DNA from: an uncultured Bryobacterales bacterium
Lineage (GTDB): Bacteria; Acidobacteriota; Terriglobia; Bryobacterales; UBA6623
Direction: 5' to 3'
DNA length: 64,000 nt
NCBI GenBank assembly: GCA_958295955.1
Contig: OY282420.1
Location: 1,502,435-1,566,434, forward strand
This document shows, one piece after another, positions 1 to 64,000 of the stretch. The notes beneath the pieces are model-generated. The model was not told where the DNA came from. It ran no database searches and saw nothing but the letters and a program-made list of their open reading frames with translations. Within the stretch, counting starts at the first letter, position 1, and each line of letters opens with the position of its first letter. The translations under genes were made by a program, and so were the position numbers.

Positions 1-617
1 ACGACCTGGCCGAGGAATTGGGCGATCTGCAGCTTCAGATTGTTTTTCAGGCGCGCATCGCCGCCGATGAGGGCCTGTTCGATATCTCCGACGTGCTCGA
101 GCGCATCAATACGAAGCTGATCCGACGGCACCCGCACGTTTTCGCCAAGGGATCGGTGGACGGCGCCGACGGCGTCGCCGCGCTCTGGGAGGAAATCAAG
201 GCGCAGGAAAAAGGATCGAACGCCGGCGGCGGGCTCCTGGACGGCGTGCCGCGCCGGCAGCCCGCCGTGCTCGAAGCCTGGGGCATGAGCAAGGCGGCGG
301 CGAAAGCGGGCTTCGATTGGGAAAAGTTCGAGGATCTGGGCGAGAAGCTGAGCGAGGAATTCAACGAGACCGCAGCCGCGTCGGAGGCGGGCGATCCGCA
401 GCGGGTCGAAGACGAAGTCGGCGACCTGCTCTTCACGGCGGTGAACGTGGCGCGCTATCTCAAGGTCGATCCGGAGACGGCGCTCAAACGCGCCAACGCA
501 AAGTTCCGCGAGCGTTTCGGCGGCATCGAGAAAGGGTTGGCCGAGCGGGGCCGCGGCTTCGAGGAATCTTCCCTCGCCGAGATGGAAGCGCTATGGCAGA
601 AGGCGAAGCAGAGCTAA
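1..617 (+). CDS. mazG: MazG nucleoside triphosphate pyrophosphohydrolase, 5' part outside window
   Basis: MazG hydrolyses (d)NTPs to the monophosphate and pyrophosphate in the cytoplasm and cleans the nucleotide pool. The frame is already open at base 3, and about 204 codons are visible before the TAA at 615-617. The visible part starts inside the first MazG domain (EELGDLQLQIVFQARIA) and contains the whole second domain, with the acidic helix EDEVGDLLFTAVNVAR near the C-terminus and the usual NAKFRERF segment. The internal TTG at 18 is not the start, because the preceding codons (DLAEE) already fit the family. The next gene begins inside its last codons, so the two are probably cotranscribed. 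Confidence 0.9.
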   Translation, partial: DLAEELGDLQLQIVFQARIAADEGLFDISDVLERINTKLIRRHPHVFAKGSVDGADGVAALWEEIKAQEKGSNAGGGLLDGVPRRQPAVLEAWGMSKAAAKAGFDWEKFEDLGEKLSEEFNETAAASEAGDPQRVEDEVGDLLFTAVNVARYLKVDPETALKRANAKFRERFGGIEKGLAERGRGFEESSLAEMEALWQKAKQS

Positions 618-1342
618 GCGGTCTCGACATCCGGGCGCTGACGACGCTCGAGGAATTTCAGCGGACGCTTGGTTTGCAGAAGAGGATCTGGGGCTTTGAC
701 GAAAGCGACGTCGTGGCCCCGCGGCTGTTCGGCGTTTACAGACACATCGGCGGGTCGGTGCTCGGCGCATTCGCCGGCGGCGAGATGGTCGGCTATGCGC
801 TGGCCTTTGCCGGCTTCAAGAGCGGCCGGCGCATTTACTGGCACAGCCACATGGCCGGCGTTATCCCCGAACTGCAAGGCCGCGGCATCGGGCGTCGCCT
901 GAAGCTGCGGCAGCGGGAAGAGGCGCTGGCGGCCGGCATCGACCTGATCGAGTGGGCGTTCGACCCGTTGCAGGCGCGCAATGCCTACTTCAACCTGGAA
1001 CGGCTCGGCGTAGTGGTTCGAGAATACGTCCCGAATTTGTACGGATTGACTTCAAGCGATCTTCACGGCTCGTTGCCGACCGACCGTCTCATCGCAGCCT
1101 GGCATCTCGAAAGTCCGCGGGTGTTGGCGCGCATTGCCGGCAATACGTCCGCGAGAGACGATTCCGGCGGAGCGATCGACATCCCCAAAGACATCGCGGC
1201 GATACCGCGCGAGGAGGCGTCGGCGATCCAGGCGCGGGTGCGCTCGGAGTTCCTCGCGGCGTTTGCCGGCGGCTGCGAAGCCACCGGATTTGCGGTCGGC
1301 CACGCCGCCGGCCGGTATCTGCTGAGTCGGCGTGTAATGTAG
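593..1342 (+). CDS. GNAT-superfamily acetyltransferase-like protein (COG3375 type)
   Basis: This 249-residue cytoplasmic protein is probably an acyl-CoA dependent N-acetyltransferase; its substrate is unknown. The acetyl-CoA binding turn is visible as PELQGRGIGRRLK, followed by IEWAFDPLQARNAYFNLERLG and YVPNLYG, which is the pattern of the predicted acetyltransferases grouped as COG3375. I chose the ATG at 593, which overlaps the 3' end of mazG by 25 bases. The frame stays open further upstream, but that part only reads as a shadow of mazG. It lies 6 bases before the first methyltransferase and may share its transcript. Confidence 0.75.
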   Translation: MAEGEAELSGLDIRALTTLEEFQRTLGLQKRIWGFDESDVVAPRLFGVYRHIGGSVLGAFAGGEMVGYALAFAGFKSGRRIYWHSHMAGVIPELQGRGIGRRLKLRQREEALAAGIDLIEWAFDPLQARNAYFNLERLGVVVREYVPNLYGLTSSDLHGSLPTDRLIAAWHLESPRVLARIAGNTSARDDSGGAIDIPKDIAAIPREEASAIQARVRSEFLAAFAGGCEATGFAVGHAAGRYLLSRRVM

Positions 1343-1348
1343 AGGTTG

Positions 1349-3178
1349 ATGTCTCCTCAAGAGATCGAGGCGGCGGTCGCGAAGATCCGCGACCGGGTGC
1401 AAGAGCGGTATCGGAAGACCGTGGAAGATCTCGACGGCTTTGCCTTGCCGCCGCTCGACCCGCTCGGTCATGCCCGTGACGCCGCGGAGGGAAAAGCCGC
1501 CGCGATCGGCCGCGTGAATCCCCGCCGCGGCGGCCCGGTGAACAACGCAATCCAGTACGCCAAGCGCCTCGTCGCGCGTTGCCTGAATTGGTTCGTGCGC
1601 GATCAGATCGATTACAACCGGGCCGTCGTCGTCTATATGGATCGCGTGATCGAGACCTTGATCGAGCAGAATTACAATCTGCTGCGCGTCGCCCGCGGAG
1701 TGGTCGATGCGCAGCGGAGCGCAGCGGAACTCAACGAGGGACAGCAGGACATTCGCCGGGAACTAACAGAGCTTAACGAAACACTGGCCGATGCGCAGCG
1801 GAGCATAGCGGAACTCAACGAGGACCGGCAGGACATTCGCCGGGAACTGGCAGAGCTTAACGAAACCCAACGGGACATGCTCAAGCACTGGCGCAACTGG
1901 CGTCCGGAGTGGGAAAAACGCCTGACCGACAACGAGATCAAGTTTTTGCACATGCTCCGCGAAATCGAGGGCGCCGCCCGCCAACGCGAGGAGACCGCTC
2001 AAGCCGCCGCCGCCAAGATGCGCCAGGAGTTGACCGACAGCGAGATCAAGTTTTTGCACATGCTCCGCGAAATCGAGGGCGCCGCCCACCAACGCGAGGA
2101 GGCCGCTCAAGCCGCCGCCGCCAAGATGCGCCAGGAGTTGACCGACAACGAGATCAAGTTTTTGCACATGCTCCGCGAAATCGAGGGCGCCGCCCGCCAA
2201 CGCGAGGAGACCGCTCAAGCCGCCGCCGCCAAGATGCGCCAGGAGCTGACCGACAACGAGATCAAGTTCGAGGACGCCGCCCGCCGACACGAGGAGACCG
2301 CTCAAGCCGCCGCCGCCAAGATGCACCAGGAGTATTCCGCCCTGCTGGCGCAATCGACTGACGCGCTGCAAAAGCAGTTCTGGGCCGACATGGAGAGGCA
2401 ACGAACAGAGCATGAGAAGTCGATACACACGGAATTGCGCTTGATCCGACAGCGCAGCAGCCGCACGGCAACCGCAACGGCTCCGCCGCCCCCGGCGCCC
2501 GCCGCCGACGGAACAGCCGCGGCGATCCTCCCGTTCGACTATGGACGCTTTCAAGAGCGGTTTCGGGGCTCCGAGGAGTACGTTGCCAAAAGCCAGTCGC
2601 AGTACCTGGAAATCTGCCGGGGATTGGCCCCGATTGTGGATCTCGGCTGCGGGCGCGGCGAACTCCTCGAGCTGTTCCAAGCCGAGGGCGTCGAGTGCCT
2701 TGGGGTGGACTCCGACCCGGATGCGGCCGGCGCGTGTCGGGACAAGGGACTCAATGCCGAAGCAGGCGATCTTTTCGAGTTTCTGCGCCAGCAGGAAGAC
2801 GGCAGCTTGGGGGCGATCTTCTCCGCGCACGTCGTCGAGCACTTGCCGCCGCTCCGGCTGCCCGAGCTCGTCGAGCTTGCCGCGGCAAAGTTGAAACCCG
2901 CAGGAATCCTCGCGCTCGAAACGCCCAATCCGGCCTGCCTGGCGATTTTCAGCGGAGACTTTTACCTGGACCCCACGCACCGGCGGCCGGCGCCGGCGCA
3001 GCAACTCCGGTTTTATATGGAAGAAAGCGGCTTGGGCGGAGTCAAGGTGCGGGAATTGAACCCGGCGTACGAAACGATTCCCGAACTGGCGGGCCTCCGC
3101 GAAGATCCGGCGGCCGGGCCGTTCGTCGAAAAATTCTTCGGCGGACTCGACTATGTAATTTGGGGCAAGAAATTATGA
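1349..3178 (+). CDS. Coiled-coil repeat protein with C-terminal SAM-dependent methyltransferase domain
   Basis: This 609-residue protein has three parts. Residues 1-115 form an N-terminal region of unknown fold. Residues about 120-330 are a predicted coiled coil made of two kinds of tandem repeat: two of 28 residues (DAQRS-AELNE), then four of 36 residues (LTDNEIKFLHMLREIEGAA), the last one heptad shorter. Residues about 395-609 are a class I methyltransferase with motif I VDLGCGRGELLE, the acidic strand end GVDSD and a post-motif HVVEHLP. Such domains beside coiled coils occur in surface polysaccharide gene sets, where they may cap or size chains; that role is inference here. It overlaps the next gene by 4 bases (ATGA). 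A TTG at 1346 is a possible alternative start. Confidence 0.8.
   Translation: MSPQEIEAAVAKIRDRVQERYRKTVEDLDGFALPPLDPLGHARDAAEGKAAAIGRVNPRRGGPVNNAIQYAKRLVARCLNWFVRDQIDYNRAVVVYMDRVIETLIEQNYNLLRVARGVVDAQRSAAELNEGQQDIRRELTELNETLADAQRSIAELNEDRQDIRRELAELNETQRDMLKHWRNWRPEWEKRLTDNEIKFLHMLREIEGAARQREETAQAAAAKMRQELTDSEIKFLHMLREIEGAAHQREEAAQAAAAKMRQELTDNEIKFLHMLREIEGAARQREETAQAAAAKMRQELTDNEIKFEDAARRHEETAQAAAAKMHQEYSALLAQSTDALQKQFWADMERQRTEHEKSIHTELRLIRQRSSRTATATAPPPPAPAADGTAAAILPFDYGRFQERFRGSEEYVAKSQSQYLEICRGLAPIVDLGCGRGELLELFQAEGVECLGVDSDPDAAGACRDKGLNAEAGDLFEFLRQQEDGSLGAIFSAHVVEHLPPLRLPELVELAAAKLKPAGILALETPNPACLAIFSGDFYLDPTHRRPAPAQQLRFYMEESGLGGVKVRELNPAYETIPELAGLREDPAAGPFVEKFFGGLDYVIWGKKL
1706..1873 (+). 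repeat. Two tandem 84-bp coding repeats
   Basis: Two 84-base units begin at 1706 and 1790, each coding 28 residues (four heptads) that start DAQRS and end AELNET. They differ at a handful of bases and lie inside the coiled coil of the first methyltransferase. Confidence 0.85.
1922..2332 (+). repeat. Four tandem 108-bp coding repeats, last one shortened
   Basis: Units begin at 1922, 2030, 2138 and 2246. The first three are 108 bases and nearly identical (1 to 4 differences from the first copy). The fourth lacks 21 bases, exactly one heptad. The 36-residue period fits a mixed heptad/hendecad coiled coil. Near-identity at DNA level suggests recent slippage or recombination. Confidence 0.9.
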
Positions 3179-4557
3179 TCGAGTTCACTGGAGAGCGGGT
3201 GATTCCGGGCCGCGTCCCCGCCGATCTGCTGAACGAGCATCTGGGGCGCTACGCCTTCGCCGAAGCGGCCGTTGCCGGTAAATGCGTTCTCGACGCCGGC
3301 TGCGGCGTCGGCTACGGCTCCGCCCGGCTGGCGGCGCTTGCGGACACGGTATATGCCCTCGACAACGCGGCCGAGGCCGTCCGCAACGGACATGCGGAAT
3401 ACCCCGATGTTCGCTTTATTCGGGGCGACTGCTCGCGGCTCCCCTTTGGAGACAACTCGCTTGACGTCGTCGCCGCCTTCGAGGTGATCGAGCATCTGGA
3501 GGACTGGGAGGCGCTGCTGCGCGAGGCTGCGCGGGTGCTGCGCCCGGCGGGAACGTTCCTGGTATCGACACCGAATCGAATCTACTACGAAGGCTCGCGC
3601 GACGAGCCGAACCCGTTTCACGTCCACGAATTCGACTACGAGGAGTTCCGCGGGGAACTCGCCAAGCACTTCCTCCATCTCACGATTTTTTTCGAGAACC
3701 ACGCCAACGCAATTACCTTCATGCCGGAGGCGGCGGAAGACATCCGCGCCCACATCGAACCGACCGCCGCCGACCCCGCCGCCGCGCATTTCTTTCTGGC
3801 GGCGTGCTCGCATTCGCCAATTTACGATTTGCCGGGTTTTGCGTATCTGCCGCGCGGCGGCAACATCCTGCGCGACCGCGAGCGGCATATCGAGAAGCTC
3901 GAGAACGAGCTTGCGCAAAAAACCCGCTGGCTCAAGGAAACCGCGGCGGAGCTCGACAACCTCGCGCGCATTCATCGAGAAGATCAGCAGCAGGCGCAAC
4001 TCGCGATTGAAGCGCTGGAAGCCGAAAACACGAAAAAAACGCAGTGGGCGGAGGACCTCGAGGAAGAACTCAAGCGCGCGGCCGTGCTGCTGCATGAAGC
4101 GGAATCGCGTGTGCATGAAGCCGAGGCGCGCGCGGCCGTGCTGCTGCATGAAGCGGAATCGCGTGTGCATGAAGCCGAGGCGCGCGCGGCCGTGCTGCTG
4201 CATGAAGCGGAATCGCGTGTGCATGAAGCCGAGGCGCGCGTGACCGAGCGAACCGAATGGGCGCAAGGGCTCGATGCAGAGCTCAAGCGCGCGGTGGAGT
4301 TGCTGGATGAAGCCGAGGCGCGCGTGACCGAGCGAACCGAATGGGCGCAAGGGCTCGATACAGAACTCAAGCGCGCGGCCACGCTGCTGCATGAAGCGGA
4401 ATCGCGCGTGATCGAGCGAACCGAATGGGCGCAGCGGCTCGACCGCGAGGCCGCCGCATACCGCGCGCGGATTGAAGCGATCCGCGCATCCCCGGCCTAT
4501 CGGGCGGCCCGCAGGCTGGGCCTGGCGCCCTCCATCGCGAAAACGTCAAAGGATTAA
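3175..4557 (+). CDS. SAM-dependent methyltransferase with C-terminal repetitive coiled coil
   Basis: This 460-residue protein has the reverse layout of its upstream neighbour. The class I methyltransferase comes first (residues about 1-215; motif I VLDAGCGVGYGSARLA, acidic residue in YALDNA, then FEVIEHLEDW), and a long coiled coil follows (residues about 225-445). The coil contains three exact copies of an 18-residue unit (AAVLLHEAESRVHEAEAR) and copies of a 28-residue unit beginning VTERTEWAQ. The start ATG at 3175 overlaps the previous stop by 4 bases, implying translational coupling; the frame is open further 5' but only as a shadow. A polysaccharide or lipid methylation role is inference. 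Confidence 0.8.
   Translation: MIEFTGERVIPGRVPADLLNEHLGRYAFAEAAVAGKCVLDAGCGVGYGSARLAALADTVYALDNAAEAVRNGHAEYPDVRFIRGDCSRLPFGDNSLDVVAAFEVIEHLEDWEALLREAARVLRPAGTFLVSTPNRIYYEGSRDEPNPFHVHEFDYEEFRGELAKHFLHLTIFFENHANAITFMPEAAEDIRAHIEPTAADPAAAHFFLAACSHSPIYDLPGFAYLPRGGNILRDRERHIEKLENELAQKTRWLKETAAELDNLARIHREDQQQAQLAIEALEAENTKKTQWAEDLEEELKRAAVLLHEAESRVHEAEARAAVLLHEAESRVHEAEARAAVLLHEAESRVHEAEARVTERTEWAQGLDAELKRAVELLDEAEARVTERTEWAQGLDTELKRAATLLHEAESRVIERTEWAQRLDREAAAYRARIEAIRASPAYRAARRLGLAPSIAKTSKD
4078..4239 (+). repeat. Three exact tandem 54-bp coding repeats
   Basis: Copies begin at 4078, 4132 and 4186 and appear identical. Each codes 18 residues of coiled coil in the second methyltransferase. Perfect identity points to very recent amplification. 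Confidence 0.95.
4240..4407 (+). repeat. Two tandem 84-bp coding repeats plus a partial third
   Basis: Units begin at 4240 and 4324, and a third diverges after 4408. Each codes 28 residues, four heptads, opening with VTERTEWAQGLD. The period equals that of the 28-residue repeats in the upstream methyltransferase although the sequence differs. Confidence 0.85.
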
Positions 4558-4604
4558 ATCACGGCGTACGCGGACAGTCGGTTTGAGACAAACGACTCGC
4601 GCGG

Positions 4605-4623
4605 AGCAACCGCCGGCGTTGCT
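4605..4623. terminator. Weak hairpin between convergent genes
   Basis: AGCAAC, a 7-base loop, then GTTGCT form a 6-bp stem between the convergent methyltransferase and VWA genes. There is no T-run, so termination is only a guess. Confidence 0.25.
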
Positions 4624-4628
4624 TGCGT

Positions 4629-7088
4629 TCAGGCCCAGCGGCCCAGGACAGGCAGCCAGCCCTTGCGCGCCAGCAACTCGATCAGGTTCAGCATAATGGC
4701 CAGCGCCAGCAGCAGCGGCCACAAGTCCATGCGGCGTTCGACCGCTTTGCCTTGCGTATCGAAAATCTCTTCCGGGGCGGGATTGAACCGGCCGCCCGTT
4801 GCAGCGGCGATCGTCTGCATCAGCTCCACATCCGCGCCGTATTCGCTGAGCTCCGAATTCTCGCGGTAATGCGCCGTCTCCGGGAAAAGGGGGGCATCCG
4901 ACGCGGGCCGGATGCGGAACAACCCGAACCTACCCTCCGCCGGAAAACGCGCGGTGTAGCCTTCGGCATCGCGCTCGGGCAGCCGCGCCTGCCTGTATCC
5001 GTCCGGCCCCAAGGCGTAAAGCTCGGGCGGGCTTGCGGCCGCGGAGGAACCGGCGGCGGCGCGGTAACGCACTACGATCTCGTCGCTTGCTTCGTCGTAC
5101 TCCGTTACCGCGCCGTCGGTCGAGGAACGGGGCAGGATATCGCGGATCACGTTTGCCCAGAAGCGGTCGAATCCATCCCAGGCGACCCAGTTTGCGGCCC
5201 AGCGATCTTTGGCGTCGGAAGCAAAGACGACCGAGCGCCCCAACCCGTATTGCCAGCGCACCAGCAACGGATCTTCGTCGTCGACCCGAAGAATCGTATC
5301 CGCCTCCGGCTTGGCTTCGAACTTGACCCAGCCGAGCAGCGGCCCCGGCTCGGCGAGGTCAAGATCGGCGAGAATTTCGTAGCTGCGGTCGGCAATCGGC
5401 GTAAATTCTTTTTCGGTGACCGACGAGCCGGTATGCTCCATCACGTCCCTTAACACGATCTGCTCCAGCGCCGAGATATCGAGCAGGAAGTACGATTTGC
5501 CCTCCGCGCTGTTGGCCACGCGCTCGAGATACGAGCGGTTGACATCCTGGCCCAGGCCGATTGTCGAAATCGTAATCGCATTCATTGCGGCTTCGCGGGC
5601 CAGAGCGATGCTGTCCCCTTCCTCCGAGATGCCGTCGGTCAGCAGCAGGACATGCTTATAGACGGTCTGCTGCGGCTTGATCAGCCTGTACGCTTCGTGC
5701 AGCGCCGGCGCGATCTGCGTGCCGCCGTCGGCGATGATGCCGCTAATCAGTTTCTTCGTCGCCGCGGGGAATTCGTTGCGTTGCAAGGGAACGGCCCATT
5801 CGAACGAGTTGTCGAACGCCAGAACGCCGACCTTGTCGATCACCCGCAGATTCTCGACTACGCCGAGCGCCGACTGTCTGGCCAACTGCATCTTTTTGCC
5901 TTCCATCGACGAGGACTTGTCGACCACGAGCACAACGGCGATTCCTTCGGGCAGCCGCGGCGGCGCGAGTTTCGCCGGCAGCATGGCCTGCAGAATGTCT
6001 TCTTCCGCTTCTTCGGGTTCCCGATATAAATTGCGCTCGCCGGCGATCAGCAGGAAGCCGCCGCCTTCGCGGACAAAATGCTCCGCCGACGCTTTGGCTT
6101 TCTCGCTCCAAGCCTCGAAGTTTTCGTTCGCGGCAACAATGACGTCGTACTGCGCCCGCGCGTCTTCAGCGAGTATCGAGGCGCTCCCGGCTTGCTGCAG
6201 GTCGAATCCGGAAGAAGTCAATACGCCGGCGAGCGGCGCGGCCGCCGCGCCGCCGTCGCCGGTAATGAGCAGCGCCCGGGGACGCCGCAGCGAAACGGCG
6301 CCGGCGAATCTCGCCTCGCCGTGCGCCGGCGAGCGCAGCGTCCCTTCGATTAAAGCCGATCCGGCGATATCCAGGCGCGCTCGGACCGTCACCGGCCCCT
6401 CGCCCGCGGGCAGCCGCAGCACGGACTCGCCGATCGTCTTGCCTTCCGCGCGCAACTCGACCGAGGCCGTCGCAGCCGACGGGCTGCGCACGGTCAAGTC
6501 GATCGGGAACCGCTCGCCCACGAACGCCTGAGCGGGCATCGTCACTGCTTCCAGGCTCAACTGCGGCGCTTGGCGCCCCGCCAGCGCAACCGTGTCAACC
6601 GGAACGCCCCGCCGCCGGGCCTCGAAAACGGCGCGCTCGACGGCGCCTTCATTGGCCAATCCGTCACTCAGCAAGACGATGCGGGGAACCCGGTCCGGGG
6701 GCAATGCGCTCATGGAATCGCGCAGCGCCGATTCGATATTCGTGGACCGGCCGGCCGCCCCGTCCGCGAGCGACCGCGCGGCTCTGGCGCCGAATTCCAT
6801 CGGACGCAGGCTGTGTCCGCCGCCGGCGCCGCGCGCGCGGCCCACAAACGACTGCTGCCGCGCCCGCTGCTCTTGGGGAATGCTGGCGGAAACATCACTG
6901 AGCACGGCGACCGCCGCATACGTCTCCGCAATCTTTTGCTGCGGCTCGGCCAGCGCCAGGACGATCGCGACCAGCGCCGCCGTTTTCAGCAGCAGCCCCA
7001 AGCGGCGGTAGCTCCGCCGCCACCCCCAGGCGCACCACGCTATCGGCGCGGCCGCCAGGATGAGCAACCAATCGTGGGCAAAGGTCAT
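4629..7088 (-). CDS. Large membrane protein with two VWA-like domains
   Basis: This 819-residue membrane protein has two N-terminal transmembrane segments (residues about 7-25 and 36-52). A first VWA-like region follows (VLSDVSASI, then IVLLSDG). Around residue 380 there is a second, well-formed VWA domain with the metal-site motif DKSSS, GGTQIAPAL and LLTDG. A final transmembrane helix (LWPLLLALAIMLNLIELL) closes the protein. Proteins of this build sit with BatA and DUF58 genes and are thought to form metal-dependent adhesion or chaperone assemblies in the periplasm. I chose the ATG at 7088, which overlaps the upstream stop by 4 bases; the longer open frame reads into the neighbour's shadow. 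Confidence 0.8.
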   Translation of the reverse strand: MTFAHDWLLILAAAPIAWCAWGWRRSYRRLGLLLKTAALVAIVLALAEPQQKIAETYAAVAVLSDVSASIPQEQRARQQSFVGRARGAGGGHSLRPMEFGARAARSLADGAAGRSTNIESALRDSMSALPPDRVPRIVLLSDGLANEGAVERAVFEARRRGVPVDTVALAGRQAPQLSLEAVTMPAQAFVGERFPIDLTVRSPSAATASVELRAEGKTIGESVLRLPAGEGPVTVRARLDIAGSALIEGTLRSPAHGEARFAGAVSLRRPRALLITGDGGAAAAPLAGVLTSSGFDLQQAGSASILAEDARAQYDVIVAANENFEAWSEKAKASAEHFVREGGGFLLIAGERNLYREPEEAEEDILQAMLPAKLAPPRLPEGIAVVLVVDKSSSMEGKKMQLARQSALGVVENLRVIDKVGVLAFDNSFEWAVPLQRNEFPAATKKLISGIIADGGTQIAPALHEAYRLIKPQQTVYKHVLLLTDGISEEGDSIALAREAAMNAITISTIGLGQDVNRSYLERVANSAEGKSYFLLDISALEQIVLRDVMEHTGSSVTEKEFTPIADRSYEILADLDLAEPGPLLGWVKFEAKPEADTILRVDDEDPLLVRWQYGLGRSVVFASDAKDRWAANWVAWDGFDRFWANVIRDILPRSSTDGAVTEYDEASDEIVVRYRAAAGSSAAASPPELYALGPDGYRQARLPERDAEGYTARFPAEGRFGLFRIRPASDAPLFPETAHYRENSELSEYGADVELMQTIAAATGGRFNPAPEEIFDTQGKAVERRMDLWPLLLALAIMLNLIELLARKGWLPVLGRWA

Positions 7089-9052
7089 TGCGCGACCTCC
7101 TGCGACGGCCGCGCTTTTTCCGCAACGCCGCTTGCCGGGGGTTCGTAGCCCGCGCGGAACGGCGCCGGCGAAACCGCCGCAAACCTCGAGCGCCCGCCGC
7201 GTCCGAACCAGATCCAGTCCAGCAGCAGGATAATCCCGGCGGCAAAAGCCAGCCACGGCCACAAAACGATCGGCGGAGCAGTCGAGGCGCCGGCCGGCGG
7301 AACGCCCCGCAAGACTTCATCGCCCGGCTGCCAAGTCTCGGGCGCGATCTCGGGCAGATTCAAATGCAAGGCCGCGCGCCGGTCCGGCGTGGTTACCAGA
7401 TACTGCCCGCGCTGCCCGGCGTAGAAGCGTACGGCATCGTCCGCCAACACCCAGGGAACCGACTGCCCGTCGGCCTTGCGCACATCCACCTGTCCGCGGC
7501 CGTACCCGCCCGCGGCGAAAGAAACCAGGCCCGGAGGCCGCGCCTCTACCATCCCGGTTTGGAAAGCGTCCGGCTCGAGCCAGGCCACGGCATTGGCGAA
7601 CAACAGCGGCGCGGCGAGATGGTTGCGCACCGCTTCGCCGGCAAGGTCGAAGCCGAAGGCCACAAAGCGCCGCCCCCCCGAGGAACGCGCCACCGCCGCC
7701 GGTCCCGCGGCGGTTCGAGCGATCACCGTATCGCCGTCCTCCGGCTCGAAAATCGAGACGCTCCGCGGAGTCAAGTCGCGGTCGCGCACGCCCCTTGCCA
7801 GCGGGTGCTCCGCGGCCCATTCGGTTATCGGCTGCGCGAACGCCTTGCGTCCGATGCGCACGGGCGACTGCTCGGTTTCGGGAGCGACATAAATGGCCCG
7901 GCGGGACGAGTTTCCGGCCGCGCCGCCCGCCCAGACGTGAACGGAGTCAGCGGAGAGCTCGCTCCGCTGCGCAACGTAGCGCGGCCGAACACGGGCACCG
8001 GCCGCGAACAACGGTTCGAAATCGCGCGGGTCGCCGCCGATAATTTCGACCGCGGGGTGCGCCGCGGCCGGCAGATCGACCGCGGCTTCGTTATTGGCGG
8101 CGAATCCGTCGCCGCCGGCCAGCCGCGCCGCAAGACGGCCGGGGCGCTCGCTGCGAATGCGGAACTCCAGTTCCCCGCCGGAGTTCGGGGCGAGTTCCAG
8201 CTTGCGGTAGCCAAGCCGCCCGGCGTTGAAGAAAAACTCCAGGTTTGCGGTCTGCCGCTCGCCCGTGTAGTTCTCGACCGCAACGGCCACGTCCCACTTG
8301 CCGGACTCCGACAGGCTGGGCACAGCGCGCAGCGAGCGCAAGCCGAACGTATCCGCCGGCGCGTCCGTTGCGATGAAGCGCACGGCAGGGAGCCGGCCGA
8401 CCCTTACCGTTTTCTCCCGCACCCGGCCGGGGCCGATATAGACCGCCTCGCCGATATCGCCGCGGCCGGCAAGCTCGGCGTCGGAGGCGTCGAGGGCGAT
8501 CCGCAACGCCCCCGCCGCAAGGTCGTAAGCGCTCGATAAATCGACTGCCGTGAAACCGGGCTCCGCCGCGGCGATGCCTGCGGCAAGCTTTTCCCGGTCG
8601 TCCGTGAAAGCGACCCTCACTGCAGGAGACCCGTCCGCGGCGATCAACAGAACCGAGTCCCCGGCGGGCAATGCCCGCAGATAAGCGAGCGCCCGCGCCT
8701 TCGCCTGCTCCATCAGCGATGCCCCGCCGCCGGAGGAGGCGGCCATCACGGCGGAAGTATCCAGGACGATCGCGTGCCGCCGCGCCGGCCCGCCGAGTCC
8801 GTCGGGGCGCGGGTCGGCGATCGCCAGCAGCAGCAGCAGCAGCGCGAGCAACTGCAAGAGCAGCGACAGCGGTTGCTGAATCGTCTTGTGCCGCCGGCGC
8901 ACCGCCGGCGCGGGCTTGCGGGGCCAGAACCGCAGCGTCGAGACGACCGCGCGCTGCCGGGCGCGGTCATAGTAGTAGAGCGCCACCAAGAAACCGGCAA
9001 GGGGCAGGTACAGCCCCAAGAGTTGCCCCAACGCCAGATTCAACAGACCCAC
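7085..9052 (-). CDS. BatA N-terminal domain / VWA-like membrane protein
   Basis: This 655-residue protein has an N-terminal pair of transmembrane helices separated by a basic loop, as in the aerotolerance-type BatA N-terminal domain, with a very Leu-rich second helix near residues 57-77. A VWA-like domain follows (HAIVLDTSAVMAAS); its metal site is degenerate, as DTSAV replaces DxSxS. A long extracytoplasmic region leads to a C-terminal helix near residues 593-615. It is the middle gene of a three-gene minus-strand run, 7 bases after the DUF58 gene and coupled by a 4-base overlap to the large VWA gene. The molecular role of this family is poorly defined. Confidence 0.75.
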   Translation of the reverse strand: MGLLNLALGQLLGLYLPLAGFLVALYYYDRARQRAVVSTLRFWPRKPAPAVRRRHKTIQQPLSLLLQLLALLLLLLAIADPRPDGLGGPARRHAIVLDTSAVMAASSGGGASLMEQAKARALAYLRALPAGDSVLLIAADGSPAVRVAFTDDREKLAAGIAAAEPGFTAVDLSSAYDLAAGALRIALDASDAELAGRGDIGEAVYIGPGRVREKTVRVGRLPAVRFIATDAPADTFGLRSLRAVPSLSESGKWDVAVAVENYTGERQTANLEFFFNAGRLGYRKLELAPNSGGELEFRIRSERPGRLAARLAGGDGFAANNEAAVDLPAAAHPAVEIIGGDPRDFEPLFAAGARVRPRYVAQRSELSADSVHVWAGGAAGNSSRRAIYVAPETEQSPVRIGRKAFAQPITEWAAEHPLARGVRDRDLTPRSVSIFEPEDGDTVIARTAAGPAAVARSSGGRRFVAFGFDLAGEAVRNHLAAPLLFANAVAWLEPDAFQTGMVEARPPGLVSFAAGGYGRGQVDVRKADGQSVPWVLADDAVRFYAGQRGQYLVTTPDRRAALHLNLPEIAPETWQPGDEVLRGVPPAGASTAPPIVLWPWLAFAAGIILLLDWIWFGRGGRSRFAAVSPAPFRAGYEPPASGVAEKARPSQEVAQ

Positions 9053-9059
9053 GACTCAC

Positions 9060-9965
9060 CTACTGCGCCGCGACCGCGCCGCCGGCGGGCAACGAACTGA
9101 ACAGAACGTTTTCCAACGGCAATGCGGTCGAAAGATGGATGTACCGCGAGCCGAAGCGTTTGGCCCGATGCTCCAGAGCGGCGCAAAAATCGTCGTATCC
9201 CCGGCGGTACTCCTTGGCGGCCGCATCGTCGACGCTCACCCGCAGCACGCGCTCCGACTCGGCGTCGTAAAGCTCCAGCTCACCCCGCCAAGGAGGCTCG
9301 CGGTCGGCCGGCCCCGCCAGATGAACGAGCTGAACCTCGTGACCCGCGTTCGCAAGATACTCGAACGGCGGCTCGCCTGCCGCCTCATCCATGAAATCGG
9401 AGATCACGAACATCAAGCCGGGGGCCAGGTACTTCGTCAGATAGTCCCGAATCGAGCGCTCGAAGTCCGACGACTCGCTGGTGCGCAGGCCGCTCAGAAA
9501 CCGCGAGGCCAAAGCGTAGCGCTGCCGCCCGCCCTGCGCCCGAAATTCCTCGCCCAGCCCATTGGCGAACGGTTGCAGGATGATCGTCTCCAGCCGCACG
9601 AGGCCGATGAAGCAAAGCGCGGCGGCCAAGCGGCAGGCATAGGCGAACTTCGCTTCGCCCGCGCGCGTCCCGCCGCAAGACATGGATTCGCTCGTGTCAA
9701 TCAGGATGCGCACCGGCGTGCGGGGCTCGGTGCGGAACATCTTCAGAAAAAGCCTCTCCAGCCGCATGTACGCCCGCCAGTTGACGGCCCGCAAATCGTC
9801 TCCGCGGTGGAAATGGCGGTGATCGAGAAACTCGTGCCCCACCCCCGCGTAGCGCGAGACGTTATTGCCGCCAAGCAACCCCTGAAACGACCGATTCCAG
9901 CGAATCGTCAGCCGTTCCAGGCGCTTGAGCGACTTTCCGTCCAACAACTCCGCCGGGGCGCGCAT
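9060..9965 (-). CDS. DUF58 domain protein
   Basis: This 301-residue protein is probably cytoplasmic or peripheral and carries the DUF58 signature: RYAGVGHEF, then FHRGDDLRAVNWRAYMRL, then ILIDTSESM, the last being a VWA-type metal motif. DUF58 proteins usually accompany a MoxR AAA+ ATPase and BatA/VWA proteins. Here the BatA-like and VWA genes follow directly, but no MoxR gene is found: the next gene upstream is divergent metF. The start ATG at 9965 leaves 99 bases to metF for divergent promoters. Confidence 0.85.
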   Translation of the reverse strand: MRAPAELLDGKSLKRLERLTIRWNRSFQGLLGGNNVSRYAGVGHEFLDHRHFHRGDDLRAVNWRAYMRLERLFLKMFRTEPRTPVRILIDTSESMSCGGTRAGEAKFAYACRLAAALCFIGLVRLETIILQPFANGLGEEFRAQGGRQRYALASRFLSGLRTSESSDFERSIRDYLTKYLAPGLMFVISDFMDEAAGEPPFEYLANAGHEVQLVHLAGPADREPPWRGELELYDAESERVLRVSVDDAAAKEYRRGYDDFCAALEHRAKRFGSRYIHLSTALPLENVLFSSLPAGGAVAAQ

Positions 9966-10064
9966 CGCTTCAGGGTATCAACCGAGAACGCCCCTCCGCC
10001 CGCTCGATTGTCTTTGCGGGCGACTCCCGCAGGGGCCGCGGTGATAACCTGAACTTTCTTTGCG

Positions 10065-10940
10065 ATGAAGATCATCGACATGCTGCGGCAGGGGAGGCGC
10101 ACCGTCTCGTTCGAGTTTTTCCCGCCGAAAAACGATCAGGGCTTCAGCGATCTATTCGCCGTCATCGAGGCGCTCAAGCCGCTGCGGCCGAGCTACGTTT
10201 CCGTAACCTACGGCGCCGGCGGCAGCACCCGCCGCAAGACCGTGGAGTTGGTCAAGCGCATCCGGCACGAGATCGGCATCGAGGCGATGGCGCACCTGAC
10301 TTGCGTCGGCGCCGCAAGCAGCGAGATTACGTCCGTGCTGCAAAACTTGCACGAAAGCGGCATCGAAAACCTGCTCCCGCTGCGAGGAGATCCGCCCAAG
10401 GGACAGAAAACCTTCGCAGCCGCGCCGGGCGGATTTCGCTACGCCAACGAGCTCGTCGCGTTCATCCGCGCAGGCTACGATTTCTGCTTGGGCGGCGCCT
10501 GCTATCCCGAGACGCATCCCGAAGCGCCGAGCCCGGCAGTCGATCTGGAAAACCTGAAACGCAAGGTCGACGCCGGCGTCGATTTCCTCATCACGCAACT
10601 CTTTTTCGACAACGCCGATTTCTACCGCTTCCGCGACAAAGCGGCCGCCGCCGGCATCCACGCGCCCATCCTGGCGGGAATCATGCCTCTGCTCAGCCTC
10701 AAGCAGACGAAGCGGTTTGCGCAGATGTGCGGCGCCAGGATTCCCGCCGACCTGTTGGCCAAACTCGAACCGGTCGAAGACGATGCCGAAGCCGTCCGCT
10801 CGTTGGGGACGATGCACGCCGCGCGGCAATGCGAGCAACTGCTGGACGCAGGCGTCGCCGGACTCCATTTCTACACGCTCAATCGCTCGACCGCGACGCG
10901 CGCTATTTTTCAGCACATCAAGGGGCAATTGGGCTGGTAA
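10065..10940 (+). CDS. metF: 5,10-methylenetetrahydrofolate reductase
   Basis: MetF reduces methylene-THF to methyl-THF with a flavin cofactor and supplies the methyl group for methionine. The 291-residue product has the normal bacterial length. It shows the N-terminal FEFFPPKND, the catalytic-acid region and YVSVTYGAGGSTR, LTCVGA, NLLPLRGDPPKG, the family pattern DFLITQLFFDN, and PILAGIMPL. It starts at the ATG at 10065. The 99-base gap to the divergent DUF58 gene contains a small hairpin (TGCGGG, 5-base loop, CCCGCA at 10015-10031) but nothing I recognise as a SAM or B12 riboswitch. Confidence 0.95.
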   Translation: MKIIDMLRQGRRTVSFEFFPPKNDQGFSDLFAVIEALKPLRPSYVSVTYGAGGSTRRKTVELVKRIRHEIGIEAMAHLTCVGAASSEITSVLQNLHESGIENLLPLRGDPPKGQKTFAAAPGGFRYANELVAFIRAGYDFCLGGACYPETHPEAPSPAVDLENLKRKVDAGVDFLITQLFFDNADFYRFRDKAAAAGIHAPILAGIMPLLSLKQTKRFAQMCGARIPADLLAKLEPVEDDAEAVRSLGTMHAARQCEQLLDAGVAGLHFYTLNRSTATRAIFQHIKGQLGW

Positions 10941-10945
10941 CCTCC

Positions 10946-10967
10946 CCCCGGCCGCTCTCCGCCGGGG
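10946..10967. terminator. GC-rich hairpin between convergent metF and SDR gene
   Basis: CCCCGGC, an 8-base loop, then GCCGGGG form a perfect 7-bp stem in the 37-base gap between convergent stops. There is no T-run. It may act as a bidirectional stop or only as a pause. Confidence 0.35.
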
Positions 10968-10977
10968 CGCGCCGGCT

Positions 10978-11742
10978 TCATTTGAGAGACAGCCCGCCGT
11001 CAACGGCCAGAATCTGTCCGGTAATGAAATCGGGTCCCGTCAAGAAGTGCAGCACCGCCTGCGCGATCTCTTCTCCGCGGCCGTGGCGCCGCATCGGCGT
11101 GGCTCGCGCCAAACGCGCGATGTCTTCCGGCATTTCGCGGTCGAAATGGATTACGCCGGGGGCAACGCTGTTTACGGTGATTTTCGGCGCCAGCGCCTTC
11201 GCCAGGGAGCGGGTCAGCATGATGACGCCCGCCTTGGACGCGCCGTAGGGGACATGCCGGCTCCAGGGCCGGATGCCGCCGAGCGAGCTGATGTTGACGA
11301 TCCTGCCGCCGTCGTTTTCGAGCATGATCTTGGCGGCCTGCTGGCAGCAGAAAAACGTCGCCTTCAAGTTCACCGCGTGGATCTCGTCCCAATCCTGCTC
11401 AGTGACTTCATGCACGTCCATCTCGTGGTAACGCGCCGCGTTATTGACCAGTCCGTCGAGCCGCCCGAACGCCCCGCGCACTTCCGCGAACAGCCGCCGG
11501 ATCTCGTCCACCCGCGTCAGATCGGCCTGAAAGGCCCGCCCGCCGCAGGCGTCCGCCGTCTCTGCGGCCTCGCCGGCGGACGCGCAGAAATGGACCGCGA
11601 CCTGCGCGCCGTGCTTGGCCAGATGCAGCGCCGTGGAGCGTCCGATGCGGCGGGCGGCGCCGGTAACGACTACGACCTTGCCGTCGAGACTGTCCGCCGC
11701 GCTTGGCCGCGGTTGCGTACTACGATGTAGGAGGGAAGACAT
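10978..11742 (-). CDS. Short-chain dehydrogenase/reductase, pteridine-reductase-like
   Basis: This 254-residue NAD(P)H-dependent oxidoreductase has the Rossmann motif TGAARRIGRS near residue 27, NNAA, the catalytic Ser in NISSLGG, the catalytic pair in YGASK, and a C-terminal TGQILAVDGGLSLK. The RR in the dinucleotide loop is typical of NADPH-using pteridine or dihydrofolate reductases such as FolM/PTR1. The convergent folate gene metF makes a folate role attractive, but this is inference and many SDRs look alike. It starts at the ATG at 11742, 33 bases from the divergent adenylate kinase. Confidence 0.8.
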   Translation of the reverse strand: MSSLLHRSTQPRPSAADSLDGKVVVVTGAARRIGRSTALHLAKHGAQVAVHFCASAGEAAETADACGGRAFQADLTRVDEIRRLFAEVRGAFGRLDGLVNNAARYHEMDVHEVTEQDWDEIHAVNLKATFFCCQQAAKIMLENDGGRIVNISSLGGIRPWSRHVPYGASKAGVIMLTRSLAKALAPKITVNSVAPGVIHFDREMPEDIARLARATPMRRHGRGEEIAQAVLHFLTGPDFITGQILAVDGGLSLK

Positions 11743-11775
11743 ATCGTTGCCGCGGCCGTCGGCTCTTCATCGTCC

Positions 11776-12402
11776 ATGCAGAAATTTATCATTATCGGCC
11801 CGCAAGGATCGGGCAAGGGAACCCAGGCCGGGTTGCTGGCCGAGCGTTACGATTTCGTTCACATCTCCATCGGCGACATCTTCCGCTGGCACGTCGGGCA
11901 CCATACCAAGCTCGGATCGAGGGTCAACCGTATCACCGCCGAGGGCCGCTTGGTGTCGGATGACATTGTCGAGAGCGTCGTCCGCGACCGTCTCGAAATG
12001 CATGACTGGAACTACGGGTTCGTCCTCGACGGCTTCCCGCGCACCCGACCGCAGGCCCTGTATCTTTTCGAGAACTGGAATCTCGATTGTGCGGTCTATC
12101 TGGATCTGCCCGATGAAGTCGTCCGCGACCGCGTGCTGCACCGCGCCCGCGTCGGAGAAGGGAGCGGCTTCACCAAACGGGCCGACGACAATCCCGAAGC
12201 GCTCAAGATGCGCCTCAGGGAATACCACGAAAAGACGCGCCCATTGCTCGATTTGTTCGAGGAGCGCGGCATGCTGCTCACCGTGGACGCCAACCGAACG
12301 ATCGAGGAAGTACACAACGCGGTCGTCGCCGGCCTGCACCGCGGAGATCTCGACGGCCGCCCCTGGTTCCGGCGCAAGACCGTTGACGCAGCCGGCGGGT
12401 AA
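11776..12402 (+). CDS. adk: Adenylate kinase family nucleoside monophosphate kinase
   Basis: The enzyme transfers phosphate from ATP to AMP or a similar NMP. The 208-residue product shows the P-loop GPQGSGKGTQ at the N-terminus, the NMP-binding residues in SIGDIFRW and EGRLVSDDIV, and FVLDGFPRTRPQA, then RADDNPEALKMRLREYHEKT with the usual late arginines. The LID segment is short (RARVGEGSGFTKRADD) and has no zinc cysteines, so this is a short-type or divergent adenylate kinase. A second, housekeeping adk elsewhere is possible. It is divergent from the SDR gene and 30 bases from the bactofilin gene. Confidence 0.85.
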   Translation: MQKFIIIGPQGSGKGTQAGLLAERYDFVHISIGDIFRWHVGHHTKLGSRVNRITAEGRLVSDDIVESVVRDRLEMHDWNYGFVLDGFPRTRPQALYLFENWNLDCAVYLDLPDEVVRDRVLHRARVGEGSGFTKRADDNPEALKMRLREYHEKTRPLLDLFEERGMLLTVDANRTIEEVHNAVVAGLHRGDLDGRPWFRRKTVDAAGG

Positions 12403-12432
12403 AACGCGCCGGCGCGCCCCGATGCTGGTAAG

Positions 12433-12876
12433 ATGAAGGGCATGAGCGAAACCGCCGCCAAAAACTTCGGCATGCGTTCGACGGGCGGGTCTTACATCGG
12501 CCCGAAAGTCCAGATCAAAGGCGAAATCAAAGGGTCGGAAACCTGTTTGATTGCCGGCAAGGTGCAGGGCAGCGTTGAAGTCGCGTCCGAGCAGGTGGTC
12601 GTTGCCCCGGGAGGCCAGGTCCAGGCCGACATCAACGCGTCGATCGTGTCGATTCAGGGGTCCGTGCGCGGTGACGTCATCGGCTCCCGCCGCGTCGAGT
12701 TGCGCAAAACCGGGGTGCTGGAAGGCAATCTGACCTCTGCTCGAATCCTCATTGAAGAAGGCGCCATGTTCCGCGGCTGCGTCGAGATGACAGCCGAGGC
12801 GAAGGCAGACCCTGCAGGCAAGCCGGAGTCGCGGCCGGCGGAGAGCGGCCCGGCGGCGCAAACCCTCAAGAGTTGA
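12433..12876 (+). CDS. Bactofilin (polymer-forming cytoskeletal protein)
   Basis: This 147-residue protein is predicted to be a right-handed beta-helix that self-assembles into nucleotide-independent filaments at the cytoplasmic membrane and recruits envelope enzymes. The bactofilin pattern is clear: SYIGPKVQIKGEIKG, GKVQGSV, VAPGGQVQADI, GSVRGDV, RVELRKTGVLEGNL, ILIEEGAMFRG. It has a short disordered N-terminus and a polar tail. Starts at ATG 12433 or 12442 are both possible. It faces the end of the tol-pal operon, and shared envelope function with that operon is possible but not shown by the sequence. Confidence 0.9.
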   Translation: MKGMSETAAKNFGMRSTGGSYIGPKVQIKGEIKGSETCLIAGKVQGSVEVASEQVVVAPGGQVQADINASIVSIQGSVRGDVIGSRRVELRKTGVLEGNLTSARILIEEGAMFRGCVEMTAEAKADPAGKPESRPAESGPAAQTLKS

Positions 12877-12919
12877 CGAGCGCCGCATTGCGCGGCGGCA
12901 TTGAAAGCCCGGCAGCCCG

Positions 12920-13828
12920 CTAGCGCAGCGGCGAGGGTTTCGCTTCGGCCAGTTCCGCGAGTTGAGCTTCGGCGTTGGGGGCAATGCTGCTGTAGGGGAA
13001 ACGCTCCAGCACAGCCTGAAATTCCTTGACGGCATCGTCGCCGCGATTGAGATTCTTCAAGGCCATGCCCTTCTTGTAGTGGGCGTCGGCAAGAACCAAA
13101 TCTCCGTCCGGGTATTTCTCCAATACCAAGTCAAAGCTCTTGGCGGCCTCGTCGTAGTTACCGGCGGCGTAGTAAGTCTGGCCGATGAAGTATTGCGCTT
13201 CGGCCGCCCTCGAGTGCTCGGGGTACAGATCGAGGTAGTCGCGGAACTGGCTGCGCGCGACCTCGAGATTGCCGCGCAGATAGTCGCTCATGCCGCCTTC
13301 GTAGATCGCTTCGCTCGCGCCGACGGCGCCGCCGTCGGATACTCCGCCCTCCTCGCCTTCTTCGAACGCCAGCGGAGGCAGGGTCGTCAAATGCGTCTTG
13401 ATGTCATCGACTTCCTGCTGCAAACGCTCGGCCATGGCGTTGGTTTCTTCACTGACGGATCGGAGTCTGTCGAACCGGTCGGCGAGCGCATCGACCTTCG
13501 CCGCGGTTGAATTCATCGGCCCGATGAGCGAATCGCCCTGTTTGGATATATTCCGCTCGATGACCACCAGGGCGGCATTCAACTTGTCCTGCTTTTCCAG
13601 GTTTTGCTTGAGCAGGGCTTCGAGGCCGGCCAGCCGCTCGGAGTTCTGCCGGTCGAGTTGCCGCATCGAGTCTTGCAGCAGCGCCATGTCCCGCTGAAGC
13701 TGAGTGAGCTCCCTTTTCTGCGCGGAAGCGGCCGGCGGCCGGCCGAGAAAATGGACCAGAAAAGCCGCGCCCGCTGTCAGCGCAAGAAGCATTCGCATGC
13801 TTGAAACGAACCTCCCTGAGGTATTCAT
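12920..13828 (-). CDS. cpoB: CpoB/YbgF-type periplasmic TPR protein of the Tol-Pal system
   Basis: This 302-residue exported protein has a signal peptide (MLLALTAGAAFLVHFLG...AASAQ), an N-terminal coiled coil (residues about 35-140), a short acidic linker, and C-terminal TPR repeats (YLRGNLEVARSQFRDYLDLYP, AEAQYFIGQTYYAAGNYDEA, HYKKGMALKNLNRGDDA). This is the CpoB/YbgF layout, which ties Tol activity to peptidoglycan synthesis at division. It is the last gene of the minus-strand tol operon, separated from pal by 122 bases that hold a hairpin. The start may be the ATG at 13828 or 13798; both keep the signal peptide. Confidence 0.9.
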   Translation of the reverse strand: MNTSGRFVSSMRMLLALTAGAAFLVHFLGRPPAASAQKRELTQLQRDMALLQDSMRQLDRQNSERLAGLEALLKQNLEKQDKLNAALVVIERNISKQGDSLIGPMNSTAAKVDALADRFDRLRSVSEETNAMAERLQQEVDDIKTHLTTLPPLAFEEGEEGGVSDGGAVGASEAIYEGGMSDYLRGNLEVARSQFRDYLDLYPEHSRAAEAQYFIGQTYYAAGNYDEAAKSFDLVLEKYPDGDLVLADAHYKKGMALKNLNRGDDAVKEFQAVLERFPYSSIAPNAEAQLAELAEAKPSPLR

Positions 13829-13887
13829 CGGGCGGCGGTCCTCACAGCAAAGAAGACGTTACAGACATTCACTCGGTTGCGGTAATC

Positions 13888-13915
13888 GGAGAGGACCGAC
13901 CGATCGGCCCTCTCC
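13888..13915 (-). other. Intergenic hairpin between pal and cpoB
   Basis: On the minus strand GGAGAGG, a 14-base loop containing CCGATCGG, and CCTCTCC form a 7-bp stem. No T-run follows. It could attenuate or stabilise the distal cpoB message. Confidence 0.35.
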
Positions 13916-13950
13916 AAACAGTTTAGCGCGCCCTCCGCGAGATCGGGCGG

Positions 13951-14730
13951 CTACTTGAGCGTCAGATGCGCGCGGCGGTTGCGCTGGTAACACGCTTCCG
14001 TCTCGTCGGTGCATTGCGGCCGCTCTTCGCCCAGGCTGACCGACGAAAGCTTGCTCGCCGGAACGCCCAGGTTGACCAGGAAGTCGCGCGCGGCTTTGGT
14101 GCGGCGGTCACCGAGCGCGAGGTTGTATTCCGTGGTGCCGCGCTCGTCGCAGTGGCCCTCGATCAGGAACGCCGCGGCCGAATACTCGTTGATGAGCTTC
14201 TTGAGCGCCGTTGCGTTGCCGCGCAGCGCGGCTTCGGCGTCGGAGCGGATATCGCTCTTGTCGTAGTCGAAGAAGGCGTCTTTGATCTCGCCGCCGTTGA
14301 CCATGCCGCTGAACGCCTCGCTCAGGTCCGGCTTCGGCGGAGGCGGCGGCGGGGGCGGGGGCGGCGCGCGCACGGTGACTTCGGCGGACGCGGTTGCTTC
14401 CTTGCCCTCCTTGTTTTTGACGGTGATGACGTATTCGGTCGTCCTCGTCGGAAAGACTTCGCGGGACCCGCTGATAGCGACCGCGCCGATGCCTTGATTG
14501 AGCGACGCGCTTGCGGCGTTGGTCGAACTCCATTTGAGCGTTGCCGATTTTCCGCGCTCGATCGAGCTCGGCTCGACGGTAATGCTCACGCTGGCTTCAG
14601 GCGCCGGCGCGGGCGCCGGCGGCGGTGGCGGCGGCGGCGGCGGCGGCGGCGGCTCCTTCTTGCAGCCCACTGCGAACAGCGCCAATAAAATGCTGAACAG
14701 AATCAGCGCAACTTGTTTTTTGCGTTGCAT
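13951..14730 (-). CDS. pal: Peptidoglycan-associated lipoprotein with extra Ig-like domain
   Basis: This outer-membrane lipoprotein binds peptidoglycan and TolB. The 259-residue form from ATG 14730 has a lipoprotein signal ending LFAVGC, then a run of about 15 prolines with a Pro/Ala stretch. A beta-sandwich Ig-like segment follows (VEPSSIERGKSATLKWSS to ASAEVTV), then a second proline run. The OmpA-like domain begins at DAFFDYDKSDI and contains the peptidoglycan-binding IEGHCDERGTTEYNLALGDRR. It is longer than typical Pal (about 170 residues) because of the tethered Ig-like module. An upstream ATG at 14754 is in frame but makes the signal peptide less regular. Confidence 0.93.
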   Translation of the reverse strand: MQRKKQVALILFSILLALFAVGCKKEPPPPPPPPPPPPAPAPAPEASVSITVEPSSIERGKSATLKWSSTNAASASLNQGIGAVAISGSREVFPTRTTEYVITVKNKEGKEATASAEVTVRAPPPPPPPPPPKPDLSEAFSGMVNGGEIKDAFFDYDKSDIRSDAEAALRGNATALKKLINEYSAAAFLIEGHCDERGTTEYNLALGDRRTKAARDFLVNLGVPASKLSSVSLGEERPQCTDETEACYQRNRRAHLTLK

Positions 14731-14795
14731 CGAAATTTTACCTCTCGCTTCCAAGAATCTCCGGTCTCGTCAACTCATCTTCGTTGCGGCCCGGT

Positions 14796-16166
14796 TCATT
14801 GCAACGCCCATACCGGGGACTCGTTGACCCCCCGGCTGGTGAGTTGCTTCAATTGCGTACCGTCCGCCCGCATCGTCCAGATCTGCGTTCCAGCTCCACC
14901 CAATCGGTCGCTGGAAAAAACAATATGCGTTCCGCTCGGCGCGAAGTAGGGATGCTCGTTTCTCCCCGCGCTATGCGTCAACTGCGTGTACTTTCCCGTG
15001 GCGACGTCGACCAGAAAGATATTATAGTTGCCGATCTCGTATCCGCGCGTCCAGGAAAAAACAATTCTTTCGCCCGCGGGATCCCAAGCCGGTTGAACGG
15101 CGTCTCCTCCCCCTCCCGACAATCTTCGCCGATTTACACCGTCAATGTCCATAACATAAACCTGCGGGGTGCCCGATGCGCCGGAAACGAATGCGATCTG
15201 CCTTCCGGTTTTAGGGTTGATCGCCGGGTGAACGTCGATCGACCGAGAATACGATACCCTGCGCAGGTTGCCGCCGTCAAGGTCCGTCATGTAGATTTGG
15301 CTGGTGCCCGAGACCGACGAGGCGAACGCGACCGATCGGCCGTCGGGCGTGAACGCGGGGGTCGTGTTGAGCGATGTTTCCTGATTGTAGAAGGTGAGCC
15401 GCCGGCCGGTCTCCAGCGAATGCACGTAGATCTTGGGCAGCCCCTCGACGTACGTCGTGAAGGCGATGCGCCTGCCGTCCGGCGAGACCGCCGGCGTGAG
15501 GCACAGATTATCGTAATTCGTGAGTTTCCGCTTGTTGCTGCCGTCGTAATCCATGGCCCAGAGCTCTTTGAAGCTGGAGCCTTCGTCGCGGCGGACGTAG
15601 TAGATGCGGCTGCCCGCCAAGCCCGTGCCGAGGCCGAGGTTGCGCAGAATGTCGCGCGAGAAGTCGAAGGCCATGCCGCGGGCGCCGGCTTCGCTGACGG
15701 CCGCATAATAGCGCTTGCCGAATACGAATGAAGCGGCCCGCGATTCCTGGGTCACGTCCGACACATAGCCCGACAATCTGAGACGGTCGTTAACCCGGTC
15801 GATCAGGCCGTACGCCAGATAACGCGCTTGCACCGGAACGTCCGCCCAACCGAGGAGCCACAGTCCGCGGGCGCCGGGATCGTCAGGCAGTCTGTCGGCG
15901 TCGACCTGCAAGTCCTCCGGCTTGCGGGGAGCGGTGCGCGGGTAAAAGCTTTTGGCCACCATGTCGAGCCGGCCGGAAGCTTCGAGCGCTTCCCACAGCT
16001 CGTCGTTGAATTCGTCAACGGCCGCCGCGGCGGCGGCGGGGCCGCGGATGTCCGGCACGGCAATGCGCGGGTCGCGCTGCTCTTCGGTAATGTCGATGAC
16101 TGCGTCGGGCTGCTGCGCCGCAAGCGAAAACGCGAGGAAAAGTGCATAGAGGAATCGGGGTCTCAT
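14796..16166 (-). CDS. tolB: Tol-Pal translocation protein TolB
   Basis: This periplasmic beta-propeller binds Pal and couples it to TolA. The 456-residue product has a signal peptide, an N-terminal alpha/beta domain (IDITEEQRDPRIAVPDIRG, VARYLAYGL-type region) and WD40-like PD40 repeats with the recurring pattern SPDGRRIAFTT, TPDGRSVAFASS, NPKTGRQIAFVS, DPAGERIVFS, APSGTHIVFSSDR. Length and order match TolB. It lies 15 bases after the TolA-like gene and 65 bases before pal in a single minus-strand run. Confidence 0.95.
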   Translation of the reverse strand: MRPRFLYALFLAFSLAAQQPDAVIDITEEQRDPRIAVPDIRGPAAAAAAVDEFNDELWEALEASGRLDMVAKSFYPRTAPRKPEDLQVDADRLPDDPGARGLWLLGWADVPVQARYLAYGLIDRVNDRLRLSGYVSDVTQESRAASFVFGKRYYAAVSEAGARGMAFDFSRDILRNLGLGTGLAGSRIYYVRRDEGSSFKELWAMDYDGSNKRKLTNYDNLCLTPAVSPDGRRIAFTTYVEGLPKIYVHSLETGRRLTFYNQETSLNTTPAFTPDGRSVAFASSVSGTSQIYMTDLDGGNLRRVSYSRSIDVHPAINPKTGRQIAFVSGASGTPQVYVMDIDGVNRRRLSGGGGDAVQPAWDPAGERIVFSWTRGYEIGNYNIFLVDVATGKYTQLTHSAGRNEHPYFAPSGTHIVFSSDRLGGAGTQIWTMRADGTQLKQLTSRGVNESPVWALQ

Positions 16167-16181
16167 GGGGCGCCTCTGCTT

Positions 16182-16973
16182 TTATTTCAACTGAAAATGC
16201 ATTTCGATCATGATAGAACTTCTGCCCAGCGCCGGCGGCAAGGGCCGCAACGGATTGGCGTTGCCGACCGCGCGGTGAGCGGAATAGTCCAGCGAGCGGT
16301 TGCCGCTGGTCTGCGTGACGCGGATGGAGTCAATCGTTCCGTCGCGCCGGATGCGGAACGAAACCACCACCGGCTTGCTCGAGACGCCGGCTGCCTGGCC
16401 CAACGCCCGGCGCCATTCCCGCGCAACCTTTTGCTGCAAAATCTGAGCATAGGCGCCGAACCGCGAGCCGAACGGCCCCCCTTTCGCGCCGAAGCCGACG
16501 CCGGGACCGCTTGGCGAACCGCTGAAAAGAGGGCTGTTGACCGCCGCGCCGCGCGAGGAGTTCACCTGATTGGGCGCGGAGTCGCGGGCGCTGCGCTGAC
16601 CGACCGAGCGTTCCTGCTGCTGCTCGGATTCGCGGCGGGCGGTTTCTTCGAGCGGGACCGCCTCGGGTTCGTCCGCGGCTTCCGGCGCGGCAAGCTCGGT
16701 CGCGCGGCGGCGCTGCTGGGGCGCGGGGACCGTATGCTCGCTCGGGTTGGCGACGGGGTTTTCTTCCTCGGAGCGGACGACGTTGATCGGCACGCCCTGC
16801 ACCGCTACAATGCCGCCTCCGCCGCCTTCGTCCGGGCTGCCCAGATCGATCGGCGGGTTGAGCGCGCCCCACAAGATCGAGGCGAAGAGAATGGCCCCGT
16901 GGCACGACGCCGAGGCCAGCAGCGGCAGGCGCTCCCCGCCCCGGTCTCGGAGCGGGCCGCGGCTTGCGCTCAT
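16182..16973 (-). CDS. tolA: TolA-like / TonB C-terminal energy transducer
   Basis: This 263-residue inner-membrane protein has one N-terminal membrane anchor (LPLLASASCHGAILFASILWG), a middle region rich in Glu, Arg, Gln and Pro, and a TonB/TolA C-terminal domain (YAQILQQKVAREWRRAL, VVVSFRIRRDGTIDSIRVTQ, SGNRSLDYSAHRAV). By position between tolR and tolB it should be TolA, carrying the force of TolQR to TolB/Pal. It is shorter than E. coli TolA (421 residues) and lacks that protein's long Ala/Lys-rich helix. The sequence alone cannot separate TolA from a TonB; operon order decides. Confidence 0.82.
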   Translation of the reverse strand: MSASRGPLRDRGGERLPLLASASCHGAILFASILWGALNPPIDLGSPDEGGGGGIVAVQGVPINVVRSEEENPVANPSEHTVPAPQQRRRATELAAPEAADEPEAVPLEETARRESEQQQERSVGQRSARDSAPNQVNSSRGAAVNSPLFSGSPSGPGVGFGAKGGPFGSRFGAYAQILQQKVAREWRRALGQAAGVSSKPVVVSFRIRRDGTIDSIRVTQTSGNRSLDYSAHRAVGNANPLRPLPPALGRSSIMIEMHFQLK

Positions 16974-16998
16974 GACCGGAAACCCTGCGCGGCGCCGT

Positions 16999-17424
16999 TC
17001 ATTTGCGCGGCCTCGGGTTGCGCGCCAGTGGTTTCGTGACCACGTTGACGTTTACTCCGCCGGAGCCGCATTCGGCGATGACCGGGGCGACGATTTCCCA
17101 CGGCGTCGTTTTGTGCGCGCGCAGGTAAATGCCGGGGGTATCGGGGTTCTTTTCCTTCGCCAGTTCGGCGATGTCGTAAACGCTGACCGGCTCGTCGCCG
17201 AAGAAAACTTCCCCTCTGGAGGTGATATTGACGTAGGCCAGATCTTTCGACGTGGTCGCCACCTCTCGGGTGCGGGGGACGTCGATCTCAAGACCGAACT
17301 CCACCACGCCCGCCGTAATCATGAAGATGATCAGCAGCACCAGAACGACATCGACGAACGGCGTGATGTTGATCTCGGCAATCCGATCATCGGATGGATC
17401 GTTGTTGCGCGTTCCGAGCGCCAT
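16999..17424 (-). CDS. tolR: TolR/ExbD biopolymer transport protein
   Basis: This 141-residue protein has a single N-terminal transmembrane helix carrying the proton-path aspartate in TPFVDVVLVLLIIFMIT (Asp25 from ATG 17424), followed by a periplasmic domain (LEIDVPRTREV, VNITSRGEVFFGDEPV, APVIAECGSGGVNVNVVTKP). With TolQ it forms the proton-driven stator of the Tol-Pal system. The start is ATG 17424, inside the end of tolQ (38-base overlap); a TTG at 17451 is in frame but less likely. The gap to the TolA-like gene is 25 bases. Confidence 0.92.
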   Translation of the reverse strand: MALGTRNNDPSDDRIAEINITPFVDVVLVLLIIFMITAGVVEFGLEIDVPRTREVATTSKDLAYVNITSRGEVFFGDEPVSVYDIAELAKEKNPDTPGIYLRAHKTTPWEIVAPVIAECGSGGVNVNVVTKPLARNPRPRK

Positions 17425-18109
17425 CGCCTTCACCGTAATCCCTCTCCGCAAGATTGAAGAACTCGAGGCCGAAATCGTTCATGCGCGTGCGGACTTCGCG
17501 CACCTGCCCCGAAAAAATGTTGAAGAAAATCAGCGCAGGGATCGCCGCGAACAATCCGAAGGCCGTTGCGATCAACGCTTCGGCAATGCCCGGGGCAACC
17601 GCCCGCAAAGTCGCTCCACCGGCCTGGCCCAACCCGCGGAAAGCTTCCAGCACGCCCCAAACGGTGCCGAAAAGGCCGATGAAGGGCGCCGACGAGGCGA
17701 TCGTGGCCAGCAAGCCCAAGCTGCGTTGCAACCGCGAGGTTTCTTCGCTGGAGGCAAGAGCGAGCGCCCGTTCGATGGAATCGGGGTTGACGATGCGGCC
17801 GTAGGCGTTGACTTGGCGGGCGACCTCTTCATAGCCGTAATCGAACACCGTGACCATAGACGCCGGCCGATACTGCTCGCCGGCGGCGTTCATGTCGGCC
17901 AGCTTCCCGACGCGGCGGAACGCCTTCAGAAAAGTCAGATTTTGCCGCACCGCGTTTTTGAGCGTCGAGTATTTCGAAAAGGCGACCGCCCAGGAAAGGA
18001 CGGACATAACGATCAAGAGCAGCATCACGAACCGGCCGACCGGTCCGCTCTCGAGCAGGAGGCTCAGCAGCGTGGAGCTGTCGACAGCCGACGAAGCCAG
18101 ATCCGCCAT
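17387..18109 (-). CDS. tolQ: TolQ/ExbB proton channel protein
   Basis: This 240-residue inner-membrane protein has three transmembrane segments (FVMLLLIVMSVLSWAVAF near residue 30, then two late ones) and the ExbB/TolQ core IASSAPFIGLFGTVWGVLEAF and PGIAEALIATAFGLFAAIPA. It is the first gene of tolQ-tolR-tolA-tolB-pal-cpoB. The frame stays open to a TTG at 18211. I prefer ATG 18109 because the resulting N-terminus (MADLASSAVDSSTLLSLLL) closely matches how TolQ proteins begin; a GTG at 18181 is the main alternative. Confidence 0.92.
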   Translation of the reverse strand: MADLASSAVDSSTLLSLLLESGPVGRFVMLLLIVMSVLSWAVAFSKYSTLKNAVRQNLTFLKAFRRVGKLADMNAAGEQYRPASMVTVFDYGYEEVARQVNAYGRIVNPDSIERALALASSEETSRLQRSLGLLATIASSAPFIGLFGTVWGVLEAFRGLGQAGGATLRAVAPGIAEALIATAFGLFAAIPALIFFNIFSGQVREVRTRMNDFGLEFFNLAERDYGEGDGARNAQQRSIR

Positions 18110-18450
18110 GTCGGGCGCCGCCTCAACCGCTTCTTCGGCAACGGCTTGTAACAAGAAGGCCGGGTGGACAGAGAAGCTCACGTTTTTCCTCGCGGACCGG
18201 CGGACAGGCAAAAGATGGGGACGGCCTGCATGCCTGAAACAATAATTACCATTTTTGATTTAATTATTCTACCGGGATTTGCCCTCCGACGCCGCCCAAT
18301 TACCGGCAAATCGAAAAAAGAAGCGCCCGAGCGCCGCCTATAATGGAGTTTGCTCGGTGTGACGCGGCCGGCGCCGCAACCGTTGCGCCCGCAGCGAACG
18401 GCCGCGGAGAGGGTTCGCAACCCCGCTCACGCCGGCGCAACCGACAGTGA
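18110..18450. promoter_or_regulatory. Divergent promoter region between tolQ and recN
   Basis: This 341-base gene-free stretch contains an AT-rich patch (18237-18275) unlike its surroundings. On the minus strand TAGAAT at 18266-18271 could be the -10 of the tol operon. On the plus strand a perfect TATAAT at 18339-18344, preceded by an A-rich tract, could serve recN with a leader of about 100 bases. Neither has a good -35 box. I see no E. coli-type or Bacillus-type LexA box. Confidence 0.45.
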
Positions 18451-20121
18451 ATGCTGCAGGAACTCGATATCGAAAGTTACGCCGTAGTGGACAAGCTGCG
18501 GGTGCGCTTCCGCGCCGGGTTGAATCTGCTCACCGGCGAAACGGGCAGCGGGAAGTCGATCGTCGTCGATTCCCTGGCGCTGCTCTTCGGAGCGCGGGCC
18601 GATGCCGGCGTGGTTCGCGCCGGGGCGAAGCGCGCCCGCATTTCCGGGGTATTCGACCCTCCGTCCGGCGGCGAGTTCCGAGAGTGGCTGGAGCGCCGCG
18701 GTTTCGCGGCCGACGACGAGTTGATCGTGGAGCGTCAAATACTCGCGTCGTCGAAGAGCCGCGCGTACATCAACGGCTCCCCGGCTACGCTCAGCGCATT
18801 GAAGGAGTTGGCGCCTTGGCTCGGCGACATCCACGGACAGCACGACCAACAGATGCTGTTTTCAGCGCGCGCGCAGACGAGGATGCTCGACGGCTTCGCC
18901 GGAACGGTTGCGGCGGCCCGCGGCGTTCAGGAGGCTTACCGCGCCTGCCGCAAGCTGGATGCGCAAATCCGGGAACTGCAGGCCGGCGAGCAAGAGCGGC
19001 TGCGGCGGCTCGACCTGCTGCAGTTCCAGGCCGGCGAAATCGGCCGGGCCGAGTTGCAGCCGGGCGAGGACGAAGAGTTGCAGCGGGAACGCAGCCGCTT
19101 GCTGAATCTCAGCCGGTTAAGGGAATCGTGCGCGACGGCGTACGACGCGCTCTACGAAACGGATTCGGCGGCGTCGGCGCAATTGAAGACGGCGGTCGGG
19201 CGCCTCGAAACGGTAAGCTCGCTCGACGAGTGGTTCGCGGATCGCATCGAGAACCTCGAGACGGCGCGGGCAATCGTCGATGACGCCGCGTTCGAGATAG
19301 GCAACTATCTGGACAAGCTCGAAGCGCAGCCCGAGCGCCAGGAACAGATTGAAGAACGGCTCGCGCTCATCGAGAGACTCAAGCGCAAATACGGCGCGAC
19401 TCTCGACGACGTCCTGCAATACGGCGAGAAAGTCGGCCGCGAACTCGCCGCTCTCGAGGCCGGGGGCGCGGCGCCGGCCGCCCTGCAGGAGCAATTGCGG
19501 GCGGCCGAGGGCGCATACCGTTCGCAGGCGGCGGCTCTCGCCAAACGACGGCGAGAGGCGGCCGAAAAGCTCGCGGCCGGAGTCGAGCGGGAATTGGCCG
19601 CGCTGGCCATGGGAAATGCGCGGTTCGCCGTCGGCTTCGAGCCGCTTGAGGACTGGAGCGCGGACGGTCTGGAGCGCATCGCCTTCCTGTTCTCCGCCAA
19701 TCCCGGACAGCCGGCGCGGCCTTTGAACCGAGCGGCTTCCGGCGGCGAGTTGTCGCGAGTCGCGCTAGCCTTGAAAACCTGCCTGATCGGAACTGAAACA
19801 GGCATGGAAACCTTGCGCACTCTGGTGTTCGACGAAGTCGATTCCGGCGTCGGCGGACGAGTCGCCGAAGCGATCGGCAAGCGCTTGAAAAAACTGTCGG
19901 GCGACAGCCAGTTGCTCTGCGTGACCCACCTGCCCCAAATCGCGGGCTTTGCGGACACTCATTTCCACGTCGCAAAAGTCGAGCGGCGGCAACAGGCGTT
20001 CGCCTCGGTCAGCGAACTGTCAGAGGGCCAACGCATCGAGGAATTGGCGCGCATGCTTTCCGGCGCCGAAGTCACCGCAGCGGCGGTGGCGAACGCGCGG
20101 CAGTTGGCCGCAGTCGAATGA
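18451..20121 (+). CDS. recN: DNA repair protein RecN
   Basis: RecN is an SMC-like ATPase acting in double-strand break repair. The 556-residue product has the Walker A LTGETGSGKSIVVD at about residues 26-39, long central coiled coils, the signature RAASGGELSRVALALK and Walker B TLVFDEVDSGVGG, then LCVTHLPQIAGFAD. Length is normal. The start ATG 18451 sits about 100 bases after a TATAAT. It overlaps cysQ by 4 bases (ATGA), so the two are probably translationally coupled. Confidence 0.96.
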   Translation: MLQELDIESYAVVDKLRVRFRAGLNLLTGETGSGKSIVVDSLALLFGARADAGVVRAGAKRARISGVFDPPSGGEFREWLERRGFAADDELIVERQILASSKSRAYINGSPATLSALKELAPWLGDIHGQHDQQMLFSARAQTRMLDGFAGTVAAARGVQEAYRACRKLDAQIRELQAGEQERLRRLDLLQFQAGEIGRAELQPGEDEELQRERSRLLNLSRLRESCATAYDALYETDSAASAQLKTAVGRLETVSSLDEWFADRIENLETARAIVDDAAFEIGNYLDKLEAQPERQEQIEERLALIERLKRKYGATLDDVLQYGEKVGRELAALEAGGAAPAALQEQLRAAEGAYRSQAAALAKRRREAAEKLAAGVERELAALAMGNARFAVGFEPLEDWSADGLERIAFLFSANPGQPARPLNRAASGGELSRVALALKTCLIGTETGMETLRTLVFDEVDSGVGGRVAEAIGKRLKKLSGDSQLLCVTHLPQIAGFADTHFHVAKVERRQQAFASVSELSEGQRIEELARMLSGAEVTAAAVANARQLAAVE

Positions 20122-20888
20122 ACGTGCAACCGGACTTCGCCATTGCAACCGCGCGCGAGGCGGGCCGCGCCATCCTGGAGATTTACGAGCGCGGCTTCAC
20201 GGTTGAAACCAAGGCAGATTCCTCGCCGTTGACCGAAGCCGACTTGGCCGCCCACCGGATCATCGTCCAACGGCTCGGGGAAGAATACCCTGACGTGCCG
20301 GTTCTTTCCGAGGAAAGCGCCGACGGCGTTGCCTACGGCGACCGCGTGCGATGGAACCGTTATTGGCTTGTCGACCCGCTCGACGGGACCAAGGAATTCA
20401 TCAAGCGCAACGGCTGGTTTACGGTCAACATCGCCTATATGGAGAGCAATCGCCCGGTTGCCGGGGTCGTGTACGCGCCCAGCATGGATTGGCTGTACTA
20501 CGGGTCTTCCGGCGGCGGGGCTTTCAAGGTCGAAGGCGGCAACGAACCGGTTGCGCTGCGGCGCCCCCCGCTTCCCGCCTCCGGCGTCCTGCGGGTTGTG
20601 GGCAGTCTTTCTCACCCTTCGCCTGAGATGGAGAGTTTCATCCGCGAACAACGCAAACATTACGACGACGTGGAATTCATGGCGATGGGCAGTTCGCTGA
20701 AGATTTGCCTGGTTGCCGAGGGGAAGGCCGATATTTATCCGCGCTTCGGGCCGACGATGGAGTGGGACACCGCCGCCGCCCACGCCGTGATCCGCGCCGC
20801 CGGCGGCAAGCTCGAGTCTTGCGGTTCGGGCGGGGAGTTGCCGTATAACAAGCGCGATCTGCGCAACGGCTGGTTTATCGCTTCATAA
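20118..20888 (+). CDS. cysQ: 3'(2'),5'-bisphosphate nucleotidase CysQ (inositol monophosphatase family)
   Basis: CysQ dephosphorylates PAP/PAPS produced in sulfate metabolism, using Mg2+ or other metals. The 256-residue product shows all metal-site motifs: SPLTEADLAAHRII, VLSEES, WLVDPLDGTKEFIKRNGWF and, near the C-terminus, MEWDTAAAHAVIRAAGG. The DGTKEF form is characteristic of CysQ rather than of inositol phosphatases. It overlaps recN by 4 bases upstream and the convergent sulfatase by 14 bases downstream; sulfate-related genes therefore meet tail to tail. Confidence 0.9.
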   Translation: MNVQPDFAIATAREAGRAILEIYERGFTVETKADSSPLTEADLAAHRIIVQRLGEEYPDVPVLSEESADGVAYGDRVRWNRYWLVDPLDGTKEFIKRNGWFTVNIAYMESNRPVAGVVYAPSMDWLYYGSSGGGAFKVEGGNEPVALRRPPLPASGVLRVVGSLSHPSPEMESFIREQRKHYDDVEFMAMGSSLKICLVAEGKADIYPRFGPTMEWDTAAAHAVIRAAGGKLESCGSGGELPYNKRDLRNGWFIAS

Positions 20889-22266
20889 GCCGGTCGCCGG
20901 TTTCCTTCATCTTGGCGGCCAATTCGGCGCTCAGCCGGGCAACGATCTTGCGGTTGGCGGGCAGGCGAATCGCATTGGTCGTCTCGTGAGGATCGGCGCG
21001 CAGATCGTAGAGCTCGTCGCGCTCGGGGTTCAGCAAGTCGCGGACAAGCTTCCAGCGCGGGGTGCGGTACATGCGCATGTGGGTGCGCGTCTGGTGTTTC
21101 GTCGAGTATTCGCCGTAAAGGTCGTTTTCCCAGTTTTTCGCCGTCCCGTCGAGCAGCGGCCGCAAGTCTCGGCCGCGGACAATTTTGTCGGCGGGGATTG
21201 CGCCGCCCGCGACGGCAACGAAGGTCGGGAACCAGTCGAGGTTCGAGACGGTCTCTTCGAGGACCGTTCCGGCGGGAACGACCCCGGGCCAGACCACCGC
21301 CGTCGGGACCTTGATGGAACGGTCCCACATGTTCGGGCGTTGGCCGTCCGGGATATTCGCCGACGCGGGCGGATTGCGGGTCAGCACGTAGTGTCCGTTG
21401 CCCTTGTGCCAGACGCCGTTGTGGCCCATGTTGTAGCCGTGATCGCTGGAGTACGCAATCACGGTGTTTTCCGCGAGGCCGAGCTCGTCGAGCTTGGCCA
21501 GCACCCGCCCGAGGTTGCGGTCGACGCCTTTCACGCCGGCCAGATATTCGCGGGTCATGCGCTTGACGCGCTCGATGTCGAGGTAGGGAAAATCGGGGTT
21601 GAAAACGATCGGATTGAGATCGGCGAACGGCCGCCAGTCTTCGGGAGCGACCGGCAGCCAGCGCGTGTGCGGCGCCCGATAGTGCAGCGACAGCAGGAAC
21701 GGCCCGTCTTTTTCCTTCTCCAGAAACTCCAGAGCGTGATCGGTCAGGATATCAGTGGTCAGGCCTTGGAATTGTTGTTGCCGGCCTTCTTTCTCGAGTA
21801 CCGGGTCGACGGGCGTCGTCCCGCCGCCGCGGAAGCCCATGAAATAGTCGTAGCCGTTTTTCGTGGGGTGATGCTTGTCCAACAGGCCGAGGTGCCATTT
21901 GCCCACCAGTGCGGTGCGGTAACCGGCCTGCCGGACAAGCTCGGGCCACATGACCGCGTCCGGATCGACCCCGCCGTAGGGCTCCCGCTGCGGATGGAGC
22001 CAATCGGTCACGCCCAATTCCGACCCGTACCGGCTGGTCATCAGGGAGGCGCGGGACGGGCTGCAAACGGGCGTCACGGTAAACGAGTTCTTGAGGTATG
22101 CGCCGCGCCGGAAAAGCTTGTCCATATTCGGCGTGGACGCATGCGGCGCTCCGGAAAGCCCGAGCGCCCACGGCGCTTGATCGTCGGTGTAGATGAACAG
22201 GATGTTCATGCGGTCCGCGGCGCTCAACGACAGCGCGCAGGCCAGGAAAATCGTCGGGAGGCGCAT
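20875..22266 (-). CDS. Secreted Cys-type sulfatase
   Basis: This 463-residue exported protein is predicted to hydrolyse sulfate esters. It has a Sec signal peptide (MRLPTIFLACALSLSAA), the metal-binding IYTDDQAPWALG, the formylglycine motif with Cys68 in VCSPSRASLMT, the family sequences GKWHLG and SDHGYNMGHNGVWHKG, and a C-terminal DPHETTN. Activity would require a formylglycine-generating enzyme, which is not in the window. The natural substrate cannot be told from sequence; polysaccharide sulfate is usual for such enzymes. The N-terminus is 76 bases from the divergent RDD gene. Confidence 0.9.
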   Translation of the reverse strand: MRLPTIFLACALSLSAADRMNILFIYTDDQAPWALGLSGAPHASTPNMDKLFRRGAYLKNSFTVTPVCSPSRASLMTSRYGSELGVTDWLHPQREPYGGVDPDAVMWPELVRQAGYRTALVGKWHLGLLDKHHPTKNGYDYFMGFRGGGTTPVDPVLEKEGRQQQFQGLTTDILTDHALEFLEKEKDGPFLLSLHYRAPHTRWLPVAPEDWRPFADLNPIVFNPDFPYLDIERVKRMTREYLAGVKGVDRNLGRVLAKLDELGLAENTVIAYSSDHGYNMGHNGVWHKGNGHYVLTRNPPASANIPDGQRPNMWDRSIKVPTAVVWPGVVPAGTVLEETVSNLDWFPTFVAVAGGAIPADKIVRGRDLRPLLDGTAKNWENDLYGEYSTKHQTRTHMRMYRTPRWKLVRDLLNPERDELYDLRADPHETTNAIRLPANRKIVARLSAELAAKMKETGDRLMKR

Positions 22267-22342
22267 AGCGAAACAGTATAGCCGCAGAATGCAGTACCAT
22301 AATTGCCGGGGAAGGCGGTCCGCCGAGCGCCAGGAGAGCCGA

Positions 22343-22942
22343 ATGTTTTGTCAGGAATGCGGCAAGCCGGTTGCCGCGGGAGTCCGCTACTGCCCGCATT
22401 GCGGCGCGAACGTTGCAGAGCAAACGCCGTCGCCGTCTTCGGCTCCGGGAACGCAACCGGCAGCGGGCGCGGCCGAGGCGGGGTCCATGCCTCCGAGTGG
22501 ACAATATGCGGGCTTCTGGTTCCGACTGGGAGCTCATTTCATCGACGGCCTGATCCTTGGGGCGATGTCTTTCACCGTCCAGATGCTGCTCGGGTTCGGC
22601 CTCGGTTTCGATGCTTCTCGCCGGCCCGGGGACATGGCGGACATATTTGCGATTCTTGGGCTCGTCGGCATATCGATCGGGGCAAACATGGCATTCGCCT
22701 GGCTTTACGAAGCGCTGTTGACCAGTTCGCACTGGCAGGCGACCGTAGGCAAGAGAGCGCTCGGCATTGTCGTCACCGACGAAAACGGCGGACGGATCTC
22801 GTTTCTGCGGGCCACCGGACGGCACTTTGCGAAATGGATATCTGCGCTGCTGCTATTCGCCGGATACCTGATCCAGCCGTTCACGCCCAAGAGACAGGCG
22901 CTGCACGACATCCTCTCCGGCACGCTGGTAATCAAACCCTGA
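22343..22942 (+). CDS. Zinc-ribbon RDD-family membrane protein
   Basis: This 199-residue protein starts with a zinc ribbon (CQECGKPVAAGVRYCPHCG), has a Pro/Ala linker, and ends in an RDD domain: GFWFRLGAHFIDGLIL, two further hydrophobic helices, and TVGKRALGIVVTDENGG. RDD proteins are small membrane proteins of largely unknown transport-related role. I chose the ATG at 22343, supported by AGGAG about 7 bases upstream; the frame is open 150 bases further 5' but that part overlaps the divergent sulfatase start. Confidence 0.85.
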   Translation: MFCQECGKPVAAGVRYCPHCGANVAEQTPSPSSAPGTQPAAGAAEAGSMPPSGQYAGFWFRLGAHFIDGLILGAMSFTVQMLLGFGLGFDASRRPGDMADIFAILGLVGISIGANMAFAWLYEALLTSSHWQATVGKRALGIVVTDENGGRISFLRATGRHFAKWISALLLFAGYLIQPFTPKRQALHDILSGTLVIKP

Positions 22943-22994
22943 AAATCTACGCGGACGCCGCTTGCCGCTCGGTCAATGCTGCTAACCTGTTGTC

Positions 22995-23408
22995 ATGCGT
23001 TTCAAATCGATACACGGAATCTCTTCGCTTGCGCTTCTGGCGCTTGCTTTCACTGTGCTGCCCACGACGCTCGGCGCCGACGGCGGCCTGATGCACTGCT
23101 TTGTTTTCACGCCGCTCCCGGACGCCGGCGCGGCGGACTGGAAGGCGTTTTACGAGGCTACGGAGGAACTGCCCGAAAAGATCGACGGGCTCAACAATGC
23201 CTGGGCGGGCAAGCTCCGGCGTCCGGTACGGCAGTACGGGCGGGATGGCGGAGAACCGAAGCTCCGCGAGTACGGCGTCTGCATGGAGCTGGAGGACGAG
23301 GCGGCGCTCGCGGTCTATGCCGAGCACCCGGCGCACACGAAGTGGATGAAAGTCTATGTGAAAGTCCGGGAAGCGGGCACGCTGACTTACGACGTTCTCG
23401 TCGAGTAG
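22995..23408 (+). CDS. Exported Dabb (stress-responsive alpha/beta-barrel) domain protein
   Basis: This 137-residue protein has a signal peptide (SSLALLALAFTVLPTTLGA), then a ferredoxin-like Dabb domain (LMHCFVFTPLP, ATEELPEKIDG, GVCMELEDEAALAVYAEHPAHTKWM). Dabb domains form small dimeric barrels; most are cytoplasmic, so export is a mildly unusual feature. The function is unknown. The metallophosphoesterase gene follows after 11 bases. Confidence 0.8.
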   Translation: MRFKSIHGISSLALLALAFTVLPTTLGADGGLMHCFVFTPLPDAGAADWKAFYEATEELPEKIDGLNNAWAGKLRRPVRQYGRDGGEPKLREYGVCMELEDEAALAVYAEHPAHTKWMKVYVKVREAGTLTYDVLVE

Positions 23409-23419
23409 CCGGCAGTCCC

Positions 23420-24304
23420 GTGATCCTTTCGCCCGACGAGCCGCCGCGGATAGCGGAGACGAAAGCCGGGCTTTGTTTTTCGCTGCGCCTGGACGGCGCC
23501 GGAGATTGCGCTCGCTGGGCATGGCTCGCCGACACGCACGTCGCCGGGGATGCGCAGGCGAAAGTCCGCGGGCAATATCCTTTGCGGCAATTGCAGCGCA
23601 TCGTGGCGGAAGTGCTCGCCGCGCACCCGCAGGGGGCGCTCGTCAATGGAGACATCGCCTGGTACGAGGGCGGCCGCGCAGACTACGAGCGCTTTGCCCT
23701 TGCCGCCGCGCCGATTCGCGCCGCCATGCCTCTCGTTCTCGGCGTCGGCAACCATGACCGCCGCGAGAGAATGCTGGAGGCGGCCGGTTATCCAACCCGG
23801 CGCGGTCCCGGCCGCCTGACCGCCGTCGTCGATCAGCCGCCGTTCCGTTTTATCGTTCTGGATTCGCAGATCGGCCCGGAAGAAGTCGGGGGCATGCTCG
23901 GCGCTGCGCAGTTGGCCTGGCTGAACGGCATACTCGCAGAGCGGGAGCCCGCGGCCACCGTGTTGTTCGCGCATCATCCGGGGGTGTCCGCAAGCAAGGG
24001 CTGCGCCGATTTCGATGCGCTCGTGGACCTTGCGGCCGCGCACGCGCAGGTGAAGGCGATCGTCACCGGGCACGACCACGAATTTCTGCTGTCTCAGGCC
24101 GCGGGCATTCACCTGATCGCTCTGCCCGCGGCCGGGTTTACTTTTCGCCCCGAAGTGCCGACCGCCTGGGTCGAAGCGGCGGTAAACAGGGAGGGCGCCT
24201 TGCTGAAGCTGCGCGATTCCGGCGGCAAGCTCAGCGAGCATGCATTGGCCTGGCGCCGCAATGCATATAGACAGGTCTTGATTCCGGCAGCCGTTTCCAA
24301 GTAG
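23420..24304 (+). CDS. Calcineurin-like metallophosphoesterase
   Basis: This 294-residue phosphoesterase has the dimetal motifs in order: LADTHVAGD, VNGDIAWY, GVGNHDRRE, FAHHPG and TGHDH. The substrate is unknown. The reading frame is open far upstream, through the Dabb gene in another frame, but the first sensible start is the GTG at 23420, just after the Dabb stop. There is no signal peptide from that start, so it is predicted cytoplasmic. It lies directly before the TPR gene, probably in one transcript with it. Confidence 0.85.
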   Translation: MILSPDEPPRIAETKAGLCFSLRLDGAGDCARWAWLADTHVAGDAQAKVRGQYPLRQLQRIVAEVLAAHPQGALVNGDIAWYEGGRADYERFALAAAPIRAAMPLVLGVGNHDRRERMLEAAGYPTRRGPGRLTAVVDQPPFRFIVLDSQIGPEEVGGMLGAAQLAWLNGILAEREPAATVLFAHHPGVSASKGCADFDALVDLAAAHAQVKAIVTGHDHEFLLSQAAGIHLIALPAAGFTFRPEVPTAWVEAAVNREGALLKLRDSGGKLSEHALAWRRNAYRQVLIPAAVSK

Positions 24305-24326
24305 TATGTTTCATCGGAGCTTCATC

Positions 24327-25475
24327 ATGACGAGATTCGTTCACTTGACCCTTGCCGTGCTGCTTTTGAGCGTTTCGGCGCCCGCGCAGGACGCGCCGCA
24401 AATCAGAAATGTCGAAATCGACAGCCAGTCGCCGGAAGGGCAGGTCTTGACCGCGGCCGGCGTCGCCGAGGAGGCCGAGGAAAGAATTCCCATTCTCGAG
24501 GGATTTATCAACGACTTCCCCGCAAGCGAATTCTTCGGCTACGCGCTTCTCCAGTTGCAGAATCTGTATATCGGCCAACAGGATTGGGCCAAAGCGGTTG
24601 CGACCGGCAAACGTCTGCTGCAACTGGTTCCCGACGACGTGGAGGTCCGCCACAACGTCAATCAGTCGCTCGTCCAATCGCAGCAGTGGGACGAGTTGTT
24701 GCCGATGCTGATCGAAACCCGCCCGTTCGCCGAGCGCGACGCCGCAACGCCCGCTCCGGAGGACCCGGACGAAGACGAGGAGATCGCACATCAGAACACC
24801 GTGGATTACGCCAACGGCGTGGTGCAGTACCTGGAGTGGGCCATGAACGTCGGCGTGACCCAGCAGACCGAACCGGCCAAGAAAATCCAATGGATGGACG
24901 CCATCCTGGAGCACTATCCAGACAGCGAACACGCCAAGGGCCTCGAAGACCATTACGTCATCGCCTATCAGCAAATGGGCGACATGGCAGGCATGGCCGC
25001 GGCGATGAAAAAGGCGCTTGAGGCCAATCCCGGCAACGAGCAGTACATCCAGACTCTCGCCGAGTACGCGCTCAGCGTAAAAGACTACGAAGAGGCTAAC
25101 GCCCACTCGGAAAAGCTGATCGCGCTGATGGAAGAGAAACCCGCGCCCGAAGGAACTTCAGCCGAGGATTGGGAGGCGTCCAAGGCCAAATTCACGGCTA
25201 TGGGCAACTACGTCATGGGCAACGGATACTTCCAGCAAGGGCAATGGCGCACTGCGCGCAGCCACCTGCTGAAGACGGTGGACGCGATCAAAGCCGAGGG
25301 CGGCGAGCGCTACGGGCTGCTTGCCTACATGCTGGGCTTTTGCTACGTGAAGCTCGACATCGCCGGAGACAACATCGCCAGGGCCACTTTCTGGATGAAA
25401 GAAGCGGCGAAGACGCCCAACCCCACGCAGGAGCAGGCGAAGCAGACTCTGGCGGCGATCGAGAAGGCGCAATAA
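24327..25475 (+). CDS. Exported TPR-like repeat protein
   Basis: This 382-residue protein starts with a signal peptide (TLAVLLLSVSAPAQDAPQ) and then consists of alpha-helical TPR-like pairs, for example YALLQLQNLYIGQQDWAKAVATGKRLLQL, GLEDHYVIAYQQMGDMAGMAAAMK and NEQYIQTLAEYALSVKDYEEA. No catalytic motif is visible, so it is likely a periplasmic scaffold. ATG 24306 is an in-frame alternative seven codons upstream; ATG 24327 gives the more regular signal peptide. Its stop lies 13 bases from the convergent phosphotransferase stop. Confidence 0.75.
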   Translation: MTRFVHLTLAVLLLSVSAPAQDAPQIRNVEIDSQSPEGQVLTAAGVAEEAEERIPILEGFINDFPASEFFGYALLQLQNLYIGQQDWAKAVATGKRLLQLVPDDVEVRHNVNQSLVQSQQWDELLPMLIETRPFAERDAATPAPEDPDEDEEIAHQNTVDYANGVVQYLEWAMNVGVTQQTEPAKKIQWMDAILEHYPDSEHAKGLEDHYVIAYQQMGDMAGMAAAMKKALEANPGNEQYIQTLAEYALSVKDYEEANAHSEKLIALMEEKPAPEGTSAEDWEASKAKFTAMGNYVMGNGYFQQGQWRTARSHLLKTVDAIKAEGGERYGLLAYMLGFCYVKLDIAGDNIARATFWMKEAAKTPNPTQEQAKQTLAAIEKAQ

Positions 25476-25488
25476 AACGGGAAGCGCT

Positions 25489-26514
25489 TCAGGCGTTGCC
25501 CTCCAAGGCGCTTTCGACGCGCTGCAATACGCCGGTCAACGTCTCGGGGCGGTCGGCAATCAGCCGCAGAGCGCATAACCGGATGCGCTCCCGCGTCCGC
25601 TTGTCCACGATGTACTCGACCGGCGACTTGCCGTCGATGCGGGCCAGCAGCAGGAACGCCAGGTGGCGGGCCGTATCCGCCTCGAATGCCGCGAGGGCCT
25701 CGCGCGGCAACACGGCCGCGGTCCGGTTGAACGCCGTCCGGGCAAGCTCGCAGTAGCGGCCCGCGAGCCGGGGTCGATGGAACGCCTTCAACAGGAGATG
25801 ATTCGTCAGGAACGCGGCGTCGTAGCTGGGGTCGCCGAAATGGGCGCATTCGAAGTCGATGGCCGTCAAGCCCGCCGCTGAGATCAGCAGGTTCTTCGGG
25901 CTCCAGTCTCCGTGAACCATGGCGTTCCGCCGGCCCCGCTGCGCAGCGATCCACTCTTCGATTGCGGGCCGGATAGTCGGATGCCGCCGGCCCACGGCGC
26001 GGTAATAGGGATCGGTTCGCAACTGCTCGAACGCTCGCCGGTCGCCGAACCGTTCGGCCAAGTCGTCCCGCCCCCAAGTCTCGCGGATCGCCAGCCCCAA
26101 CGTGGCGCCGGCCTGCCGCGCAGTCCCGCGGTCACAGACGCCGGCGAGTAAAAGCGTCTTCCAGTCTGCCACGTCGGGAGGCGCCGCCTCCATGGCGTAG
26201 ATGTAGTTCGCATCGTCCGCGAACAGGATTCGCGGCAGTCTGTTCTTGGGCAGCAGCGGGGTCAAGGCAAGAATCGCATCGCGTTCGCGGAAGATGCGCG
26301 TGCGGTCGGCCAACCATTCGTCTCGGACGCGAAGTTGCGGCAGCGACTGCTTCAGAACGATGCGGGCGCGTCCGCCGGCGGCCCATACGCCCTCGACCAA
26401 TACGACGGTATTGGAGACTCCTCCTCCCAGCAGGCAGGCGCTCTCGACACTGGCGAGGCCGCCGCGCGCGCGCAGATAGCCCCCGGCAGATTCGGCGGTA
26501 AGCTCGAACGCCAC
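25489..26514 (-). CDS. Aminoglycoside-phosphotransferase-fold kinase, MtnK-like
   Basis: This 341-residue small-molecule kinase has a nucleotide loop LLGGGVSNTVV, an invariant Lys in RIVLKQSLP, the catalytic VHGDWSPKNLL and metal-binding IDFECAHFGDPSYDAAF. The pattern resembles methylthioribose kinase and related sugar or choline kinases more than antibiotic resistance enzymes. The substrate is not determinable here. It lies 7 bases downstream of mlaD on the same strand, so it may be cotranscribed with the mla genes, though a functional link is not evident. Confidence 0.8.
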   Translation of the reverse strand: MAFELTAESAGGYLRARGGLASVESACLLGGGVSNTVVLVEGVWAAGGRARIVLKQSLPQLRVRDEWLADRTRIFRERDAILALTPLLPKNRLPRILFADDANYIYAMEAAPPDVADWKTLLLAGVCDRGTARQAGATLGLAIRETWGRDDLAERFGDRRAFEQLRTDPYYRAVGRRHPTIRPAIEEWIAAQRGRRNAMVHGDWSPKNLLISAAGLTAIDFECAHFGDPSYDAAFLTNHLLLKAFHRPRLAGRYCELARTAFNRTAAVLPREALAAFEADTARHLAFLLLARIDGKSPVEYIVDKRTRERIRLCALRLIADRPETLTGVLQRVESALEGNA

Positions 26515-26521
26515 GCAACAA

Positions 26522-27502
26522 TCAGCGCTTGGCGGCCGGTATGGGCACCTGCCGGTCGGGCTTCGGCTTGACCCGGATCAGGCTCCAGGGCCGCTGCCTT
26601 AAATCGTCGGTCAGCAATTCGATATTTTCAGACGCGATGCGGAAGTTCTCGATCGTTTCGTTGATGTTCTGCTCGTTGACGATGACCAGAGCGCGCACTT
26701 CCGCAATCGTCTCGCGCGCCTGCGCAAGCGTCCGTTCCAGTTCCGCGAGATCTTTCTTGATCGGCTCGCGGGTTTCATCGACCGTGCGGTTGACATTGCG
26801 CACCGTCTTGTCGGCGCTTGCGGCGACCTTGCGCAGGTCGGCCATCAGCGCCTCGACGCTTTCGAGCGTGGAGCTGACCTGACTCGTAATGCGGTCGATC
26901 TTCGGCGATTGCTCTGCGATGAGCTTGTTGCCGTTCGCCAGCAGCTCCCTGACGTTTTCCTGATTGTCCTTGTCCGTGAGCTCGTTCAAGTTGTCGAGCA
27001 GCTCATCGGCGTCGGCGACAACCAGATCGAGCTTCCCTTGAATGTCGCCCATCAACTCGACGGCCTTGTCGGCGACTCCGGCCACTTTTTTCGTCAAGTC
27101 CGTGAAGGTCAGCGCTTCGATCGACTCGATCGTGCCCCCGGGCGCGATCTTCGGCGCAGCGATGGAGCCCGGCGTGATCTCGAGATAGTTTTGTCCCAGC
27201 GCGTTCAGGCTGGCGATCGTCGCCCGCGAATCGCGGTTGATCGGAACATCGGTGCGCAAATCGAAAATCACCTCGGTTTTGGTCGGATCGTCCGCCCACG
27301 GCCGCACCGACCTGATGATTCCCGACTTGCGCCCGCCGTAGCGCACCAAGCCGCCCTCATCGAGGCCGCCGATATAGGCGAAATAGGTTTTATACGACGC
27401 CTTTTCTCCGGTCAACTGGATGTTGGCCACCGACAAGAAAGTAACGACGAAGATCGTCAGCGCGACGATCACGAAGAGTCCGACTTTGGCTTCGCTGCTC
27501 AT
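26522..27502 (-). CDS. mlaD: MCE/MlaD-family lipid transport substrate-binding protein
   Basis: This 326-residue periplasmic protein is anchored by an N-terminal helix (VGLFVIVALTIFVVTFLSV). The MCE domain follows (AYIGGLDEGGLVRYGGRKSGII, VPINRDSRATIASLNALGQNYLEI), then a long helical or coiled-coil tail. MlaD forms hexamers that pass phospholipids across the periplasm with the MlaFE ABC transporter. It overlaps mlaF by 4 bases. The tail of about 200 residues after the MCE domain is longer than in E. coli MlaD (183 residues in all), as in tunnel-forming MCE proteins. Confidence 0.92.
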   Translation of the reverse strand: MSSEAKVGLFVIVALTIFVVTFLSVANIQLTGEKASYKTYFAYIGGLDEGGLVRYGGRKSGIIRSVRPWADDPTKTEVIFDLRTDVPINRDSRATIASLNALGQNYLEITPGSIAAPKIAPGGTIESIEALTFTDLTKKVAGVADKAVELMGDIQGKLDLVVADADELLDNLNELTDKDNQENVRELLANGNKLIAEQSPKIDRITSQVSSTLESVEALMADLRKVAASADKTVRNVNRTVDETREPIKKDLAELERTLAQARETIAEVRALVIVNEQNINETIENFRIASENIELLTDDLRQRPWSLIRVKPKPDRQVPIPAAKR

Positions 27503-28350
27503 GATTCGAATCCCGTCAGGTAACTGTGATCGCTTTTATCGAACCGGTTCGCGGCGCGGTCGACGAACCGGCGGATATGCGGGTGCCGATGGTTGCGGAT
27601 TTCGTCGACGGTCCCCACAGCCAGTATCTCTCCCTGGTAGAGCATACACATACGGTCCGCGATCAGGAAGGCGCTCTGCATTTCATGGGTGACAATCACG
27701 ATGGTCATCTTGAAAGCTTTCTTGAGATGAAGAATGAGCTCGTCGATTCCCGCGGCGATGATGGGGTCGAGACCGGCGGAAGGCTCGTCGAACAGCAGAA
27801 TTTCGGGGTCCATCGCCAGCGCGCGGGCAACCGACGCCCGTTTTCTCATGCCGCCCGAGAGTTGCGAGGGGTAAAGGTCTTCGACGCCGCTGAGGCCCAC
27901 TTGCTGCAGCTTCATCTTGGTCATCAGCCGGATCGTCGATTCCGCCAGGTTGGTGTGCTCGCGCAGCGGCAGCGCAACATTGTCCCCAACGGTCATCGAG
28001 TTGAACATGGCCGCGCTTTGGAACGACACGCCCATGGCCCGGCGAACGTTCTTCAACTCTTTTCGCGAAGCAGAGCAAATATCGACTCCCTTGACCATGA
28101 TCGTTCCCGACGACGGCTTGCCCAGCCCTTCGATGTGCCGCAGCAGGGTGCTCTTGCCCGAACCGGACGCCCCCAGAATGACCATCGTCTCACCCGGGTA
28201 AACGTCCAGATCGACGCCCCGCAGAACGTATCTGTTGCCGTAGGCGACCTCGAGGCCGCGGACCGCAATGATCGGTTCGTTTCCCAACAGATGCGGCAAC
28301 GCCCGCGAATCGGCGCCGTTGCCGCCGCGCGTCTGGAGATTCGGAGTCAT
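27499..28350 (-). CDS. mlaF: ABC transporter ATP-binding protein MlaF
   Basis: This 283-residue ATPase has Walker A LGASGSGKSTLLRHI, the ABC signature LSGGMRKRASVARAL, Walker B EILLFDEPSAGLDP and the H-loop VTHEM. It energises the MlaFEDB phospholipid transporter. The start ATG 28350 overlaps the mlaE stop by 4 bases. The frame is open upstream through mlaE, but only as a shadow. Order on the minus strand is mlaE-mlaF-mlaD. Confidence 0.93.
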   Translation of the reverse strand: MTPNLQTRGGNGADSRALPHLLGNEPIIAVRGLEVAYGNRYVLRGVDLDVYPGETMVILGASGSGKSTLLRHIEGLGKPSSGTIMVKGVDICSASRKELKNVRRAMGVSFQSAAMFNSMTVGDNVALPLREHTNLAESTIRLMTKMKLQQVGLSGVEDLYPSQLSGGMRKRASVARALAMDPEILLFDEPSAGLDPIIAAGIDELILHLKKAFKMTIVIVTHEMQSAFLIADRMCMLYQGEILAVGTVDEIRNHRHPHIRRFVDRAANRFDKSDHSYLTGFES

Positions 28351-29144
28351 CGCCAGAAAAAGTAGAAAAACGCGGTGAACAGTAAATCCGCGAGGACAAC
28401 CAGAAAAATCGACTTGACGACGGCGTTGGTCGTCGAGCGGCCGACGCCTTCCGGCCCCCCGGTCACGGTGAACCCTTCGAAACAGCCGACGTGGACGATG
28501 ATCGTCCCGAAGGCAACCGCCTTCGCCATGCTGCTGACGATGTCGCGCATCATCAGAATCTCCGCGGTGCGTTGCAGATAGACGCTCAGAGTCATGTCCA
28601 GGGTGTAGTAGGTGAATATCCCGCCGGCGAGTATCCCGGAGAAAACGGCCGCTACCGTCAAGCACGGCATCATGGCCATCATCGCAATGTACTTGGGCAC
28701 GAGCACGAACTCGACCGGGTCGAGCGCCATGGTGCGCAAGGCATCGATTTCCTCGGTGACGGTCATGGCACCGATTTCCGCGGAGATCGACGAGCCGGAC
28801 CGCCCGATGACCACAATCGCCGCCATCAACGGGCCCAACTCGCGGGTCATGCTGGTTCCCACCAGATTGATGACCACCCCCATCGCGCCGAATTTGCGCA
28901 ACTCGGCGCCGCCCTGAAGAGCCATGATCAGGCCGGTGGCGCCGGAGATCAAGCACACCACCGGCAGCGCCTGAACGCCGATGACCGCCATCTGCCGAAC
29001 CGTCGTCTTCCAGCGCAGCCGGCTGCCTGTAAAGGGGTTGATCCGCCACGAGGAAACAAGCCCCCGCCAGAACTGAATCGCCAGCCCGCCGATATACTCG
29101 ACCTTTTCGACGGTAGAGCGCCCAATGGATTCGAGAAAGGTCAT
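28347..29144 (-). CDS. mlaE: MlaE-family ABC transporter permease
   Basis: This 265-residue integral membrane protein has the MlaE/YrbE pattern: MALQGGAELRKFGA, then TRELGPLMAAIVVIGRSGSSISAEIGAMTV with EEIDALRTMALDPVEFVLVPK, and C-terminal hydrophobic helices. It forms the membrane part of the phospholipid transporter with MlaF. It is 24 bases downstream of the STAS gene, the position mlaB-like partners can take. Confidence 0.93.
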   Translation of the reverse strand: MTFLESIGRSTVEKVEYIGGLAIQFWRGLVSSWRINPFTGSRLRWKTTVRQMAVIGVQALPVVCLISGATGLIMALQGGAELRKFGAMGVVINLVGTSMTRELGPLMAAIVVIGRSGSSISAEIGAMTVTEEIDALRTMALDPVEFVLVPKYIAMMAMMPCLTVAAVFSGILAGGIFTYYTLDMTLSVYLQRTAEILMMRDIVSSMAKAVAFGTIIVHVGCFEGFTVTGGPEGVGRSTTNAVVKSIFLVVLADLLFTAFFYFFWR

Positions 29145-29168
29145 GCGCGGCCCATGTTGCGACGCCGA

Positions 29169-29501
29169 TTACGCCTGCAGGGCGTCTTCCTCGGTGGAAT
29201 GAATTTCAAAGACGTTCAACAGCAAAGTGAGCTCAAGAACGCGCCGGGGGCCTTCTTGCAATCCGACCAACATGAACCGCGCGCTGCGTTTCCCGGCCTC
29301 CTGCAGCCCCTCGACCAGACTCGCAACGCCGGAACTGTCGATGTAATCGACGTTGGACAGGTTGACGATCACGTTCTTTTGACCGCGCTTCCTGAACAAG
29401 TCCAGCACGGTCTCGCGCAGCGCCGGCGAGGAGTACAAGTCGATATCGCCGACAACTTCGACGATCGAGCGGCGCCCATCCCTCTTGACGTTAATGTCCA
29501 T
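29169..29501 (-). CDS. STAS-domain protein (anti-sigma antagonist type, possible MlaB-like role)
   Basis: This 110-residue single STAS domain (VEVVGDIDLYSSPALRETV, VNLSNVDYIDSSGVASLVEG) keeps the DSSG box with the phosphorylatable serine (Ser56/Ser57), as in SpoIIAA/RsbV. It overlaps the RsbW-like kinase gene by 11 bases and precedes mlaE by 24 bases. Two roles are possible: partner-switch antagonist of the kinase, or STAS subunit bound to MlaF as MlaB is in E. coli. The sequence supports the first directly (intact phospho-site, kinase neighbour); the second rests on context. Confidence 0.88.
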   Translation of the reverse strand: MDINVKRDGRRSIVEVVGDIDLYSSPALRETVLDLFRKRGQKNVIVNLSNVDYIDSSGVASLVEGLQEAGKRSARFMLVGLQEGPRRVLELTLLLNVFEIHSTEEDALQA

Positions 29502-29943
29502 GAGTCTTTCCCGCTTCTCCCTGCGCGGGCCGGACGTACGGGTCGAGCGTCTTGCTCAGCCGGACGCAATTGCTGCCGCCCTCGCGGCGGTACTCGACGC
29601 GGTCCATGATCGTGCGCATCAAGTACAGTCCCCTGCCGCCCGAGCGCAGTTCGCCCGGCGGCGGCACGTCCCGGTCGAGGGGATTGAACGCAACGCCTTG
29701 ATCGCGGATTTCAAATTGCAATTCGTTGTCACGGGCGCTGCAACTCAAGCTTACGCGCCTGGAACAATCGCCGCCATATGCATGCTGCATCACGTTGCTC
29801 AGCGCCTCGTCGACCGCGACAACGATGGATTGGGTCTCCTGCTCGGCGACATCGAGCGCCGCGCAGAATCCTTCGACCGCCGATCTTGCAAGCCGCAGCC
29901 AGCGCGGGTGGCCGGCAATCGTAATCTCCACTTGGCCGGGCAT
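29491..29943 (-). CDS. RsbW-like GHKL serine kinase / anti-sigma factor
   Basis: This 150-residue ATP-binding protein has the GHKL N-box IVVAVDEALSNVMQHAYGG, a G1 box EIRDQGVAFNP and a G2 box SGGRGLYLMRTIMDRVEY. It fits the SpoIIAB/RsbW family, which phosphorylates STAS antagonists and sequesters a sigma factor or another target. The STAS gene overlaps its 3' end by 11 bases. No sigma factor or PP2C phosphatase gene lies nearby, so the controlled target is unknown; the adjacent Mla transporter is one candidate. Confidence 0.88.
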   Translation of the reverse strand: MPGQVEITIAGHPRWLRLARSAVEGFCAALDVAEQETQSIVVAVDEALSNVMQHAYGGDCSRRVSLSCSARDNELQFEIRDQGVAFNPLDRDVPPPGELRSGGRGLYLMRTIMDRVEYRREGGSNCVRLSKTLDPYVRPAQGEAGKTHGH

Positions 29944-30070
29944 TTTCAGTCCGGCAAGCGCCGGCTCGCTTCACGGAAGGACAGCAATTCGATAACGTGT
30001 TTCAGTGCCGATTGTATCACGCGCCCCCGAGCGGACCGAGGGCGTTTCCCGCTCTGATACGGTGACGGAA

Positions 30071-31303
30071 ATGACGGTTTCGCCGGCTAGACGAGCGGCC
30101 TTCGACGTGCTGCTGCGGGTCGAGAGAGACGCCGCCTATGCCGACGCGCTGCTGCATTCGCCGGCGCTCGACCGCCTCGATGCCCGCGCCCGCGCTTTGG
30201 TTACCGAGCTCGCGATGGGCTGCCTGCGGCGCCGCGGAGAACTGGATTTTCTATTGGAGAAAAGACTGCGCAAAACCGTCGAATCGCTGGACGTGGAAGT
30301 CCGCACGGCTTTGCGGCTGGGGGCGTATCAGTTGCGCTGCATGGACCGCGCGCCGCCGGCGGCCGCCGTGTCGGATTCCGTCGAGTTGGTCAAGACGGCG
30401 CGCAAGCGTTCGGCAGCCGGCTTGGTCAACGCCGTTCTGCGCAATCTTCCCCCGCTGCCGGAGGGCGAGGACGGGGCGCGGCGCTCGCATCCCGATTGGC
30501 TGCGAACCCGTTGGGAGAAGCAGTTCGGGCGGAGCGCCTGCCGGAAGCTGCTTGCAGCGAACGTTTGCCGGCCGCCCACTTACGTTCGCGCCGTCAAAGG
30601 CTTCGACTTTGCGCATACGATGCGGGAATTGTCCGCGCAAGGCGTGGCCCTCGAGCCGACCGGCTTTCCGCGCGCGTTCCGGGTGGCGGGCGGCGCCGTC
30701 GCGAATACGCGGGCGTTCCGCGGCGGCCGGCTGGTTGTGCAGGATTTAAGCTCGCAACTGGTTGTCCCGCTGCTTTGCGTCAAGCCCGGACAAAGAGTTC
30801 TCGACCTCTGCGCCGCTCCCGGCGGAAAGGCCCGGCAACTCGCCGAAGAAGCCGGCTGCGCCGCAGCCGCCGACCGCAGCTTGCGGCGGCTGCGGACCTT
30901 GCGCCGGCTGGGTTCGCGCGGGCTGCTGCCGCTCGCGCTCGACGCCGAGCGCCCCTTGCCCTTCCGCGCCGCCTTCGACCGCATCCTGGTCGATGCCCCC
31001 TGCTCGGGAACCGGCACTCTGGCCCGCAATCCCGAGATCAAATGGCGGCTGAAACCCGCGGATCTGCACGAGCTCCACTCGCGGCAGGCGCGGATTCTCC
31101 GCCGCGCCCTCGACGCCCTCGCGCCGAACGGCCGGCTCGTCTATGCGACCTGCTCGCTCGAACCGGAAGAAAACGAACAGGTTATCGAGCGGGTTCTCGC
31201 CGAGCGAACGGCGTGGACTTTCCGCAAAGCGCTCGACCGGTTGCCCGGACGCGATGCCGGCGACGGGTTTCAGGCTTGGCTAATCTGTCGAGATGCGGCT
31301 TGA
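30071..31303 (+). CDS. rsmB: 16S rRNA (cytosine-5) methyltransferase RsmB
   Basis: This 410-residue enzyme would methylate C967 of 16S rRNA (E. coli numbering). An N-terminal NusB-like helical domain (residues about 1-130; RRAAFDVLLRVERDAAYAD, LRLGAYQLRCM) is followed by the methyltransferase domain with LDLCAAPGGKARQLAE, VDAPCSGTGTLARNPEIKW and YATCSLEPEENEQV, which hold the two catalytic cysteines. I chose ATG 30071; the frame is open 22 codons further. It overlaps the next gene by 11 bases. Confidence 0.93.
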   Translation: MTVSPARRAAFDVLLRVERDAAYADALLHSPALDRLDARARALVTELAMGCLRRRGELDFLLEKRLRKTVESLDVEVRTALRLGAYQLRCMDRAPPAAAVSDSVELVKTARKRSAAGLVNAVLRNLPPLPEGEDGARRSHPDWLRTRWEKQFGRSACRKLLAANVCRPPTYVRAVKGFDFAHTMRELSAQGVALEPTGFPRAFRVAGGAVANTRAFRGGRLVVQDLSSQLVVPLLCVKPGQRVLDLCAAPGGKARQLAEEAGCAAAADRSLRRLRTLRRLGSRGLLPLALDAERPLPFRAAFDRILVDAPCSGTGTLARNPEIKWRLKPADLHELHSRQARILRRALDALAPNGRLVYATCSLEPEENEQVIERVLAERTAWTFRKALDRLPGRDAGDGFQAWLICRDAA

Positions 31304-33065
31304 ACGCGGCGAGGCGATCGTACCGGCCGTAGCCGCGGCGGTCTGTCTCGGAACGATCGTCAGCCCTCCCGCGCTGCTCGACGACGTCGACGCAACGTAT
31401 GCGCAAATCGCCCGCACCATGCTCGAGTCGGGCGATTGGGTGACCGCGCGGATCAACGGCGTCCCGTATTTCGACAAGCCGCCCGGACAAGTTTGGGCCA
31501 TCGCGGCCGCGTTCGCGGTTTTCGGCGTCCACGATTGGGCAGCGCGGATTCCCATGGCCCTGGCGGCGATTTTGCTGTGTTGGCTGACGTATCGGCTCGG
31601 CCGCCGGTCGTTCGGAGCCGCTTGCGGAACGCTCGCGGCTCTCGGCCTGGCGACGTGCGCCGGTCTGTTTCTCTTCACCAGAGTCCGCATGCCCGACATT
31701 TTCATTGCCTGCTCCACGTTGGTTGCCTTATGGGCTTTCCTGGAGGCGCTGGACGAGCGGGGCGCGCCGCGCAAGGCTCCCGCCGTTGCGGCCGGCGCGG
31801 CCATTGGAACGGGCGTTTTGTTCAAGGGGTTGGTCGCCGCCGTGCTGCCTATCGGCGCGCTGGCCGTTTATTTGGCTGTCAGCGGGGCATGGCGCTCCGC
31901 CGCCGTCCGGCGGCGCCTGCGCCTCGGCTTGGCCGCAGGAACGGCATTGTTGGTTGCGGCGCCCTGGCATTTGCTGGCGACTCTCCGCCACCCGCCGTAT
32001 TTCGAGCTGACCCTCGCCGGCGCTGCCGGAGAGTATCACGGCTTCTTTTGGCGCTACTTCGTCAACGAACACCTGCTGCGCTATCTGGGCCTGCGCTATC
32101 CGCAGGACTACGACACCGTGCCCTTGGCCGCGTTCTGGCTCGGCCATCTGATCTGGCTGTTCCCTTGGAGCGCGTATGCGCCGGCGGTTCGCGGGCTTGC
32201 GTTCGGCAGCGGGGACCGCGCTTCCCACGCGCGCCTGATGATGCTCTGCTGCTGCGGGTTTACGCTGCTGTTTTTTTCCGCTTCGACCTCTCAGGAATAC
32301 TACACTTTGCCCGCCTATGCTCCGGCGTGCCTGCTCCTGGCCGGCGGAATGGAACGCTCCAACCGTTGGCTGAGGCTCGGCGGCAAGATTGCGGGCGCGG
32401 CCTCGCTGCTCGCTCTCGCGGCCGCCGCCGGCGTTCTGATTTCCGTTTGGAGCCTGCCGGCGGAAGGCGGCATCGCTTCGAGTCTGAGCAGCAATCCGGA
32501 CGCCTATACGCTGTCGCTGGGGCACATGCAAGATCTGACGCTCGAATCGTTCGCCTATCTGCGGAAACCCCTCTTGCTCGCCGCCGGCGCATTGGCGATC
32601 GGCTCGCTGGGGGGCCTGCTCCTGCGGGGCCGTCGATCCTTGGCCGCTCTCATGTTGATGATGATCGTGCTCGTTCACGCCGCGCGGTGGGCGATGGTCG
32701 CTTTCGATCCGTACTTGTCGTCGCGGCCGCTTGCCGCTGCCTATCTCGCAGCGCCGCCCGGCGAGTTGATCCTGGACCGCGAGTATTACGCCTTTTCCTC
32801 GCTGGTCTTTTACACGAACCGCCGCGTGCTGTTGCTTAACGGCCGGAAAAACAATATCGAGTACGGATCGCGCGCCCCCGGCGCGCCCGATGTGTTCCTC
32901 GACGACGCGGAACTGGCCGCGCGGTGGCGTAGTGGAGAACGCTGCTACCTGGCGACCTTCGAGGAGGAGATCCCCCGCATCGAAAAATTAGCGGCCGGTC
33001 AGGGGTTGACGATAGTCGCCAAGAGCGGCGGCAAGGCGCTGCTGGCGAACGCAAAACGGCCCTAA
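31293..33065 (+). CDS. ArnT/PMT-like membrane glycosyltransferase (GT39/GT83 type)
   Basis: This 590-residue integral membrane protein has about ten hydrophobic segments. The first extracytoplasmic loop carries the acidic pair in LLDDVDATYAQIARTML, followed by GDWVTARINGVPYFDKPPGQVW, the pattern of ArnT-type lipid-linked sugar transferases. Such enzymes transfer a sugar from a polyprenyl phosphate to an acceptor in the periplasm. The acceptor is unknown here. It starts at ATG 31293 inside the end of rsmB and ends 4 bases into the convergent sulfatase. Confidence 0.87.
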   Translation: MRLERGEAIVPAVAAAVCLGTIVSPPALLDDVDATYAQIARTMLESGDWVTARINGVPYFDKPPGQVWAIAAAFAVFGVHDWAARIPMALAAILLCWLTYRLGRRSFGAACGTLAALGLATCAGLFLFTRVRMPDIFIACSTLVALWAFLEALDERGAPRKAPAVAAGAAIGTGVLFKGLVAAVLPIGALAVYLAVSGAWRSAAVRRRLRLGLAAGTALLVAAPWHLLATLRHPPYFELTLAGAAGEYHGFFWRYFVNEHLLRYLGLRYPQDYDTVPLAAFWLGHLIWLFPWSAYAPAVRGLAFGSGDRASHARLMMLCCCGFTLLFFSASTSQEYYTLPAYAPACLLLAGGMERSNRWLRLGGKIAGAASLLALAAAAGVLISVWSLPAEGGIASSLSSNPDAYTLSLGHMQDLTLESFAYLRKPLLLAAGALAIGSLGGLLLRGRRSLAALMLMMIVLVHAARWAMVAFDPYLSSRPLAAAYLAAPPGELILDREYYAFSSLVFYTNRRVLLLNGRKNNIEYGSRAPGAPDVFLDDAELAARWRSGERCYLATFEEEIPRIEKLAAGQGLTIVAKSGGKALLANAKRP

Positions 33066-34519
33066 TAACGCGAAACCCGCGGAGAGCCTACGTCGCTCGC
33101 CATCGCCAAGGCATCGAAGTTCATCACCATGTGCTCGTGGCGGACCCGGGACATTTTCGCCTCGTCCCACAGGTTGTCGAATTCTCCCGGGTCGGTTTCC
33201 AAATCGAACAGCTCCCCCAACCCGTGGCCGTGGTAAACAACCTGCTTGAAGCGTTCGCTGCGCACCATCGTGGCGAAGCTCTGCGCCCCGGCAAGCGCTC
33301 GATAGTACTCGCTGCGCACGAACTCGCGGTGGCGGTCAGGGGACGAGTCTCCCGTAAGAATCGCGGTCAGCGGCTTGCCCTGCATCGTATCCGGCGCCGC
33401 GAGCCCGGCCAATTCCAGCAGAGTCGGCGCCAAATCGGTGAGCTCGACCAGCGCCCGACTGCGCAGACCCCTCTGGAACCGCCCCGGCCATGAGATGACC
33501 AGCGGCACGCGTACGAGACTTTCATAGAAACGGCAGCCTTTCAGCAGCAGCCCGTGATCGCCCAAAGTCTCGCCGTGATCGCTGGTGAAAATCACGACGG
33601 TGTTGTCGCGCTGCCCGCTGCTTTCCAGCGCATCGAGCAAGCGGCCGACGTTGTGGTCGATCAGTTCGATCATGGCGTAGTATTTCGCCTGATAAGACTT
33701 GGCGTTCATTTCTTCCGGACGCCGCGCCTCGCGCTGAAAATTGACGTTCTTGAGGCGCTCTTGAGCCGCCAGGTCGGACTCGCGGAAAAGCGGCCCCGGC
33801 ATCTCCTCCTGCGGGTAATGGTCGAGCCATTCTTGGGGCGGGTCGAACGGCGAGTGCGGATCGAAACAGTTGAGGCTGAACAGCCACGGCCCCGAGCGCT
33901 TCTCGTTCATGAACTCGATCGCGCGGTCGGCGCACCAGGTCGTTTGATGGAATTCGCTGGGGATGTAACCCAACTTCTTGTAGGTCGAGCGGTAGTCTTT
34001 GCCCCGGGACTTGAGCCAGTCGATGTAGGCATGCCCCTGCGGCCAGTCGTCGTGCGGATGATGGCTCCAATGGAACACGCGGTAACCGTCGTCGGCGCGC
34101 GGCTCGATGCGGCCTTGGGCGCCCGAGAGATGGAATTTGCCGGCCAGCCCGCAGTCGTAGCCCGCATCGGCGAGCGTTTTCGTGACCAGGGGGGCGGCAT
34201 GATCCCAACGCTCGTTGCCGTTCATGCAGCCGTGAACGGCCGACGGGTACATTCCGGTCAGAAAACTTGCCCGGCTGGGAGTGCAGATCGGCGATTGGCA
34301 ATAGGCGTTCTCGAACGCCGCGCCGCTTGCCGCGAGGCGGTCGATGTTCGGCGTGCGGATATGCTCGTTGCCCAGCGCGCGTATCGTGTCCCAGCGCTGC
34401 TGGTCGGTGCAGATCCAGAGGATATTGGGACGCGCGTCGGCGGCCGGGGCTTGTTGGGCGGCGGCGAATCCGGCAGTGGCGGAACCGACGAATCGGCGGC
34501 GGGTCAAGGAGTTGCTCAT
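33062..34519 (-). CDS. Tat-exported Cys-type sulfatase
   Basis: This 485-residue sulfatase has a twin-arginine signal (LTRRRFVGSATAGFAAA), the metal motif WICTDQQRWDT, the formylglycine site with Cys79 in ICTPSRASFLTGMYPS, GKFHLSGAQ, and SDHGETLGDHGLLLKG. Export by Tat, in contrast to the Sec signal of the first sulfatase, suggests folding or modification before export. The substrate is unknown. The 188 bases beyond its start have no convincing gene; a 20-codon ORF there is not supported. Confidence 0.9.
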   Translation of the reverse strand: MSNSLTRRRFVGSATAGFAAAQQAPAADARPNILWICTDQQRWDTIRALGNEHIRTPNIDRLAASGAAFENAYCQSPICTPSRASFLTGMYPSAVHGCMNGNERWDHAAPLVTKTLADAGYDCGLAGKFHLSGAQGRIEPRADDGYRVFHWSHHPHDDWPQGHAYIDWLKSRGKDYRSTYKKLGYIPSEFHQTTWCADRAIEFMNEKRSGPWLFSLNCFDPHSPFDPPQEWLDHYPQEEMPGPLFRESDLAAQERLKNVNFQREARRPEEMNAKSYQAKYYAMIELIDHNVGRLLDALESSGQRDNTVVIFTSDHGETLGDHGLLLKGCRFYESLVRVPLVISWPGRFQRGLRSRALVELTDLAPTLLELAGLAAPDTMQGKPLTAILTGDSSPDRHREFVRSEYYRALAGAQSFATMVRSERFKQVVYHGHGLGELFDLETDPGEFDNLWDEAKMSRVRHEHMVMNFDALAMASDVGSPRVSRY

Positions 34520-34658
34520 CGCCGGGCATTATCGCAGATGGCGGGAGCGCGCGGCGGCCATGACCAGCTGCTGCGGAAAAATCGCTTTGTCGAGGCGTCG
34601 GGAGCAAGCCGACGATAGTTAACACCCTGGAGAGAGAGTTTCGAGGACTGCTCAAATC

Positions 34659-34878
34659 AGGACGAGTGCTACGACCGGTGTATGGGCGACGGGGAGGACG
34701 TTTGCTGATGGGAGCCATTCGCCGGCGGCTTCTTTTGTTGGGCGGCTTCAACCAGGAAAAACCGATCCGTCTCTTCAAATACGAGCCGGAAATCAAGTTG
34801 TCCGTGCTTGAGGAGGTCGTGTTCAGGGCGATGTATTTCGTTTTGTGCCTGTCGGGTATCTTGCTAGGGCTGTATTTC
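34659..34878 (+). repeat. 220-bp repeat, copy A
   Basis: This segment recurs 984 bases downstream (35643-35862) with about 16 mismatches and no gaps by my count. It covers 49 bases of upstream sequence and most of a small ORF. Conservation of the upstream part suggests that a promoter or ribosome binding region was duplicated too. Confidence 0.9.
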
Positions 34879-34890
34879 GGTTCGGACTGA
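34708..34890 (+). CDS. Small predicted membrane protein, paralogue A
   Basis: This 60-residue protein has a basic N-terminus (MGAIRRRLLLLGG), a charged middle (EKPIRLFKYEPEIK) and one hydrophobic C-terminal helix (VFRAMYFVLCLSGILLGLYF). GGGGAGG 10 bases upstream of the ATG is a good ribosome binding site. I recognise no family. A paralogue of 64 residues lies 984 bases downstream. The next ORF starts in the overlap TGATG at its stop, which would couple translation. It could be a toxin-like small hydrophobic peptide or an envelope stress peptide; neither can be decided here. Confidence 0.6.
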   Translation: MGAIRRRLLLLGGFNQEKPIRLFKYEPEIKLSVLEEVVFRAMYFVLCLSGILLGLYFGSD

Positions 34891-35099
34891 TGTTTCACCA
34901 GCGCAGACAGATTCAATGGAGCCGTTACCGATTCGGTTCAAGCGGCGCATGGCTTGTGCCGCCGGTCGGCCTTGGCGAGCGGGCGGCCGCAGTCGCGGTG
35001 CTGCCGGCGCTTGGGCCGGCGTATTCGCGGCGGACCTTGAGCGAACAGGATCGGCGCTACGATGCCTGCGTGGACGATCTGGACGGAAGCGTTTGTTGA
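34890..35099 (+). CDS. Hypothetical small ORF coupled to paralogue A
   Basis: This 69-codon ORF starts in the TGATG overlap with the stop of the preceding small protein. The product is basic at the N-terminus (MFHQRRQIQWSRYRFG), has a mildly hydrophobic middle, and ends in an acidic Cys-containing tail (RRYDACVDDLDGSVC). No family is recognised. The coupling overlap is the main support, and the ORF could be fortuitous in this GC-rich DNA. Confidence 0.35.
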   Translation: MFHQRRQIQWSRYRFGSSGAWLVPPVGLGERAAAVAVLPALGPAYSRRTLSEQDRRYDACVDDLDGSVC

Positions 35100-35118
35100 A
35101 GGGTAAGATAGACAACAG

Positions 35119-35241
35119 ATGGACTGGAAAATTCTGTTTCGCCCACCGTCTCCAGAGGCGGCAAGGTACTGCAGGTGGTTTGGCTTCTCCGTCTCGCTCG
35201 GCGCTATGGTGACGTGGATTCTGCTAGAGTTCGTTTTCTAG
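35119..35241 (+). CDS. 40-residue predicted single-span membrane protein
   Basis: The product starts MDWKILFRPPSPEAARYCRW and has one hydrophobic helix to the C-terminus (FGFSVSLGAMVTWILLEFVF). It is too short for routine ORF calling. No family is recognised, and the Shine-Dalgarno sequence is weak. Support comes from the clean topology and from the neighbouring small membrane ORFs in the same orientation. Confidence 0.5.
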   Translation: MDWKILFRPPSPEAARYCRWFGFSVSLGAMVTWILLEFVF

Positions 35242-35362
35242 CAACTATCGTGACGAGCACGATGCGTGCGTTCAAGCATGCGAGGACAACGAAGACGAAA
35301 GCGGCTACTGTCCCGACGATGGCTCCGGTAGTTGGTGCTAGTAGTTACTGCTCCGGGGGGGG

Positions 35363-35491
35363 ATGACGACCAAGAGGCTGAAAAAGTATCTGTGGAGCCC
35401 TGGCTCGCGCCTGTGGGGCTTCTTTTGGGTGATGCTTTGGTTCTGGACGGTTAAGGCTATCGCTTGGTTCTGGCTCGGCTGGTGGCCGTAG
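35363..35491 (+). CDS. 42-residue tryptophan-rich predicted membrane protein
   Basis: The product starts MTTKRLKKYLWSPGSRLWG and continues as a very Trp- and Phe-rich hydrophobic segment (FFWVMLWFWTVKAIAWFW) ending GWWP; nine of 42 residues are tryptophan. A run of eight G directly precedes the ATG and could act as or near the ribosome binding site. A strong intrinsic terminator begins 29 bases after the stop, which argues that this is the end of a real transcript. Confidence 0.55.
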   Translation: MTTKRLKKYLWSPGSRLWGFFWVMLWFWTVKAIAWFWLGWWP

Positions 35492-35519
35492 CGTCCTGCT
35501 TGAACAAACGACCTTCAAC

Positions 35520-35553
35520 AACGGCCCAGGGGCTTACCGGCTCCTGGGCCGTT
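35520..35553 (+). terminator. Strong rho-independent terminator
   Basis: AACGGCCCAGG, a 12-base loop, then CCTGGGCCGTT form a perfect 11-bp stem, and the T-run continues (TTTT with the stem end). It closes the first small-protein transcript. Confidence 0.85.
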
Positions 35554-35642
35554 TTGCGTCTCGGTCCGTTCGGAGGTTCTTCCGTAGCGCCGGGGGGCTA
35601 CGCTGCGGGGCGGGGGTATATGAGATTGCCTGCGTTCCGCAC

Positions 35643-35862
35643 AGGACGAGTGCTACGATCAGTGTATGGGCGACGGGGAGGACGTTTGCTGATGGGAGCC
35701 ATTCGCTGGCGGCTTCTTTTGCGGGGCGGCTTCAAGCAGGAAAAACCGATCCGTCTCTTCGAATACGAGCCGGAAGTCAAGCTGTCCGTGCTTGAGTGGG
35801 TCGTGTACAAGGCGATGTATTTCGTTTTGTGCCTGTCGTCTATCTTGCTAGGGCTGCATTTC
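35643..35862 (+). repeat. 220-bp repeat, copy B
   Basis: This is the second copy of the segment at 34659-34878. Within the coding part only one changed codon is silent; ten change the amino acid. Confidence 0.9.
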
Positions 35863-35886
35863 TTCAGAGGGCTGCGTTTCTTTTGA
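35692..35886 (+). CDS. Small predicted membrane protein, paralogue B
   Basis: This 64-residue paralogue of the 34708 ORF keeps its layout: MGAIRWRLLLRGG, EKPIRLFEYEPEVK, then the hydrophobic VYKAMYFVLCLSSILLGL and a basic aromatic end. The same GGGGAGG stands 10 bases before the ATG. It is not followed by a coupled ORF. It ends 51 bases before the convergent 35938 gene. Function is unknown. Confidence 0.6.
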   Translation: MGAIRWRLLLRGGFKQEKPIRLFEYEPEVKLSVLEWVVYKAMYFVLCLSSILLGLHFFRGLRFF

Positions 35887-35937
35887 CGGCTTTGCATGCG
35901 AGGCAAGTGGACGAGCCGGCAAGTCCGGCCGCCATGC

Positions 35938-36381
35938 CTAGCGGCTGCGAAAAAATTCAAGCGGCTCGAGCGCGGCGATCTTCCACTTGCCCTTGCGCTT
36001 GACGAAACGCAGCGCCAGTTTCTCCTGCCGGATCTCGACCGGCCCCGGACCGCGCAGCGGCGTCAGTTGCAGCAGCCAGTCCACGCTGAGCGCCGGCCCG
36101 CCGTCCGCTTCGCGCAGCGGCCCGATCTCAACCGACGAGGCGATCGTGCGCTGCGCCGTCAGCGCCAGGACGCGGACGCGCAAAGCGTCGAAGCCCGGCA
36201 TCGAACGCGCGTCGAACTTGGCTAGAAACAGCGCGGCGTTGTTGGCCTGCAGCGCGCGGCTCGCGTCGAGGATTACCAGACGAACGGCGGCCGCCTCGTC
36301 TTGCGCGCGCAGCGGCCCCGCCGCGGCGGCGAGAAACAGGGCCGCCGCCAGACTCCTGCAGAATGCGCCGCGCAAAAGCAA
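35938..36381 (-). CDS. Small secreted protein, NTF2-like
   Basis: This 147-residue product has a Sec signal peptide (SLAAALFLAAAAGPLRAQ). The mature part (RALQANNAALFLAKFDARSMPGF, WLLQLTPLRG, FVKRKGKWKIAALEPLEFF) reads like a SnoaL/NTF2-type alpha+beta fold, whose final strands often contain a GKWKI-like sequence. No catalytic residues can be named. It follows the gluconate-dehydrogenase-like subunit gene by 6 bases and may belong to that operon. Confidence 0.65.
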   Translation of the reverse strand: MLLRGAFCRSLAAALFLAAAAGPLRAQDEAAAVRLVILDASRALQANNAALFLAKFDARSMPGFDALRVRVLALTAQRTIASSVEIGPLREADGGPALSVDWLLQLTPLRGPGPVEIRQEKLALRFVKRKGKWKIAALEPLEFFRSR

Positions 36382-36387
36382 CGGGGT

Positions 36388-37086
36388 TCAAGCCCGGAAC
36401 GGGCTGCGGCTCAGCGCATACTCGACAGCTTCTCGCGGGACTTCGTACTCGCTGTAGGAGGCATTGCCGATGTAACCCAGGTCTTCGATCCCCGCGGGGC
36501 TGGTGTAGTAGGCATCGACGATCAACCGCCGCGCCCAATCGAAAAACCCCAGGCCGCGGCGGATATCCGCCGGCCTGCGCACGCCGTACATGGCGAACCG
36601 TTTGTAGTCGTTGGTGTCGAAAGCCGTATCCGCCGCGGTTTCAGCCGCGCCGGCCCGCACCAGCGCGTCGAGCATCGCCGTTTGCGCTTCGTTGGACGCA
36701 TCGACGAAGCGCTTGCCGCTCCGCTTCAGCATGGCGTGGTCGAGCCACAGGATGCCGCCGCTGAAAATCGCCGCAAGCTCTTCGTTCTCGCTGCACAGCA
36801 GGTCGATAAACTCCGGCGCGCCGCCTTCGCGGCCGCTGGGCCCGCCGGCGTCCGCCGGAATCACCAACTCGGAAAGTTTTTCCAGCGTCCGAAATTCATG
36901 CTCGTTGAAATAGCGGACCGTATATTCGCCTTGCAGCGTCTTTTCCGCCGCGGCCTGACCGTGGACTTCGTGCGCGTCGGCCCGGTCGATGCGCCCGGCC
37001 AATCCGACGGCGGTGACGCCGAGAGCAATGCGCCGCAGAGCGTCGCGCCGCGACAGCGCCTCGACGGACACGAAATTGCTAGACAT
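36388..37086 (-). CDS. Gluconate 2-dehydrogenase subunit 3 family protein
   Basis: This 232-residue protein has a Tat signal (LSRRDALRRIALGVTAVGLAG) and the subunit-3 family core (FNEHEFRTLEKLSELVIPADAGGPS, APEFIDLLCSENEEL). This gamma-type subunit accompanies periplasmic GMC flavoprotein dehydrogenases and carries the folded catalytic subunit through Tat. It overlaps the GMC gene by 8 bases, so the two form a pair. The membrane cytochrome c subunit of classical three-part enzymes is not present. Confidence 0.88.
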   Translation of the reverse strand: MSSNFVSVEALSRRDALRRIALGVTAVGLAGRIDRADAHEVHGQAAAEKTLQGEYTVRYFNEHEFRTLEKLSELVIPADAGGPSGREGGAPEFIDLLCSENEELAAIFSGGILWLDHAMLKRSGKRFVDASNEAQTAMLDALVRAGAAETAADTAFDTNDYKRFAMYGVRRPADIRRGLGFFDWARRLIVDAYYTSPAGIEDLGYIGNASYSEYEVPREAVEYALSRSPFRA

Positions 37087-38779
37087 TGCCTTTCCTCATT
37101 TCCTCGGCCAGATATTCGGCCGTGCGCCAAGCGAGCGCGTTGATCGTCAGCGTCGGGTTCTTGTCCGGGTTGCTGACGAAGCTCGCCGCATCCGCCACAA
37201 AAAGATTTTTCACCTCATGGGACCGGCAATACTTGTTGAGCACCGAGCTGCCGGGGTTGTCGCCCATGCGCGCCCCGCCGACTTCGTGAATGATGGAGCC
37301 CGGAACCGAAATCCCTTCGCCTTCGCGGACGGCGTTGTTCTGCCGCAGCCCTTTGCCGCCGCAGGCCTCGATGAGGGCGGAGAAAGATTTCTCCATATGA
37401 CGGGCCTGTTTCCATTCGTAATCGCTCCACTTGAAGTGGAACCGCGGCGCCGGAATGCCCCACTTGTCCACGACATCGGGATCGATATCCAGATAGCTCT
37501 GGTTGTTCGGAATCATTTCCCCGCGGCCCGAAAGCCCGATCGACGTGCCGTACTCCTGACGAATCTTCTCCTTGAGTTTCTTGCCGTAGCCGTATTTTCG
37601 CGCCGCCGCGTGGAACGCCCCGGGGCCGGGCAGGCGGAAGCCGCCGCCGAACTCGATGTGATAGCCGCGCGGGAAGTCCAGCTTGTGATGTTGGTCGTAC
37701 AGCCACCACGGCGCATAGAGATGCGCGCCGCCGAAGCCGCTCGTATCGTAGCGGGGCATATTTTCGAGGTACGGAATCGAACCGCGCACGCCGTAGCCGA
37801 CCGTATCCATCAGGTAGCGGCCGACCAGCCCCGAACCGTTGGCGATGCCGTTGGGAAACTGTTTCGATTTCGAGTTCAGCATCAAGCGCGCGGTCTCGCA
37901 AGCCGAGGCGGCCAGCACCACCGCCTTGCCGCGGACTCGTTTTTCCGCGCGTTCTTTTTTGTCGATATAGACCACGCCCGTCACGCGGTCGTTGTCTCCG
38001 ATTTCGACCTCGCGCACCATCGCATCGGTGATCAGCGTCAGCTTGCCGGTCTCCAGCGCGGGAAAGATATCGACCTGCGACGCCGAGTAGTTCGAAGCCG
38101 TCAGGCAGCCCCGCCCGCACTCGCCGCAATAGTGGCAAGCCGGCCGGCCGTTCTTCGGCTTGGTGATGACCGCCCGCCGGTTGGCGATGAAGGGCACGCC
38201 CAGTTTCTTGCCCGCTTTCTGCATGAGCAATTCGTGTACTTTCGGCGGCGGGGGCGTTTCGAAAATCCCGTCGGGAGCGCTGGGAATCCCCTCGACCGTC
38301 CCCGTCACGCCGATGAATTTTTCGGCTCGGTCGTACCAGGGCGACAGGTCTTCGTAGCCGATCGGCCAGTCCCAGCCGAGTCCGTCGCGCGACCAGGGCT
38401 TGAAATCCATGGCCGAGAAGCGAAACGACATCCGGCCGTAGTGATTCGTGCGCCCGCCCACGACCCGCGAGCGGAACCAGGTGAATCGACTGCCTGCGGC
38501 CACCGTATAGGGTTCGCCGTCAAGCTGCCAACCGCCGCTTACGGTCGTAAAAAAACCGTAATCCGTTCCGCGTCGGAAGTACTGCGCGCCGCCTTCCTCG
38601 GCGGTTCGATGTCCGTAGTCGTACGGCCATTTGTGCGTCTTGTAGTCTTTTTGCGGGTCGATCGGCGGTCCGGCTTCGAGCAGGGCAACCTTAAGCCCCT
38701 TCTCCGTCAGCACGCGGACAGTAGTTCCTCCGCCGGCGCCCGCGCCGACGACGACCGCATCGTAGATAGTTTCAGCCAT
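37079..38779 (-). CDS. GMC-family FAD oxidoreductase
   Basis: This 566-residue flavoprotein has the N-terminal dinucleotide motif VVVGAGAGGGTTVRVL and C-terminal GMC sequences (HEVGGARMGDNPGSSVLN, NLFVADAASFVSNPDKNPTLTINALAWR), where the conserved His and Asn act in alcohol oxidation. It contains a Cys-rich stretch (CHYCGECGRGC) typical of the gluconate or sugar dehydrogenase branch. It has no signal of its own, so export on the Tat signal of the 36388 partner is likely. The substrate is probably a sugar or other alcohol; the exact one is unknown. Confidence 0.9.
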   Translation of the reverse strand: MAETIYDAVVVGAGAGGGTTVRVLTEKGLKVALLEAGPPIDPQKDYKTHKWPYDYGHRTAEEGGAQYFRRGTDYGFFTTVSGGWQLDGEPYTVAAGSRFTWFRSRVVGGRTNHYGRMSFRFSAMDFKPWSRDGLGWDWPIGYEDLSPWYDRAEKFIGVTGTVEGIPSAPDGIFETPPPPKVHELLMQKAGKKLGVPFIANRRAVITKPKNGRPACHYCGECGRGCLTASNYSASQVDIFPALETGKLTLITDAMVREVEIGDNDRVTGVVYIDKKERAEKRVRGKAVVLAASACETARLMLNSKSKQFPNGIANGSGLVGRYLMDTVGYGVRGSIPYLENMPRYDTSGFGGAHLYAPWWLYDQHHKLDFPRGYHIEFGGGFRLPGPGAFHAAARKYGYGKKLKEKIRQEYGTSIGLSGRGEMIPNNQSYLDIDPDVVDKWGIPAPRFHFKWSDYEWKQARHMEKSFSALIEACGGKGLRQNNAVREGEGISVPGSIIHEVGGARMGDNPGSSVLNKYCRSHEVKNLFVADAASFVSNPDKNPTLTINALAWRTAEYLAEEMRKGNV

Positions 38780-38877
38780 GCGTCAAACCTTCAATACCGG
38801 TAAATCATGATGGCATACCGGCGGCTCCCCCGGAAACCGCGCCGGCCTGCCGAAAAACCGGCAGGTTCGGTTGCCGC

Positions 38878-40827
38878 CTATTGGACGTTGACCGGAATGG
38901 GGTCGGGCCGCTTGTCCACGACGCCCTCGTAGGCTTCCGCGATCGAGATGTTGTTTGCCGTGAGCGTATGTCCGGTGGCGCGGTCGAGATTGATGCGGGC
39001 GCTGATATAGGTATTTTGCGTGATGATCAGCGTCGTGCGCGCATTGGCCAGATCGCGCTGCGCCTGCACGACCTGGAATATCGTCGAAGCGCCGAGATTG
39101 AATTTTTTCTGCTCGGCCTCCAGCGTCCGCTGTTGCAGTTCCCGGGACTTCAGCGCCGCCTTATAGCGGGCGCGCGCTTGCTCGACCTGGATTAAAGCCG
39201 ACTGCACTCCGCTGCGCACCGCGTTCTCCGCTTGCACCAAGCGTACTTCCTGCTGGCGCTTTTCCAGCAGCGAAGCAGTCATATCGGCCCGCGCCTGGCG
39301 GTTCTTCAGCGGGATATTGACTTGCAGGCGGACCTGGTAATCGGGGAAGTTGCGGCGGAACAACTGTCCGGCGGCATTGCCCAAGCCGCCCAGAAAGTAC
39401 GGCGAAACCCCCGCCGGCTGTCCGGGACTGGGGACAAAAAGATCGTTGACTTGCCCCGCCAGCGCGTTATTCGTGAGATCGAACGTAAGACTCGCGCTGG
39501 GCAGCATGCCGTTGCGCACGCCGATCAAGCCCAACTCCGTGTTCTTCATGCGGATGCGGTTCTGCGCCATCTCGGCGCGGGAGGCCACGGCCGTTTCCAT
39601 GAGCGCCTCCAGCGGCTCGAGGACTTCTTCTTCCGGCACCTCGATGTCGTCGGTCGGAATGATCTCGGCGTACATCAGAGTAGGGCTGGCCATGCCGTTG
39701 ACGCTCAGCGCGTCTTTGATCAGCGTTTCCTGCAGGCGGACCTCGGTTTCCGCGGCGGTAAGGTCGGCTTCGCGGGCGGCGACTTCCGCCTCGGCGCGGA
39801 CGATCTCGATGGGAGCCAAGGTGCCGATTTCGACGCGCCGCTTGTTGTCGTTGTAGAGCTTCTGCGCGAGCTGCAGGTTCTCCCGCTGGCTGTCCACTTG
39901 GGCGCGCAGCGTGACCAGCCCCCAATAGAGCGCTTCGACCCGCGTGACGACTTCCTCGACTTGCAGCTTGAACTGCAGATCGGATATCTCGCGGTTGTTC
40001 TTGGCTACTTCGATGTTGCGGGTATTGACCGCCACGCCGAACCCTTGCAGCAGCGGCTGCGTAACGCGCAAAGTCAGCGCGCTGACGAGCGACGGGTTGA
40101 AGTTGGTGCGCAGGTTGTTGGTGAGGCTGCGCGTGTTCGCCCAGATCAGCGCGGCGGTCGTGCCGGTCTTGAAACCCTGACGGACGCCCAACTGGGAGTT
40201 GCTGATCTCGCGGATCAGCGTGTTCGTGCCGGTGACGAAGTTGCTGGTTTGCGGGTTGGAGAAGTGTCCCCAATCGATATTTCCGAACATGGCGGGGTCC
40301 ATGTTGACCGACTGCGTTCCGAAGAACGTGCTGGCGTCGCCGACGCCTGCGGCTCCGCCGCCCCCGCCGCCCGCGCCCCCGCCGCCGGCGCGCTGCGTAA
40401 TGCCCGTGGCCTGGCCGCCCTGACCGCCGCCGCCGCCGCCGCCGATGCCGGTGGAGAGAACGCTGATCTGGTTCTGCACGCCGCGCAACTGGGCGCCCGA
40501 CTTGGCGCGCATGACATCGTTGCCGGCGCTTTGCGGACCGTAGCGCGCCCAAGCCAGATCGAGGTTGTTTTCAATGGCCAGCGCCAAGGCGTCGGCCAGC
40601 GATAAGTACAGCTTGGCGTCGTGGATCAGAAAGTCCAGCCGCTCGGAATTGGCCAAGCTGATTTCCGGGATTTTGGGCGTCTTCAAGACATTGACGATCG
40701 GCGGCCACCCCGAGACGCCTTCGCTGTAATCCACGGGTTTTTGGCGAAATGTCTGACCTGACGCAAACGGCTGCAAAAACAGGATCAGAGCCAAAGAAAC
40801 CGAAACGCTGGTTGACCGGCTCGTCAT
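38878..40827 (-). CDS. TolC-family outer membrane efflux protein with Gly-rich insertion
   Basis: This 649-residue exported protein has OEP repeats (YLSLADALALAIENNLDLAWARYGPQ, VEEVVTRVEALYWGLVTL, RRVEIGTLAPIEIVRAEAEVA, KKFNLGASTIFQVVQAQRDLA). It would form a trimeric outer-membrane channel. It is much longer than E. coli TolC (493 residues) because of an N-terminal-half insertion very rich in glycine (three Gly-runs, about 40290-40460) and a long central segment. No inner-membrane pump or adaptor gene is adjacent. It is divergent from truA with 156 bases between them. Confidence 0.87.
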   Translation of the reverse strand: MTSRSTSVSVSLALILFLQPFASGQTFRQKPVDYSEGVSGWPPIVNVLKTPKIPEISLANSERLDFLIHDAKLYLSLADALALAIENNLDLAWARYGPQSAGNDVMRAKSGAQLRGVQNQISVLSTGIGGGGGGGQGGQATGITQRAGGGGAGGGGGGAAGVGDASTFFGTQSVNMDPAMFGNIDWGHFSNPQTSNFVTGTNTLIREISNSQLGVRQGFKTGTTAALIWANTRSLTNNLRTNFNPSLVSALTLRVTQPLLQGFGVAVNTRNIEVAKNNREISDLQFKLQVEEVVTRVEALYWGLVTLRAQVDSQRENLQLAQKLYNDNKRRVEIGTLAPIEIVRAEAEVAAREADLTAAETEVRLQETLIKDALSVNGMASPTLMYAEIIPTDDIEVPEEEVLEPLEALMETAVASRAEMAQNRIRMKNTELGLIGVRNGMLPSASLTFDLTNNALAGQVNDLFVPSPGQPAGVSPYFLGGLGNAAGQLFRRNFPDYQVRLQVNIPLKNRQARADMTASLLEKRQQEVRLVQAENAVRSGVQSALIQVEQARARYKAALKSRELQQRTLEAEQKKFNLGASTIFQVVQAQRDLANARTTLIITQNTYISARINLDRATGHTLTANNISIAEAYEGVVDKRPDPIPVNVQ

Positions 40828-40983
40828 GAATTGTCGATTTGCTCACACCACGGCCCGCAGACCTGCGCGGACATTAAAACGACAAGGCGTAACGCCCCGC
40901 CGGCTGGTTACTCAGGCGCTTGCCGGATCCCGCCCTTCCCTGCTCTCTGGAATCCGCGCTACTCTGGCTTCATCGCCTGCCGC

Positions 40984-41745
40984 ATGAGGACCCTGAAGAT
41001 CACTGTCGCATACGACGGCGCCGGCTTCAGCGGCTGGCAAATCCAGCCGGGGCGAAAAACGGTACAGGGAACGATCGAAGATGCTCTGACCGCAATCGAG
41101 GGCCGCCGCGTCGCAGTCGCGGGCTCCGGGAGGACCGACGCCGGGGTTCACGCCCTGGGCCAGACGGCATCGTTCACCCTGACCAATCCGCTCCCCGCGG
41201 CAAATCTCAAGAAGGCGCTGAACCGTATCTTGCCGGCGGCGGTGCGCATTTACGACGTCGCGGAAATGCCCGCGGGGTTTCACGCCCGGCGCGCAGCCGT
41301 CGCGAAGACTTACGAGTACCGCATTCATCGCGAGGAAACATGCCCTCCGTTCGTTTACCCGTTCGCCTATTGGTATCCGTTCGCCCTCGACGAAGAGGCG
41401 ATGATTGCCGCGGCGCCGCTGTTCGCGGGGACGCGGGATTTTCGCTCGCTCGCGGCGAACGCCCGCGGCCCGCGGCAGGAACGGGCTGAAAAATCCACTG
41501 TGCGCACAATCTTTTCCTCGCAGTTGACCCGCCGGCCCGACCGGCTCGTTTACCGCGTCCGCGGCTCCGGATTCCTCTACCGCATGGTGCGCAACATCGT
41601 AGGCGCGCTGCTCGAGGTCGGACGCGGCAAGCTGAAGCCCTCAGGCATACCGGCGCTTCTCGCTGCGCGCAACCGCGGCCTTGCGGGCATCACGGCGCCG
41701 GCCAGAGGACTTTTCCTGGTCGCAGTCGAATACGACAACGAATGA
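40984..41745 (+). CDS. truA: tRNA pseudouridine(38-40) synthase TruA
   Basis: This 253-residue enzyme isomerises uridines in the anticodon stem-loop. It shows the N-terminal LKITVAYDGAGFSGWQIQPG, the catalytic Asp52 in GSGRTDAGVHALGQ, ALNRILPAAVRI, and the C-terminal FLYRMVRNIVGALLEVGRG. I chose ATG 40984, which gives the normal family N-terminus; the frame is open 51 codons upstream. It ends 8 bases before the convergent ispA stop. Confidence 0.94.
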   Translation: MRTLKITVAYDGAGFSGWQIQPGRKTVQGTIEDALTAIEGRRVAVAGSGRTDAGVHALGQTASFTLTNPLPAANLKKALNRILPAAVRIYDVAEMPAGFHARRAAVAKTYEYRIHREETCPPFVYPFAYWYPFALDEEAMIAAAPLFAGTRDFRSLAANARGPRQERAEKSTVRTIFSSQLTRRPDRLVYRVRGSGFLYRMVRNIVGALLEVGRGKLKPSGIPALLAARNRGLAGITAPARGLFLVAVEYDNE

Positions 41746-41753
41746 GCCGCCGC

Positions 41754-42632
41754 TCAGTTCGTGCGCGACACGATGCGCTCGGCAATCCGACGCAAACCCC
41801 AGGCCGGCGCTCCAAAATCCTCAATCGCGGCCAACGCGGCGTCGAGGCGCTGCCGCGCCCGGCGGCGCGATTCCTCAAGTCCGTAAAACGCAGGGAACGT
41901 CGCTTTTCCCTGCTTGACGTCTTTGCCGGCGGTCTTGCCCAACTCCTCGCTCGTGGACACGACATCGAGCACGTCGTCGACAATCTGAAAGGCCAAGCCG
42001 ATGTGCCGTCCGTATTCGCCGAGCGCTCGATAAGCGTCCGGCGCGGCGTTGCCGAAAAGAGCGCCGAGGCGCACCGACGCCCGAATCAGCGCTCCGGTCT
42101 TCGCGCGGTGAATGTAGTGCAGCCGCTCGGCCGTAACGGACTTCCCTTCCGCTTCGAGGTCGGCGACTTGCCCGCCGATCATGCCTTCGACGGAACCGGC
42201 CGCCGCCGCGAGCTCGGCAATCATGGCCGCGCGGTTCTCGGCCGCCGGGTCGAGCTCCGCAAGAATCTTGAATGCGGCCGTCAACAGGGCGTCGCCCGCC
42301 AAGATGGCCATCGCTTCGCCGTAAACCTTATGGCAGGTCGGCCTGCCGCGGCGGAAATCGTCGTTGTCCAGGGCGGGGAGATCGTCGTGGATCAGCGAGT
42401 ACGCATGCACGCATTCCACGGCGCAGCCGGGCAGTTCCGCTCCGGCCTCCGTTCCCAGCGCCTCCGCCGCGGCGATCGCCAGCAGGGGCCGGATGCGCTT
42501 GCCGCCCGCGAACAGGCTGTAGCGCATCGCGGCATGAATCGTGCCGGGATGCGTCGCCGCGGCGGGAATCAGCCTGTCGAGCGCATGGTCCACTCGCTGC
42601 CGGCGCTCCGCGAGGTATTCTTCGAAGGCCAC
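41754..42632 (-). CDS. ispA: Polyprenyl synthetase (farnesyl diphosphate synthase type)
   Basis: This 292-residue enzyme condenses isoprenyl diphosphates. It has GGKRIRPLL, the first aspartate-rich motif in IHDDLPALDND (Asp83-Asp84), GEAMAILAGDALL, and the second in FQIVDDVLDV followed by GKTAGKD. Two residues between the acidic pairs plus the extra PA fits bacterial FPP/GGPP synthases of the IspA group. It is in a minus-strand pair with xseB, as is common in bacteria, with 12 bases between them. Confidence 0.92.
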   Translation of the reverse strand: MAFEEYLAERRQRVDHALDRLIPAAATHPGTIHAAMRYSLFAGGKRIRPLLAIAAAEALGTEAGAELPGCAVECVHAYSLIHDDLPALDNDDFRRGRPTCHKVYGEAMAILAGDALLTAAFKILAELDPAAENRAAMIAELAAAAGSVEGMIGGQVADLEAEGKSVTAERLHYIHRAKTGALIRASVRLGALFGNAAPDAYRALGEYGRHIGLAFQIVDDVLDVVSTSEELGKTAGKDVKQGKATFPAFYGLEESRRRARQRLDAALAAIEDFGAPAWGLRRIAERIVSRTN

Positions 42633-42644
42633 GGGGGGGCTTGT

Positions 42645-42887
42645 CTATTCGTCGTCCAACTCGAACGGCTGCGGCTCGATCTCGCCGTCTTTGCGCAACA
42701 GAATCTCGACCTTCGTCTCTGCCTCCTGCAGTTGCTTGCGGCAGCCTTCGCTCAGTTTCATGCCCTTTTCGAACAACTCCAGGGACTTTTCAAGCGGCAG
42801 ATCGCCGTCTTCGAGTTGATTGACGACTTCCTCGAGTTGTTGCAGCCCCTCTTCGAACGACGGGTCTTGTTTCTGTTTGACGGCCAT
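42645..42887 (-). CDS. xseB: Exodeoxyribonuclease VII small subunit
   Basis: This 80-residue helical protein (SFEEGLQQLEEVVNQLEDGD, LPLEKSLELFEKGMKLS) matches XseB, which binds XseA to form exonuclease VII for single-strand DNA degradation. I chose ATG 42887; an in-frame ATG at 42905 is possible and would overlap the upstream DUF2064 gene end. xseA is not in the window. Confidence 0.92.
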   Translation of the reverse strand: MAVKQKQDPSFEEGLQQLEEVVNQLEDGDLPLEKSLELFEKGMKLSEGCRKQLQEAETKVEILLRKDGEIEPQPFELDDE

Positions 42888-42901
42888 GGCCCCGGAGCTT
42901 T

Positions 42902-43552
42902 TCATTGTAGGCGAGGCGGCCGCGAGGCAAACCACCTGCGCAAAACCGGAGGAAGAGCCGGGTCGGAGCGCAAGCGGTCGAGATCGGCCGGCTCATCGAC
43001 GTCGTACCACTCGCCTGCCTGGGCAACGCTGAAGCCCGCGGCGCGCAGCGCCCGAACCGTCTGCGCGCGGGTCTCTCCGCTCGACCAGGCAACGCCGTCG
43101 AACATGCGCGCGTCCGTTTTGCGCGCGCCGATCAGATAAAAGCCGCCGTCCTCGCACGGCCCCAGGACGACATCGGCGCGGTCAAGCTCCGCGATCAGGG
43201 CGGCGATGTTCGCAGTCGGGACCGTCGGGCTGTCGCTGCCGACGATCAGCGCCTTGCGGTATCCCTCCGCGAGCAATTCGTCGAGACACCGCCGGAGTTT
43301 CTCGCCCAGGTCCGCGCCGCGTTGGAGCCGCGGCCGCGCGGCCGCCGCGCGCCGGCCGAAGTCCGCGCCACGCACGTCGCAGTACAAAAACGAGTCCGCA
43401 GCGGCGATGCGCCGCAGCTTGAGCCATGCCTCGAGGGTGCAGAGACGGTGGAATTCCGCGGCGTCCGCAGCGGAAATGCAAGCCGTGAGACGGGTCTTCA
43501 CGTACCCCGGCCGCGGAGCTTTGGCAAATAAGGCGATGGCCGTATCGCGCAC
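42902..43552 (-). CDS. DUF2064/TIGR04282-type nucleotide-diphospho-sugar transferase-like protein
   Basis: This 216-residue GT-A fold protein has AIALFAKAPRPGYVKTRL at the N-terminus, KALIVGSDSPTVP and VVLGPCEDGGFYLIGA, the core pattern of the DUF2064 family related to MobA/CofC-type transferases. The substrate is unknown. The long upstream open frame is a shadow of the divergent regulator. The GTG at 43552 is preceded 6 bases upstream by GGGGAGG, an excellent ribosome binding site, which decides the start. Confidence 0.85.
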   Translation of the reverse strand: MRDTAIALFAKAPRPGYVKTRLTACISAADAAEFHRLCTLEAWLKLRRIAAADSFLYCDVRGADFGRRAAAARPRLQRGADLGEKLRRCLDELLAEGYRKALIVGSDSPTVPTANIAALIAELDRADVVLGPCEDGGFYLIGARKTDARMFDGVAWSSGETRAQTVRALRAAGFSVAQAGEWYDVDEPADLDRLRSDPALPPVLRRWFASRPPRLQ

Positions 43553-43603
43553 GACGGACCTCCCCTTTGTCGATGCTACACTCAGCCGAAGGATCGAGCG
43601 CGC

Positions 43604-44392
43604 ATGACTGAAAAAATCGCCGCAGCCGATGCTCTGACCGCGATTCTCGTCGATGACGAGAAGCTTGCCCGCCAGGAGTTGTCTTTCCTGCTCGATTCGT
43701 TCGCTGAAATCGAAGTCGTCGGCCAAGCGTCGAACGGACCCGAAGCGCTGCAGCAAATCGACGCGCTGGACCCCGACATCGTCTTCATGGATGTCCAGAT
43801 GCCGGGGCTGAACGGACTCGAAGTCGCGCGCGAACTGGTGCGGCGGGGAGGCGCGCTGCCGCACATCATCTTCGCCACCGCCTACGACCAGTACGCGGTT
43901 CAGGCTTTCGAGGTCAATGCGGCCGACTACCTGCTCAAGCCGATCGAAAAGCAGCGTCTGCAAAAATCCATCGAGCGCGCGCGCATCCAAACGCCGGCGG
44001 AAGAAGTCGGCAGAATGAAGCGGTTGCTCTCGCACCTCCGCGATCAAGCCGCGCCGCCGTCCAAGGTCCTGCTCAAATCGAACAGCCGCATGCTGCTCGT
44101 GGACGCGGCCGACATCATCTACGCCACGGTAAAAGACGGCGCCATCCGGGTGGTTGCCGCCCAGACCGGCGGCGAAAGCAATTACAGAACGCTCGACGAC
44201 CTGCAATCGAACCTGAGCGAGCGCTCATTCTGGAGGACGCACCGTTCCTATCTGGTCAACATCGACCGCATCAAAGAGGTCATCCCCTGGTTCAAATCCA
44301 CCTACCAGTTGCGCATGAGCGACCCCCATCAGACGGAAATCCCCGTAAGCCGCGGCCAAACCAAACGGCTGAAAGAACTGTTCCGCCTGTAG
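43604..44392 (+). CDS. LytTR-family response regulator
   Basis: This 262-residue DNA-binding regulator has an N-terminal receiver (LVDDEKLARQELSFLL, phospho-acceptor Asp63 in VFMDVQMPG, IFATAYDQYAVQAFE, LLKPIEKQRL) and a C-terminal LytTR domain (SRMLLVDAADIIYATVKDG, FWRTHRSYLVNIDRIKEV). No histidine kinase is adjacent, so it is an orphan in this window. Its stop codon directly abuts the convergent recA stop with no spacer. Confidence 0.93.
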   Translation: MTEKIAAADALTAILVDDEKLARQELSFLLDSFAEIEVVGQASNGPEALQQIDALDPDIVFMDVQMPGLNGLEVARELVRRGGALPHIIFATAYDQYAVQAFEVNAADYLLKPIEKQRLQKSIERARIQTPAEEVGRMKRLLSHLRDQAAPPSKVLLKSNSRMLLVDAADIIYATVKDGAIRVVAAQTGGESNYRTLDDLQSNLSERSFWRTHRSYLVNIDRIKEVIPWFKSTYQLRMSDPHQTEIPVSRGQTKRLKELFRL

Positions 44393-45430
<1,038 letters not shown>

Positions 45431-45451
45431 GTACGTTCTCCTCGGCTTTCG

Positions 45452-45457
45452 ATTCTA
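45452..45457 (-). promoter_or_regulatory. Probable recA -10 element
   Basis: TAGAAT on the minus strand, about 21 bases before the recA ATG, in an 81-base intergenic gap. The -35 is not clear. No LexA box of the E. coli or Bacillus type is visible in the gap. Confidence 0.4.
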
Positions 45458-45511
45458 GCAGTCGGCAGGGGAAATTCCGCGGCGACTCTAACGCCCCGCG
45501 CAAGCGGCGTT

Positions 45512-46459
45512 TCAGTTGACTTCGTCGGGCAGCGGCGCGTAGTAGCCGCGGCGCACGCGGACCATCGCGTTCTTCACCTGGGGCTTGACCCGCACCTTGT
45601 GGAAACTGCCGTCGTTCTCAAACCCGCTCGGAGAGTACAGGATGAAATACTGGTGGCGCAACTCGTTGGCGATATTGGCGAACGATTGCTCCAGGTCGCG
45701 GGCCTGGAACGGGTGGAACGAAATGCCGCCGGTCTCCTGCGCAAAGCGGCGCAGCGTGCGGTCGCCGATTTCCGCCTTGCCGCTGCGGTTCGTCGAAATC
45801 GTATAGACCACGGCTTCGGCCTTGTGCGCCATCTCCAGGGAGTCTTCACGGGTAACGGTGCTGTGGTTGTCTTCGCCGTCGCCGATGACGACCAGAGCGC
45901 GGCGGAATTGCTCTTTGGGCTGGTCTTCGGGCAGCTTGTCGCGGCAAGCGTAGTAGATCGCGTCGTAAAGCGCGGTCCCGCCGCCGGCCCGCAGGTTGCG
46001 CACGCCCGCGGCCAGGCGGTCGATATCGTTGGTGTAGTCCACGATCAATTCCGCCTGCGTGTCGAAGCTGACCAGGAACGCGCGGTCGGCATCCTCGGCC
46101 AGCACGCCGCGCAGAAACTCGATCGCCGCTTCCTGTTCGAACTTGAACCGCCCGCGAATCGAGTTGCTGGTGTCGAGCACAACGCCGATGCGCAGCGGCA
46201 GGTCGCTCTCGCGCACGAACTCGCGAATTTCCTGCCGCTTGCCGTTGTCGAAAACCTCGAAATCTTCGCGGTCCAGGTCCGTGATGAAGCGGTTTTTCTT
46301 GTCCGTGACGGTGAACAGCAGCGGCACCCGCGCGACATCGACCTTGATGATGTCCGAGTCCGCATAGACCGGCGTCAACTCCGGCTTGCTCGTCTGCTGC
46401 GCCCCTAGCGAAACGCACGCCAGCAGCGCCGCAAAGCCGATCGAAAACAGCCGGTTCAT
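45512..46459 (-). CDS. Secreted VWFA protein, acidobacterial TIGR03436 type
   Basis: This 315-residue protein has a signal peptide (LFSIGFAALLACVSLGAQQ). The typical N-terminal element of this family follows (VPLLFTVTDKKNRFITDL, DFEVFDNGKRQEIREF), then a VWA domain with IGVVLDTSNSIRGRF, GGTALYDAIYYA, VVIGDGEDNHS and the late YFILYSPSG. The family is abundant in Acidobacteria and of unknown function. I chose ATG 46459; the open frame further upstream is a shadow of rluD. It is a useful taxonomic marker. Confidence 0.88.
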   Translation of the reverse strand: MNRLFSIGFAALLACVSLGAQQTSKPELTPVYADSDIIKVDVARVPLLFTVTDKKNRFITDLDREDFEVFDNGKRQEIREFVRESDLPLRIGVVLDTSNSIRGRFKFEQEAAIEFLRGVLAEDADRAFLVSFDTQAELIVDYTNDIDRLAAGVRNLRAGGGTALYDAIYYACRDKLPEDQPKEQFRRALVVIGDGEDNHSTVTREDSLEMAHKAEAVVYTISTNRSGKAEIGDRTLRRFAQETGGISFHPFQARDLEQSFANIANELRHQYFILYSPSGFENDGSFHKVRVKPQVKNAMVRVRRGYYAPLPDEVN

Positions 46460-46466
46460 GTCCTGA

Positions 46467-47447
46467 TTATAGCCCCAGACTCTCCAACAGGTTTTCGAAC
46501 TCGCGCGGCAAGGGCGCCTCGCAGGCCATCGTTTCGCCGCTCGACGGATGCTGAAAAACAATCTGTCGGGCATGGAGGTAGAAGCGGTCCAGAGCAGGCA
46601 GTCCCGCGATGCCCTTGCGCGCTCCGTAAAGACAGTCGCCGACGACCGGCCGGCCCGCTGCGGACAAGTGAACGCGAATCTGATGCGTCCGGCCGGTGTG
46701 AATGCGCACCTCGACCAGCGAATACGCCGCATTGCCGCGCAAGAGGCGCAAGTCGCTGGCGGCCTCCTTGCCGTTCGCGGAGACAGCCATTTTGACGCGG
46801 TTGCGCTTGTCCCGCCGAATGGGCATCTCGAAACGCACCCACCAGCGGCCGCCGGCCATCAGCGGCCTGCCGTGACGCAGGATTTGGGGGGCGTCGTGGG
46901 GGTTTTCCGCCACCGCTCCCTGCACGAGCGCCCAGTACGTTTTGCGGATTTTCCGCGACTCGAATTGCTTTTGCAGCAGCCGGTGCGCGCGGTCGTGCTT
47001 GGCCACCAACAATACCCCGCTGGTCAGGCGGTCCAGGCGGTGAACGATTCCGGGACGCAGCTCGCCCGACACGCTTGACAAGCTCTCGAAGTGGTGCAGC
47101 AGCGCATTGACCAGCGTTCCCGATGCGGCGCCCGCCCCGGCGTGAACGACCATGCCCGCCGGCTTGTCGATCACGGCGAGGTCTTCGTCTTCGTAAACGA
47201 TCGCCAGATCGACGGCCTCGGCCTCGGCTTTGAGCGGCTTGAGCGGCGCGGGGTCGATCTCGACCGTTTCGCCGCCGCGCAGCTTGAAAGCGCCGCGCCG
47301 CCGCACCTCGCCGGCGACGCGCACCCTGCCGCCGCGAATCCAGCTTTGCAGCCGCGCGCGGCTGACCTCGGGCAGACGGGCGGCCGCCGCGCGGTCCAGA
47401 CGCGCGCCCGCATCGGCTTCATCGGCCTCGAAGCGCACAAAACCCAT
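46467..47447 (-). CDS. rluD: RluA/RluD-family 23S rRNA pseudouridine synthase
   Basis: This 326-residue enzyme has an N-terminal S4-like RNA-binding domain (ADAGARLDRAAAARLP, SRARLQSWIRGGRV) and a catalytic domain with AVIDKPAGMVVHAG, GIVHRLDRLTSGVLLVAK (catalytic Asp in HRLDR) and HTGRTHQIRVHL. Domain order and size fit RluD. I chose ATG 47447; the frame extends 22 codons further but without family similarity. Confidence 0.92.
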   Translation of the reverse strand: MGFVRFEADEADAGARLDRAAAARLPEVSRARLQSWIRGGRVRVAGEVRRRGAFKLRGGETVEIDPAPLKPLKAEAEAVDLAIVYEDEDLAVIDKPAGMVVHAGAGAASGTLVNALLHHFESLSSVSGELRPGIVHRLDRLTSGVLLVAKHDRAHRLLQKQFESRKIRKTYWALVQGAVAENPHDAPQILRHGRPLMAGGRWWVRFEMPIRRDKRNRVKMAVSANGKEAASDLRLLRGNAAYSLVEVRIHTGRTHQIRVHLSAAGRPVVGDCLYGARKGIAGLPALDRFYLHARQIVFQHPSSGETMACEAPLPREFENLLESLGL

Positions 47448-47611
47448 TATCCTTGCCCCTCGCCGGCGCCGGACGGCGGCGCGCGCAGGCAAGGCGACTC
47501 GTTGCCGCTGCAAAATATTCTGCCGATTGGGACCCTACGGCGCCGATATCGACCCTGCAGCCGCGGTGGCGACCCCGCTTCCGCCGCTTTGCGCCGCTGC
47601 GGACGCACGAC

Positions 47612-47773
47612 TCCCGTGTTGCCCCGCCCCGCCTTGTGGTAGAATGGGCGCATGCGCTCCTCCGGGCGCTCCCACGGAATCAATTCTTCCATCCGCCTCG
47701 GAAACTTCCCCCGCCTCGCGCGGCGCTTCTTGGCCTCGTACTCCAAATCCGCAAATGTCCGCCGGCTCCTCAT
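47612..47773 (-). pseudogene. IS5-family transposase remnant (N-terminus only)
   Basis: The ORF beginning at 47773 reads MRSRRTFADLEYEAKKR, then FPRRMEELIPWERPEER and MRPFYHKAGRG. This matches the N-terminus of IS5-type DDE transposases, which runs on with a PW-x-L-x-I-x-P-x-Y-x-KAGxGR pattern. After about residue 54 the similarity stops and the frame continues without meaning to about 47447. The DDE catalytic core is missing, so the element is dead. It marks a past insertion upstream of the TonB receptor. Confidence 0.7.
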
Positions 47774-47848
47774 CCCTCCTCCCTAACGTCAAAATCTACG
47801 CTACGATTCCCGTTACGACACATTGCCCTCCCCCTGACTGCCGCTACT

Positions 47849-47954
47849 TATTCAGACCTTCGCTAAAATTTATTCAGATTTTTGCAAAAATGTTTCAGGA
47901 GCGTTCCGAAAGTATTCAGATCTTTCCTAAAATGTTTTAGAAGTGTCCTGAAAG
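47849..47954 (+). repeat. Short degenerate direct repeats upstream of the TonB receptor
   Basis: TATTCAGA recurs at 47849, 47871 and 47913. The last two start 42-base units that share TATTCAGAT, AAAATGTTT and GAAAG blocks. The stretch is AT-rich against the local average. It lies between the transposase relic and the receptor gene and could be IS debris or a regulatory region. Confidence 0.6.
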
Positions 47955-48023
47955 CGACGACATGGCTCACCCCCCTGCGCCGTACTTCTTTGTTCTTCCC
48001 TCCAGAAAGGCATCGGATTCGAG

Positions 48024-50846
48024 ATGAACCACAGCAGCCCCTTTATGAAATTTTTCCGCGGCCGGCACGGCCGGCGGAAAGCCGCGGCTCTCGCGGCATT
48101 CGTCATGACAGCCGTTTTCGGCTTGCTCGCTTCCCAACCGCTCGCGGCGCAGGACGACTGCCTGAAGATCATGGTGGTCGATCCCTCGGGCGCCGCCGTG
48201 CCGTCGGCGACAGTCGTCATCGGCGCGACGGAGCAGCCGACGGACGACCTCGGCGCCGCGGTGTTCTGCGGCCTCGGCCCCGGCCCGCATTCCGTGACGG
48301 TCACCGCTCCGGGACTGGCGTCCGCCGAGCAGACCGTGACGCAATCGACGGGCACGGTCGTCATCAACATGGCGATCGAGGCGGTCACCCAGGAACTGGT
48401 CGTCGTGGGCTCGCGCACCGAGGGCCGCACCGTACTGGAATCGGCCGTCCCCGTTGACTTGGTCACGGCCAGCGAATTCATCGAGCAAGGCGACCCTGAC
48501 CTGGCCAACCAATTGCGCAACACGGTTCCGTCGTTCAACGTCAATGCCCAGCCGATCAGCGACGCCGGAACGATCGTGCGCCCGGCCGGCCTGCGCAACC
48601 TGAACCCCGACCATACGCTCGTGCTGGTCAACGGCAAGCGCCGCCACCGCGCCGCCGTGATCCAGTGGGTTTCCAACGGCGTGAGCGACGGCGCTCAAGG
48701 TCCCGATCTGTCGGTCATTCCCTCGATCGCCATCCGGCACGCCGAGGTATTGCGCGACGGCGCCTCGGCGCAGTACGGCTCGGACGCCATCGCCGGCGTG
48801 ATGAACTTCGTGCTCAAAGACGCCGACTCCGGCGGCAGACTGCAGCTTCGCACCGGCGGCTACGGCGCGGGCGACGGCCACAGCATCAGCTTCGCCGGCA
48901 ACGTGGGCCTGCCCTTGGGCGAAGGCGGCTTCGCCAACCTCAGCCTGGAGTACGGCAAGAGCGACCCCACCAGCCGCAGCGTGCAGCGCTACGACGCCAC
49001 GCAGTTGATCGCCAACGGCAACACGCACGTGCGCAGCCCCGCCGCGCAAATCTGGGGCAACCCGGAGATCGACGACGACGTAAAATTTTGGGGCAACTTC
49101 GGCAAACTCATCGGCAGCTCGACGCAACTCTACGCCCACGCCAACTACGCCAGCAAGCGCGTGGACGGCGGCTTCTATTTCCGCAATCCGCACACCCGCG
49201 GCGGCGTGTACAGCAAAGACGGCGGCAAGACGCTGCTGGTCGGCGACGCGCTCGACGCGCAGGACGGCGTCCTCGACGGCTCCGCCGGCTGCCCCACGGT
49301 GCGCGTTTCCGGAGGCAGCATCCTCGATCCCGATAACTTCGCGGCGGTCCAGGCCGACCCGAATTGCTTCACCTTCCACCAGCCCTTCGCCGGAGCGGAA
49401 GGCGGCCGGCCGGGCGGCTTCACGCCGCAGTTCGGCGGCAACGTGAAAGACAACTCGATCGTCGGCGGCATACGCGGCGCCCTGACCAGCAGGCTCACTT
49501 GGGACGCCAGCCTCAGCCTGGGCCGCAACGAGGTCGATTTTTTCATCTACAACACCGTGAACGCTTCGTTGGGTCCCGAGTCGCCGACCTCGTTCAAGCC
49601 CGGAAAGTACGAGCAACAGGATACGAACCTGAACGTCGATCTGAGCTACGCCGTGAGCGATGCGGTCCATGTCGCCACGGGCTTCGAATGGCGGAACGAG
49701 GAGTTCACGATCGTCCGCGGCGAGGAAGCGTCGTGGAGGATCGGTCCCTACGCCGCACAAGGATTCAGCGGCGCGTCCAACGGCTTTCCCGGCTTCAGTC
49801 CAATCGCCGAGGGCGTGTGGGACCGCCGCAACATCGCGGTTTACGGCGAAGTCGAGTTGGGCGGTCCCGGCAGCCGCTACACGATCAGCGGCGCGCTGCG
49901 CGGCGAGCGTTTCGCCGACTTCGGCTCCACGATCAATTACAAAACGGCGGCGCGGTACGAACTGGTTGACGGGTTCGCCGTGCGGGCGGGCCACAGCACC
50001 GGCTTCCGGGCGCCCACGCCGGGACAGCAGAACGCTTTCAACGTGTCCACCATATTCGACACGGCAGAATCGGCGTTGATCAACCAGGGCACGATTCCGT
50101 CCACCTCGGGCGTCGCCGCCTTTGTCGGCGGCGAACCCCTGGAACCCGAGAAATCGCGGAACTACACGGCCGGCTTCGTCGCCGAGAAAGGGCCGTTCAC
50201 CCTTTCGGCGGACTACTTCCGTGTCGACCTGCGCGACCGACTGTGGATTTCCAGGCAGTACTCGCTGGAACCCGACCAGGTCGATCAACTGGTCGCGGAA
50301 GGCATTACCAGCGCGGCCAACATCGGCACCTTCCGCTTCTTCACCAACGATTTCAGCACCTCGACGAACGGCGTGGACGTTATCGGCACCTTCACGCCGA
50401 CCCAGATGGACGGCCGGACGACCTTCAGCTTCCTGCTCAACCACACCAAAAGCTCCGTCACGGATTACAACCCGGAAACGGTCACGCCGAGTCGGATCAA
50501 TCTCTTGGAAAACGTGCTGCCGGAGTCGCGCTGGAGCCTGACCGCCCGGCACCGCGAAGGCAAGTTCCGCTTCCTGGTGCGCTTGAGTTACTGGGGCGAT
50601 TTCTTCGATCGGGAAGACTCCCGGAACTACCCCGGAGAGTACCTGAGCGATCTCGAAGTCACCTATCAGTTGACCGAGCGGTTCTCCGTGTCGGGAGGCG
50701 GACAGAACATCTTCAACAACTACCCGGAGATCAATGCGGGCGCGTTCCGCGGCGTCGGCAACATGTATCCGCAATCCACGCCGTTCGGCTTCAACGGCGG
50801 GTACTACTACATGCGCCTGGACTATTCCTGGGACAAGACCTACTAG
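48024..50846 (+). CDS. TonB-dependent outer membrane receptor
   Basis: This 940-residue protein has a signal peptide (FVMTAVFGLLASQPLAAQ), a carboxypeptidase-regulatory-like N-terminal domain (MVVDPSGAAVPSATVVIGA), a TonB-box-like LVVVGSRTEGRTVLESAVP and a plug domain (LRNTVPSFNVNAQP, VLVNGKRRHRAAV, IAIRHAEVLRDGASAQYGSDAIAG). A 22-strand barrel ending MRLDYSWDKTY follows. It imports a ligand using proton-motive force through TonB. The substrate is unknown, as no transport or degradation genes are adjacent. A good hairpin terminator follows. Confidence 0.93.
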   Translation: MNHSSPFMKFFRGRHGRRKAAALAAFVMTAVFGLLASQPLAAQDDCLKIMVVDPSGAAVPSATVVIGATEQPTDDLGAAVFCGLGPGPHSVTVTAPGLASAEQTVTQSTGTVVINMAIEAVTQELVVVGSRTEGRTVLESAVPVDLVTASEFIEQGDPDLANQLRNTVPSFNVNAQPISDAGTIVRPAGLRNLNPDHTLVLVNGKRRHRAAVIQWVSNGVSDGAQGPDLSVIPSIAIRHAEVLRDGASAQYGSDAIAGVMNFVLKDADSGGRLQLRTGGYGAGDGHSISFAGNVGLPLGEGGFANLSLEYGKSDPTSRSVQRYDATQLIANGNTHVRSPAAQIWGNPEIDDDVKFWGNFGKLIGSSTQLYAHANYASKRVDGGFYFRNPHTRGGVYSKDGGKTLLVGDALDAQDGVLDGSAGCPTVRVSGGSILDPDNFAAVQADPNCFTFHQPFAGAEGGRPGGFTPQFGGNVKDNSIVGGIRGALTSRLTWDASLSLGRNEVDFFIYNTVNASLGPESPTSFKPGKYEQQDTNLNVDLSYAVSDAVHVATGFEWRNEEFTIVRGEEASWRIGPYAAQGFSGASNGFPGFSPIAEGVWDRRNIAVYGEVELGGPGSRYTISGALRGERFADFGSTINYKTAARYELVDGFAVRAGHSTGFRAPTPGQQNAFNVSTIFDTAESALINQGTIPSTSGVAAFVGGEPLEPEKSRNYTAGFVAEKGPFTLSADYFRVDLRDRLWISRQYSLEPDQVDQLVAEGITSAANIGTFRFFTNDFSTSTNGVDVIGTFTPTQMDGRTTFSFLLNHTKSSVTDYNPETVTPSRINLLENVLPESRWSLTARHREGKFRFLVRLSYWGDFFDREDSRNYPGEYLSDLEVTYQLTERFSVSGGGQNIFNNYPEINAGAFRGVGNMYPQSTPFGFNGGYYYMRLDYSWDKTY

Positions 50847-50857
50847 CTCCGCTCGCG

Positions 50858-50899
50858 AACGGCGTTTCCGCCCGGGCTTTCCAGGCGGGGGCGCCGTTT
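50858..50899 (+). terminator. Hairpin terminator after the TonB receptor
   Basis: AACGGCG pairs with CGCCGTT as the outer stem and CCGCC with GGCGG as the inner stem, and TTT follows. It lies between the convergent receptor and permease genes. Confidence 0.65.
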
Positions 50900-50919
50900 C
50901 CCGCACCGGCCGCTCAAGA

Positions 50920-52644
50920 TCAAGAGCGTTCTCTTTCGAGGCGCAGCGTGAGAACGTCCATGTCGTTGTACTGCGCGTAGCGCACCGAAGAGGCGCGGTG
51001 CCGCAGCATGCGCAGCGCCAGTCCCTGCTCGCTCGGCTCGACGTCGCCGCTCAGGTCGGCGATGCGATCCTCGAGGTTCCCCTCCGCGCTTCCGGCAAGA
51101 AACTCCAGTTCCGCGGCCGCGCTGTCAACCCGCGCGATCATGCGCAGACGCCGCGTTTCGGCTTCGGGGCCGAGATGTTCGACGAGAGCCGACAGCGCCT
51201 CTTCCGCTACGGCCTCGAGACGCTGTTTCATCTCCTCGTTCAATCGTTGGCGCATGCTGAAATCGCCGAGAAAATCGAGGATTCCGGGAAGCGCCTCGAT
51301 GTCGAGTTTCGTCTCGATGCGGCGTTGCCGCGAATTCGCCGATTCGAGAAACAGCGTCAGGCCGATGACCGTCACGCCGCCCGTCAACACGCCGTTGCCG
51401 AGCATGCCGCTCCAACCCGCGGAAAGATATTGGGGAAAGAGCAGCCCGTGCTCGAAGCCCAGCCCAATCCAGAAAGAGACGCCCGCGATTAACGACTTGC
51501 GATAGTCGATACCGTCCCGCACGAGGATTTTCGCGCCGAAAACGAAAAGCATCGACAAGAGGACCATCAGGTACGCGCCGCCGACCGAAGCGGGAATGGC
51601 GACGAACAGGGCCGTCGCCTTGGGGCAGACGGCGAGCGCCGCGAAGAGAACGCCGGTATAAAGGCCGACCCTGCGGGAGGCGACGCCGGTCAACTCGGCG
51701 AGCGACACGCTGCTTGAATAGGTCGTCATCGGAACCGAGCCGAGCAGTCCCGCGAGCAGGTCGCCCGCGCCGTCCGCGGCGAGGGCCCCCTGCACTGCGC
51801 GATAGTCCACCGCCCGCTCCTTGCGCCAGGAAACACGCTGGATCGAGATCCCGGATACGATCGTTTCCGTGGCGGCCACGACATTGACGAAGATGAAGGC
51901 CGGCAGCAGTTGCCAGAAATCCGTCCCGAACTCGAGATCGATCCCGGGATGCCCGCTCAGGGACGGCAGGCCGAACCACGGCGCTTCGAAAACGCGGGCG
52001 AGGTCGTAGTGGCCGTAAGCCGCCGCTGTCAGACACCCCGCGGCGATCGCGGCGAAAGGCGCCCACAAACGCCAGGCGCCGGAACTGAACAGGGCAATGA
52101 ATACGAAGACTGCCAGCGTCGCGCAGGCGCTTGCCGGGACCGCGCCGGCAGGCGCGCCGGCAGGCGTTTTCAGCATGTCGAACGCCGCGGGCATCACGAT
52201 GGCGGCGATGAGCATGATCATCGTGCCGGTAACCGTGTGCGTCAGAATGCGCCGCAAAAGCGCCATCCGATGCGCCAGCACAAGCTGAACCAACCCCGCC
52301 GACAGCACCAGAGCGGCCAGCAGCGCCGGGCCGCCCCGCTCGATCGCAGTGGCGGCGACCGCGATGAACGCTTCGAACGAGCCCGTCACGAGAACGTATC
52401 CGCAGCCGAGAATCCCGACCCGATAGGTCTGCACGAGCGTGGTTATCCCGGATACGAGAAGCGTCGCGAAGACGGCCCAGGTCAGATAGTCCTCGCTGCC
52501 CCCGCCGGCATGGATCACCGCGGCCCAAACGATCACGGTGCTGGTCACCACCAGCATGGCGAACTGGACGCCAAGCCCCGCGGCTACCGGATGAGGGCAG
52601 TTCTCGCTTGGCTCGTAACGAACGATTCGCTGGAAATTCGACAT
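50920..52644 (-). CDS. NCS2-type xanthine/uracil permease fused to GHKL-like domain
   Basis: This 574-residue protein has residues about 1-430 forming a polytopic NCS2/SLC23-like transporter: many helices, the substrate-region sequences NVVAATETIVSGISIQ and GSVPMTTYSSSVSLAELTGVASRRVG, and PASVGGAYLMVLLSM. Residues about 440-574 are soluble and resemble a GHKL/RsbW-type ATPase fold: an N-box-like AVAEEALSALVEHLG and a late GLALRMLRHRASSVRY. The N-box Asn is absent, so ATP binding is doubtful. The cargo is probably a nucleobase or similar anion. A tail of this kind on a permease is uncommon in my experience. Confidence 0.78.
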   Translation of the reverse strand: MSNFQRIVRYEPSENCPHPVAAGLGVQFAMLVVTSTVIVWAAVIHAGGGSEDYLTWAVFATLLVSGITTLVQTYRVGILGCGYVLVTGSFEAFIAVAATAIERGGPALLAALVLSAGLVQLVLAHRMALLRRILTHTVTGTMIMLIAAIVMPAAFDMLKTPAGAPAGAVPASACATLAVFVFIALFSSGAWRLWAPFAAIAAGCLTAAAYGHYDLARVFEAPWFGLPSLSGHPGIDLEFGTDFWQLLPAFIFVNVVAATETIVSGISIQRVSWRKERAVDYRAVQGALAADGAGDLLAGLLGSVPMTTYSSSVSLAELTGVASRRVGLYTGVLFAALAVCPKATALFVAIPASVGGAYLMVLLSMLFVFGAKILVRDGIDYRKSLIAGVSFWIGLGFEHGLLFPQYLSAGWSGMLGNGVLTGGVTVIGLTLFLESANSRQRRIETKLDIEALPGILDFLGDFSMRQRLNEEMKQRLEAVAEEALSALVEHLGPEAETRRLRMIARVDSAAAELEFLAGSAEGNLEDRIADLSGDVEPSEQGLALRMLRHRASSVRYAQYNDMDVLTLRLERERS

Positions 52645-52784
52645 CTCAGGGTCGTTTTGAAGCCGGAGATCGAGTCATTACCGGGAACGATCCCCGCCGC
52701 CTCGCTAGAGTGTAGCGCCTTGCAAACAAGCGAACCGCCGCGGCGGACAGAGCGAGGCTTCCAACCGCCTCCGCCCCGCTCGAA

Positions 52785-53171
52785 TCAGTCGAGGAGGACG
52801 GCGTCGACCTCGATTTCGATGAGCAGTCTGGGGTCCATCAGCACCGCGTCGCCGATGCAGGTCGCCACCGGCTCGATCCCGTCGAAAACTTCCTTATGCG
52901 CACGAATCCAATCCTGACATTGGCTGACGTCAGTCATGAAGGTTCGCGTCCGTATGACGTCGGACATGCCGGCGCCCAACTCCTTGAGCACGGCTTCGAT
53001 CTTCTGGAAGATGTATTTGGTTTGCCGGTACACGCTGCCTTCGCCCACTACGTTGCCGTGCTCGTCGAAGGCCGTGGTTCCGGCGACGGCGATGAACGAA
53101 CCGACCTTCACTGCCCTGCAGTAGGCGGCCTGTTCCTCGAACGCGCCGGTGCTCCGAACCTTCCGCCTCAT
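52785..53171 (-). CDS. RidA/YjgF-family protein
   Basis: This 128-residue member of the reactive-intermediate deaminase family (FIAVAGTTAFDEHGNVVG, QTKYIFQKIEAVLKELGAGMSDVIRTRTFMTDV, LIEIEVDAVL) may hydrolyse 2-aminoacrylate-type enamines or have a related role. The conserved Arg in VIRTRTF is present, and the C-terminal Glu position reads IEIEVDAVL. I chose ATG 53171 because AAAGGAGGG stands about 6 bases upstream. It is divergent from argF, sharing a 110-base gap with the ArgR box. Confidence 0.88.
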   Translation of the reverse strand: MRRKVRSTGAFEEQAAYCRAVKVGSFIAVAGTTAFDEHGNVVGEGSVYRQTKYIFQKIEAVLKELGAGMSDVIRTRTFMTDVSQCQDWIRAHKEVFDGIEPVATCIGDAVLMDPRLLIEIEVDAVLLD

Positions 53172-53244
53172 GCAAACCCTCCTTTGCCGAATCGGCGCAG
53201 CGCGCCAGGTGCGCAACAGGATAGCAAATCCGTCGGGGGGGGGG

Positions 53245-53273
53245 TTGACTTCCCGCGGAACATTTGGAATAAT
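53245..53273 (+). promoter_or_regulatory. argF promoter (TTGACT, 17-bp spacer, AATAAT)
   Basis: TTGACT at 53245-53250 and AATAAT at 53268-53273, 17 bases apart, give a near-consensus sigma70-type promoter. Transcription would start within a base or two of the argF ATG at 53282, predicting a leaderless message; no Shine-Dalgarno sequence is present. A run of ten G (53235-53244) touches the -35 box. Confidence 0.75.
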
Positions 53274-53280
53274 TCATTTT

Positions 53281-53298
53281 AATGAATAAAGATTCATT
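53281..53298 (+). promoter_or_regulatory. ArgR operator (ARG box) over the argF start codon
   Basis: ATGAAT, AAAG, ATTCAT form a perfect inverted repeat that matches the ARG box pattern TGAAT-4-ATTCA. Its left half is the argF ATG itself. A third half-site, ATTCAT at 53272-53277, lies just upstream over the -10 box. ArgR with arginine bound here would block transcription; argR is the last gene of the operon, so the circuit is autoregulatory. Confidence 0.8.
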
Positions 53299-54244
53299 TT
53301 CGGCCGCCGCTTTGCCGACGCTCGCCGCCGCGCATTTTCTCGACGACACGGATATTTCAACCGGCGAGCTCAAGACGCTGCTGGAGCTTGCAACCGCGGT
53401 CAAGCAAGCGCCCGCCGACTACCGCCGGTCTCTCGTTGGCCGCTCCATCGCGCTGCTGTTCGAGAAACCTTCCTTGCGCACGCGGATGACCTTCGAATTG
53501 GCGGCGCTGCAACTCGGCGCAGGCGCGGTTTTCCAAGATCACCGCGGCGAACGCATCGGCGAGCGCGAGCCGGCCCGCGACATAGCGCGCAACCTCGACC
53601 GCTGGTTCGACGCGATCGTCGCCCGCACGTTCTCTCACCAGACGCTGGAAGAGTTGGCGCGCTGGTCGTCGGCGCCGGTCATCAACGCGCTGAGCGGATC
53701 TTCGCATCCGTGTCAGGCCCTGGCCGATTTCCAGACGATCGGCGAGCGCTTCGGAGAACTCGAAGGCTTGAAAATCGCTTATATCGGCGACGGCAACAAC
53801 GTCGCGCACTCGCTGCTGCTCTGCGCCGCGCGCCTGGGCGTCTCGTTTACGTTCAGCGGCGCGAGGGGCTTCGAGCCGGACTCGGCAACCATGCGGCGGG
53901 CGGCGGAGCTTGCCGCTGTCGGCGGCGCAACGATCGCGGTCGAACCCGAGGCGCAGGCCGCGGTGCGCGGCGCCGCCGTCGTCTATACCGACACCTGGAC
54001 CAGCATGGGCTGGGAACAGGAAACGCAGCAAAGGCGCATCGCCTTCGCCGACTATCAGGTGACCGACGAACTGATGGCCGCCGCGCGCCCCGATGCGGTC
54101 TTCATGCACTGCCTGCCCGCGCTGCGCGGACAAGAAGTCAGCGACTCGGTAATCGAGTCCGACCGCTCGGTAGTGTTCGATCAGGCCGAAAACCGGCTGC
54201 ATGCGCAGAAGGCGCTGCTGCTGATGCTGCTCGCAGGAAGATAA
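53282..54244 (+). CDS. argF: Ornithine carbamoyltransferase
   Basis: ArgF makes citrulline from ornithine and carbamoyl phosphate. The 320-residue product has the carbamoyl-phosphate site FEKPSLRTRMTFE (Ser-Leu-Arg-Thr-Arg variant), SSHPCQALADF, GDGNNVAHSLL, DTWTSMGWE and the ornithine-binding cysteine in MHCLPALRGQEV. It starts at ATG 53282, inside the ARG box, without a ribosome binding site. It is the first gene of argF-argG-argH-argR; 54 bases separate it from argG. Confidence 0.94.
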   Translation: MNKDSFSAAALPTLAAAHFLDDTDISTGELKTLLELATAVKQAPADYRRSLVGRSIALLFEKPSLRTRMTFELAALQLGAGAVFQDHRGERIGEREPARDIARNLDRWFDAIVARTFSHQTLEELARWSSAPVINALSGSSHPCQALADFQTIGERFGELEGLKIAYIGDGNNVAHSLLLCAARLGVSFTFSGARGFEPDSATMRRAAELAAVGGATIAVEPEAQAAVRGAAVVYTDTWTSMGWEQETQQRRIAFADYQVTDELMAAARPDAVFMHCLPALRGQEVSDSVIESDRSVVFDQAENRLHAQKALLLMLLAGR

Positions 54245-54298
54245 CCCCGCAAACCCCGCCGAGCCGCTGCTCGTATGCCGCGGCAGGAGAGAACCACA

Positions 54299-55531
54299 AT
54301 GACATCGAAGCCGAAAAAAATCGCGCTCGCCTATTCCGGCGGGCTGGACACATCCATCATCATTCCCTGGCTCCGCGAGAACTACGGTTCGCAAGTCGTC
54401 GCCGTCTGCGGCGACATCGGACAAGGCAGAGACGAACTCGACGGCCTGGAGCAAAAAGCGCTGGCGAGCGGCGCGGCGGAAGTTTACGTCGAAGACATGC
54501 GCGAGGAATTCATCCGCGATTATGTCTGGCCGATGGTGCGCTCGGGCGCGGTTTACGAGCACAAGTACCTTCTCGGCACCTCGATTGCGCGGCCCCTGCT
54601 GGCGAAGCGCCAGGTCGAGGTCGCGCTGCGCACCGGCTGCGATGCGCTCTCGCACGGCGCCACGGGCAAGGGCAACGATCAAGTCCGGTTCGAATTGGCG
54701 TTCAAGGCGCTCGCGCCGCATCTGCCGGTGATCGCTCCCTGGCGCGAGTGGGACATCGTTTCCCGCGAGGATGCCGTGGACTACGCCCAAAAGCACAACG
54801 TCCCCATCCAGCAGAGCAAAGAGAAGATCTACAGCCGCGACGCCAACCTCTGGCACATTTCTCACGAAGGCGCCGAGCTGGAAGACCCGGCCAACTCTCC
54901 TGGCGGCAAGGTTTGGGTTTTGACGGCCGACCCCGCGCAGGCGCCCGCCGCCGGAGTCGAGACCACGCTCGATTTCGAGAGCGGCGACCTGGTTGCAGCG
55001 GACGACGAAAAACTCTCGCCCGCGGCGCTCGTCGAAAAGCTGAACGCCCTGGGCGGCGCGCACGGCATCGGACGCATCGACCTGGTCGAGAACCGCTTCG
55101 TAGGCATGAAGTCCCGCGGCTGCTACGAAACGCCCGGCGGCACGATCGTCATGGCCGCGCACCGCGAGCTCGAAGCGCTGACGCTCGACCGCGCCACGCA
55201 GCATTACAAGCAGAAGCTCGCTCTCGACTACGCCGAGCTGGTTTACGACGGCAAATGGTTCACTCCGCTGCGGGAGGCGCTCGACGGCTTTGTCGAGCGG
55301 ACTCAACGCTACGTCACGGGCCGGGTCGCACTCCGGCTGCAGCAGGGACGGATCGACGTTCTCAGCCGTACTTCGCCCCATTCGCTGTACGCGGCGGACA
55401 TCGCCGGCTTCACGATGGGAGACGAGTACGACCAGAAGGACGCCGCTGGCTTCATCAACCTGGTCGGCTTGCCGCTCCGGGTGCAGGGCGTCGTGCGCCG
55501 CCGCGCCGCTGCCGCGAGAGGCGCGTCATGA
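54299..55531 (+). CDS. argG: Argininosuccinate synthase
   Basis: ArgG joins citrulline and aspartate with ATP. The 410-residue product starts with the PP-loop KKIALAYSGGLDTSIII, then has AVCGDIGQG, YLLGTSIARPL, SHGATGKGNDQVRFE, RDANLWHISHEG and ENRFVGMKSRGCYETPGGTI. I chose ATG 54299, preceded by AGGAGAG; the eight upstream codons lack similarity. It overlaps argH by 4 bases (ATGA). Confidence 0.96.
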   Translation: MTSKPKKIALAYSGGLDTSIIIPWLRENYGSQVVAVCGDIGQGRDELDGLEQKALASGAAEVYVEDMREEFIRDYVWPMVRSGAVYEHKYLLGTSIARPLLAKRQVEVALRTGCDALSHGATGKGNDQVRFELAFKALAPHLPVIAPWREWDIVSREDAVDYAQKHNVPIQQSKEKIYSRDANLWHISHEGAELEDPANSPGGKVWVLTADPAQAPAAGVETTLDFESGDLVAADDEKLSPAALVEKLNALGGAHGIGRIDLVENRFVGMKSRGCYETPGGTIVMAAHRELEALTLDRATQHYKQKLALDYAELVYDGKWFTPLREALDGFVERTQRYVTGRVALRLQQGRIDVLSRTSPHSLYAADIAGFTMGDEYDQKDAAGFINLVGLPLRVQGVVRRRAAAARGAS

Positions 55532-56919
55532 AGCTCTGGGGCGGCCGTTTCGAAAGCGGTCCGGCGGAGTTGTTCGAGCGCTTCTCCGGCTCGCTGCGCT
55601 TCGACAAGCGCCTCTTCGCGGCGGATGTCGAGGGCTCGCGGGCGTTCGCCAACGAGTTGCTCAGGGTCGGCATTCTCAGCGCAGACGAGCACGGCCGCAT
55701 CCACGCCGGATTCGACGCGATCCTGGAGCAATCCAAAGACCCGGGATTCTTCGACGCGGACGACGAAGACATCCACACCTTCGTCATCCGCAAGCTCGGC
55801 GAAACCGCCGGCGCCGCCGCGGACAAAATCCATACCGGGCGCAGCCGCAACGAACAAGTCGCCGTCGATTTCCGCATCTGGATGAAACGCGAGATCCGCG
55901 CGGACCAACAACGGCTCGAAGCCCTGATGGCCGCGCTGCTCGCTTTGGCGCGGCGGGTTCCCGATGCGCTGCTTCCCGGTTACACGCATTTGCGCCGGGC
56001 GCAGGGCGTTTTGTTCGCGCACTATCTGTTGGCCTACTTCGAGATGTTCGCCCGTGATTGGCGGCGGCTGAGCCAAGCCGGCGAGCGCGCGGACGTGCTG
56101 CCGCTCGGCAGCGGCGCGCTTGCCGGCAGCGGCTTTCCATTCGACCGCCAACGGATGGCCGGCGAGTTGGGCTTCTCGGCGGTCTCGGCGAACAGTCTCG
56201 ACGCCGTCTCCGACCGCGATTTCGCGCTGGATTTCCTCTACGCCGCGTCGGTCACGATGCTCCACGTCAGCCGGCTGGCGGAAGACTGGATTCTCTACAG
56301 CAGCGAGGAGTTCGGTTTTCTCGAGCCCGGAGACGCCGTCAGCAGTGGGTCAAGCCTGATGCCGCAGAAGCGCAATCCCGATGCGCTGGAGTTGCTGCGC
56401 GGCAAGGCCGGCCGCGTCTGCGGGCATCTGCATGCCCTGATGCTGACCCTGAAGGGTCTGCCGCTGGCCTACAACCGGGATCTGCAAGAAGACAAGGAAG
56501 GCGTTTTCGACGCCGCCGACCAATTCGCGGCGTCGCTGGAGGCGCTCAAGCTCTGCGTGGACACCATCGGCGTTCATCCGCGGCCGATGGAGCAAGCCGC
56601 CGAGGAGGGCTGGGTCTGCGCCGCGGCGCTGGCCGAGGCGCTGGCGCGCAAGGGCGTCCCGTTTCACCGCGCGCACCAAATCGTCGGCGGCATCGTGCTC
56701 GCAAGCATCAAGCAGGGCAAGCGCGCCGAGGATTGGAGCATCGACGAACTGCGGGCGTTCGCGCCGGAGTTCGACGCCGAAGCGCAAGCGGCGCTGCGCC
56801 CGCGGGCCGCTCTCGAAAACCATGCCGTGCCCGGCGGAACCGCCCCGCGCTTCGTGGCGCAGGCGCTCGATGCGGCGGAGTCCCGGTTGGACGACATGAA
56901 GAAGCAGACTGCGGATTGA
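55528..56919 (+). CDS. argH: Argininosuccinate lyase
   Basis: ArgH splits argininosuccinate into arginine and fumarate. The 463-residue product has LWGGRFESGPAELFERF, EDIHTFVIRKLGE, HTGRSRNEQVAVDFRIW, LLPGYTHLRRAQ, ALAGSGFPFDR and the lyase signature GSSLMPQKRNPD. The start ATG 55528 overlaps the argG stop. A much longer open frame upstream of it is an out-of-frame shadow of argF and argG. argR starts 9 bases after its stop. Confidence 0.96.
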   Translation: MKLWGGRFESGPAELFERFSGSLRFDKRLFAADVEGSRAFANELLRVGILSADEHGRIHAGFDAILEQSKDPGFFDADDEDIHTFVIRKLGETAGAAADKIHTGRSRNEQVAVDFRIWMKREIRADQQRLEALMAALLALARRVPDALLPGYTHLRRAQGVLFAHYLLAYFEMFARDWRRLSQAGERADVLPLGSGALAGSGFPFDRQRMAGELGFSAVSANSLDAVSDRDFALDFLYAASVTMLHVSRLAEDWILYSSEEFGFLEPGDAVSSGSSLMPQKRNPDALELLRGKAGRVCGHLHALMLTLKGLPLAYNRDLQEDKEGVFDAADQFAASLEALKLCVDTIGVHPRPMEQAAEEGWVCAAALAEALARKGVPFHRAHQIVGGIVLASIKQGKRAEDWSIDELRAFAPEFDAEAQAALRPRAALENHAVPGGTAPRFVAQALDAAESRLDDMKKQTAD

Positions 56920-56927
56920 GGCGGGCC

Positions 56928-57398
56928 GTGCCTGTCAAGGAAGACCGCCGGCAACTGATTCTGAGGCTGATCCGCGCGCAGCCCGTGCATACCCAAGACG
57001 AGCTCGCCGCCCAACTCGCCGAGCACGGCGTCGCCGCCAGTCAGGTGACCCTCTCGCGCGATCTGCGCGAGCTCGGCGTCGTGAAGACCGCGGACGGCTA
57101 CGAAGAAGCGCGGCGCATCGGCGCGGACCCCGCGGCCGCGGCCGACGCGGATGAGAGCCTCAACCGCGTGCTGGCCGATTTTCTCAAAGGCGCCGCCGCG
57201 GCGGGCAACCTCGTCGTGCTGAAGACCGGCCCCGGCGGCGCCGGAGCCGTCGCGCTCGCCCTCGACAAAGCCGCCTGGCCTGAAATCGTGGGAACGATCG
57301 CCGGCGACGACACGATCTTCGCCGCGACGCGAAACGCAAAAAGCGCGCAGCAGGTCGCGCGGCGCTTGACCGCCGCCCATGCCGGCGGCCCCGGTTAA
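56928..57398 (+). CDS. argR: Arginine repressor
   Basis: This 156-residue ArgR has an N-terminal winged helix (RRQLILRLIRAQPVHTQDEL, VTLSRDLRELGVVKT) and a C-terminal hexamerisation and arginine-binding domain (GNLVVLKTGPGGAGAVALALD, EIVGTIAGDDTIFAATRN). It should repress the operon through the box at 53281. The start GTG 56928 is chosen by family length; a TTG at 56916 is an alternative. A 20-base stretch of its 3' end (57332-57351) is repeated exactly 1980 bases downstream. Confidence 0.92.
   Translation: MPVKEDRRQLILRLIRAQPVHTQDELAAQLAEHGVAASQVTLSRDLRELGVVKTADGYEEARRIGADPAAAADADESLNRVLADFLKGAAAAGNLVVLKTGPGGAGAVALALDKAAWPEIVGTIAGDDTIFAATRNAKSAQQVARRLTAAHAGGPG
57332..57351 (+). repeat. 20-bp direct repeat, left copy (inside argR)
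   Basis: AAACGCAAAAAGCGCGCAGC, in the 3' part of argR. It is identical to 59312-59331, with a short related GACGCG block just upstream of both. Confidence 0.95.
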
Positions 57399-57429
57399 GG
57401 CTCGGCATCGCGCGAGCGCCTGCTTGCCG

Positions 57430-59313
57430 ATGCTGTCGTATTCTGTCGAGAGCAACCGCCTGTCTGCAACCCGCCCTGCCGACGCAGACTGCCAAAAGAG
57501 AAACGACTTGTCCGCAAGAGAATTGAACCCGGCATTCGGAAGCGCGGGGAAGTGGATCGACAGATTCGGCCCGGCTTTCTGCATCTGCTACTTTTTTTGG
57601 CTTGCAAGCGTCGGTCTAAAAGCCTTCTTTACGCATGACGATGCGCTGAACCTTGTTCATCTGCACGGCTATTTCCACGTTTCGATCTTCGAGATCTTGC
57701 AGCAGGCTCTCACTGTCGTCAGCGCAGACTACAGGCCGGTAGGCGGTCTGTTTTACCGGCTGATGTATGCCGTATTCGGTTTCGATCCGTTTCCGTTCCG
57801 CGCCGCGGCATTCGCTCTCATGGGGGCAAACCTGGCGCTGACGTACAACCTCGTTCGAACCCTCTCCGGCTCGCGCGAAGCCGCGCTGACAGCGGCGTTC
57901 CTGCTTGGCTACAACGCTTCTTTTGTCGAGCTGTACCACAGCACGGGAACCATTTACGATATCTTGTGTTTCGGGTTTTTTGTCGGCGCTTTTCAAATAT
58001 ATATAAATTCGCGTTCGATTGGAGAAAATTTTACGATAAAGCGCGTTTTCTACATTTTCATTCTCTATGCATGCGCTCTCGGGTCGAAGGAAATGGCAGT
58101 TACGTTTCCTATCGTTTTGATTCTATACGAGCTTTTCTATCATCGGCGCCAATTTCGCATCCGAAATGTTTTTGCGAGCTTATTCAAGCCGCACTTGCTC
58201 GCGATTGCGGGTCTCGCGATGCTGACGGCGGCTTATGCAGCGGCCAAGACGGCGTCGGCGGCTTTCAGTACGAATTCGCTTTACAGTCCGGATTTTTCTT
58301 TCGGCGTGTTCACAGCCGCCCTGCACCACTATTTGCCTCGGTGGCTGCACCTGACTCTTGACGAAACCGGCGCGCTCGTCCTGGTTGGGGCGGCGGCCGC
58401 GGTGGCCTGCTCGCTTCGCGCCAAGGAACTCATGTTCGGCGTCTGCTTTGTCATCGCAACCTTGTTGCCGGCTGCTTTTATTCCACTCCGGGGAGGCTTC
58501 GTTTTTTACCTTCCCGCGTTGGGCTGCGCGCTGTTTCTGGGCTCCGCCGGCGCCCGCGCAGCCGCAAGACTGTTCGCGATGCTGACCGAAATATCTTCAG
58601 TCGAACCGAGGCGCCGCAGAAGCCGAAGCCTCATGGCTTTGCGGGCTGTTCCCTTCTTGGCTCTCGTCACGGTGTTGACGCCGATTCATCTGGATGGATC
58701 GAGAGAAATCCCCGGATTCTACTACTATGAAAAATCTCGGAAAATCATCTCGTACCTGCAACGGACGCATCCGAATTTACCCGATGGATCGAGGATTTAT
58801 TTCGACGATGACCCTTATACCAAAACCGATTGGACGCTTCCATTCATGATTCAGTTGGCATACGATAACCCGACCTTATCTATAACCCGCGGTAAAGTTA
58901 TCGGCTCTCTTTCCCCATGGGAATACGATTTCCACTTTACATTCAAGGAAGGACAAGTCGAGCCCATCGAGCCGCCGCCGCTTCAGGTTGCTTCTTCCGA
59001 AAACGTTGCGCAGATACGATTTCAGCCTGAAACCGGCAGGCCGGGAGAAGAAATTTCGGTTCAAGTCGGAGAGTTTGCAGGGAAGGCGATCGATGTCTAT
59101 TGGGAGTGGAAGCGCCGTCTCGACGATGGCGGTTTTCACGCCTACTCCACCGGCGCGTCGGTGAACTGGTGCGCGGTGGACGCGAGCGGGTTCTGCGTCA
59201 TACGGGTGCCGAAAGATTTTCCCCCGAGCAGCATCACAATTTTGTACGCGCGCGAGGCCGACGCGCAAGGGGAATGGCATACGGCCCACGGAGTTCTGGA
59301 GGTGACGCGCTAA
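57430..59313 (+). CDS. Polytopic membrane glycosyltransferase-like protein with C-terminal Ig-like domain, possibly acquired
   Basis: This 627-residue protein has about 10-11 hydrophobic segments in residues 50-440, with an acidic pair after the first helix (AFFTHDDALNLVHLHGYF) and DYRPVGGLFYRLMYAVFG, a layout like GT-C enzymes and other large membrane glycosyltransferases. About 190 extracytoplasmic residues follow, including a beta-rich Ig-like module (PETGRPGEEISVQVGEF to FPPSSITILYARE). Base composition is clearly lower in GC than its neighbours, with AT-rich stretches near 57985-58080. The stop codon overlaps a 20-base repeat of argR. ATG 57430 is chosen; ATG 57379 (inside argR) is in frame. 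No exact family is recognised. Confidence 0.7.
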   Translation: MLSYSVESNRLSATRPADADCQKRNDLSARELNPAFGSAGKWIDRFGPAFCICYFFWLASVGLKAFFTHDDALNLVHLHGYFHVSIFEILQQALTVVSADYRPVGGLFYRLMYAVFGFDPFPFRAAAFALMGANLALTYNLVRTLSGSREAALTAAFLLGYNASFVELYHSTGTIYDILCFGFFVGAFQIYINSRSIGENFTIKRVFYIFILYACALGSKEMAVTFPIVLILYELFYHRRQFRIRNVFASLFKPHLLAIAGLAMLTAAYAAAKTASAAFSTNSLYSPDFSFGVFTAALHHYLPRWLHLTLDETGALVLVGAAAAVACSLRAKELMFGVCFVIATLLPAAFIPLRGGFVFYLPALGCALFLGSAGARAAARLFAMLTEISSVEPRRRRSRSLMALRAVPFLALVTVLTPIHLDGSREIPGFYYYEKSRKIISYLQRTHPNLPDGSRIYFDDDPYTKTDWTLPFMIQLAYDNPTLSITRGKVIGSLSPWEYDFHFTFKEGQVEPIEPPPLQVASSENVAQIRFQPETGRPGEEISVQVGEFAGKAIDVYWEWKRRLDDGGFHAYSTGASVNWCAVDASGFCVIRVPKDFPPSSITILYAREADAQGEWHTAHGVLEVTR

Positions 59314-59331
59314 ACGCAAAAAGCGCGCAGC
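59312..59331 (+). repeat. 20-bp direct repeat, right copy (overlaps stop codon)
   Basis: Identical to 57332-57351 in argR. It begins one base into the TAA stop of the membrane glycosyltransferase-like gene. Confidence 0.95.
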
Positions 59332-59384
59332 GGGTACTGACCCGCGACTCGTGACCCGCGCAAGCCGAGTTGCGATACTGCGGG

Positions 59385-62300
59385 ATGCCGATGCTTCGCC
59401 CGGCAACAGTTTTTTTGTCGTGCGCCGCGGTGGCGGGCGCGCAGGCGCCGGAGTACAGCGTTGACGCGGTCTTCGATTCCCCGCGCTCGATCGACCGTAT
59501 CCTGGAGAAGGTCGACGCCGACCGCGACGAGTGGATCGGCGAGCGGGATTTTCAGGCCATCGACGCCAAGCTCAAGGCGATTTCCGAGACGCTGACCGCC
59601 GGCGGAGCCGCGCCGGAATTCTTGCGCGAAGCGGCCGAAAACTTCGCTTCGATCGACTTGGCCGAGTTCAAGGTCGTGGGCATGCGCCGAGCGGACGGCC
59701 TGGCGCTCATCGACGCGCGCATGGAGTTGGGCGGACGGGGGCCGGACGGGCTGCTTTCCCTGCTCGGCCCGCTGCAGATGCAGTGGTCGCCGCCGGGCAA
59801 CGAGCCGAGCGGGGGATGGACGTTGGCCGGGGCGGCTGTCGGCGAACTGCGCGAGATCGGGGCAAGCCGCTTCCACTTTACCGAGGTCACGGAGCAAGCC
59901 TTCGGCGGCATACCGTCATTCAAAGCCCAGCTTGCGAAAGATACGGATTATTGGCGGGGAAAGCTCGACGCCGCAATCGGGGTGTCGGTTTACGGCCACC
60001 AGGGCGTCTCCGTCGGCGACGCGAACGGCGACGGGCTCGAAGACCTCTACATCGGCCAGCCCGCCGGACTGCCTAATCGGCTGTACCGCAACAACGGCGA
60101 CGGCACGTTCAGCGACGCGACGCCCGCAGAGCTCGCCGTGCTCGACGAGACTTCGATGAGCCTGTTCGCCGACGTGGACAACGACGGCGATCAGGACCTG
60201 ATCCTGATCGGCGCCGAGCCGATGCTGTTCCGCAACGGCGGCGGCGGAGTATTCGCCTTCGACCGAGAAGCGGGGCTGCGCCCGCCGGCGGACCGCGCGG
60301 GGATGTTCACCGGCGCCGCGCCGGCCGACTACGACAACGACGGCGACCTCGATCTTTACGTCTGCGCGTACGACTTCTGGCAGGCCGGCGCCGAGTACGC
60401 CGCGCCCACGCCTTATTACGACGCAACGAACGGCCCCCCGAATCTGCTCTTCCGCAACCGCGGCGACGGCACGTTCGAGGAAGCGACCGAAGCCGCCGGG
60501 TTGATGGAAAACAACGACCGGTTCAGCTTCGCGCCGGCTTGGGGCGACTACGACAACGACGGCGACCCGGACCTCTACGTCGCCAACGATTTCGGGCGGA
60601 ACAACCTCTACCGCAACGAGGGCGACGGGACGTTTACCGACGTTGCGGCCGCCGCTGGCGTCGAAGACCCGGCGGCCGGCATGTCGGCGGCCTGGGGCGA
60701 TTACGACAACGACGGCGACCTCGACTTGCACACGGCCAACATGTGGTCGTCGGCCGGCCGCAGACTGACTTTCGCCGAGCGGTTCGCGGACGTCGCGGCC
60801 GCGGCCGATACGCGGCGAAAATTCCAGCGCCAGGCGCGCGGCAATTCGCTGTTCCGCAATAACGGCGACGGCACGTTCAGCGACGTCAGCGAGGAAGCCG
60901 GGGTGACCATGGGCCGTTGGGGCTGGGCGGCGGACTTCGTCGATCTCGACAACGACGGCCTGCTCGATTTGTTCGTCCAGAACGGCTATCTCACCGGCGA
61001 ACGGCTCGACGACCTTTGAAGCTTTTTCTGGCGGCAGGTCGTGTCGCACAGTCCGCAGAAAGAAAGCGGGTCGAAGACTTACGACGAGGCTTGGCGGGCG
61101 ATCAATCTGCTGGTGCGCGCGGACGGCTCGTGGAGTGGGCGCGAGCGCAACGTCTGCTACCGCAACCGAGGGGACGGGGCGTTCGACGACATTTCGTTTG
61201 TCAGCGGCCTCGACTTGAACACGGACGGCCGCGCGTTCGTTCCGCTGGATTTCGACTTCGACGGCGACCTCGATTTGATCCTGAAAAACCGCAACGGCCC
61301 CGGCTTGCGCGCTTTCCGCAACGACGGCCCGGTCCCGGGCGGCCGCCGGATCGAAGTCCGGCTACAGGGCCGGGAGTCGAACCGCGATGCGGTCGGCGCG
61401 CGGGTGTGGGTCGAAACCGAGCGCAGGACTCTGATGCGCGAAGTAGTCTCGGGCGCGGGCTTCCTGTCGCAGCGTTCGCGGCGTCCGGGCTTCGGACTCG
61501 CGGCCGACGAGAGCGTGCGGAAGCTGCGCGTCCGCTGGCCTGCAGGGACGGTGCAGGAATTTCCCGACGTGACCGCCGCCGGGTTGCTGTCGATTGTTGA
61601 AGGCGAAGATCGAGCGGCGCCCGGGAAACAGCCCCGGCCCGCGCGGCGGCCTTCGGTCGCTGCATCGGCGGCGGTGAGCACGGGGACGGCGTTGGCCGAA
61701 CCGGTTCCGGCGCCGGCGTTCCGCCTGGAGTCTCTCGACGGGTGGATTGCACTGGAAGACCTGGTCGGCTCGAAGACGCTGCTGAACTTTTGGGCGACCT
61801 GGTGCCCGCCTTGCCGCAAAGAGCTGCAGGAATTCGCCGCGCACGCGCGGGAATTCGCCGCGGCCGGGATCCAAATCGCCGCGGTCTCGGTGGACGATCC
61901 GGCCGAGCGGTCGAAAGTGCGCGCGTTCGCGGCGGAACTCGCTCTGCCGTTTCCGGTTCTGTTTGCCGACGACGCTACGGTCAACGCTTACACGGTGCTG
62001 AACGAGAACCTGTTCGACCGGCGGCGGCCGCTGGCGATCCCGACCAGCTTGCTGCTGGACGAAGACGGCAGGGTCATCGCGGTTTACCGCGGCGAGACGC
62101 GGGCAGCCGAAATATATCGGACGCGGGGCGAGAAGCCGGAGAGCCTGCCCTTCGGCGGCAGATGGATATTGGCGGCGCCTCGGCGGGACTTCGTCGAGCT
62201 CGGCGCCGCCTTCGCGGAACGCAATCTGCCGGGGCCGGCGATCGCCATGTTCGAAGAGGCGGCGGCCCGCGGCGTCGAGACGCCGGGGTTGCTCAACAAC

Positions 62301-63032
62301 TTCGCCGCGGCGCTATTGCAGAGCGGCGAGAGCGAGCGGGCCGAGCGATTGCTGCGGCGGTCGCTGGAAATACGCCCGAATCAGGCCGACGCCCGCGTGA
62401 ACCTGGCGGGTCGACTGCTGGCTCGGGGGGCAACCGGCGAAGCGGCGGCAATGCTCGAAGCTTCGTTGGCCGTTTTCCCCGACGATGCGGCGGCGTTGGA
62501 CTTGCTGGGGTCGGCGCGCTTCGCGGCCGGCGACCTCGACGCGGCGGAGGCCGCTTACCGCCGCGGACTGGAGCTTGCGCCCGAAAACGCCAATCTGCAC
62601 GAGAACCTGGGAGCGCTGCTTGCCGCGGCCGGGCGCTCGCGCGAAGCGCTGGACGAGTTGGAGCAGGCGCGGAAACTGGGCGCGGACTCGGCGCAGCTGC
62701 ACATGAATCTCGGCTCGCTCTACATGCAGGGCGGGATGTCCGCCAACGGCTTGTTGGCTTTTCGCCGCGCGGTGCGGGCCGACCCGGCGGACTACGGCGC
62801 GAATTTGAATCTGGCGCTGTATTACGCGCAAGCGGGGGACATGCGTCAGGTCTTGCAGTGGGCGCGCGCGGCGAAGGAGGCCGACCCGGAGCGCGCGGAG
62901 GCGCCGCTGCTCGAGACTCGGGCTTTAATCGGTCTGGGGCAACGGCCGCAAGCGGCAGAGGTTCTGCGCGGCGTTCTGGAGCGGCATCCGGGGTCGGCCG
63001 AGGCGCAAGCCTTGCTGCGGGAATTGGAATGA
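59385..63032 (+). CDS. FG-GAP/UnbV/thioredoxin/TPR protein interrupted by in-frame TGA, candidate selenoprotein
   Basis: Read through the TGA at codon 545 (61017-61019), this gives one 1215-residue exported protein. It comprises a signal peptide (MLRPATVFLSCAAVAGAQA), Ca-binding FG-GAP/VCBS repeats (DANGDGLEDL, DYDNDGDLDLY, DYDNDGDPDLY, DLDNDGLLDLF; residues about 210-530, one more near 625) and an ASPIC/UnbV domain (about 655-730). A TlpA-like thioredoxin domain with FWATWCPPCRKE (about 765-900) and a TPR array (about 945-1210) follow. The text runs DDL, TGA, SFFWRQVV without change of frame. A SECIS-like hairpin follows the TGA. Alternatives are a nonsense mutation giving two fragments, a sequence error, or reinitiation at GTG 61041. 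The start may be ATG 59385 or 59391. Confidence 0.7.
61028..61051 (+). promoter_or_regulatory. SECIS-like hairpin immediately after in-frame TGA
   Basis: CUGGCGGCA, loop GGUCG (61037-61041), UGUCGCACAG pair as 9 bp with one G-U pair and one bulged A (61048). The loop begins 17 bases after the TGA, starts with GG and contains GGU, as expected for bacterial selenocysteine insertion elements. The flanks GCUUUUU and AGAAAGC (61021-61067) offer an alternative outer stem. This is prediction only. Confidence 0.5.
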
Positions 63033-63126
63033 AGCCGCGAGAACCGGGACCATGACTTTGACGCGAGACTTCAGGGAGACGGTCCGGGCTGCGCATCGAG
63101 GCGCCGGCGGCCAGGGAACCCGTCGC

Positions 63127-63155
63127 TTGAGGCCGCGCCCGGCCGGGTCTAAAAT
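63127..63155 (+). promoter_or_regulatory. Probable promoter of the BtuF-like gene (TTGAGG, 17 bp, TAAAAT)
   Basis: TTGAGG at 63127-63132 and TAAAAT at 63150-63155 with a 17-base spacer. The ATG at 63162 is only 7 bases after the -10, so the message would be leaderless or nearly so. No cobalamin riboswitch pattern is seen in the 129-base gap. Confidence 0.5.
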
Positions 63156-63161
63156 CGAGGC

Positions 63162-64000
63162 ATGTCCGCGGCGGACGAGTTGCGCATTCTTCCTCTGCTT
63201 GCCAGCGCCACGGAGATCGTTTGCGCGCTGGGATTCCGCGACCGCATGGTCGGGCGGTCTCACGAGTGCGATTTCCCGCCCGACGTGACGGCGCTGCCGG
63301 TCGCTACCGCGCCGCGATTCGATGTCAACGGCGCGAGCCGCGAGATCGATGCGCGCGTCAAGTCTCTTCTGGCGGAATCGGTCGTTGCCGATGCGCTGGG
63401 GGTCTATAGGGTCTTCCCCGAAAAATTGCGCGAGCTGCGTCCGACGCACATCGTGACCCAGACGCAGTGCGCCGTCTGCGCGGTGAGCTTGCGCGACGTC
63501 GAGGCCGCCGCGGCGGAAGCCGCCGGCTGCGCGGCGGAGATCGTTTCTCTGCAACCGAACTCGCTTGCCGACGTTTGGGCCGATTTCATGCGCGTCGCGT
63601 CGGCGTTGGGGGATACCGAGGCCGGCGTGAAACTCGTCGCGGAGTCGCAGAATCGGATGGCGGCGGTCGAAGCGAAGACCCGCGCGATCGCGCGGCCCCC
63701 CGGCGTTGCGGGGATCGAATGGGCGGATCCGTTGATGGCCTGGGGAAACTGGATGCCCGAGTTGACGCTCATGGCCGGCGGCCGCAGCCTGTTCGGCAAG
63801 GCCGGCGCGCATTCGCCTCGGCTCGCATACGAGGAACTGGCCGCTGCCGATCCGGACGCAATCGTTCTCAGCCTCTGCGGATTCGACATCGAGCGCGCGC
63901 GGCAAGACCTCGCTCTGCTCGAAGCCCGGCCGGGCTGGCGCAGCTTGCGGGCCGTCCGCGGCGGACAGGTCTTTCTCACCGACGGCAATCGTTTTTTCAA
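63162..64000 (+). CDS. BtuF-like ABC transporter substrate-binding protein, 3' end outside window
   Basis: The frame is open from ATG 63162 to the window edge (279 codons) with no stop. The product (LRILPLLASATEIVCALGF, MVGRSHECDFPP, LRPTHIVTQTQCAVCAVS, NSLADVWADFMRVASALG, IEWADPLMAWGNWMPELTLMAGG, DPDAIVLSLCGFDIERA, VFLTDGNRFF) matches the cobalamin/iron-chelate binding-protein family used by BtuF-type ABC importers. No signal peptide is visible at the chosen start, as in several BtuF-like proteins of this subgroup; the role may therefore be other than classical periplasmic binding. The permease genes would lie beyond the window. Confidence 0.85.
   Translation, partial: MSAADELRILPLLASATEIVCALGFRDRMVGRSHECDFPPDVTALPVATAPRFDVNGASREIDARVKSLLAESVVADALGVYRVFPEKLRELRPTHIVTQTQCAVCAVSLRDVEAAAAEAAGCAAEIVSLQPNSLADVWADFMRVASALGDTEAGVKLVAESQNRMAAVEAKTRAIARPPGVAGIEWADPLMAWGNWMPELTLMAGGRSLFGKAGAHSPRLAYEELAAADPDAIVLSLCGFDIERARQDLALLEARPGWRSLRAVRGGQVFLTDGNRFF

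Follow-up and report, generated by a model that had tools for sequence, protein, structure and literature searches.

Gene B of the window, the whole 64,000-nucleotide stretch of DNA that was analyzed and that comes from a soil-type Bryobacterales bacterium, probably encodes a chain-terminating methyltransferase with a coiled-coil ruler, acting on an ABC-transporter-dependent surface glycan of the lipopolysaccharide O-antigen type. The reading draws on the WbdD system of Escherichia coli O9a, in which WbdD caps the O9a chain and only capped chains are exported, via the binding module of Wzt (PMC5082667, PMC11231755, PMC3482155). In WbdD trimers, the capping enzymes sit about 200 Å from WbdA, and insertions in the WbdD coil raise chain length, whereas truncations lower it (PMC5082667). 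Terminator coils and Wzt proteins bearing a carbohydrate-binding module (CBM) co-occur across systems (PMC11231755).

By analogy, methyl capping, docking, and control of chain length would fall to the gene B protein. Its N-terminal methyltransferase would methylate the nonreducing end of the growing chain, and the methyl cap would halt chain growth; the carbohydrate-binding domain of Wzt would then read the cap, and the chain would be exported through Wzm. The C-terminal end of the stalk would be held close to both the membrane and the GT2-GT4 polymerase, so that the stalk would keep the capping site at a fixed distance and its length would set the chain length. The stalk would change in length as units, typically four heptads (28 residues) long, are duplicated in tandem and in frame. 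In the lineage of the window, gene B would have departed from the Wzm-Wzt-GT operon and become coupled to gene A, which encodes a second coil methyltransferase with the opposite domain order.

Tandem repeats and domain architecture of genes A and B

Gene A (positions 1349 to 3178, forward strand) encodes an N-terminal helical domain (residues 1 to ~110), a coiled coil, and a C-terminal class I SAM methyltransferase, as judged from its open reading frame and Pfam. Gene B (3175 to 4557, forward strand) encodes an N-terminal class I SAM methyltransferase, a coiled-coil stalk, and a C-terminal basic/aromatic tail, on the evidence of Pfam, alignment, and a tree. The start of gene B lies inside the stop codon of gene A (ATGA, 3175), resulting in a translational overlap. 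The mirror order of the domains given in the preliminary description of this DNA is borne out by the positions of the methyltransferase matches, which fall at residues 419 to 562 in A, behind its coil (Methyltransf_23, E=2e-14), and at residues 39 to 129 in B, ahead of its coil (Methyltransf_11, E=1e-22). Pfam and NCBIfam name both proteins only as generic methyltransferases. The catalytic part of B (3175 to 3867, forward strand) was delimited by Pfam and alignment and includes the motifs EFTGERVIPG, DAGCGVGYG, FEVIEHL, STPN, and NPFHVHEF; that of A (2534 to 3175, forward strand) was delimited in the same way and includes GCGRGE (motif I), VEHL, and ETPNP. The profile of A matches the methyltransferase of PDB entry 3dli (E=5e-61), and its subfamily differs from that of B. 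Although the methyltransferase domain is common to A and the 3DLI-type class I SAM methyltransferases, in A it is preceded by an extra N-terminal domain and a coil.

Four tandem arrays were identified in the two genes by TRF (scores of 276 to 664, far above chance), and every one of them is in frame. Gene A contains an 84-bp unit (28 residues, four heptads) in two copies (1706 to 1873, forward strand; 84.5% identity between frame-aligned copies, 90% by TRF) and a 108-bp (36-residue) unit in three full copies (1922 to 2029, 2030 to 2137, and 2138 to 2245, forward strand) with DNA identities of 96 to 99%. A fourth unit of the latter array (2246 to 2332, forward strand) is 87 bp long and hence 21 bp, or exactly seven codons, shorter. 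Gene B contains a 54-bp (18-residue) unit in three identical copies (4078 to 4239, forward strand; 100%) and an 84-bp (28-residue) unit, ERTEWAQGLDxELKRAxxLLxEAExRV, in two full copies (4246 to 4413, 85.7%) and a partial third (4246 to 4455 in all, forward strand). The preliminary description had noted these repeats, which are real and in frame at the positions given here, and had correctly taken one unit to be short by exactly one heptad. Its view that all of the units keep heptad phase holds for the 28-residue units (4 × 7) alone; the 18- and 36-residue units are not multiples of seven, and the stretches that they form have a hydrophobic period of 3.6, compared to 3.50 to 3.52 in the 28-residue stretches.

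Identical 54-bp units are a recognized assembly hazard, but it is extremely unlikely that the repeats are an assembly artifact: the copies in the other arrays carry substitutions, the frame is kept throughout, analogous arrays occur in three relatives, and the window is part of a contig that spans 4.4 Mb in a genome of 4.6 Mb.

An extended coil follows the catalytic domain of B, as indicated by a predicted helix and by the hydrophobic period. AlphaFold predicts the stalk (3871 to 4470, forward strand) as one continuous helix over residues 231 to 437, with pLDDT values of ~82 to 92 over residues 241 to 410 that fall to ~71 to 77 by residue 437 when B is modeled alone, whereas the AF2 model is poor in the methyltransferase part. 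The hydrophobic period of the coil is 3.54, which was matched by none of 300 shuffled sequences. Behind the stalk lies a conserved tail, RIEAIRASPAYRAARRLGLAP (4468 to 4527, forward strand), with the consensus SxWxRLGRxxGLGP in relatives, which is a candidate for the end that docks to the membrane or polymerase. At 1.5 Å per residue and assuming that it is extended, the stalk would measure ~300 Å, compared to ~200 Å for WbdD (PMC5082667).

Gene B orthologues and the glycan export genes

A single close orthologue of B was found in each of 39 of the 41 genomes searched, and B is a single-copy gene of the Bryobacterales; in a tree built on the methyltransferase region, the B of the window falls within the clade of its own family (support, 96/95). 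Each of the 21 genomes examined from the sister family f3 has the orthologue directly 3′ of a gene encoding Wzt with both ABC_tran and the Wzt_C carbohydrate-binding domain (Wzt_C, E=6e-26), an arrangement seen in none of the 20 genomes of families f1 and f2. The gene 3′ of B in f3 encodes a protein of ~780 residues with GT2 and GT4 modules that is polymerase-like and probably serves as the polymerase. It follows B in all of the mapped f3 loci except one (L105, genome G037), where it was not found next door; a broken B was suspected in that genome, but the gene is intact. Glycan genes at homologous loci, which the preliminary description had proposed to look for, are therefore present beside B in f3 in the form of Wzt and GT2-GT4. 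The Wzt-B-GT genes of four f3 loci (L078, L079, L083, and L084) have ParA/ParB and GidA/GidB-like genes as neighbors, which suggests a position probably close to the replication origin.

In f1 and f2, the genome of the window included, all of the loci read have Wzt adjoining GT2-GT4 with no B there, and B is located elsewhere, directly after A wherever A is intact (the genome of the window and G002, G003, G007, and G020, from two families). Of the 41 genomes, 39 have a Wzm orthologue, which adjoins Wzt in f1 and lies elsewhere in f3. The genome of the window has a Wzt with a carbohydrate-binding domain, unlinked to B: Wzm (C1:2493045-2493860), Wzt, and GT2-GT4 are located together at approximately C1:2,493,045-2,497,608, 1 Mb from B, and only 144 bp separate the Wzt and GT matches, leaving no room for B. 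That the B of the window has lost its linkage to the exporter genes counts against the ruler reading.

The comparison with WbdD, the basis of the preliminary description's reading of the locus, covers the proteins of E. coli O9a/O9 (Klebsiella O3) and the methyltransferase-only forms of O8 and Klebsiella O5, which have an N-terminal methyltransferase like that of B. These proteins also have a long C-terminal helical coil and a conserved C-terminal tail, as does B, and are paired with a CBM-bearing Wzt and a polymerase gene with several GT modules, as are the B orthologues. Unlike O9a WbdD, B has no kinase: a Pfam scan of B yielded no kinase domain, and the coil helix begins already at residue 231. 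The WbdD homologue of E. coli O8 is itself methyltransferase only (PMC3482155). WbdD was not among the PDB matches of the B profile at E≤1e-6; no specific sequence kinship was found between the two proteins, whose common ground is the class I methyltransferase fold, and B further differs in having a coil made of recently duplicated units and, in the window, in having no linkage to the exporter genes and being coupled to another coil methyltransferase. Because the domain features and partners were found but the O9a kinase and kinship to WbdD were not, B appears to be of the WbdD type in its working and not WbdD by descent.

Outside the order, B-like proteins are fused to the glycosyltransferase modules. 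MTase-coil-GT2-GT4 fusions are encoded at L175 (1,094 residues) and L177 (1,160 residues), in other families of the phylum, and an MTase-coil-GT4 fusion is encoded at L169 (1,141 residues). In these fusions, the methyltransferase and the GT module sit at opposite ends of the coil, which is the geometry expected of a terminator ruler. The same terminator-coil-GT order is seen in ORF6 of Klebsiella pneumoniae O7 and in WbbB of O12, whereas GT2-GT4 is a separate gene in the Bryobacterales and, in O12, a Kdo transferase acts as the terminator. Unfused B homologues outside the order occur in the arrangements Wzm-Wzt-x-GT-B (L172) and Wzm-Wzt-B (L176). In the former locus, a gene for an 883-residue protein with no Pfam match (L172:13182-15830) separates Wzt from GT2-GT4.

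Identical gene linkage and fusions would be expected if B were a methyltransferase that decorates the glycan internally and whose coil tethers it to the polymerase complex and serves as a spacer or oligomerization rod. This alternative is unlikely, since the C-terminal CBM of the partner Wzt reads a terminal cap in the characterized terminated systems (PMC11231755) and a variable rod joined to a constant enzyme suits a ruler better.

Coil length variation among relatives

Between fixed anchors, the coil of B ranges from 53 to 200 residues, an approximately fourfold span, and that of A ranges from 129 to 289 residues; the window has the longest of both. Among relatives, A coils are 129 to 202 residues long, with one of 270, and B coils are 90 to 143 residues long in the f1 and f2 genomes that have a coil. 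Without the extra repeat copies (36, 36, and 29 residues and 28 residues in A; two of 18 residues and one of 28 residues in B), the coils of the window would be ~160 and ~136 residues long, within the range of the relatives, which indicates that the excess is recent. The repeat count is thus not fixed among relatives, nor is B without a link to polysaccharide genes, as the coils vary and B orthologues adjoin Wzt.

When the B coils of the other genomes were pooled, with the window excluded, their self-identity peaked at a lag of 28 residues (0.173, compared to a mean of 0.10), and the B coils of L064, L065, and L076 have DNA-level arrays of their own with units of 42 or 84 bp. B coils have a quantum of 28 residues that was duplicated independently in other lineages. 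In genus g5 of the window's family (L066, L068, L071, L073, and L074), the B coil is almost absent and Wzm, Wzt, and GT2-GT4 are kept; in the tree, the window's B groups most closely with the g5 proteins (82/59). Since the exporter and GT genes are kept there without a long stalk, a long ruler is not essential.

We consider it possible, but doubtful, that the terminator's ruler is tuned by gain and loss of 28-residue units and that A and B were lengthened together as a paired ruler. If units are gained and lost in this way, the length of the surface glycan would be rapidly evolvable. There is a little less than an even chance that the fresh amplification was instead nonadaptive, a product of lineage-wide in-frame duplication tolerated by coils, with no tuned function of length. 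This alternative concerns the amplification only and would leave room for B as a glycan terminator. In 400 kb of the window's own genome (twenty evenly spaced 20-kb pieces), there are nine tandem array regions, nearly all within open reading frames, whereas 200 kb from each of two relatives, G003 and G006 (400 kb in total), contained none; in addition, the coils of two different genes grew in the one genome. The lineage thus widely duplicates coding units, and the growth of the two coils may not reflect any selection on glycan length. Pointing the other way, coil arrays also arose in the B genes of other lineages, the 28-residue quantum recurs, and the reading frame and coil period are preserved. 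The arrays of the own genome (G000, contig C1; L181, L185, L186, L187, L191, L194, L195, L197, and L091) include NHL-type propellers, 399-bp and 384-bp PPC-like repeats, 33-bp hendecad coil repeats, and a 72-bp unit at 99% identity. L091 (99 to 653) encodes a small membrane-anchored coil protein in which an 11-residue motif, ARIDxxxTELG, is repeated; a block of 120 bp is duplicated there as well.

Coils engineered in enterobacteria have already shown that a ruler can control glycan length. In the literature searched, no report of natural variation in the repeat number of terminator coils was found, which is not proof that none exists. The B orthologues form a natural series of a single terminator whose coil runs from almost nothing to ~200 residues and changes by a quantum of four heptads; for their phylum, the same literature yielded almost nothing on glycan exporters of this kind. 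This series lets the relation of coil length to chain length, and evolution by repeat number, be tested directly.

Gene A and its pairing with gene B

Strong matches to A (E<1e-55) were present in 19 of the 41 genomes searched, the window's own counted, and A was absent or truncated in 22. Its N-terminal domain (1349 to 1678, forward strand) is conserved, with the motif VNPRxGGxxNxxIQxxKxxxARxLxWxVRxQVEFNR in near-invariant alignment columns, and may be a membrane or partner anchor. In two genomes, a piece matching only this domain lies beside B (G009, L064:9996-10259; G005, L067:9272-9682), a candidate remnant or retained anchor peptide. The AlphaFold model of A, from two sequences, had a mean pLDDT of 45 and was unusable.

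The polysaccharide reading of the preliminary description extends to A only weakly. For B, it is well supported by the adjacency to Wzt in f3, the GT fusions, and a coil that varies between genera. In f3, A sits behind LOR/SDH and QueF, and linkage to Wzt or GT genes was not found; membership of A in a glycan operon is unsupported in that family. Some distant relatives of A adjoin GT4, GT2, or Wzy_C genes, and others adjoin ThiG, ROK, or racemase genes. A may thus be loosely tied to glycans, judging from its gene neighbors, and that it is a second glycan-modifying methyltransferase is a guess.

The ATGA overlap, the mirror domain order, the adjacency of A and B in five genomes of two families, and the fact that both coils are longest in the window would also suit a heterocomplex in which mirrored coils space two methyltransferases and joint expansion keeps the coils matched. 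We regard such a complex as quite improbable, because A and B lie apart in f3 and A is missing or truncated in more than half of the genomes, two of which have B with the N-terminal piece only. A match between the presence of A and the length of the B coil, apparent in f1 (no full A, short coil), was rejected; it is confounded by kinship and is absent in f3.

The sole named-genome locus found for A is that of a Bryobacter MAG (L044), whose A is 41% identical to that of the window and has the same LOR/SDH-QueF neighbors as in f3. Given these shared neighbors, f3 is probably the Bryobacteraceae, and the window probably belongs to another family of the same order. Directly 5′ of A in the window, on the same strand, are a mazG gene and a GNAT gene (18 to 1342), with gaps that are overlapping or a few bases long; given this close spacing, A and B may be cotranscribed with them.
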